The translations under genes were made by a program, and so were the position numbers. The notes below the pieces were generated by a model that saw only the letters and a program-made list of their open reading frames with translations, made no database searches and was not told the DNA's origin. Positions 1 through 28,148 of a stretch of 28,148 nt of DNA are shown piece by piece. The first letter of the stretch is position 1, and each line of letters opens with the position of its first letter. Source of the DNA: a virus; IMG/VR virus record IMGVR_UViG_3300030329_005417, positions 1 through 28,148 of that record; one strand, given 5' to 3'.

Positions 1-2
1 AC

Positions 3-128
3 TGGGAATGGTTTTTATTAGGTTTATATGTATTAGAAAAAGCAATTAAACTAAGTCCATCTAAAAAAGATGATTTAGTGTGGGATATGGTATTAAAACC
101 TATAGTGGATAAGATTAAAGGAAAGTAA
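3..128 (+). CDS. 3' end of a small basic protein (partial)
   Basis: The window opens inside this gene. Reading from base 3 gives 41 codons and a TAA that shares its last base with the ATG of the next gene (TAATG). The visible tail begins with a short hydrophobic stretch (WFLLGLYVLEK), followed by a Lys-rich part ending DKIKGK. It could be the end of a small membrane-associated phage protein, but the N-terminus is missing and I do not assign a function. Position and strand put it in the virion operon. Confidence 0.6.
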   Translation, partial: WEWFLLGLYVLEKAIKLSPSKKDDLVWDMVLKPIVDKIKGK

Positions 129-1060
129 TGCCATATAGAAGATCAAGAAAAATACTTACTGACTACGAACCTAAAAGGAGAAATCCTATAACTTTAGGAG
201 ATGATTCTAATATAGATAAAAACTTAAAGGTAATAAAAGTAGACAGTAAGAATAGTATTTTGGAACTTTCTGAAAATGAATTAAAAGTAAGAGGGACTAT
301 TGATGCCTCAGCTATAACAGTAGATGGGGCATCTGTTCAAACAGGAACTGATGCAGGTGCTACAGAGTTAAATGAATTATCTGATGTTACTTATTCTAGT
401 GGTGATTTAACTATTACTTCATTAGATAAAATTATATCAGGTTCATTAGAATTTGATTCAAGTGGAAATATTACTTTAGATGCAGCAGGAGGAGCTATTG
501 TAGTTCACTCTGCAGATATTAAAATTCCAGCAGAAAAAAAACTATATTTAGATGGAAATGCTTTATCTCCTGAAACATATATAGTCGAGCATAGTGCTGA
601 TTTAGTAAGGATTGTAGTTGGTGGCGATACTATGGTGCAATTATCAGAAAAAGGTACTGATGGTAATGAAGTTAGCTTTGGAGAATCTTGTGTAGGATTT
701 ACACAATTAGAGCCAACTTATAGTTCTAGTGTAACTACAGTTGATTTCAGACACTCTAATAAGCAATTTGTAACATTTGGAAGTGGAAATATAACAACTT
801 TGGATATGTATTTTCCTAGTATGTCGGGCAATTTTACTATATTAATAAAACAAGATGGTACAGGAAGCAGAACTATAACTAATTATAGGGTTAGAGATTC
901 TGCAGGGAATTTAGCAAGTGGAGATAATGAAGCTAAGTTTGCAGGTGGTAGTAATCCTACATTAACAACAGATGCAAACCATGTTGATATAATTTCTTTT
1001 TATTGGGATGCTGATAATGAAATAGCTTATGGTGTAGCTAGTTTGGATTTCCAAGATTAA
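128..1060 (+). CDS. virion structural protein, tail-fibre/appendage-like
   Basis: 310 residues. The N-terminus is short and basic (MPYRRSRK). The rest is rich in Ser, Thr, Gly and Asp in alternating polar/hydrophobic patterns typical of beta-structured phage fibres or decoration proteins. A stretch near residues 70-125 (ELNELSDV, then GSLEFDSSGNITLDA) has the repetitive beta-strand look common in fibre shafts, and the C-terminal third looks like a compact beta domain. There is no enzyme motif. It starts at TAATG from the previous gene and ends at TAATG into the next, so translation is probably coupled. The role is inferred from composition and position beside other structural genes; fibre, head fibre or decoration protein are all possible. 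Confidence 0.6.
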   Translation: MPYRRSRKILTDYEPKRRNPITLGDDSNIDKNLKVIKVDSKNSILELSENELKVRGTIDASAITVDGASVQTGTDAGATELNELSDVTYSSGDLTITSLDKIISGSLEFDSSGNITLDAAGGAIVVHSADIKIPAEKKLYLDGNALSPETYIVEHSADLVRIVVGGDTMVQLSEKGTDGNEVSFGESCVGFTQLEPTYSSSVTTVDFRHSNKQFVTFGSGNITTLDMYFPSMSGNFTILIKQDGTGSRTITNYRVRDSAGNLASGDNEAKFAGGSNPTLTTDANHVDIISFYWDADNEIAYGVASLDFQD

Positions 1061-1596
1061 TGGCTACTGTTAATTTATTACCTAATGCAGATGTATCAAA
1101 TGATTGGACTTTAAGCACAGGTTCTGATGTATATGCTCTATTAGATGATGACCATACAGGTAATTCAAGTTTAGATTCAAATCATATAAGAGCAACAACA
1201 TCAGGTAAAACTTGCCAAGTTGCATTTCAAGATTTTACTGAAGCACATAGTAGCATAGATTCTGTTCAAGCAGTAGTAAAAGCAGGTAATAATGGTAGAG
1301 GGCAATCATTTGCTTTAAATATGGCTATATTAAATTCATCTGGAACTTTTTGGAGTGCTGAAGGTTCAGGAACACAAGCTGCTTCAGCAACTTATAGAAC
1401 TATTACATTTACAAGCAGAACAACATCAGATGGCTCTAGTGCTTGGACTAATGCTGATATTAATGATATAAGAATGAGAGTGGACTTATCATTGCATTCA
1501 GGAGGAACAACAAGATTTACTTATTGTTATTTTATAATAACATACACAGAACCGACAATAACAGATAATGCAGTATTTTTCGGAACAAACTTTTAA
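1060..1596 (+). CDS. putative virion structural protein, beta-sandwich-like
   Basis: 178 residues, rich in Ser/Thr/Asn with no charged clusters. It begins MATVNLLPNADVSNDW and reads like a single jelly-roll or carbohydrate-binding type domain: alternating strands, few helices, aromatic residues near the end (TRFTYCYFIITYTEP). It starts at a TAATG overlap with the preceding structural gene and is followed by a 21-bp gap with an AGGAG ribosome site for the next small gene. No family is recognised with confidence. The fold suggestion is inference from sequence texture; a surface or receptor-contact role would suit its place. Confidence 0.55.
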   Translation: MATVNLLPNADVSNDWTLSTGSDVYALLDDDHTGNSSLDSNHIRATTSGKTCQVAFQDFTEAHSSIDSVQAVVKAGNNGRGQSFALNMAILNSSGTFWSAEGSGTQAASATYRTITFTSRTTSDGSSAWTNADINDIRMRVDLSLHSGGTTRFTYCYFIITYTEPTITDNAVFFGTNF

Positions 1597-1617
1597 TAAA
1601 CAAGGAGATTGTAATCT

Positions 1618-1761
1618 ATGGATTATGATAAAGAAATAGAGAAGTTGGAAGGACAACTAAAAGGCATTGAAACAGCATACATTAAATGTATGGGAACTAT
1701 TGAATATTTAAAGAATCAGAAAAAAGAATCTGAGGAAGGTAAGAAGGATAAGGGTAAATAA
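1618..1761 (+). CDS. small coiled-coil-like protein (47 aa)
   Basis: An ATG at 1618 follows AAGGAG (spacing about 9). The 47-residue product starts MDYDKEIEKLEGQLKG, contains a heptad-like charged helix and ends in a Lys-rich tail (EEGKKDKGK). The TAA overlaps the next ATG (TAATG at 1759-1763), the same coupling used along the operon, which supports it as a real gene. Small helical proteins at this place in phage operons can be assembly helpers or spanin/holin-like partners, but nothing here is diagnostic. Function unknown. Confidence 0.7.
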   Translation: MDYDKEIEKLEGQLKGIETAYIKCMGTIEYLKNQKKESEEGKKDKGK

Positions 1762-2564
1762 TGGGAAGTTTTACAGATAAAAAACTAAGTGATGTCTATA
1801 AAGATATTTTACATACAGACAATTCTAACACAGGAATATCTACATCTCTAAAGCAAATAACTTGTGGTGATGGGGATACTACTTCTTTGTATTTATCTAA
1901 TCAGGATTTAAAAGTTCAACCAAGTGCTGATTCTACTACAAACACAGTAATCTATGATACTGATGGAAATGCTTTAGTGACAGTTGATTCGACTAATGAT
2001 TTAGTTAAAGCAGGGATAGGGCAACATATTGTTAATACTCAATATGCTAACTTTGGGATAGGAAATTCTGAGTCATATAATTTTGCTGATGACACTCACC
2101 AAGCATTAACTTTTCAAAATGCTAATTATGCTTCTATTACATACCCTCCTGCATTTGGGACAGGAACTGATCCTGCAACATCATTTACTACAGCAGAAGG
2201 AAATGGAACTAGAGGAGCTGATTTAGTTCCTGTGATGTGGTTAGTTCCTGACAATATAACTATTGATGCAGTATATTCTTTTGAGGGTGCTGATACAGCC
2301 AATAGTGGAGGAGATGAAACAACTAGGATGCACTTATTTTCTTATACATTTAATAGTGGTTCAACAAGTGCTTTGGCAAGTGGGACATTGTTAGCACATA
2401 ATTCAGATGTAACTAATGCAGGTAGTGAACAAGTATATAAAAGTACATGGACAGTAGATAGTGCTGATGTTGATGCAAATAAAGTAATTTTAGCATTTTT
2501 TAAATCAGATTCAGTAGCTTCAGATTATTCAGTAAATATAACAGTAAAATATCATTTAAGATAG
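1761..2564 (+). CDS. virion structural protein, beta-rich
   Basis: 267 residues. The N-terminal part (KLSDVYKDILHTDNSNTGI) resembles attachment segments of phage appendage proteins. The middle holds a short beta repeat (SLYLSNQDLKVQPSAD), and residues ~100-267 form a Ser/Thr/Ala-rich domain with regularly spaced aromatics, ending in a strand (YSVNITVKYHLR). No catalytic motif is visible. It shares texture with the 310-residue protein upstream, including the phrase DGNAL, so the two may be related shaft/head modules. The start is the TAATG overlap with the 47-aa gene; a 12-bp gap with AGGAG leads to the next gene. Appendage or decoration protein by inference. Confidence 0.55.
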   Translation: MGSFTDKKLSDVYKDILHTDNSNTGISTSLKQITCGDGDTTSLYLSNQDLKVQPSADSTTNTVIYDTDGNALVTVDSTNDLVKAGIGQHIVNTQYANFGIGNSESYNFADDTHQALTFQNANYASITYPPAFGTGTDPATSFTTAEGNGTRGADLVPVMWLVPDNITIDAVYSFEGADTANSGGDETTRMHLFSYTFNSGSTSALASGTLLAHNSDVTNAGSEQVYKSTWTVDSADVDANKVILAFFKSDSVASDYSVNITVKYHLR

Positions 2565-2576
2565 CGAGGAGAAATT

Positions 2577-4160
2577 ATGGCAGGATATGGTGGAGAATCA
2601 GGAACTGGAGGAGTAGCAGGAGGAGGTGGAGGATCTCCATCTTTGGATGTTAGAAGGATGAGGACTAATCAAAATCAACCCTTCAGTCAGCAAATTGGTG
2701 ATGGTGCAATATCATCAGGTGGAAAACAACTATTAAACTTAACACAGAGGGTAGATTCTAGTGATATAGCATTATTCTCAGCAGATGAGGATAAAGGTAA
2801 ATCAGTATTACCTGCTGCGAGAAATTTAAGATTTAATAATCAAGGTGATTCAGCCCTTGGTGTTTCATTAAAATTAAATCATTGGTCAAGTGGAACTGCT
2901 GAAGATGCTGAAGACCATAAATACATACATTTTATAGTTGGTAGAGGTGAATCTCTTAATATGCCTATAACAAGAATGATTGCTTCTGATAACTCTGCTA
3001 TAGATGCAGGGACAGCAGTTGCAAATACTGCACCTGATTCTAATATGTATACAGACTCAGGAGCTGATGTAGATACTGCAACAGATGGAGCTATTGCTTC
3101 AGGAACAACAACTACCACTTTATATTTAGAGGATGGTCACTCTAAATATTTTAGAGTAGGAGATTTAATAAGATTGGAAAATGAAATATGTGAAGTTACA
3201 GCAGTAGGGACAGGTGCAGATTTGGCAAGTAGTACCTGTACTATTATAAGAGCAGTACATGGTTCAACAGCAGCAACACATGCTGATGATGTGGCTGTAA
3301 GCTTCCCATTTTTCAATGCTTACCATGATTTTGACAAATTTTCAACAGCAAGAACTGACAATGATGGCAAATTTAAAGCATTTAATGCATTTGGATATGG
3401 TAGAGCTACAGATGCTCCTACATCAGGAATATTACCTGGTTCTGTAGCAATTAAATGTTATAATTCAGGATACCAACAATGGGGAATGTCAGGAGTAACT
3501 CCTGGAACTAACACAGGTTTAGCAGTTTCAACTACATATAAATTTAATATAACAGTAGATGGAGGAAGCACTTTTGTAGATCTGTCTTTTACTACTGATG
3601 CCAGTAATGTTAATTTTGGTGGAAGGAATGGTGTTTTAGGTAAGATACAAGATGCTTTAAATACTCAATATTATACAGCAGGAAATCTATTTACAAAAAA
3701 AGTAACTGTAAGTATAGTTAATGGAGATGTAAGATTTACATCAGGTTCTTATTTATCATCTTCTGCGATACTTCTTGCTGCTCCAGGTAGTGGGACAACA
3801 CCATTTGGAGTTGGTAGAATACCTGCTATAGCAAATATTAATTCAGCAGTAGCTGCTAGAGTTCCTGATGATACTATAACAGACAATACAACAGGCGAAA
3901 CTATGTCAAATACAGCAGGTTTTATGTATGATGATGGTAGAGGTAGGCTTGTTGGAAATGGTAGTGGAATTATTAATTATGATACAGGAGCAATTGATTT
4001 TGTTTCAAAGCCTAATGCAGAATTTGTAGTAAGTTTAGTTCATACAAGTGCTTTATCAGGCAAGGTAACTGAAACTACTAAAAATACTATAGAAGAAATA
4101 AAAGTTAGATCAATGAATGCTAAAGTAACAGGAAAAATAAACTTAGTAGTGGAGGGTTAA
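2577..4160 (+). CDS. large virion structural protein with Gly-rich N-terminus
   Basis: 527 residues, preceded by AGGAG five bases before the ATG. The first ~20 residues are almost all Gly/Ser/Ala, a flexible tether. Around residues 190-235 lies the pattern FRVGDLIRLENEICEVTAVG followed by RAVHGSTAATHADD, a beta module I recognise from several phage virion proteins (a 'new value / validity' motif: entry to a state with a following RGxxGT-like turn). Near residues 460-490 is a strand-turn-strand element (YDTGAIDFVSKP). No capsid HK97 signature is evident. It sits immediately before the head-tail connector gene, so it could be a decoration, fibre or collar protein. Function not certain. Confidence 0.6.
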   Translation: MAGYGGESGTGGVAGGGGGSPSLDVRRMRTNQNQPFSQQIGDGAISSGGKQLLNLTQRVDSSDIALFSADEDKGKSVLPAARNLRFNNQGDSALGVSLKLNHWSSGTAEDAEDHKYIHFIVGRGESLNMPITRMIASDNSAIDAGTAVANTAPDSNMYTDSGADVDTATDGAIASGTTTTTLYLEDGHSKYFRVGDLIRLENEICEVTAVGTGADLASSTCTIIRAVHGSTAATHADDVAVSFPFFNAYHDFDKFSTARTDNDGKFKAFNAFGYGRATDAPTSGILPGSVAIKCYNSGYQQWGMSGVTPGTNTGLAVSTTYKFNITVDGGSTFVDLSFTTDASNVNFGGRNGVLGKIQDALNTQYYTAGNLFTKKVTVSIVNGDVRFTSGSYLSSSAILLAAPGSGTTPFGVGRIPAIANINSAVAARVPDDTITDNTTGETMSNTAGFMYDDGRGRLVGNGSGIINYDTGAIDFVSKPNAEFVVSLVHTSALSGKVTETTKNTIEEIKVRSMNAKVTGKINLVVEG

Positions 4161-4161
4161 T

Positions 4162-5439
4162 ATGGCGACAGCACCAACATATTGTACACATAGACAATTA
4201 AAAGATGTTTTTCCTCAAGTAGATTCTTTTGATACTAAAAGGTCTATTTATGGATGGGAATCTTTAGGTAATAATGTTTATGTTGCATACAATACAGGTC
4301 TTATAACACAATTATTCCAAGATGGTAAAGAGTTAAATCCACATGGAAAAGGTGGTTCATTAGGAATTATATATAAAACAGCTCTTACTGCTTCTATAGA
4401 TATTATTGATGATACAGATGCAGTAGATTATAATCTTGTTAATTATAATGCAAGTTTTTCTACAGGAAGCGAAAGTGATTTGCAAGTAGGCGATTATGTA
4501 AATTTTGATGATTCTACATCTAATGCTAATGAGCAAGGATTTATAGATGCTGTAAACATAGATACAAATCAAATCACAGTAAGAAGGGCTGCTTTAGGAA
4601 GCACAGCTATACAATGGACTTCAGCTAATACTGCAACAGTAGAATCATACATAAGAGTAACACAAATAAACTCTTGGTATTATGATTCTTATTATGACCA
4701 AGTAATACTTTACTGCACATCAAATCCAAATGATTTAAGCATGGAAGCAGGAGAAGATTTTGGAACTTTAATTACAAGAATAACAGCAAATGCTAGTAGA
4801 TATTTAGATAGCAGACTTGATCCTAATTTACCAAGAGAACAATTAAAAGATAAAGAAGGTAATTATGACTATATGGTTGTAAGAACAACTTCTTTAATAG
4901 CATCTTCTTTTTTGATAAAAGCACACGATGCTACTTCAGAAATAGCTACTAATTTTATGGAAGAAGTTGATAAGAATATTGAAATGCTTAACACAGGTAA
5001 AGCATCTTTATCTTGGCAAACAACTGGGGATTCTTCAAAAGGTATTGTAAGAGATGTATCTTATACATCAGGAGCAATAAGACCTGTAGATACTAGAGGG
5101 AGATGGTCAGGCTCTTGGGATTTAATAAAAGTTTTAATTACAACAGGAGGTGTTTTAGGAACTGCTAAATATTCTGTTTGGACAAAAAGTGGTGACAACC
5201 TTAAAGATAATCAAGTAGTTACCGATGAAATTATAAATGGAGATTACCAAACTTTAGCAGGAGGATTGCAAATAAGATTTGGTGGAAGTACAGATAGTTC
5301 CACAGCGAATGCAAGTGGTACTGCTGATGAATGGGAAATCGAAGTTGCAGGATATAATGAAGAAGTTGATTCTTCAAATATAAAATCAGGTAAAGTTACT
5401 AGAGGTGGTGTTGGTATATATGGGAGGAAATCTTATTAA
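4162..5439 (+). CDS. head-tail connector (adaptor), DUF1320/gp6-like with insertion
   Basis: 425 residues; GGAGGG precedes the ATG by six bases. The N-terminus (YCTHRQLKDVFPQVDSF) and the helical block near residues 195-260 (ITRITANASRYLDSRLDP, then RTTSLIASSFLIKAHDA) together resemble the Mu gp36/DUF1320 and HK97 gp6 adaptor family, whose members bind beneath the portal. Such adaptors are normally 100-150 residues; here the two family parts are separated by ~120 residues of beta-rich sequence, and a ~150-residue beta domain follows. It is followed by a TAATG overlap into a tail-completion-like gene, the usual order. The adaptor assignment is inferred from the split motif. Confidence 0.6.
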   Translation: MATAPTYCTHRQLKDVFPQVDSFDTKRSIYGWESLGNNVYVAYNTGLITQLFQDGKELNPHGKGGSLGIIYKTALTASIDIIDDTDAVDYNLVNYNASFSTGSESDLQVGDYVNFDDSTSNANEQGFIDAVNIDTNQITVRRAALGSTAIQWTSANTATVESYIRVTQINSWYYDSYYDQVILYCTSNPNDLSMEAGEDFGTLITRITANASRYLDSRLDPNLPREQLKDKEGNYDYMVVRTTSLIASSFLIKAHDATSEIATNFMEEVDKNIEMLNTGKASLSWQTTGDSSKGIVRDVSYTSGAIRPVDTRGRWSGSWDLIKVLITTGGVLGTAKYSVWTKSGDNLKDNQVVTDEIINGDYQTLAGGLQIRFGGSTDSSTANASGTADEWEIEVAGYNEEVDSSNIKSGKVTRGGVGIYGRKSY

Positions 5440-5876
5440 TGGCTGTTTCGTTTGCAAACAATTTTAAAAATCTTTTAGATAAATTAGAATCTGTATTAGA
5501 ATCAGAGTTTAAAGGTGCTTTGCCTGTATATAAAGGTGTAGGTGTTCCCAAAGGGGTTAATCAAGCATTACAATTAGTTCCTACTGGAAGTGATTTAGTA
5601 GAATATAATATTAATGGAGAGATGAGAGAATACTCTATAACAGTTAGATTTATATTTTCTGAAGTAAATGTAAAGGAATCAGCTTTAGATCATATTTTAA
5701 GGTATGTGTCAAGGATAGAAGCATTAATACATGATAATATAACAATGACTTTATCTGATAGTTCAAGAGCATTTAATTGTAGATTTGAAAATACAACATT
5801 AAATGCAGACGAAGAATCAGGTATGCATATAACACAATGGGAATGGAAATGCCAACATCTTGGCAATTTAGCATAA
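5439..5876 (+). CDS. tail completion / tail terminator-like protein
   Basis: 145 residues. The layout is an N-terminal amphipathic helix (FANNFKNLLDKLESVLESEF), a beta-rich centre (EYNINGEMREYSITVRFIF), a second helix (ILRYVSRIEALIH) and a C-terminal strand (ITQWEWKCQHLGNLA). This alpha-beta-alpha-beta plan and the length match neck or tail-terminator proteins of siphophages, which cap the tail tube and join it to the head. It lies between the connector and the tail tube gene, its conventional place. It starts at TAATG from the connector. The assignment rests on order and secondary-structure pattern, not on a signature motif. Confidence 0.6.
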   Translation: MAVSFANNFKNLLDKLESVLESEFKGALPVYKGVGVPKGVNQALQLVPTGSDLVEYNINGEMREYSITVRFIFSEVNVKESALDHILRYVSRIEALIHDNITMTLSDSSRAFNCRFENTTLNADEESGMHITQWEWKCQHLGNLA

Positions 5877-5885
5877 GGAGTGCAA

Positions 5886-6092
5886 ATGAAAATTAAGTTG
5901 AAAAATAAAGATAAACCTATGACAACATTGTTTTGTTTTAATAGGTTAGGTTTTTGTCAAACTACATTTGACAAGATAAATTCAGGTATTCAAGTAAAAG
6001 TTGAAAGAGTTCCAAAAAAAGCCTGGGATTATGTAGAAGAAATAAAAAAACAAAATAAAAAAAAGAAGAATAAAAAAGAAGGAGAAAAATAA
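5886..6092 (+). CDS. small basic protein between neck and tail tube genes
   Basis: 68 residues from the ATG at 5886, chosen because AAGGAG (5875-5880) sits five bases upstream; a GTG at 5880 overlaps that ribosome site and is rejected. The product is very basic, with a folded-looking middle (TLFCFNRLGFCQTTFDKI) and a disordered Lys tail (NKKKKNKKEGEK). Two cysteines lie near residues 17 and 24. Stop and next start overlap as TAATG. I do not recognise a family. Its place suggests a tail assembly accessory. Confidence 0.6.
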   Translation: MKIKLKNKDKPMTTLFCFNRLGFCQTTFDKINSGIQVKVERVPKKAWDYVEEIKKQNKKKKNKKEGEK

Positions 6093-7117
6093 TGGCAGTT
6101 AATGCAAGTGCTTACTCCCCAAAGCAATTTTCATTTTTAATAGCAGAACAGGATGATTGGGATACTTTAAATCCTGATAGTGGGGGGAGTCCTGATCTAT
6201 CTTGGGTAGCAGTAGATGTGGATGGTATTGGGAGTCCATCTCTAAATCTTAATCAAGTTTTAGACCCAAGAACAGGTAGCAGAGTCTTACAAGCAACTGA
6301 TTTTTTTCAAGATAACAAAGCTAAAGTTATGGAAATATCTGTAAGTGGCACAGCTACAACTGAAGTTTTAGACTTATTGCTTGGAAATATAACACAAGGA
6401 GATACTTCTCCATACTTACTAGCATCTAATGCAGGTTCGCAAACATTTACATCAGGTACTGAAAACCAAACAGCAAATCAAATACTTTCTATTGCATACA
6501 GTTCACCTGCAAGTGGAAATACTTTAGCATTTAAAAATTGTTTTTGCACTTCAATAACATTAAATGGTGATGGAAATACAGAGGGTGGTAGAATTAAATT
6601 TTCGGCTACATTTAAAACTGGAAGTTTACCTGCTGATTTAACAAATAGTGATATTGCAATAGATACTGCAATTAGTAGCAATAATTACTTTATGAGTAAT
6701 TGGGTATCAGATTATAGAGTATTAGCTAATATTAGTGATGTTCTTGTAGCAAGTTTTTCATTAACTGTTGAAAACGATATTGTTTTTATGGGTGTTACAT
6801 CAACAGGATATGAATCAGCAGCAAGGGTTGGAGAAATATCAGCAATAGCTGATTTTTCTGTTAAGTATGATGATAATACAGATGTATTATTTGAAAACTT
6901 TCACGATCAAGTTGCAGGTGCTGCAGCAGGTGAAGGACAAACTCTTATGTCTACTGATAATACCCCATCAGATGGCGAGTTTGAATTTAAATTTGCTAAA
7001 TCTGTAATGACCAATGTTGCATTTAATGAAGGTGATGCTATGATGTTAGATGTTTCTGTAAAAGCTGTAGGTGCAGGAATTGGTTCAAGTGATGCACTAT
7101 TTGAAATTGCATGTTAA
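6092..7117 (+). CDS. major tail (tail tube) protein
   Basis: 341 residues. It begins MAVNASAYSPKQFSFLIAEQ and alternates beta strands and short turns throughout, with segments such as KAKVMEISVSGTATTEVLDLLL and GGRIKFSATFKTGS that are typical of tail-tube subunits. It sits directly upstream of the frameshifted tail chaperones and the tape measure, the invariant position of the tube gene in siphophages. At 341 residues it is longer than many tube proteins, leaving room for an extra surface domain. TAATG couples it to the previous gene. High expression would be expected; no special regulatory site is seen. Confidence 0.7.
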   Translation: MAVNASAYSPKQFSFLIAEQDDWDTLNPDSGGSPDLSWVAVDVDGIGSPSLNLNQVLDPRTGSRVLQATDFFQDNKAKVMEISVSGTATTEVLDLLLGNITQGDTSPYLLASNAGSQTFTSGTENQTANQILSIAYSSPASGNTLAFKNCFCTSITLNGDGNTEGGRIKFSATFKTGSLPADLTNSDIAIDTAISSNNYFMSNWVSDYRVLANISDVLVASFSLTVENDIVFMGVTSTGYESAARVGEISAIADFSVKYDDNTDVLFENFHDQVAGAAAGEGQTLMSTDNTPSDGEFEFKFAKSVMTNVAFNEGDAMMLDVSVKAVGAGIGSSDALFEIAC

Positions 7118-7134
7118 ATTAAATAAGAGGTAAT

Positions 7135-7446
7135 ATGGCAGAGTCAAAACCTAAAGTAAAGAAAAATGAATATACTCTAGAATCAGGTAGAAAAATATCA
7201 TTAAAAACTATATCTTTAGATTTAAGAGATGAACTTCTAGATAAAGTAGAATTTATATTCGATGATAATAATAAATTGCAAGGTGTTTCTGCAATGCAAA
7301 AAACTATTACTCATTGGTTAAGAAATATGCTAGAAGGTGATACATCAGATGAATTTCTATATGGTTTTACAATGGATGAACGAACTGAATTTTTTCGTAT
7401 AGTTCAAGGAAATTTATTTATGGGGGAAGGCAAACCCTCCAACTAG
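7135..7446 (+). CDS. tail assembly chaperone G-like (zero-frame product)
   Basis: 103 residues, with AGAGG upstream of the ATG. The start MAESKPKVKKNEYTLESGRK leads into a beta hairpin and then helices (TISLDLRDELLDKVEF; TKTITHWLRNMLEG-like helix near residues 60-78). Size, charge and position between tail tube and tape measure fit the G chaperone of siphophages, which coats the tape measure during tail assembly. A -1 slippery heptamer lies at 7410-7416 near its 3' end, so a fraction of ribosomes should make the longer GT form. The zero-frame product ends at TAG 7444-7446. Confidence 0.7.
   Translation: MAESKPKVKKNEYTLESGRKISLKTISLDLRDELLDKVEFIFDDNNKLQGVSAMQKTITHWLRNMLEGDTSDEFLYGFTMDERTEFFRIVQGNLFMGEGKPSN
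7410..7428 (+). promoter_or_regulatory. programmed -1 frameshift site (AAATTTA; alternative GGGGGAA)
   Basis: In the G reading frame the bases 7410-7416 read A AAT TTA, an in-phase X XXY YYZ heptamer that permits both tRNAs to re-pair as AAA and TTT after slipping back one base. A second, non-canonical run, G GGG GAA, lies at 7422-7428. The -1 frame is open from just after a TGA at 7386-7388, and the zero-frame stop is at 7444-7446, so both candidates fall inside the permitted interval. Which one is used cannot be told from sequence alone. Confidence 0.7.
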
Positions 7447-7877
7447 AATTAAATATTCTTTTAAGTAGTTGTGAGGGGTGTCCATATCATAGTTTTCCAT
7501 ATATTGCTGATGTTCCAATAACTGGATATGGTAAAAAAGAATTTACTTGTGAAGACGATGTATGGGTAATAATTGACCTATTAGTAGAAGAAGCTGTGCA
7601 AATGAGCATTCAATCCAATAAGGAATTTGATGTTTGTATGTCTATAAAATCGCAAATACCATTTTTTGCTTGTTCTAATATAATGTTTGATAAAACCCTA
7701 CAAAAAGATATAAAAAGATATTTGTATTGCAAGGACAACTCAGTAAAACCCTACCCAGGTTCTTATGGCGAACAACCATATATATGGACAGAAAAGCATT
7801 TTATAATGAAAAAAGGATTTGCTAAACTAGAAAAGAGTGTTATAGATGAGCAAAAAAAGAATCAGAAAGGTAAATAA
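7416..7877 (+). CDS. T part of GT tail assembly chaperone (reached by -1 frameshift)
   Basis: This frame stays open from 7389 to TAA 7875-7877 and has no good independent start near its beginning. A GTG at 7596 and the ATG at 7602 lie far inside it. Joined at the slippery site it gives a fusion of about 247 residues. The T part is Cys-rich: CEGCPYH soon after the junction, then further single cysteines (FTCEDD, FDVCMS, FFACS, YLYCKD), and a conserved-looking stretch SFPYIADVPITGYG. T domains recruit tail tube subunits to the tape measure. The stop overlaps the tape measure ATG (TAATG), so frameshifted ribosomes end exactly at the next gene. Confidence 0.65.
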   Translation: MYGGRQTLQLELNILLSSCEGCPYHSFPYIADVPITGYGKKEFTCEDDVWVIIDLLVEEAVQMSIQSNKEFDVCMSIKSQIPFFACSNIMFDKTLQKDIKRYLYCKDNSVKPYPGSYGEQPYIWTEKHFIMKKGFAKLEKSVIDEQKKNQKGK

Positions 7878-9895
7878 TGGCTAGTGGTGAAAAAATAACA
7901 GTATGGTTTGAACCAAAAGGTGATAAACAATTAGTCAAAGCTATAAATGCTCTTGCTAAATCACAAGGAAGATTATCTCAAGCAGGACATAATGTAGCTA
8001 GAACTAATCAAAGAGTTAGTAAAACCACTAAAGATTCAAATGCAGGAATGTTGGCTTTAGGTGGAACTATGTCTGTAGTTAGATCAAAACTTCTTGTATA
8101 TGGATTTGCTACAACATTAGTAACTAAAACTGTAGGTGTATTTACAAGTGCTGCAATGAAACAAGAGGATGCAGAGAAAAAATTAGCAGTACAATTGGGG
8201 TTTACAAGCAAACGATTATTAGAATATGCTACAGCCCAACAAAAAGTAACAGCCTTTGGTGATGAAGAAGTTCTTTCAGTTATGGGGCAAATATCTGCTT
8301 TTGCCAAAAGCGAAGAACAAATTGAAGCCTTAACTAAAGCAACACTTGATTTATCTGAAGGTATGGGCATAGGACTTAACGAAGCAGGTCTTTTAATTGG
8401 TAAAACATTTGGATCAACTACAAACTCATTAAGTCGTTATGGTATAGCAGTAAGTGGAACAGCAGGGAGTCAAGCTAGATTAGAGTCGCTAACTGCAAGT
8501 GTTGCTGATAAATATGGTGATTTATCTAAAAATATAGATACTACTAGCAAAGCTATTAAGCAAATGAAAAATGCTGTAGGTGATGCAGCAGAAGAAATAG
8601 GTGATGCATTACTTCCATCTTTAAAATCTTCAGCAATATCAATGACAGACTTTGTTCACAATTCAGTAATTCCTTTTATAAGCAATCTTAAAAAAATAGA
8701 CATAAAACAAACAGCAGAAAACTTTATTAAAAATGGTGATACAATAGTTCAGTTTTTCGTAGGGTTAGCAGCTATACTTCCAAAAGCTATAGTTGTACTA
8801 GCAGCCAATGCTTTAATAGCAATATGGGAAAGTATATCTAAACCTTTAATAGAATTTGTAAACAATTTAAGTGGTAATTTCCTTGCTCTTGTAAGAGATA
8901 ACTTCTTTCTTATAGGACTAGAGGGAGCAAAAGCTCTTATGAATGGTTTTAATTGGATTGTAGATAAGATGCCTAAAGTTGCTGATCTTCTAGGTTTAGA
9001 AAAATTTGACACATCAGAAATAGAGGGTTGGATAGGTGACACCCAAAAGAGCATAGCTGATAATTCTTTATTTACATTTTTTAAAGATACTTTTGAAAAA
9101 GATATATTTGACATTGAAACTATAGTACAGGCATTTGGAGAAAATTATAGAGATACCATAGGTCAATTAATAGCTTATCAACAAGAAGTAATTGATGATG
9201 CAGATGGTGGTGGTAGTGATGGAGGTGGTGGTTTTTTTGCAAAACTATTTAATATGTCAGATGAAGAAAAAGCTACTTTTCAAGAACAATGGCAAATGTT
9301 TCATAATGCTGTTATGGGTGTTGCAAATGCTTACGATACCCTTAAAATGCAACAAATAAGTCAAGCAAAAGAGCAAGAACTTGCTACTGTTAAAGACATA
9401 AGAAATGAAAGAATAAGGCAAGTTAAGGTGTCAGCGATAGAAGCTAAATATGCAGAACAAACTAAAAAACATAAAGAGAAAATGAGAGATGTAAAAGTTG
9501 CTGAAGCTATATCAAATACTGCACTAGGTATAACTGCTGCTTGGGATGAGCCTTTTCCACTAAATGCAGCATTAGTTGCTTTAATTGCTGCATCAGGTGC
9601 TTTACAGATACAGACCATTAAAGGACAAAAGTTTAAATATGGTGGTATGGTTGGTGGTAAAAGACACTCTCAAGGTGGCACTATGATTGAAGCAGAGCGA
9701 GGTGAATTTGTCATGAGCAGAGATGCTGTAGAGGCTGTAGGTATTGAAAACTTAAACAGAATGAATACTGGTTTAGGTGGAGGAACAGGTGCTAATATAG
9801 TTATAAACAATCCTGTTATAGGTAAAGATATGGTTGAAGATGAAATTGTTCCACAAATTAAAGAAGCATTAAGAAGGGGTGGCTCAATTGCTTGA
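7877..9895 (+). CDS. tail tape measure protein
   Basis: 672 residues. The N-terminus is helical and polar (LVKAINALAKSQGRLSQAG), and an Ala/Gly-rich tape-measure core follows (residues ~70-240, with AMKQEDAEKKLAVQLGF). Hydrophobic helices lie near residues 285-315 (FFVGLAAILPKAIVVLAANA). A Gly/Asp linker near 440-455 leads to a charged coiled coil and the C-terminal pattern YGGMVGGKRHSQGGTMIEAE, then RGEFVMSRDAVEAVG, seen at the ends of many tape measures. The length rule of ~0.15 nm per residue predicts a tail near 100 nm. It follows the chaperone pair via TAATG. Confidence 0.9.
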   Translation: MASGEKITVWFEPKGDKQLVKAINALAKSQGRLSQAGHNVARTNQRVSKTTKDSNAGMLALGGTMSVVRSKLLVYGFATTLVTKTVGVFTSAAMKQEDAEKKLAVQLGFTSKRLLEYATAQQKVTAFGDEEVLSVMGQISAFAKSEEQIEALTKATLDLSEGMGIGLNEAGLLIGKTFGSTTNSLSRYGIAVSGTAGSQARLESLTASVADKYGDLSKNIDTTSKAIKQMKNAVGDAAEEIGDALLPSLKSSAISMTDFVHNSVIPFISNLKKIDIKQTAENFIKNGDTIVQFFVGLAAILPKAIVVLAANALIAIWESISKPLIEFVNNLSGNFLALVRDNFFLIGLEGAKALMNGFNWIVDKMPKVADLLGLEKFDTSEIEGWIGDTQKSIADNSLFTFFKDTFEKDIFDIETIVQAFGENYRDTIGQLIAYQQEVIDDADGGGSDGGGGFFAKLFNMSDEEKATFQEQWQMFHNAVMGVANAYDTLKMQQISQAKEQELATVKDIRNERIRQVKVSAIEAKYAEQTKKHKEKMRDVKVAEAISNTALGITAAWDEPFPLNAALVALIAASGALQIQTIKGQKFKYGGMVGGKRHSQGGTMIEAERGEFVMSRDAVEAVGIENLNRMNTGLGGGTGANIVINNPVIGKDMVEDEIVPQIKEALRRGGSIA

Positions 9896-12800
9896 TTTAA
9901 CTCAAAAACCTAAATTTTATAGTGACATACAAGGATCTGTTACAAATATACATCCTGTTGTTGTAATTAAAACAAACCCTGAAATATATTTATCTCAAAA
10001 TGAAGAAGTGTTAAATTTGGGTAGTGAAAAAACATATTTTAAAATGTTAAATTTAAAAATACCATCTATTAAAGAATCTATTGATTTAGAATCTAGAAAT
10101 ATAAAAGTCAACAATATAACTATAACTCTATCTAATAAAGATTCATTTAGTGATTTTTTTGGTACTCAGAATTTTTTAAATGTCAATGTTGAAATATATT
10201 ATAAATCACAATCTTGCACAGATTTAGATGATTGTTTACTTGTATATAGAGCTACTATTAAAAGAGTTAATCATGACTATGATAATGTAAAAATAATATT
10301 AGAAGATTTAACAGAATCTGTAATGCACAAAGAAGTACCATCTGCAAGAATAGAACCTCACAATGCTTTAAAAGATAGCGATATAAATAAAATTATTCCT
10401 ATGACATTTGGTGATGTTCAAAAAGCTCCTTGTATTTTATATAAAGATGATAATTTAGACACAGACAGGCAAAAAAAAATATATTGTTTACCTGATAGAT
10501 TTAATATGCCTGTAGCACTAAGTTCTTATTATTCAGAAGATAACCTCAATACACATAATTATGCAACACAAGAAGACTCTGATTATGCAAGTAATTTATA
10601 TATGTATTCAGGAACTTATTTAAAATGTTTAAAATCATTTTATATAAATAATAATGGAGATGAGGGGGTAGTTCCAGAAGACAAAGAACAATTATATACA
10701 GAACAATGGATTAGTGATTTAGATATAACAGGTGCAAGAACTTATCTTAGCTCAATGTGGCAAGGTTTTTATCCATCTAATACTATTGGTATGAATGTAA
10801 TGCAAGTTGTATTTCATAGAGTTGCTAATAGTGTTTCATTATCGCCTGATTTTGGTGAATTTATACCTCACACCGATGTGGTAGAAACTTATTTACATGA
10901 AGATAATGGTTTATTTTTTCACAATAAATATAAAGCCATGGATAAAAGTTTATTGACCTATGCTACTTTACCTGCATCTTCTATATCAACATTAGAGGAA
11001 GTATTAGATGAAGATTTAGATGGATACCTTGATAACCCTATACAAGATTTTACTACTTCTAGTACTGCTAATGGTTGGTATGGAACTGGAGATAGTTGGA
11101 ATTTTTATAATTATAATGATAGTAATATGTTACAAATAAGACTTAATCCTGGTAATAATTCAGGTGGCTATAATAATGTTTGGGATTATTATAATAGGAT
11201 TTCTGATTGTGATGAGTGGTGGAAAATTCATAATTATATTAGAAAAAACCTTGGTAGTATTTCAGAAGAAGTAGAGGTAGAATTTATATATATTCCTAAT
11301 TCTAAAATGTTATTTGATATGTATAAGTATTGGTATTCATCTACTAGTGATATTACTGCTCAATCCATAGCAGGGTATACTATTAATGGGATTAACAGAG
11401 ATTTAAATGAAATAAAGTCATGGTCAGACACTTCCTCAATTTATGATCAACCTGGTGCTATGTTTCCTGGACAGATATTTAATTACTACGAAAATTTCTT
11501 TAATCATTTTTGGGGAACACCTTTAGATATACAAATACATTTGCAAGAGTATAATTATAATGGACAGACACATGATAATTTAGCACATTATGTAAATGAA
11601 TATGATACCTATGTTCACAATGGCACTATGCAGGATAATCATGAAAACAATATTCATTATTATAATGAAGAATTTTCGTCTATAGCTACTTCTAATTATA
11701 CTCCTGGCTACATATTTCAAATAGCGAAAAATATGACTGATTCTGTCGGTGGTTGGTTTCAGAGTGAAGCTAGGTCACAATTTATTTGTTTTGGGCTTGA
11801 TTATCAAGGAAATCAGATTTCGGGGTATAATAGTAATGGTGTTTCAAATGTGTCAAATGCAGGTGGAATTAATACTGGTGATGGTAGCATGGAAGCTAAT
11901 ATAGAATTTTGGGATTTATTAGCATTTAATGGAATCCGATACGAAGATTTACCTAGATTTAAAATAGTTGGTCACAATAGATTAGAGTTTTTAGATATAT
12001 GGGATCCTTTACCACTAGGCATGGATCAATGGAGAGTGGATTGTTACCGAGATACATTTCAAGTATTATGGAGTGGGGTTGATGTAGAATCAATACAGAA
12101 TGATATTTGGGATATGGCTCAAAGCAATAATTGGAATGCTATAGCTAGTAGTAATGTACATTATAATGGACAGTATCAACCTGAAGCATTTTTTCCTCAT
12201 CAGATTGAGCCAGTTGAGGGTGGACTTTCAAGAAATTGGAATTATTACTTTAGTAATGGTTTTCATATACATTTTAAAGAAGATTGGAATGTGCCTGGAA
12301 CAACAGGGATTAAAGTTCCAAAAGGTGGTATGTTTCCTTTAGTTATGCCTGAACCTAAAGTTTTTGATAGTGTTATAGATGACGATTTTGTTTGGAGGGA
12401 TGCAAAACTTACAGGTCTTGAACCTAATGTAAATTATTCAGAGCCTGTTGCCTTTAACCAAAATATGGTTACATTAGAACATTTTGGGGTGGATAATGCA
12501 AACAACCAACATATAGGAATTCTTTTTACTTTACCAGAATCTGAAGTAGAAGATGCAATAGAAGAATCAGGATTTACATATTTCCATGGTAAAATTGATA
12601 TGGTGGTTGACCCTAATGAAACCACTAATTTAGGAATTAATGCTGAATATCTTAATTTTAGAATGCTAGGTTATTTAGCTGATGTAGAAGCAGGTGAAGA
12701 AATGGAAACTTTATCTTTTGGGATGTTAGCACAAGCTCGTACCGATGACTTAGTTACAGCTAATGGAGAACTGTTATCTTTATTTGATAACAACCACGAA

Positions 12801-14627
12801 CATTTTGGAACTGGTGGGTTTGGAGAAGAATATCCTGTATATATGAATGCTGTAAGAAATTATCTTTGGGATATTCCTAATAGATTTAATGCACTTGTTT
12901 TGGATTTGCATACAAATTCTCACTTAGCTTATACTGGTAAAACTTCACTATCAACTAGAATTCATCATTTATCTGTCAAGCATGTATTTGAAGTTGGAAA
13001 CATAATTAATAAAGAATTTTACATAGATTCATTAGGTAGAACAAATGATTATTTAAATGAATCCCCTAGCCCCACATCAATTATAAGAAATATAATTGAA
13101 GAAGAATTAGAAACTCCAGTAGAATTACATGATAGTTTTTATGAAACTGAAAGTTTAATTTCAAATCTAGGGTGGAAAATGGCATTTTCTGTAACAAAAA
13201 AAATGAATTCTAAAAAACTAATAGAAGATATTGCAAAAAACTCACCTATCATACCTTTGTTTAGATCAAATGCTAAACTAGGAATGGCTATTATACAAAA
13301 AGAATATGCTGAAAACGATGTAGATGTTCCTATTTTATCTGAACATATTCAAAAAATATCTTTTGATAGAACAAAGGTAGAAAAAGTAAAGACTATGGTT
13401 AGAGTAAAACATAGTAAAGATTATGCAGATGACTCCTATGAATTTACAAAATATGTAGATGCATATGATTTTTATGGCAATGGAGATAAAGGCTATCCGA
13501 ATGGATATAAAAAAGAAAATTTTGCTTTAAACCCTGATAGCCCTGGTGATTCTGTTATGGAGTTTGAAAGTAATTATACTAGAAATCCTAGCGATTATAC
13601 ACCAAATCCATACTTTAATAATACAACTCCCACAAAATTAAGAGATTTTATATTAGCTTATAATTGTAATCAGCATAATATTATCAATGTTACTTTACCA
13701 TTGAGATATATGCATATTGAAATAACAGATATAGTAAGTTTTGACAGTCTAGCTAACAATATGAAGTGCTTTGGTGAAGATTACACAGTAGAAAACATAA
13801 GAAATGGTCAAATAATACATCCTTATTTTATGGTGACAAAAATAACCAAAGGAACTAAAAACATACAAATTGAATGTATGCAAATGCATAACTTAAATAG
13901 AAACCCAGATGTATTAAATCAAGCAAGTGGAGATTTTTATAGAAGTGGTCAAGTAGATATGTATGATAGGGAAGCCTTAGATAAATATATAATTAATCCT
14001 ACTCAATATCTAACTGAGGGTCAATTTTATAATTGTGATTTAAACATGGATGAAGTTATAGATGAAAACGATTTATCTTTATTGACAGAACAGTTAGTAG
14101 CTCAAGGTTTAATGACTCCTGAATTAGATGTAGAATTAGTAGATTGGGTCGCTGCACCTTTTGTAAATCATACTGGTGATAGTTATCAAGGAGCAGGTAA
14201 TTTACAAATAACTGGTATACAAACATTAAATTGGGTGGGAGCTTCTAATGAAACTACTTCGCTCCCTCATCATAATTTAATATATAGAATATTACCTGTG
14301 GGATCGCAATTTAATGTAGGTGATAGATTTAGAATTACCTTTATTGTAAGTAATTTTGAATGGTATGAAGAAGGTAATTATACTTATCAAAGAGATGAAG
14401 TTAGACTTGTTATGAGAGATGATAATTGGGATTTAATCTTTCCTGCTTTTGGCAACGAGGGGGTTTATCATGATAGAGATAAGGGGTTAACATCTACAAC
14501 TACATATGACTGGACAGTAGGTGAGCTAGAAACAGATATTTTTTCTAGTGGATCAAATGTTACAATTAGATGTGGTGTGAATTGTAGATTTGATTTAGCT
14601 TTAAGTATAAGAAAAATTAATTGGTAA
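9879..14627 (+). CDS. large tail-tip/hub protein with dockerin-like Ca loop
   Basis: 1582 residues if started at GTG 9879; a TTG at 9888 has a better-spaced AAGG-type ribosome site and may be the true start. The first ~185 residues (IPSIKESIDLESRNIKVNNI; later DINKIIPMTFGDVQKAPCIL) have the look of tail-tip attachment and hub proteins. Residues ~200-1000 are Asn/Tyr/Trp-rich and probably beta. Residues ~1030-1370 return to a conserved hub-like texture (DRTKVEKVKTMVRVKHSKDY). At 1387-1398 is a single EF-hand/dockerin loop (DLNMDEVIDEND), and the final ~165 residues form a likely beta-sandwich. It follows the tape measure, the place of lambda J-type proteins. It probably contacts the host surface. 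Confidence 0.7.
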   Translation: MAQLLDLTQKPKFYSDIQGSVTNIHPVVVIKTNPEIYLSQNEEVLNLGSEKTYFKMLNLKIPSIKESIDLESRNIKVNNITITLSNKDSFSDFFGTQNFLNVNVEIYYKSQSCTDLDDCLLVYRATIKRVNHDYDNVKIILEDLTESVMHKEVPSARIEPHNALKDSDINKIIPMTFGDVQKAPCILYKDDNLDTDRQKKIYCLPDRFNMPVALSSYYSEDNLNTHNYATQEDSDYASNLYMYSGTYLKCLKSFYINNNGDEGVVPEDKEQLYTEQWISDLDITGARTYLSSMWQGFYPSNTIGMNVMQVVFHRVANSVSLSPDFGEFIPHTDVVETYLHEDNGLFFHNKYKAMDKSLLTYATLPASSISTLEEVLDEDLDGYLDNPIQDFTTSSTANGWYGTGDSWNFYNYNDSNMLQIRLNPGNNSGGYNNVWDYYNRISDCDEWWKIHNYIRKNLGSISEEVEVEFIYIPNSKMLFDMYKYWYSSTSDITAQSIAGYTINGINRDLNEIKSWSDTSSIYDQPGAMFPGQIFNYYENFFNHFWGTPLDIQIHLQEYNYNGQTHDNLAHYVNEYDTYVHNGTMQDNHENNIHYYNEEFSSIATSNYTPGYIFQIAKNMTDSVGGWFQSEARSQFICFGLDYQGNQISGYNSNGVSNVSNAGGINTGDGSMEANIEFWDLLAFNGIRYEDLPRFKIVGHNRLEFLDIWDPLPLGMDQWRVDCYRDTFQVLWSGVDVESIQNDIWDMAQSNNWNAIASSNVHYNGQYQPEAFFPHQIEPVEGGLSRNWNYYFSNGFHIHFKEDWNVPGTTGIKVPKGGMFPLVMPEPKVFDSVIDDDFVWRDAKLTGLEPNVNYSEPVAFNQNMVTLEHFGVDNANNQHIGILFTLPESEVEDAIEESGFTYFHGKIDMVVDPNETTNLGINAEYLNFRMLGYLADVEAGEEMETLSFGMLAQARTDDLVTANGELLSLFDNNHEHFGTGGFGEEYPVYMNAVRNYLWDIPNRFNALVLDLHTNSHLAYTGKTSLSTRIHHLSVKHVFEVGNIINKEFYIDSLGRTNDYLNESPSPTSIIRNIIEEELETPVELHDSFYETESLISNLGWKMAFSVTKKMNSKKLIEDIAKNSPIIPLFRSNAKLGMAIIQKEYAENDVDVPILSEHIQKISFDRTKVEKVKTMVRVKHSKDYADDSYEFTKYVDAYDFYGNGDKGYPNGYKKENFALNPDSPGDSVMEFESNYTRNPSDYTPNPYFNNTTPTKLRDFILAYNCNQHNIINVTLPLRYMHIEITDIVSFDSLANNMKCFGEDYTVENIRNGQIIHPYFMVTKITKGTKNIQIECMQMHNLNRNPDVLNQASGDFYRSGQVDMYDREALDKYIINPTQYLTEGQFYNCDLNMDEVIDENDLSLLTEQLVAQGLMTPELDVELVDWVAAPFVNHTGDSYQGAGNLQITGIQTLNWVGASNETTSLPHHNLIYRILPVGSQFNVGDRFRITFIVSNFEWYEEGNYTYQRDEVRLVMRDDNWDLIFPAFGNEGVYHDRDKGLTSTTTYDWTVGELETDIFSSGSNVTIRCGVNCRFDLALSIRKINW

Positions 14628-14646
14628 AATAAATAGAAAGCAAAAA

Positions 14647-15108
14647 ATGTCATCAATTATAAAAAGAAAAAGAATTATAAAAGATAAATTTAAAAATTTA
14701 GAAAAAATTACATCGTGTAAAATATCTTTAGAAAGAGAAGAATTTGAAGGTATAAAAAATAGAAATAATCGTCATATTATAAACATAGAGTTAAATGGTG
14801 TATTGAAAATATTAGAGATAAATTATGTTGGCAAAATATATAGTATAGATAGCACAAATTCTGATATAGATATTAGTTTTAGTGAAAAGACAAAAAAGAT
14901 TATTGTAAGCAACCCTTATCAAACAAAACTAGAAAATAATATTTTGCTTACATTTAAAGGGTTTATAAGCAATTTTAATAAAGTTGTAGTTTTTGGATGG
15001 GGGCAACCAAGTTTTATTCCTTTAATAGAACAACCTCATTTACTAAAAAGTTTAATTGGCAAGGATGAAAATATAGTGGGAGCAAGTTCGGAGAAATTTT
15101 ATGATTAA
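14647..15108 (+). CDS. hypothetical tail-region protein
   Basis: 153 residues. The N-terminus is strongly basic (SSIIKRKRIIKDKFKNLEKI); the remainder looks like a beta-sandwich (ILEINYVGKIYSIDSTNSDI; SEKTKKIIVSNPYQTKLENN). No signature is recognised. The ribosome site is weak (AAAG about eight bases upstream), and the gene starts 19 bases after the tail-tip gene and ends 14 bases before the next. The residue make-up (Lys, Asn and Ile) is more AT-driven than its neighbours. A small tail-tip accessory is the simplest guess. Confidence 0.55.
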   Translation: MSSIIKRKRIIKDKFKNLEKITSCKISLEREEFEGIKNRNNRHIINIELNGVLKILEINYVGKIYSIDSTNSDIDISFSEKTKKIIVSNPYQTKLENNILLTFKGFISNFNKVVVFGWGQPSFIPLIEQPHLLKSLIGKDENIVGASSEKFYD

Positions 15109-15122
15109 GAAAGGATTTATAA

Positions 15123-16154
15123 ATGGCTTATAGTAATGTAGGAACACCAGTATTTTATATAGATAATTATTTGTATCACAAAACAATAGGAACAAGCATT
15201 ACAGAGGGTGTTCCTAGTAATGTTTATGCTTTAAACCCTACCTTTTCTACAGAAATGCCTGTTCCATATAACATAACTTTACCAATAAGTCCTGTAAATT
15301 ATTCCTTTTCAGGGAATATGAAATATTATATAGCATTTTTAAATCATAACATAGGTTCTTCATCTGTGCCTAATTTATCTATACTTAACAATGACCCTAA
15401 TGGTGAGGATTTAACAAATGATTTTACTGAAGTTTTAAATGGTAATATTTCAGGTAATGTGTTTACACCTTTAGATGGTTCAACCATATTAAAAACAAGT
15501 GTAGCACATGACACACAGGTTCTTCACATAGGTTCAGTAGATCATTTTATAGGAGCTATTAGTACAGGCATACAATATACTATGCCACATTCCCCTGACC
15601 TAAAACTATCTATGGAGATAGAAATGGATGGAGTTGATACCATAACTACATCAGGTGGTGGAAGTATATCTAATATTAAATATACAGGAAATCCTTTATG
15701 GATTCTTGGAGATAATAAAACAAACCCATTTGATGTATATGATAGCACATTAGATGTAACCCAAACAGGAGCTAGAAGAAATGGAAGAAAAAGTTGGAAT
15801 TTAAAATTCTCTTATATAAGTGATACCGACTTGTTCTCATCTAACCCTAGAGCCAGTAGCTATACAGAACATCCTAATGATTCTACTTATGAAACAAGTG
15901 TTTTAGATGGATTGAACAATGCAGGAAACCCAACATCTGACTCATACCTAGGGTTCAATATAGAAACAGACGATTCTTTTTATGCACAAGTGTGGAACAA
16001 AACATTAGGTGGTGCTTTAAATTTTATCTTCCAACCTGATAGTAATCATAATGATGATTTTTATATTTGCAAGTTTGATCAGGATTCTTTAAGAGTTTCT
16101 CAAGATGCCTTTAAAACATATTCTATTTCTCTGAAGATTGTTGAGGTTTGGTAG
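15123..16154 (+). CDS. distal tail / minor structural protein
   Basis: 343 residues, preceded by AAGGA seven bases before the ATG. It opens MAYSNVGTPVFYIDNYLYHK, a phrase I associate with minor tail-tip proteins of AT-rich aquatic phages. It has alternating beta segments and a compact core (DTITTSGGGSISNIKYTG). There is no enzymatic motif. It is the last + strand virion gene; its 3' end overlaps the convergent NinB-like gene by 32 bp and no terminator hairpin is obvious there, so the two transcripts probably read into each other. The assignment is from position and texture. Confidence 0.55.
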   Translation: MAYSNVGTPVFYIDNYLYHKTIGTSITEGVPSNVYALNPTFSTEMPVPYNITLPISPVNYSFSGNMKYYIAFLNHNIGSSSVPNLSILNNDPNGEDLTNDFTEVLNGNISGNVFTPLDGSTILKTSVAHDTQVLHIGSVDHFIGAISTGIQYTMPHSPDLKLSMEIEMDGVDTITTSGGGSISNIKYTGNPLWILGDNKTNPFDVYDSTLDVTQTGARRNGRKSWNLKFSYISDTDLFSSNPRASSYTEHPNDSTYETSVLDGLNNAGNPTSDSYLGFNIETDDSFYAQVWNKTLGGALNFIFQPDSNHNDDFYICKFDQDSLRVSQDAFKTYSISLKIVEVW

Positions 16155-16497
16155 GAAGTGGAAATAAAAAACCTTGCTCTATTTCACTCCACCTTATAAT
16201 ATTTTCTACATATTCTGAAAATTCTACAACCGATAACTTAGATGTTGAAGGTACATCAAACTTAACTTTTAATGCTTTATGCATTTCATCTGCTGTATAA
16301 CCAAAGTAAGAAGCAAGACCATTTACAACTACTTTCCAATAAAATCTATTTTGCTTACCATTCCTTTTTTTACCTAAAAACCTAACTGAAATCTCTACTG
16401 ATTGTCCTGAATATTTTTTATATAATTCATCCCAATCATTTTCATTGTCAAGCTTTATTTCTCCATCTATTATTTCTCCATAGTATAGTCTTTGCAT
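16123..16497 (-). CDS. ninB: NinB-like recombination protein
   Basis: 124 residues. The family pattern is clear: KKRNGKQNRFYWKVVV (residues ~43-58), then YFGYTADEMHKALKVKF, a Ser/Thr-rich link, EFSEYVENIIRWSE and a final Gly-Phe-Leu-Phe-Pro-Leu-Pro. NinB (lambda Orf) family proteins bind single-stranded DNA and SSB and help load recombinases, replacing RecFOR. An SSB gene is in the same leftward operon, which fits. The ribosome site is a modest GGGGA five bases before the ATG. It is the last gene of the operon and converges on the tail gene. Confidence 0.85.
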   Translation of the reverse strand: MQRLYYGEIIDGEIKLDNENDWDELYKKYSGQSVEISVRFLGKKRNGKQNRFYWKVVVNGLASYFGYTADEMHKALKVKFDVPSTSKLSVVEFSEYVENIIRWSEIEQGFLFPLPTKPQQSSEK

Positions 16498-16663
16498 GTT
16501 TTCCCCAAGTTATTAAAGTGTCTAATGAGCTTAATATAATAAATATTAAAAATAAAGAAATTCCAACAATACCCAGTATAAGTGCCAGAATAACTTCAAA
16601 TAACTTATTTATTATATAACTTTTCCAAATCAACTTTGAAATATTCCTTTCTATTGTCTTCAT
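16448..16663 (-). CDS. small membrane protein (71 aa)
   Basis: The ATG at 16663 has GAGGT eight bases upstream, a convincing ribosome site. After a short basic N-terminus comes a long hydrophobic stretch, residues ~21-46 (LFEVILALILGIVGIS, then LFLIFIILSS), enough for one long or two short membrane helices, and a basic C-terminus (ILWRNNRWRNKA). It overlaps the nuclease gene upstream by 59 bp and NinB downstream by 50 bp, which is much, but it fills the 107-bp gap between them. It could be holin-like or a membrane anchor. Function unknown. Confidence 0.5.
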   Translation of the reverse strand: MKTIERNISKLIWKSYIINKLFEVILALILGIVGISLFLIFIILSSLDTLITWGKHAKTILWRNNRWRNKA

Positions 16664-17054
16664 ATATATCTACCTCACAATGTTTCGTTATATCATTCAA
16701 ATCTTTGTAGCATATAAATCTAGCCTTCTTTTTTATGCTATTGTAAATAAAAAACCATACAGACATTAATTTGTTCCAAATCCCATATGCTTTCATATCG
16801 CACTTTTTAAGCCTTAAAACATCTTTGCAACCCTTTACCTCTAGAAAGTAAAAATTCTTCCTATATACCACCAAATCAGGGGCAGAACGAATAATTTCAG
16901 GTAATAAATAGAACTCTTTTGTTGGAATAGGGTTATTATATGGGTCAAATCCAAATTCATGGTGCAGGATATTGTTTTTAATTAAATACTCGGAACATTT
17001 TTTTTCAGCAATCTTTACTTTAGTTCTTGCTTGAAAGTTTTCCTTGTGATTCAT
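16605..17054 (-). CDS. PD-(D/E)XK family nuclease
   Basis: 149 residues. The core motif is visible: SAPDLVVYRKNFYFLEVKG, giving D60 and E72-x-K74, the metal-binding centre of PD-(D/E)XK nucleases. N-terminal helix residues E17 and E22 could complete the site. Upstream text (FGFDPYNNPIP) and the downstream helix with KKCDMKAYGIWNK resemble small phage endonucleases and VRR-NUC-like enzymes that act on branched or replicating DNA. AGGGAG lies five bases before the ATG. The gene overlaps a tiny zinc-finger gene upstream by 35 bp. Substrate specificity cannot be read from sequence. Confidence 0.7.
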   Translation of the reverse strand: MNHKENFQARTKVKIAEKKCSEYLIKNNILHHEFGFDPYNNPIPTKEFYLLPEIIRSAPDLVVYRKNFYFLEVKGCKDVLRLKKCDMKAYGIWNKLMSVWFFIYNSIKKKARFICYKDLNDITKHCEVDIYEDNRKEYFKVDLEKLYNK

Positions 17055-17151
17055 TATTCTCCCTATGTTGTTTTAGAAAGCATTTTACACATAAAGGCTC
17101 AGTATTATTTAACACTACAGATGGTTTTTTTTTACATTTATTACAGATCAC
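17020..17151 (-). CDS. small zinc-ribbon protein (43 aa)
   Basis: A GTG start at 17151 overlaps the TGA of the upstream nuclease gene in the 4-base form GTGA, a common coupling arrangement; there is no strong ribosome site of its own. The product has two Cys pairs, ICNKC near the start and LCVKC 16 residues later, which form a minimal C4 zinc ribbon, then a basic tail. It overlaps the downstream nuclease gene by 35 bp. It could be a DNA-binding accessory of the two nucleases around it. The call rests on the CxxC pairs and the coupling. Confidence 0.6.
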   Translation of the reverse strand: MICNKCKKKPSVVLNNTEPLCVKCFLKQHRENNESQGKLSSKN

Positions 17152-17513
17152 TTTTTTAAACTATCTTTTATAAACTTGCAGGTGTCTTCACCTACTATTT
17201 TTGCTATCTCCTCACATTTCTTTCTCTCTGCCAACCAATCCTCAAACCTTATAAGCATTAATACCTCACCTCTATCTTGCTTAAATACAACAGCATCTAC
17301 TTCTTCTGAGGGTATAAGGTAAGCAGGTAGTTTCTTTCTTACTTTAGCCTGGACTCTAAAATCATCATCTATAACACAATCTACTTCAGAATGCATACCT
17401 AATGCTTCACCATTTGATCCCCAAGCCCTTTTGCAAAATATATCCCATATTTTACATAGTTCTACTACCTGTCTTTCAAATCTATTTCCTTTTTGTTTGC
17501 TTGGATGTGACAT
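17148..17513 (-). CDS. Hjc-like Holliday-junction resolvase / PD-(D/E)XK endonuclease
   Basis: 121 residues. The N-terminus KQKGNRFERQVVELCKIW carries the basic patch and first acidic residue (E13). SEVDCVIDDDFRVQAKVRK gives D45 and Q55-x-K57, the (D)(E/Q)xK site of the archaeal Hjc and phage resolvase group. Families of this kind cut four-way junctions before packaging. AAGGAG lies six bases before the ATG, and the start overlaps the preceding small CxxC gene by 32 bp. The next gene starts inside its stop codon. The nuclease fold is fairly secure; junction specificity is inferred. Confidence 0.7.
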   Translation of the reverse strand: MSHPSKQKGNRFERQVVELCKIWDIFCKRAWGSNGEALGMHSEVDCVIDDDFRVQAKVRKKLPAYLIPSEEVDAVVFKQDRGEVLMLIRFEDWLAERKKCEEIAKIVGEDTCKFIKDSLKK

Positions 17514-17631
17514 TTTTCTCCTTTTTAATAATTTCGTTTTCTAGTTTTAGTTTGATTGCAAACTTTTTCATAGCTTCTTGTGGTGTTTCACTAGGCTTTT
17601 CCATTTTCTTTTTACATATTTCACAAATCAT
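17482..17631 (-). CDS. small CxxC protein (49 aa)
   Basis: An ATG at 17631 has GGAGA seven bases upstream and begins 11 bp before the methyltransferase stop. The 49-residue product starts MICEICKKKMEKPSETPQEA, one CxxC knuckle, and continues as a charged helix rich in Lys and Glu. It overlaps the resolvase start by 32 bp. With only one Cys pair a zinc site would need a partner chain or dimer. It resembles the other small CxxC gene beyond the resolvase (both begin with a CxxC four residues in), so the two may be paralogues. Function unknown. Confidence 0.6.
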   Translation of the reverse strand: MICEICKKKMEKPSETPQEAMKKFAIKLKLENEIIKKEKNVTSKQTKRK

Positions 17632-19126
17632 ATATTTTCTCCATAATTGCTTTTATAACAGGAACTGATACTGCATTACCACATTGTTTATATCTTTGAG
17701 TGTCTGATTGTCCATCTGTCCAATTATCAGGAAAACCTTGTAATCTCTCACATTCAATAGGTGTTAATCTTCTAATTTTAGACTTAACTTCTACTGCTTG
17801 TGCATTTCCTGAATCTAAACAATAAGTAGTACCATCTTCTTTTGATAAAACTCCTGATCCACCATCAACTCCACAACATTTTTTGTATAATTTTTTACTA
17901 CCACAATCACATACCTTTGTTAATGAAGGTCTATTAGGGTTTCTTAATTGTGTTGAATAAACTTTGTATAAACCTGTATTACCTGTGTCTAATGTTTGTG
18001 ATGTTCCTTTACTTGAATATACTCTTTTAGAAGATTCAAATTCATATTCTTTTTCATATATTTCAGTAACCTGTTTATCATAAGTACTATCAAATTTTAA
18101 CAATTTTTTTAATTGTAACCACACATCTGGAGATGGTATTGCTCTATATTTATCTTCTCTAAAATAATGTTCAACTTGTGTTTTAGGTAACTCTAATTCT
18201 TTTGCTATTTCACTTATTGTTCTGTCTTTATGTTTTTTAAGATATTTGTTTATTTGTTTAGGAGTGTCGTGTCTTCTTTTTCTAGCAATTAGATTAACAT
18301 CTTCAACTCTATATAATCCAGTTTTAGCACCCATACCACCACCATTTTTAATTGTCCTAGCACAAGATGTATCATACACTCTAGTAGCTTCTGAATCTTT
18401 TTCTATAACACCTATTTGATTTAATTTTATTAAATCCATATCACTATGATTCCCACCACTATGACCACCACCTGACAAACAAGCAGCATAGTCCTGATTT
18501 CTTTTTTTATTGCCTTTTTTGTCTATGATTTTAAACTCTGCATTTGTTTTTAACTTATTAATTTGGATGTCATTTTTTCCGATAGGAAATACTTTTCTTC
18601 CACTTGGGTTTCCATTATATCTGCCAAAGATAAAGATTCGTTCCCTGTTTTGTGGGAGAAACCACCTAGTATTAACCACTTGGCATTCAAGGGTATAATT
18701 AAGGTCGGCAAGAACTTTGTAGATTGTAGTAAATGTTCGTCTAGAGTCGTGGCTAAGTAAACCTTTAACATTTTCGAGAAGTATACAGGGTATGGGTTTT
18801 CCATTTTTAATGTAATCTTCGAGAATCCTTGCGATTTCAAAAAAGAGAGTACCTCTTGTGTCGTCAAATCCTCGTCTTTTTCCTGCAATACTGAAAGCTT
18901 GACAAGGAAATCCTCCTGTAAGCAAGTCAATTCTTGTCCTTGCGAGGTGTTCGTGTGAAACATTTTCAATTGCTCCCATTTTGATTGCATCTGGAAATCT
19001 CCTTTTAAATAGTTCATTAGCATACTTATCTATATCTGAATAGTAATGACGATTAACCTTAATACCTGCTTGTTTTATACCCAAGCTGAAGCCACCTATT
19101 CCACTAAATAAATCTAAATGATTCAT
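17621..19126 (-). CDS. dcm: C5-cytosine DNA methyltransferase
   Basis: 501 residues, full length. Motif I HLDLFSGIGGFSLG (3-16), motif IV PCQAFS with catalytic Cys75, motif VI LENV (117-120), motif VIII QNRERIF (159-165), motif IX RRLTPIECERLQGFPDNW (452-469) and motif X QCGNAVSVPV (481-490) are all intact, so it should be active. The variable region (~170-450) is long and composite: an HTH-like helix pair (TISEIAKELELPKTQVEHYF, 303-322), a SEC-C-like knuckle CDCGSKKLYKKCC (406-418), and several short look-alike units of the form TLxxGxxxGLYxV. No restriction enzyme gene is nearby, so a role in protection from host restriction is likely. The recognition sequence cannot be predicted. Confidence 0.95.
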   Translation of the reverse strand: MNHLDLFSGIGGFSLGIKQAGIKVNRHYYSDIDKYANELFKRRFPDAIKMGAIENVSHEHLARTRIDLLTGGFPCQAFSIAGKRRGFDDTRGTLFFEIARILEDYIKNGKPIPCILLENVKGLLSHDSRRTFTTIYKVLADLNYTLECQVVNTRWFLPQNRERIFIFGRYNGNPSGRKVFPIGKNDIQINKLKTNAEFKIIDKKGNKKRNQDYAACLSGGGHSGGNHSDMDLIKLNQIGVIEKDSEATRVYDTSCARTIKNGGGMGAKTGLYRVEDVNLIARKRRHDTPKQINKYLKKHKDRTISEIAKELELPKTQVEHYFREDKYRAIPSPDVWLQLKKLLKFDSTYDKQVTEIYEKEYEFESSKRVYSSKGTSQTLDTGNTGLYKVYSTQLRNPNRPSLTKVCDCGSKKLYKKCCGVDGGSGVLSKEDGTTYCLDSGNAQAVEVKSKIRRLTPIECERLQGFPDNWTDGQSDTQRYKQCGNAVSVPVIKAIMEKIYDL

Positions 19127-19209
19127 TAGAAAAATAACCTTACTATACCATACACTATTAAATAGCTAAATAGTAATGATAATAATAATGTTATAATTTG
19201 CTTACTCAT
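19126..19209 (-). CDS. one-helix membrane micropeptide (27 aa)
   Basis: An ATG at 19209 lies 8 bp inside the end of the preceding gene and the TAA overlaps the methyltransferase ATG (TAATG). The peptide is MSKQIITLLLSLLFSYLIVY followed by GIVRLFF: a basic start, one membrane-length hydrophobic helix and a short basic end. There is no clear ribosome site, so translation would depend on coupling. Exact packing between two genes argues for a real reading frame; the size alone would not. Function unknown. Confidence 0.45.
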   Translation of the reverse strand: MSKQIITLLLSLLFSYLIVYGIVRLFF

Positions 19210-19369
19210 GTTTATCAATTTCATCTAAAGTTTTTTGTGCTATACTTGTTGCTCCACTTTCAGCTATAGCCTTTAAACCATTAATAGCAATAGTAAGTTT
19301 ATCTTTTAACTTTGCATTTATATAAACTAATTTTGCATTATTTTCTATTAAACTTTTTTTCTCACTCAT
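19202..19369 (-). CDS. small helical protein (55 aa)
   Basis: An ATG at 19369 overlaps the TGA of the upstream gene as ATGA, with GGAGGT about 13 bases before it. The 55 residues (starting MSEKKSLIENNAKLVYINAK, ending TLDEIDKHE) predict as a continuous amphipathic helix with a central Ala/Gly stretch. No motif is recognised. Position directly after the replication-protein-like gene suggests a replication or recombination accessory, which is only inference. It fills the gap before the membrane micropeptide. Confidence 0.65.
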   Translation of the reverse strand: MSEKKSLIENNAKLVYINAKLKDKLTIAINGLKAIAESGATSIAQKTLDEIDKHE

Positions 19370-19731
19370 TTTAAACCGAGTACCTCCTTTATTTCTTCAG
19401 TAGTTGCTGCATTCTTCTTAGCTTCTTGCATTTGCTTTCTAAACTCTGTTGCCTTCTTATCATAATATTCATCTGATGATAGTTCTTTTTTAGGCAAAGG
19501 TTCAAGTTCATCTTCCCATCGTTTCTGATTAAGCCAAGTTGATGCATGTGGAACATATTGTATTTCAGTTTCTTTCCATCTAATCATATGATCTTCTAAC
19601 ACCTTAAATATCTCATCAATCTCTTTCTTAGACAGCCTATTCCAAGTTCGTCTAGCAACAAACTTCTTAACCTTTCTTGGATACAAGCTCCAAAACTGGT
19701 TAAATTTATCTTCTTTTGTTTTGTCCACCAT
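19366..19731 (-). CDS. replication protein C-terminal-domain-like (initiator/loader family)
   Basis: 121 residues from the ATG at 19731; an in-frame ATG at 19749 would add six residues but increases overlap with the previous gene, and neither has a good ribosome site. The pattern FWSLYPRKVKKFVARRTWNR (residues 13-32) followed by PHASTWLNQKRWEDEL (61-76) is the domain found at the C-terminus of many phage replication initiators and helicase-loader-type proteins. Here it stands alone without the usual N-terminal winged-helix part. It probably helps assemble the replisome at the phage origin. No replicative helicase or polymerase gene is in the window, so its partners are elsewhere. Confidence 0.65.
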   Translation of the reverse strand: MVDKTKEDKFNQFWSLYPRKVKKFVARRTWNRLSKKEIDEIFKVLEDHMIRWKETEIQYVPHASTWLNQKRWEDELEPLPKKELSSDEYYDKKATEFRKQMQEAKKNAATTEEIKEVLGLK

Positions 19732-19933
19732 AATAAAATAAAGAAGCATAACAATATTGTTCTATCCACCAACACCCTTGTGCATACTCTTTTATTTTCT
19801 CTCTTAGGTTTGCATTATATTTATTTGTGTCTTTTTTAATACAAGCATCACATCTTCTAATTCTATATGCTCCTGACATTCTAAAATTAGAAATAACCTT
19901 AGTTTTGTTGCATTTTATACATTTCCTATCCAT
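19706..19933 (-). CDS. small zinc-knuckle protein (75 aa)
   Basis: Two CxxC pairs, KCIKC (C5, C8) and RCDAC (C28, C31), flank an F-rich turn. This is the zinc-knuckle arrangement seen at the N-terminus of HNH endonucleases and some phage recombination proteins. No HNH catalytic His-Asn-His part follows; the rest is a short helix and an aromatic tail (GCWWIEQYCYASLFYYGG). It could be a truncated homing-endonuclease knuckle or a free-standing DNA/RNA-binding finger. TAATG couples it to the SSB gene upstream. The tail lies partly over the start of the next gene and may be poorly constrained. Confidence 0.55.
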   Translation of the reverse strand: MDRKCIKCNKTKVISNFRMSGAYRIRRCDACIKKDTNKYNANLREKIKEYAQGCWWIEQYCYASLFYYGGQNKRR

Positions 19934-20403
19934 TAAAATGGTATATCTTTATCTGAACCATTGCATTCATTGTACCATTTTTCTAATGATTCAACTTTTT
20001 CTTCTAACCCTATCACTTTATCATATAAAGCATCTACAGATATAATAGACTTTGGTTGTATATCCTCTATTTTAGTAGCTTTAACAGGTTCAGGAGCAAC
20101 CTCAGAAGTAGAACTATTACCTTTAGGTGCATGTTTGCTATTAATACCATTAACAGTAAAATAAGTAAAATCACCTGCAATTTTTCTAACTACACATCTA
20201 TCACTTTTTGTAAGACCTTGGTTTTGTATTTCTTGATGCAATCCAGGTGAAGCATAAAATCTAACATTATCACCACTTAAAGTAGCACCATAACAAATAG
20301 ACTTTCCATACTTTCCATCAAATTCTTTAGGTTCATCAAAAGACAATACTAAATTATAATCTTTATTAAGTTCTGAAAACTTAATTGTTTCGGCTTGATC
20401 CAT
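19933..20403 (-). CDS. ssb: single-stranded DNA-binding protein, SSB-like
   Basis: 156 residues. An N-terminal ~95-residue beta-rich region (YNLVLSFDEPKEFDGKYGKS; VRFYASPGLHQEIQ) fits an OB fold. It is followed by a Pro/Ser/Val linker, a helix likely to form a coiled coil (VDALYDKVIGLEEKVESLEK) and the acidic tip ending DKDIPF, the conserved C-terminal peptide through which SSB recruits partner proteins. GGAG stands eight bases before the ATG, and the exonuclease stop abuts the start. The coiled coil before the tip is not usual for bacterial SSB. NinB and the nucleases in the same operon are natural partners. Confidence 0.8.
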   Translation of the reverse strand: MDQAETIKFSELNKDYNLVLSFDEPKEFDGKYGKSICYGATLSGDNVRFYASPGLHQEIQNQGLTKSDRCVVRKIAGDFTYFTVNGINSKHAPKGNSSTSEVAPEPVKATKIEDIQPKSIISVDALYDKVIGLEEKVESLEKWYNECNGSDKDIPF

Positions 20404-21204
20404 TTATTTTCTCCTTTTTATTTTATAAGTATTAGGTAAAACTTGTTCTACTTTAGAGGCTACTTTAGTTTTATTAGCAGCAATATTAAAGTTGAATAAA
20501 TATGTCAATGCTTTATATACCAGAGAATCATATTTATATTCTCTTAATTTAAATGTAGGTTTTTTTCTCCATCCACTTTTAACATATAAACAATATATTT
20601 CCTTAACTTGATATTTAGGAAATAGTGTGTTAAACAAATACATATAGCAAGATAGTTGTATTTGATGATTAGTTGGATATTCGTTTCCAGTTTTCCAATC
20701 TATCATAACTAACTTACCATCTAAGTAGCCAACCAAGTCAGCAGTACCACTAAAAGGCACATCTTTATGATATAGTTGTAATTCTAATTCAACTGGTATT
20801 ATATCTGCTTCATTATACCATTCTATAAATGATTGCATATACTTTTTAATATGTTCCTCAGTATCTTTAGGTAGATCAACTTTACCTTTATTAAGCAAAT
20901 CTTCTATATATTCATGGACAAGTGTACCATCATCTGCTTTCTTTCCTACATAATCACATACTTTATCATAACCACCAAAGTTAGCTATCCATCTTTCAAA
21001 CATAATACCTTTAGATATTATATTCTCCATTGTAGTTACAGATGGTTTCCAAGTAGATTGATCCATAACATCAGGTGTATAACATCTTCCTATATTAGTA
21101 TCTACTCTTGTTAGTTTATGATTTTTCTTATATGCTTTTATTAATTCAGGTAAAGACTTTTCTCGTTTTTTCATTGTTGTTTTTTTAGCCACATTAACCC
21201 CCAT
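20404..21204 (-). CDS. RecB/Cas4-type PD-(D/E)XK exonuclease
   Basis: 266 residues from ATG 21204; a GTG at 21192 with GGGGG upstream is an alternative. The RecB-family elements are in order: GTLVHEYIED with H97, SGTADLVGY with D156, VMIDWKTG with D169 and K171, and QIQLSCYMYLF with Q183 and Y187 (motif QxxxY). These define the catalytic site of RecB, Cas4 and phage exonucleases that resect double-strand ends. No Cas4 cysteine cluster for an iron-sulphur centre is apparent. It lies upstream of SSB in the leftward operon, so resection plus strand coating is the likely pathway with NinB downstream. Confidence 0.85.
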   Translation of the reverse strand: MGVNVAKKTTMKKREKSLPELIKAYKKNHKLTRVDTNIGRCYTPDVMDQSTWKPSVTTMENIISKGIMFERWIANFGGYDKVCDYVGKKADDGTLVHEYIEDLLNKGKVDLPKDTEEHIKKYMQSFIEWYNEADIIPVELELQLYHKDVPFSGTADLVGYLDGKLVMIDWKTGNEYPTNHQIQLSCYMYLFNTLFPKYQVKEIYCLYVKSGWRKKPTFKLREYKYDSLVYKALTYLFNFNIAANKTKVASKVEQVLPNTYKIKRRK

Positions 21205-21379
21205 ATGTTTTCTTTAAGTTTTTATAATTCTCCATTATATACACCCACTCTTGTCTAGTTAAACTTGTTTGTTCTCTTGCTTCAGGATAAAACATAATAT
21301 ACTTGCCACTCTTTCTAACTTCTTCATATTCATTAAATACATACTTTGGTACTTCAGGTACAAAGTCATCATCATTCAT
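21194..21379 (-). CDS. small acidic/aromatic hypothetical protein (61 aa)
   Basis: Starts MNDDDFVPEVPKYVFNEYEE and ends LTRQEWVYIMENYKNLKKTY-Gly-Gly. AAAGGA lies about eight bases before the ATG. The pattern is a disordered acidic head followed by a helix with conserved-looking aromatics (QEWVYIMENY), which I have an impression of seeing in small early phage proteins, but I can name no family. Its stop lies 11 bases inside the exonuclease gene start. Context suggests an early replication-module accessory. Confidence 0.65.
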   Translation of the reverse strand: MNDDDFVPEVPKYVFNEYEEVRKSGKYIMFYPEAREQTSLTRQEWVYIMENYKNLKKTYGG

Positions 21380-21536
21380 CCTTTTTATCCTTTGTTGGCA
21401 TCATACTTTTAAAATCTATAAATTGTCCTGGTCTAATATATTTAATGTTTTTTTTCTTAAACATCCTTACTGCTGCTCTGTTTAAAGCAACATATACACC
21501 ACTTGTTGTTTTATAATACTCAGGCTTTTTACTCAC
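21372..21536 (-). CDS. small basic protein (54 aa), GTG start
   Basis: GTG at 21536 has AGAGGA eight bases upstream, within the end of the HTH gene. The 54-residue product (starting with SKKPEYYKTTSGVYVALNRA) is strongly basic with a helix-turn feel (YVALNRAAVRMFKKKNI) and an Arg-Pro-Gly-Gln-Phe-Ile turn. Its TGA overlaps the following ATG region. Short basic proteins beside a Cro-like gene are often DNA-binding, but there is no recognised motif. Close packing at both ends supports the gene. Confidence 0.6.
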   Translation of the reverse strand: MSKKPEYYKTTSGVYVALNRAAVRMFKKKNIKYIRPGQFIDFKSMMPTKDKKDE

Positions 21537-21708
21537 TAAATAATTCCTCTTTAGATTTATTTAATACTTTAGCAATCTTATCCCAATGCCACCTCGGAAC
21601 ACCACTATCCTTCCACCTTATAACTGTTTGATAGTGGAGTCCGACTTTCCGAGATAGCCACGACAATGACCTTTCTTGATTCTTTAATTCTGTAATTATT
21701 TTATTCAT
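21529..21708 (-). CDS. Cro/C1-type helix-turn-helix regulator (59 aa)
   Basis: The ATG at 21708 begins MNKIITELKNQERSLSWLSR. An HTH is visible: helix SLSWLSRKVGLHYQTVIRW with the typical Gly turn, then a Trp-rich part (DSGVPRWHWDKIAKVLN) and KSKEEL, as in small Cro-like proteins that choose between lysis programmes. An in-frame ATG at 21750 would add a hydrophobic, unprotein-like leader and is rejected. Neither start has a ribosome site, so a leaderless message or coupling is possible. Inverted repeats upstream (21720-21777) and twin palindromes at 21891-21911 are natural candidate operators. Confidence 0.75.
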   Translation of the reverse strand: MNKIITELKNQERSLSWLSRKVGLHYQTVIRWKDSGVPRWHWDKIAKVLNKSKEELFSE

Positions 21709-21719
21709 ATATAAAGGAA

Positions 21720-21777
21720 GGACACCAACAACCAAAGGGGTTAACAACACATGTGATGTGAGGGGTCATTGATGTCC
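21720..21777. promoter_or_regulatory. imperfect inverted repeat upstream of HTH gene
   Basis: GGACACCAA (21720-21728) and TTGATGTCC (21769-21777) are complementary in 8 of 9 positions and sit just upstream of the regulator start. Between them is a perfect 8-bp palindrome, CACATGTG (21748-21755). The arrangement suits an operator bound by the adjacent HTH protein, or a stem on the leader RNA. Binding is inference. Confidence 0.4.
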
Positions 21778-21785
21778 TTAATTTT

Positions 21786-21875
21786 TTAATATTTAAACCA
21801 AACTTTGATCATTGATACTACTACAATCGTAAAACATACTACTATAAGTTCCAGGAGGTTGAAGTCTATGCTCAT
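21786..21875 (-). CDS. one-helix membrane micropeptide (29 aa)
   Basis: ATG at 21875 with AAAGGG seven bases upstream. The product starts MSIDFNLLELIVVCFTIVVV and ends SMIKVWFKY: a short acidic head, one hydrophobic membrane helix and a basic aromatic tail, in the N-out/C-in style of small phage membrane proteins. It would be the first gene of the leftward operon, just downstream of the control region. An antisense + strand reading frame overlaps it (see rejected list). Function unknown. Confidence 0.5.
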   Translation of the reverse strand: MSIDFNLLELIVVCFTIVVVSMIKVWFKY

Positions 21876-21890
21876 TTTGATACCCTTTAT

Positions 21891-21911
21891 TTACTCGTAA
21901 GTTACTCGTAA
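21891..21911. promoter_or_regulatory. tandem palindromes TTACTCGTAA x2 (candidate operator)
   Basis: The 10-bp sequence TTACTCGTAA occurs at 21891-21900 and again at 21902-21911, one turn of helix apart (11 bp). Each copy is palindromic at its arms (TTAC/GTAA). Side-by-side palindromes at one-turn spacing, just upstream of the leftward operon, are typical of cooperative repressor sites. The HTH protein encoded nearby is the obvious candidate ligand. Confidence 0.5.
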
Positions 21912-22091
21912 AACACATAAAACTATATAAAAACTTTATAGAATATATAATACTTTATGCTAGAAACACAAGTAAAAAATATAAATCAAAATTATAGTTG
22001 TAAATATAAAAATAAAGTGTTATTATTATATGCTTGTGGTTTGGGGAAAATTTACTTTTGGCACAAGATTTCAAAATATAAATAAGAATAT

Positions 22092-22408
22092 ACCAAAAGG
22101 GATGCTACATATATTCATGGAAACTTCTAAAGTCAGACTTCCAGTAGCTGTGCAGGACAATCTGTAATAACGAACTGACAAGGTTAAGTTAATTGATCTA
22201 AACTTAATCCTGGATATTACGAAAACTCAATGGTGGGTAATATTCTAGATAGATAGGGATTAGTATACTTCTATCTAGAACCTCAAATCTAATGGAAGGT
22301 AATAAATATTTTATAAGAAGTATAAAAGATTTCGCACTCTAACAACCCCTCGTTTCGTTGTTTCCTTAAAGGGTAGATATTGATCATGTCTACCCTTTTC
22401 TTTTTTTA
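22092..22408 (+). ncRNA. highly structured noncoding RNA of unknown class
   Basis: No gene of ordinary size lies on either strand, yet the + strand is dense in helices. Nested stem GCTAC/GTAGC (22104-22108 with 22144-22148) encloses TGGAA/TTCCA (22118-22122, 22139-22143) and ACTT/AAGT. Stem GTAATA/TATTAC (22164-22169, 22215-22220) encloses GGTTAAGTT/AACTTAATCC (22182-22190, 22201-22210, one bulge). An 11-bp perfect stem follows, TTCTAGATAGA/TCTATCTAGAA (22243-22253, 22270-22280), then AACAAC/GTTGTT (22341-22362), and a strong terminator closes the unit. G+C is visibly higher than around it. A repeat copy with TATAAAT lies just upstream; TTGGCA at 22058-22063 could be a -35. I compared it by eye with group I introns, tmRNA, RNase P and hammerheads and found no match. 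The exact 5' end is a guess. Confidence 0.65.
22368..22408 (+). terminator. rho-independent terminator of the structured RNA
   Basis: AAAGGGTAGA (22368-22377) and TCTACCCTTT (22389-22398) form a perfect 10-bp stem around an 11-base loop, followed by a T-rich run to about 22407. This is the strongest + strand terminator in the window. It has no protein gene upstream on that strand, which is what marks the preceding 300 bases as an RNA gene. Confidence 0.85.
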
Positions 22409-22479
22409 AAACACGAGTCAAAATTATAAATAGAAATATAAACCAAAAAAAGTTCAAAACACGAGCCAAAAATATAAAT

Positions 22480-22844
22480 GAGAAGATCACAAAATTTTGG
22501 TCATTTTTTGGGCAAAAAGTTGGATAAAATCAACCAGGAGTCAAATGGGGGGGTGGATGGGGTTAAAATTTGAATAGTAAAATATATTCTGATAAAATTG
22601 ATTATGTCTAATTATGTATTTTACATGGTATTATTTAAGCCTTAAAAACAAGCTAAAAAAAGCCTTAAAAATAGGCTTTAATTATTTATATCTATTTCCT
22701 GAAATTATTTAAAATGTTACTAATTATGTTAATATGTTAATAAGGTTATAGGGTTTATTTATCAAATTAGGCTTAAAAATAGGCTTTTTTAAAGGGTTTA
22801 AAGGTGTTTTAATATGTTTGTATACCTAGATAAAAAAAGGGCAT
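22480..22844. other. noncoding AT-rich spacer
   Basis: No credible gene is seen on either strand. The stretch holds a G-rich patch (GGGGGGG then TGGATGGGG, 22548-22562), a copy of a 23-bp near-repeat (22591-22613) whose partner lies at 25143-25165, and three occurrences of an AAGCCT/AGGCTT word (22637-22648, 22659-22679, 22767-22790) able to form hairpins. It separates the structured RNA from the leftward cassette. Confidence 0.6.
22655..22679 (-). terminator. hairpin with T-run, second leftward terminator
   Basis: AAAGCCT (22659-22665) and AGGCTTT (22673-22679) form a perfect 7-bp stem with a 7-base loop. Read leftwards the stem is followed by a further run of four T. It lies beyond the main terminator of the cassette and would catch read-through. 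Confidence 0.5.
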
Positions 22845-22870
22845 AAAAAAAGGGGCTAATTAAAGCCCCT
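22845..22870 (-). terminator. rho-independent terminator of the leftward cassette
   Basis: AGGGGCT (22851-22857) and AGCCCCT (22864-22870) make a perfect 7-bp GC-rich stem with a 6-base loop. On the - strand six further T follow directly. The other side has CTTTTATT, so it may work both ways. It lies 29 bp after the last cassette gene. Confidence 0.8.
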
Positions 22871-22898
22871 CTTTTATTATACATGAAGTATTTATTAT

Positions 22899-23051
22899 TT
22901 AGAATTTATATAAATGCTCTACTTTAAATATCTTAGATATTTTGTTTAACAGAATTTTAGTATAATATCTTCTGTCAGTTGTAAAGTTCTCTATATCTTC
23001 ACAATTGTAAAAGTAGTCTAGTGCATCTAAACATTTTTTTTTATTACTCAT
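22899..23051 (-). CDS. small hypothetical protein (50 aa), last gene of cassette
   Basis: The ATG at 23051 is preceded by AGGGGG five bases upstream and immediately follows the previous stop (TAAATG). The product starts MSNKKKCLDALDYFYNCEDI and ends FKVEHLYKF; it reads as two short helices with two cysteines. No motif is recognised. It ends 29 bp before the cassette terminator, so it is the distal gene of the unit. Confidence 0.65.
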   Translation of the reverse strand: MSNKKKCLDALDYFYNCEDIENFTTDRRYYTKILLNKISKIFKVEHLYKF

Positions 23052-23222
23052 TTAACCCCCTATTGTTATATTAATTATTGTAACACTACCTGATATTAAA
23101 AGAATATACATTATCACCTTAAAAAAAAGATTAATAATCTTATATACTCTTACTTTCTTTAATTCAATTAAAAACACTAAAACAAGCCCTAAACCAATAA
23201 TATTATATATTAGATTATCCAT
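23052..23222 (-). CDS. small membrane protein with two helices (56 aa)
   Basis: The ATG at 23222 is chosen because AAGAGG stands nine bases upstream; an ATG at 23249 lies inside the preceding gene without a site. Two hydrophobic helices (YNIIGLGLVLVFLIEL and VIMYILLISGSVTIINITI) are joined by a basic loop (KKVRVYK). This is the form of small phage superinfection-exclusion or holin-like proteins, but there is no diagnostic residue. It is tightly packed between neighbours. Confidence 0.6.
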   Translation of the reverse strand: MDNLIYNIIGLGLVLVFLIELKKVRVYKIINLFFKVIMYILLISGSVTIINITIGG

Positions 23223-23223
23223 A

Positions 23224-23382
23224 TTAAAAAAGCCTCTTAAAATATGCATAATTACAATAAGATAATATTATTAAAGGTATAAAAGGGGTTACAATTAAGC
23301 CCCTTAAAAGATGGTTAAAAAATAACACCAGTATTAAGATTAATTGTAATACAGGTATATATTTAATTATTTTATTTTCCAT
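23224..23382 (-). CDS. small membrane protein (52 aa)
   Basis: ATG at 23382 overlaps the stop of the zinc-finger gene (TAATG), and GGGG is seven bases upstream. The product begins MENKIIKYIPVLQLILILVL, has a second hydrophobic stretch (LIVTPFIPLIILSY) and a basic end (FKRLF). Two membrane helices with a short polar turn are likely. Followed one base later by the next small membrane gene; the pair could form a complex. Function unknown. Confidence 0.6.
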   Translation of the reverse strand: MENKIIKYIPVLQLILILVLFFNHLLRGLIVTPFIPLIILSYCNYAYFKRLF

Positions 23383-23963
23383 TATTTAACCCCACTTTCT
23401 ATGATCTTTTCATAACTTGTATTACAATCAAAACAAAGAGTTTTATTTTCATCTATCTCTATATCTAAAATTAATTCTGTATTATCAATACAATTAATTT
23501 CAGATGTAGGAACATATGCCCCACAATCAGAACAAAAACAATGACTCTTTATACCACAATCAGAACAAATTAATTTATCATATTTATTTATGTGATAATC
23601 TTCTATATTAATATATACATCTTCTTTGCATTCATAACAATTGTTAGAAGATTTTATATTAATATTTTCTCTAGATACATAAGAAATTTTATTTTCTTTA
23701 ATATTTCTTTTTCTTAAATATATAGAAATTGTTTTACCTCTTTTATATGTAGGTATATTTTTAGTGCTGCTTAAATTATTTATAGGTATTAAGCCCCCCC
23801 TATCATCATATTTAAAACCTTTTATAGGCTTTCTATACCTTTTAAATAAGCAATACTTACTAGAACTTTTAATCATTTTTTTATTTATTAAATCAATTAT
23901 ATACCTAGTTAAAAAGTTATTAGGTATATTCCTTAATAAATGTTCGAATTTTCTATTATCCAT
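23382..23963 (-). CDS. Cys-rich multi-zinc-finger protein (193 aa)
   Basis: Begins MDNRKFEHLLRNIPNNFLTR, a helical basic N-terminal half (to ~residue 105), then a C-terminal half with regularly placed cysteine pairs: NCYEC, ICSDCG, HCFCSDCG and LCFDC. These suggest two treble-clef or ribbon zinc sites. No enzymatic motif is visible. The leader AAGGGG three to six bases before the ATG is the cassette's usual form. Nucleic-acid binding or protein-interaction roles are plausible. I do not recognise the family. Confidence 0.6.
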   Translation of the reverse strand: MDNRKFEHLLRNIPNNFLTRYIIDLINKKMIKSSSKYCLFKRYRKPIKGFKYDDRGGLIPINNLSSTKNIPTYKRGKTISIYLRKRNIKENKISYVSRENINIKSSNNCYECKEDVYINIEDYHINKYDKLICSDCGIKSHCFCSDCGAYVPTSEINCIDNTELILDIEIDENKTLCFDCNTSYEKIIESGVK

Positions 23964-23974
23964 TTCAACCCCTT

Positions 23975-24769
23975 TTATTTATTATTATTATATATCACAA
24001 AACCTGAATTAATACCTTTTATTCTATCTACTACTGAACCCTTAAATTTAAGCCCTATAATAACACCTTTAGGCTCTAAAAATCTTAAATCAGAGTTATC
24101 ACCATTAATTACTTTATAACCCTTATATGTTTTTGGGATATTATGACTAAATACAGCCGATACTCTGCCAGTTTTATTATCTAAATAATGTTTAGCATTA
24201 TCCCAGTTATTCTCACCAAGTGAATATGTTAAATCATAGTTAGGTGCTAAAGTTCTTTTATTTAGTGGATATTTTGTATAATCATACCATTGAATATTTG
24301 GAAATAATTCAAATATATTATATCTAATATTTTCATCATAATATTTGCAAACATTATTAAATTTAAATAGCTCTTCATATGTAAATTTTAATTTAATATT
24401 TTCAAATGGTATATCACTAGTACCATTTAATCTAATTACTGGAATTAAGCCCTTTTTATTAGCAAGTTTAATAAAGTTATCAACCCTTCTGATCAGATTA
24501 AGCATAAAGCCCTTTTTATCTGTTAAAAAGAAATTAGTTTTTTTAAGTCTAGCTTGTTGTATTGTGTTAAACTTCCCTCTACCTGCTACATTTAAACAAG
24601 CTATTGTACAGCCCTTAGTCCTATATGCACACAATTCTTTACCTGATAATCTGGCAGGGCTTAAATATAATATAGCTGTTAAATAGCCTTTTTTATATCC
24701 CTTAGTAGTTTTAGCATCTGCATTAATACTTAGTATGTTATTTTTATTATAGTATTGTTTGTAGTCCAT
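23975..24769 (-). CDS. GP88-family protein (gene product 88 domain)
   Basis: 264 residues. The family pattern is clear to me: AILYLSPARLSGKELCAY, then TKGCTIACLNVAGRGKFN (Cys47, Cys54, Cys58), QQARLKKTNFFL and PVIRLNGTSDIPFE. This resembles mycobacteriophage gp88-type proteins found in many unrelated phages. The three closely spaced cysteines (CX6CX3C) could hold a metal or iron-sulphur centre. The biochemical role of the family is, to my knowledge, not established. AAGGGGTTAACA precedes the ATG. It is the largest protein of the cassette and probably its core. Confidence 0.7.
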   Translation of the reverse strand: MDYKQYYNKNNILSINADAKTTKGYKKGYLTAILYLSPARLSGKELCAYRTKGCTIACLNVAGRGKFNTIQQARLKKTNFFLTDKKGFMLNLIRRVDNFIKLANKKGLIPVIRLNGTSDIPFENIKLKFTYEELFKFNNVCKYYDENIRYNIFELFPNIQWYDYTKYPLNKRTLAPNYDLTYSLGENNWDNAKHYLDNKTGRVSAVFSHNIPKTYKGYKVINGDNSDLRFLEPKGVIIGLKFKGSVVDRIKGINSGFVIYNNNK

Positions 24770-24782
24770 TGTTAACCCCTTT

Positions 24783-24983
24783 TTATTTATTATATTTCTT
24801 TATATATGCTTCAATACATATATTAATAAATTCTATATCAATTTCTTTAAGCTCTGATATATCTCTAAACTTTATAATCTCATTATAGAATATTTCATTT
24901 TGATCATATTTATTACACATTTCAGAGTAAGTTAAATTCTCATCATTATATATATTAGTTATTATTTTATTTACTATTGACAT
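24783..24983 (-). CDS. small acidic hypothetical protein (66 aa), first gene of cassette
   Basis: Starts MSIVNKIITNIYNDENLTYS and ends FINICIEAYIKKYNK. It appears all-helical and acidic, with no motif. AAGGGGTTAACA precedes the ATG, the same leader as for the GP88 gene, and the palindrome at 24995-25007 lies just upstream. As the promoter-proximal small gene it could be an autoregulator, but no HTH is recognised. Confidence 0.65.
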   Translation of the reverse strand: MSIVNKIITNIYNDENLTYSEMCNKYDQNEIFYNEIIKFRDISELKEIDIEFINICIEAYIKKYNK

Positions 24984-24994
24984 TGTTAACCCCT

Positions 24995-25007
24995 TAACAT
25001 GATGTTA
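24995..25007. promoter_or_regulatory. perfect palindrome TAACATGATGTTA (candidate operator)
   Basis: TAACAT and ATGTTA flank a single G. The palindrome lies between the predicted start of the leftward transcript (about 25012) and the ribosome site of the first cassette gene, the place of a repressor site. No cognate regulator is identified. Confidence 0.45.
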
Positions 25008-25019
25008 TTATAACCCTTT

Positions 25020-25048
25020 AATATATTAATAATATATGAGATATGCAA
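25020..25048 (-). promoter_or_regulatory. sigma70-type promoter of the leftward cassette
   Basis: On the - strand TTGCAT (25048-25043) and TATATT (25025-25020) are separated by 17 bp. Transcription would start near 25012, before the palindrome and the AAGGGG ribosome site. It is the best-looking promoter for that strand in the interval. Confidence 0.55.
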
Positions 25049-25127
25049 ATAATCAGATAATCAAAGCCCCCTTCAACATCAATTTACTTAAAACAATTTA
25101 ACATATATTAAGCCTGATAAATAGGGG

Positions 25128-25142
25128 GGCAATATATTTGCC
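25128..25142. repeat. inverted repeat GGCAA-TATAT-TTGCC
   Basis: A perfect 5-bp inverted repeat around TATAT lies in the middle of the divergent control region, immediately after a run of G. It could be a protein site; nothing else is known about it. Confidence 0.35.
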
Positions 25143-25187
25143 GATAATATATATTATGTCTAATTCCTATTATTAAAATGAATCAAT

Positions 25188-25251
25188 GGGGGGTATTTCT
25201 CGAAGGGTCAAGGGGGTACCAGGGGGATACCCTTCCCTTCCTTATGGGGGG
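25188..25251 (+). other. cluster of G-tracts (quadruplex candidate)
   Basis: Runs of 6, 3, 5, 5 and 6 G lie at 25188, 25205, 25212, 25222 and 25246. The first four are linked by loops of 11, 4 and 5 bases, short enough for a G-quadruplex. Such runs are exceptional in this AT-rich genome. It sits upstream of the terminase gene and among its repeats. Confidence 0.5.
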
Positions 25252-25301
25252 TAGCAAAACCCACAAAATATAAAACTTTACTTAAATCCCCCATTTCCCA
25301 T

Positions 25302-25330
25302 TTGCAAAGAATTTATAGTTTACTTAAAAT
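25302..25330 (+). promoter_or_regulatory. promoter of the small terminase gene, probably leaderless
   Basis: TTGCAA (25302-25307) and TAAAAT (25325-25330) are spaced 17 bp. The start of transcription would fall at about 25336-25338, the ATG itself, and no ribosome site exists upstream of it, so a leaderless message is predicted. Confidence 0.5.
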
Positions 25331-25335
25331 AACCT

Positions 25336-26052
25336 ATGTCAAATTTACTTAAAAAAAGGAATTTACTTAAAAAAGCTAACTTAAAGAAACTAAGAGCAAT
25401 TGATCTACTTGGTACTAGACCAGATATGTCTTATGGTGATGTATGTAAAGAGCTTGATATAAATAGAAATACCCTTGCACAATGGAGAGAAGATGTTGCT
25501 TTTGTTGAAGCTGTATATGAAAAGTATATGGTTACCTTTAACTCTAAACTACCTGAAGTATTAGAAGCTATGATAAGAGAAGCTAAAGAGGGTAATGTAC
25601 AAGCAGGTAGATTAGTTATGGATGTAGCAGGTAAGATAGTTAAGAGGGTTAATGTTAAGATACAAGCCCCTTTTAAGCAGTTCTTAGATGCTCAAGATGC
25701 AGAGATAGTAGATGTAGCTTTTAATAGTATGGATGAGGAGATTGAGGGTGTAGGATATACACCTAGTGAAATAATTGATTCTATACCTGTTAGTAAGGAT
25801 TTACCCAAAAGAAATAAAGTCAACGATAAGCCTTTAAAGAGGGTTATTAAAGAGAAAAAGAGAGTTAAGAAAATAAAAAACAATCCTAATTTACTTAAAA
25901 AGAAAAAGGATCAGTTTAATAGTTGGTATCATATAAGAAAGAGAGCTAAGAAGGTTGGATTAGCACCTTTACCTCCTGGTAAGCCTACTAAGACTCAAAG
26001 AGCTAAGTGGATGGCTAAATTAGAAGAAATGGAAAAGAATCAAGCTAACTGA
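25336..26052 (+). CDS. terS: terminase small subunit-like DNA-binding protein
   Basis: 238 residues. A basic start with two NLLKK repeats leads to an HTH (MSYGDVCKELDINRNTLAQW, 31-50). An oligomerisation-type helix pair follows (LPEVLEAMIREAKEGNVQAG; DVAGKIVKRVNVKIQAPF). The family arrangement HTH, central helices, then a disordered tail fits small terminases, which recognise phage DNA and start packaging by the large subunit. The C-terminal 80 residues are unusually basic (KEKKRVKKIKNN) and end in WMAKLEEMEKNQ. Its ATG lacks a ribosome site. The 3' end overlaps the convergent MuF-like gene by 13 bp. The large subunit is not in the window. Confidence 0.7.
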   Translation: MSNLLKKRNLLKKANLKKLRAIDLLGTRPDMSYGDVCKELDINRNTLAQWREDVAFVEAVYEKYMVTFNSKLPEVLEAMIREAKEGNVQAGRLVMDVAGKIVKRVNVKIQAPFKQFLDAQDAEIVDVAFNSMDEEIEGVGYTPSEIIDSIPVSKDLPKRNKVNDKPLKRVIKEKKRVKKIKNNPNLLKKKKDQFNSWYHIRKRAKKVGLAPLPPGKPTKTQRAKWMAKLEEMEKNQAN

Positions 26053-26582
26053 TTTTGATCTACTTTAAGTGTATCTGAGCTATTAACATCTTCAGGCACT
26101 AATATACAATAACATCTTCCACCACATATAGACCACCCTGAACCAGGTAGTCCTCTAGATTGCCAACCATCAAAGGTATCTACATCACCTTCTCTACCTT
26201 GACAATCATCACATATTTTATGTCCTTGAACAGTTACCCATCTGAATAACTCTATGCTATCCCCATAAACTTCAAGTTGTCCGATTCTAGAAAACTGGTT
26301 ATTTCCAAATACAACTCCTCTGACAAGGGAATTGCGAAATTCTCCAAAGATTCTTCCATGGGTTCGCAAGTCGTTAAAGAGAATTCCTGCGATTGCTTCA
26401 TCTGACACCCCTGTTCTTCTAAGGATTTCAATGTGTCTAGTAATTCTAGTTGCAAGTATATCGACATCGAAAGCAATTCCGAGGGCGAGTAATCCGATAA
26501 GGGATCTGTCTGTTTCTTCGATTTCTTCTTCATAGTTATCAAGAATTTGATTAATTTCTTCATCTGTTATCTCTATTGCCAT
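26040..26582 (-). CDS. MuF-like minor head protein, short form
   Basis: 180 residues. The helical N-terminal part ends at SRIGQLEVYGDSIELFRWVT. The C-terminal MuF signature follows: GHKICDDCQGREGDVDTFDG, then WQSRGLPGSGW, and a second cysteine set CGGRCYCILVPED (C124, C127, C153, C157, C159) that should hold zinc. MuF proteins bind the portal inside the head and may be carried with DNA; here the gene follows the portal and virion-morphogenesis genes as usual. It is shorter than typical (250-300). The 3' end meets the terminase gene. Confidence 0.75.
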   Translation of the reverse strand: MAIEITDEEINQILDNYEEEIEETDRSLIGLLALGIAFDVDILATRITRHIEILRRTGVSDEAIAGILFNDLRTHGRIFGEFRNSLVRGVVFGNNQFSRIGQLEVYGDSIELFRWVTVQGHKICDDCQGREGDVDTFDGWQSRGLPGSGWSICGGRCYCILVPEDVNSSDTLKVDQNQLA

Positions 26583-26583
26583 T

Positions 26584-27123
26584 TTATTTATTGTATCTGT
26601 GTGTTACTTTGCCTTTCATAGCTTTTCTTATTGCTTTAACTACTGCCTTACTAGCTTCTTCGTTTTCTTTTAAAAGCCCTGCAAAGGGTGATTCAGGATG
26701 TATCCAAGGTCTAGGAAGTGATCTTCTACCATCACTATAATCCCTAAACCCTACAACTTTATTTCCTTTTTTAACTGCAAAGTGATTGTTAGTAGTAAAA
26801 CCCTCTGCTTGATTCATACCATACTTTAAAAATCTTACACCAGTTTTGTTTTTCTTTTTAATTGTTTCTATGCTATTTATAAGTTTTCCTGTTTCTATTA
26901 AAGGCTTACTACTTGTCCTACCTCTCATTTTACGAATATTCAAAGTAGATTTTTCTAAACCTCTCATTGCTTTACCATTATAATTAACATTTTTATTAAT
27001 TCTATCTTTTAAAACTTTAGCAGGGTCATCTACTAACATAGAAATACCTAGTTTATTTATAACTGACTTAGATTCTCTTTTTAATTTTTTAAAATCAAAT
27101 GTTTGTGTTATTTTACTTATCAT
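26584..27123 (-). CDS. phage virion morphogenesis protein (gpG-like/tail completion)
   Basis: 179 residues. The pattern SSKPLIETGKLINSIETI, followed by AEGFTTNNHFAVKK, and near the end RRSLPRPWIHPE is that of the virion morphogenesis family (Mu gpG, P2 S, HK97 gp10-like), which work at the neck or tail end. The N- and C-termini are basic (KGKVTHRYNK). It starts in an ATGA overlap with the small upstream gene and abuts the MuF-like gene. Its location on the head strand rather than with the tail is odd. Confidence 0.7.
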   Translation of the reverse strand: MISKITQTFDFKKLKRESKSVINKLGISMLVDDPAKVLKDRINKNVNYNGKAMRGLEKSTLNIRKMRGRTSSKPLIETGKLINSIETIKKKNKTGVRFLKYGMNQAEGFTTNNHFAVKKGNKVVGFRDYSDGRRSLPRPWIHPESPFAGLLKENEEASKAVVKAIRKAMKGKVTHRYNK

Positions 27124-27365
27124 TTTAATCTTTCTGCTAACTTTTTACCTAACTTTTTAGATTTTAAGAAATTAGGTATAAATTTTATAATAATATTTTC
27201 TGCAAAATTTTCAGCCCATGCTTTAGGGTCTTGCACAATATCATTAATATCATCTTGTGGCAATTCTATTTCAAAATTATTGATTTGCTTGAGTTCTTTG
27301 ACGAGCTTGAGCAAATATTGATCCTGCAACTGGTTGCTCTTGTTGTTGTTGTTCTTCTCTGCCAT
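27120..27365 (-). CDS. small hypothetical protein overlapping portal 3' end
   Basis: 81 residues if started at ATG 27365; overlap with portal is 89 bp. The first ~25 residues are Asn/Gln-rich and use C-ending codons unlike the rest, because the same bases are constrained as portal codons, so the true start may lie further in. The folded part (FEIELPQDDINDIVQDPKAW; AENFAENIIIKFIPNFLKS) is helical and amphipathic. ATGA joins it to the next gene. Function unknown; a head or neck assembly part is likely from context. Confidence 0.55.
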   Translation of the reverse strand: MAEKNNNNKSNQLQDQYLLKLVKELKQINNFEIELPQDDINDIVQDPKAWAENFAENIIIKFIPNFLKSKKLGKKLAERLK

Positions 27366-28148
27366 TTTGATTTATCTCTTTATTTTCTTCAATTTTTTTA
27401 CTTGCTTCTTGTAATGTATAATCATCATTGTATTTAACATATAATTCATTTTTGTTGGTCAAATTGTTAGCTATCATATAATCATTCCAAGTAATTTGAT
27501 CTTGTACTGTTTTTGGATACTCTATTTCATTAAAGTCTATACCAAACTTCTCAGGTAGCTTAATGTTGTTATATGCAGCTATTTCCTTTTCTACTTGATA
27601 AAACTCATGCTCATACATCTTCCATAGTTCTAAATCGTCTTGATAATCTTCAAATCTATCAAGGTCTTTAATTCTAAGAGCAATACCTGAAGGAGTTTCC
27701 CCTCCATCCTGTGCAAATTGCACATATAAATGGTTGTTCTGAGCAACCAACTCTATTTGAAACTTCAATGCATCTATAACAGCCTGTGGATCACCACCAG
27801 GAGTTACTATATCAAAGGTAGCACCTTCAGGTAAATCTAATACTCTATCTGAACCTAGTCTTTGTAAAGGTTTGTCGCTATATACACCTGTTGTGTATGC
27901 TTGACCAAACATTTGAAATCTTAAACCTAATTGTAATTCAGTTAAAGTAATATTTGCCTGAAGATTAGCTCCACATATATCTGAAGCACCTTCAACAAAG
28001 AAATTATCTATTTGTTCTTCTTTATGAGTAAATACAAAAGGCAAGATACCATAACCATGCTCGTATTCATCAATTATATTACCATTTTCATCATAATGAG
28101 CATATATAGACTCATCCCAGTAAGCCCATTCGCATTTGTCTGTGTAAG
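27277..28148 (-). CDS. portal protein, C-terminal part (5' end outside window)
   Basis: The reading frame is open to the window edge at 28148. From the visible start: YTDKCEWAYWDESIYAHYDE, then GILPFVFTHKEEQIDNFFVE, ITLTELQLGLRFQMFGQAY and RVLDLPEGATFDIVTPGGDP. This reads like the C-terminal half of a portal (clip/stem to wing and helical crown), followed by a long helical part and a Gln-rich tail (REEQQQQEQPVAGS). Portals form the 12-mer gate for DNA at the head vertex. A TTG at 28044 is only an internal codon. The large terminase is probably further upstream on this strand. Confidence 0.7.
   Translation of the reverse strand, partial: YTDKCEWAYWDESIYAHYDENGNIIDEYEHGYGILPFVFTHKEEQIDNFFVEGASDICGANLQANITLTELQLGLRFQMFGQAYTTGVYSDKPLQRLGSDRVLDLPEGATFDIVTPGGDPQAVIDALKFQIELVAQNNHLYVQFAQDGGETPSGIALRIKDLDRFEDYQDDLELWKMYEHEFYQVEKEIAAYNNIKLPEKFGIDFNEIEYPKTVQDQITWNDYMIANNLTNKNELYVKYNDDYTLQEASKKIEENKEINQNGREEQQQQEQPVAGSIFAQARQRTQANQ

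What the first reader, a model, noticed from the sequence alone, without database searches (positions are those of the whole stretch)
22092..22408. Strongly folded ~310-nt RNA gene with its own terminator, unlike any class I recognise
Five separate stems (including an 11-bp perfect one) and a 10-bp terminator are found in a stretch without protein genes, on the strand opposite to both flanking operons. Inspection does not fit group I intron, tmRNA, RNase P or hammerhead layouts. A short sequence TGGAAG at 22294 can also pair with CTTCCA at 22138, a possible alternative fold. This is the best candidate here for an undescribed element.
Basis: partly seen in the sequence, partly recalled or inferred. 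Interest (0 to 1): 0.75.

Follow-up and report, generated by a model that had tools for sequence, protein, structure and literature searches.

The report
New phage RNA with duplicated word
The stretch holds a real gene for a folded RNA, absent from the RNA-family library, that two unrelated groups of uncultured phages share, and in each phage it carries the same short word twice although the word itself differs from phage to phage, a pattern nobody has explained.

Summary
Confirmed and extended. The feature is a real stand-alone RNA gene. It starts about 60 nt upstream of the given start (22032, not 22092), directly behind a sigma70-type promoter, and ends at the terminator near 22402.

I found homologues in about 50 uncultured phage contigs of two lineages that share no tested protein. 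All long contigs of lineage 1 carry it (15/15). Covariation is strong: in 28 sequences excluding the window, 17 of 21 tested pairs change on both sides, including a pseudoknot. A model built without the window or its close relative finds the window at exactly 22030-22125 (E 7e-8, 30 bits above the next hit). Rfam has no match and the RNA is absent from 50,697 phage records.

Unexpected feature: the 3' domain holds a 6-13 nt word twice, about 62-94 nt apart, flanking hairpin P7. The word differs between phages, but the two copies match within each. Close relatives change both copies together, and the word has no consistent partner elsewhere in the phage. The upstream arm of P7 is duplicated too, allowing two exclusive hairpins.

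Function is unproven. Most likely the two copies pair in turn with one complementary strand. Packaging, integrase, reverse-transcriptase and known-family readings are not supported.

The parts
21998..22026 (+). sigma70-type promoter: TTGTAA (21998-22003), 17 nt, TATTAT (22021-22026)
   Evidence: Sequence. TTGnnn-15..19-TAnnnT lies 2-12 nt upstream of P1 in 29 of 30 homologues, 1.9 expected from shuffles. Start of transcription inferred at about 22032.
22032..22402 (+). whole RNA gene as inferred (about 370 nt here; conserved part 22032-22304)
   Evidence: Homology to L002, model R2 hit 22030-22125 E 7e-8, terminator.
22033..22067 (+). P1 hairpin: CTTGTG 22033-22038 / CACAAG 22062-22067; the loop holds GTTTGGGG and CTTTTGG
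   Evidence: CCTGTG/CACAGG in L002; swap test z 7.1 over 30 RNAs; all 8 pairs show both-side changes.
22055..22099 (+). pseudoknot PK2: CTTTTGG 22055-22061 pairs with CCAAAAG 22093-22099
   Evidence: 99% of cells paired; one pair is AU:14, GC:11, UA:3; CTTTTAG:CTAAAAG, CTTTCAG:CTGAAAG, CTTTTTG:CAAAAAG, CTTGTAG:CTACAAG in homologues.
22087..22116 (+). P2: GAATAT 22087-22092 / ATATTC 22111-22116
   Evidence: Swap test z 10.9; 5 of 6 pairs with both-side changes.
22104..22148 (+). P3: GCTAC 22104-22108 / GTAGC 22144-22148, crossing P2 (pseudoknot); it encloses TGGAA 22118-22122 / TTCCA 22139-22143
   Evidence: Compensatory in L002 (GCTAG/CTAGC; TGGAT/ATCCA); loose swap test z 3.1.
22182..22209 (+). 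P5 hairpin: GGTTAAGTT 22182-22190 / AACTTAATC 22201-22209
   Evidence: Two compensatory pairs in L002; swap test of this region z 6.3.
22210..22214 (+). X: upstream arm CTGGA, can pair with TCTAG 22244-22248 instead of P7
   Evidence: CCAGA/TTTGG in L002; X equals the 3' arm of P7 as a word more than chance over 30 RNAs (5.63 vs 4.52, 0/5000); X:Y complementarity z 3.0.
22236..22242 (+). R1: first copy of the lineage-specific word, GGTAATA
   Evidence: longest word shared between the two sites is 9.5 nt own vs 5.0 swapped, 0/5000 permutations.
22243..22280 (+). P7 hairpin: TTCTAGATAGA 22243-22253 (Y) / TCTATCTAGAA 22270-22280 (X')
   Evidence: Swap test z 10.6; two compensatory pairs in L002.
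22298..22304 (+). R2: second copy of the word, GGTAATA, 62 nt after R1
22368..22406 (+). intrinsic terminator: AAAGGGTAGA 22368-22377 / TCTACCCTTT 22389-22398 + T run
   Evidence: a hairpin with T run at the same place in L002.

Best explanation
It is the gene of a free-standing, pseudoknotted phage RNA (conserved part about 270-290 nt). Shown: own promoter motif; a 5' domain of P1, P2, P3 and pseudoknot PK2 kept by compensatory change; a hairpin P5; and a 3' domain of the form X - R1 - Y - loop - X' - R2, where R1 and R2 are the same word in each phage and Y can pair with either X or X'. Inferred: the RNA acts in trans as a ribonucleic acid (no conserved open reading frame, no gene downstream in sense). 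Its 5' domain is a scaffold for an unknown host or phage protein. The 3' domain switches between X:Y (R1 in the loop) and Y:X' (= P7, R1 and R2 both free), so that one and the same complementary strand can pair with, or be handed between, R1 and R2. That strand may be a host transcript or DNA, a copy of the RNA itself, or the template strand of its own gene. This would explain why the word may change freely as long as both copies match.
For: RNA gene. Present in 15/15 lineage-1 loci long enough to reach it and 20/21 at a laxer limit; in 18 lineage-2 loci beside the terminase small subunit gene; lineage 2 shares no tested protein with lineage 1. Duplicated word; concerted changes in close relatives (L129 TAGAGCGA vs L134/L166 TAGAGCAA; L105 AAGACAAG vs L080 AAGGCAAG; L162 AGGGTTGTA vs L030 AAGGTTGTA). 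The word has no consistent partner in cis (z -0.9 and -0.7) and no consistent sense or antisense copy in the phage loci. Duplicated X arm.
Against: No transcript has been seen. No target of the word is known. A protein that binds both copies would also keep them alike. The X:Y alternative is supported less strongly (z 3.0) than P7 (z 10.6). No protein partner gene is shared by both lineages.
Confidence: 0.45

Rival explanations
1. Antisense or guide RNA proper: R1 and R2 are two identical seeds (7-13 nt) against one host target, as in phage immunity RNAs or sponges; the word follows the target's sequence.
For: Length and variability of the word; no consistent copy in the phage itself; presence in two lineages suggests a host-directed task.
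Against: Does not require two strictly matching copies at a fixed spacing around one hairpin; no target found; host unknown.
Confidence: 0.25
2. Template for a reverse transcriptase that jumps between the two copies and makes tandem-repeat cDNA, comparable to the A-B-A' design of DRT10 or to telomerase RNA.
For: DRT10 templates vary in sequence while A and A' match within each RNA, and A-A' homology is what repeat synthesis needs (PMC12632851). Same kind of signature here.
Against: No reverse transcriptase in 18 long phage contigs. In DRT10 the spacer B works up to about 10 nt and not at 20 nt; here about 50-80 nt with a stable hairpin lie between. Would need a host enzyme.
Confidence: 0.08
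3. R1 and R2 are binding sites in RNA or DNA for a fast-evolving phage protein (regulator, recombination protein, replication initiator).
For: Cro/CI-type HTH regulator and Sak/ERF annealing protein genes lie next to the RNA in lineage 1.
Against: No further copies of the word near the regulator or elsewhere; lineage 2 lacks these genes beside the RNA; strong RNA pseudoknot covariation points to RNA.
Confidence: 0.14
4. The element serves its own locus: R1 RNA pairs with the template strand at R2 and acts in transcription termination or as replication primer (R-loop).
For: The only DNA in the phage that R1 consistently matches is R2; word length near the 9-10 bp hybrid of RNA polymerase (general knowledge); R2 lies at the 3' edge, right before the convergent gene's stop in several phages; AT-rich repeats flank the RNA in the window.
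Against: GC skew does not switch at the RNA in most loci; geometry of the polymerase makes access hard; the window and L002 have an ordinary terminator.
Confidence: 0.08

Closest known systems
GOLLD, ROOL and OLE ornate RNAs
   Same: Large, pseudoknotted RNA of unknown biochemical role; GOLLD and ROOL are often phage- or prophage-borne (PMC12286853 and general knowledge).
   Different: Not a member by Rfam; smaller; has a duplicated lineage-specific word; sits in two particular phage lineages. Oligomer formation not testable here.
DRT10 ncRNA and telomerase RNA (A-B-A' template)
   Same: A short variable word present twice, matching within each RNA.
   Different: No reverse transcriptase gene; words longer and 62-94 nt apart around a hairpin; different fold and size (DRT10 ncRNA 137 nt).
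IS110 bridge RNA / seekRNA
   Same: Structured guide-like RNA with two sites.
   Different: No Transposase_20 (IS110) match in 18 phages and no tyrosine integrase; the two sites carry the same word.
phi29 pRNA
   Same: Phage RNA gene; in lineage 2 next to the terminase small subunit gene.
   Different: No Rfam match; more distant lineage-2 relatives have the terminase gene but no detectable RNA, so it is not obligatory for packaging there.

Membership tests
Any Rfam family (incl. group I intron, tmRNA, RNase P, hammerhead, GOLLD, ROOL, OLE, HEARO) | score at or above the family's gathering threshold | tested here: not met
   Window 0 hits at gathering; best E in the region 0.17, far under threshold; L067/L075, L030/L143/L120/L096/L134 and ten more loci: no match in the RNA.
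DRT2/DRT10-type reverse-transcription template | reverse transcriptase encoded with the ncRNA | tested here: not met
   PF00078 absent from 18 long phage contigs, control rings in 3 known genomes.
DRT2/DRT10-type reverse-transcription template | matching short repeats A and A' that vary between homologues | tested here: met
   Own 9.5 vs swapped 5.0 nt shared word, 0/5000.
DRT2/DRT10-type reverse-transcription template | repeat cDNA in cells | not testable with these tools
   Needs sequencing of DNA from infected cells.
IS110 bridge RNA | IS110-family recombinase encoded next to the RNA | tested here: not met
   PF02371 absent from 18 contigs; DEDD domain PF01548 not searched.
TnpB/IscB omega RNA | TnpB or IscB effector gene next to the RNA | not tested
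   PF07282 was not searched; no such protein among the neighbours scanned.
Phage packaging RNA (phi29 pRNA) | required in every relative that keeps the packaging genes | tested here: not met
   Among relatives of the lineage-2 terminase small subunit gene, 18 loci have the RNA and the more distant ones show none by model or eye.
Structured RNA (general) | compensatory base changes beyond chance | tested here: met
   Covariation score 0.514 vs shuffled 0.153 sd 0.017, 0/500; slid structures at most 0.131.

The most novel reading that the evidence does not exclude
A phage RNA that works by copy-to-copy strand transfer: a complementary strand made on, or bound by, one copy of the word is handed to the other copy while a hairpin with duplicated arms switches, giving a telomerase-like or discontinuous-copying device in phages that encode no reverse transcriptase.
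Probability: 0.2. Interest if true: 0.95.

Novelty: categorically new. Interest (0 to 1): 0.8.

Why it matters
It is an RNA class whose fold is proven by covariation, in all sampled long members of one uncultured phage lineage and in part of a second, and it carries a design rule (same word twice, free to change, around a switching hairpin) that no phage RNA I know of shows. It offers a direct test: change one copy, change both, and see what fails. It also gives a covariance model and about 30 aligned members for searching metatranscriptomes and hosts.

Tried and rejected
Folding energy as proof (z -2; too weak alone). A Bacteroidetes-type promoter TACTTTTG at 22053: this stretch is the P1 loop, not a promoter. 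PK1 GGTTTGGGG 22038-22046: CCTCAAATC 22281-22289, the P5-P7 kissing loop 22193-22199: 22257-22263, and GTCAG:CTGAC: seen only as unchanged or one-sided pairs in window and L002, not shown in the wider family. Pairing of R with a cis partner upstream or downstream (none). R as operator or iteron elsewhere in the phage (none). Replication origin by GC skew (no switch at the RNA in most loci). An exact 19-base pattern in 84,980 bacterial and archaeal genomes gave 5 chance hits. A strict 20-base pattern in viral contigs found only the close relative. The genome search with model R1 found nothing, because its first look is less sensitive than nhmmer and cmsearch. mafft-qinsi not installed in full.

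Full report
WHAT IS IN THE WINDOW. The window is an incomplete uncultured phage contig of 28,148 bases: portal, minor head protein and small terminase at 25.3-28.1 kb, structural genes on + at 0-16 kb, and early genes on - (methylase, an SSB-like protein, PDDEXK exonuclease, a small HTH regulator at 21529-21708). Between the HTH gene and the GP88 operon, on the other strand, lies the reported feature.

OBSERVATION. The fold is only mildly more stable than shuffles (z -2.07, 4 of 100 shuffles as good), so energy alone would not carry the claim. Rfam has no match.

FIRST HOMOLOGUE. A relative of the neighbouring exonuclease led to L002 (IMG/VR contig 3300009603_002494), 82% identical over the stretch in the same place. 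Comparing only these two sequences already gives compensatory pairs in P1, P3, the hairpin inside it, P5 (two), P7 (two) and the stem at 22310-22326, and shows that the conserved element starts at P1, 22033.

THE FAMILY. A covariance model of window + L002 alone (R1) found L075 (E 0.012) and then L120 (E 1e-5) among phage contigs fetched by the portal protein. From there nhmmer found the RNA in more than 20 contigs, always on the strand opposite to the portal and between the packaging-side genes and the early operon. A gapped pattern in all viral contigs added more. Of lineage-1 loci that extend at least 8.6 kb past the portal, 15 of 15 carry it; at 7 kb, 20 of 21.

STRUCTURE TEST. On an alignment of 28 distinct RNAs without window and L002 (A7), P1, P2 and pseudoknot PK2 (21 pairs) have 90.0% of cells paired, 17 pairs with changes on both sides, covariation score 0.514 against 0.153 in shuffles (0 of 500) and at most 0.131 when slid. 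With the window included the result is the same. Swap tests, in which the 5' arm of one phage is matched to the 3' region of another, give z 7.1 (P1), 10.9 (P2), 10.6 (P7), 6.3 (P5 region), 3.1 (P3, loosely bounded). Caution: related sequences inflate such tests, but the distinct stems (GTGG/CCAC, ATGG/CCAT, GTTG/CAAC, GCGA/TCGC, TTGT/ACAA, TTCC/GGAA, GAATAT/ATATTC) represent many independent changes.

INDEPENDENT RECOVERY. Model R2, built without window and L002, scores the window at 22030-22125 (+) with 45.7 bits, E 7e-8; the next best place in the window has 15 bits. It finds L002 at E 1e-4 and a new member in L079.

PROMOTER AND ENDS. In 29 of 30 RNAs a TTGnnn-15..19-TAnnnT pair lies 2-12 nt upstream of P1; 1.9 expected. 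In the window this is TTGTAA 21998-22003 and TATTAT 22021-22026, giving a start near 22032 (inferred). The window and L002 end in an intrinsic terminator; in several other phages the convergent gene's stop codon lies within about 20 nt of R2, so the RNA probably ends soon after it (inferred).

THE DUPLICATED WORD. In every full-length member examined the 3' domain carries a short direct repeat around P7, at constant places: GGTAATA (window), TAGAGCGA, AAGGTTGTA, TACAAAGGTAAA, TATAAGGTTTAAA, AAGGATATAATAG, AGGAATTAAG, GGGATTAATA, TGAGAAATATAA, AAAAACCAGT, AAGGAACT, AATAAGCAAT and others. The word shared by the two sites is 9.5 nt long on average within a phage and 5.0 nt between phages, 0 of 5000 permutations. 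The site positions were located from the repeat itself, and four were set by hand, which favours the own value somewhat, but the places agree with the structure and the words reach 13 nt. Close relatives differ at the same base in both copies (L129 vs L134/L166; L105 vs L080; L162 vs L030). The word has no consistent complement in the RNA and no consistent other copy or complement in the phage loci. The arm upstream of R1 also repeats the 3' arm of P7, giving the order X-R1-Y-loop-X'-R2 with two exclusive hairpins; the support for X:Y itself is moderate (z 3.0).

SECOND LINEAGE. L159, L160 and L161 share no tested protein with lineage 1. There the RNA lies head to head with the terminase small subunit gene (phrog_51), near portal phrog_156 and large terminase phrog_38. 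Of 69 relatives of that terminase gene, 18 of the closest carry the RNA on the - strand right upstream; more distant ones show none. So the RNA has been gained or lost as a unit, and it is not obligatory for packaging there.

WHAT IT IS NOT. No integrase, reverse transcriptase or IS110-type recombinase in 18 long contigs. No match of the portal or the RNA in 50,697 phage records beyond chance. No paper found that describes it (open-licence papers only).

HOW IT MAY WORK. The constraint seen is identity between two sites while the sequence drifts. In known cases (telomerase RNA, DRT10 A-A', PMC12632851; coronavirus transcription-regulating sequences, general knowledge) this arises because a complementary strand made on one copy must pair with the other. 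I therefore hold it most likely that one complementary strand pairs in turn with R1 and R2, with the X/Y/X' exchange setting which copy is free. That strand is unknown; the phages have no recognised enzyme that would make a cDNA. A simple guide with two seeds, or a protein that reads both copies, is not excluded. The RNA gene itself I hold at about 0.95; the mechanism at 0.45.

Noticed in passing
window 21717-21783 (L002 5583-5512, - strand): A long inverted repeat next to the HTH gene (AAGGACACCAACAACC ... GTCATTGATGTCCTT), also present in L002 as GGACACCAGCAACC ... GGCTACTGGTGTCC: a second folded or operator-like element.
   Followed up: no
window 21975-22014 and 22420-22490; L002 4900-5470: Repeated AAATATAAAT words with CACGAG/CACCGA boxes flank the RNA on both sides in window and L002; iteron-like, not seen as such in other members.
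   Followed up: no
L194-L258, about 300-500 nt upstream of the terminase small subunit gene: A highly conserved non-coding block TTAGAATGnGTGnGnGTnTT ... CCCCCC ... TAGGTTGAAA beside the small terminase gene, kept also where the RNA is absent; looks like a packaging (cos) site.
   Followed up: no
window 17621-19126 (-): C-5 cytosine methylase whose catalytic and C-terminal parts are separated by about 200 residues of other sequence.
   Followed up: no
window 22845-22876: GC-rich hairpin AAGGGGCTAATTAAAGCCCCTCTTTT that can end transcription in both directions, conserved in L002 near 4400.
   Followed up: no
record of L165 (G049): The portal gene is split over the two contig ends (34624-35217 and 1-549), so this lineage-1 phage of 35,220 bases is probably a complete, circularly joined genome.
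   Followed up: no
L030, L036, L034, L022, L047, L024, L021 next to the RNA: A Sak-type single-strand annealing protein gene (PF06378) is the direct divergent neighbour of the RNA in this sub-group; others have ERF (PF04404) nearby.
   Followed up: partly
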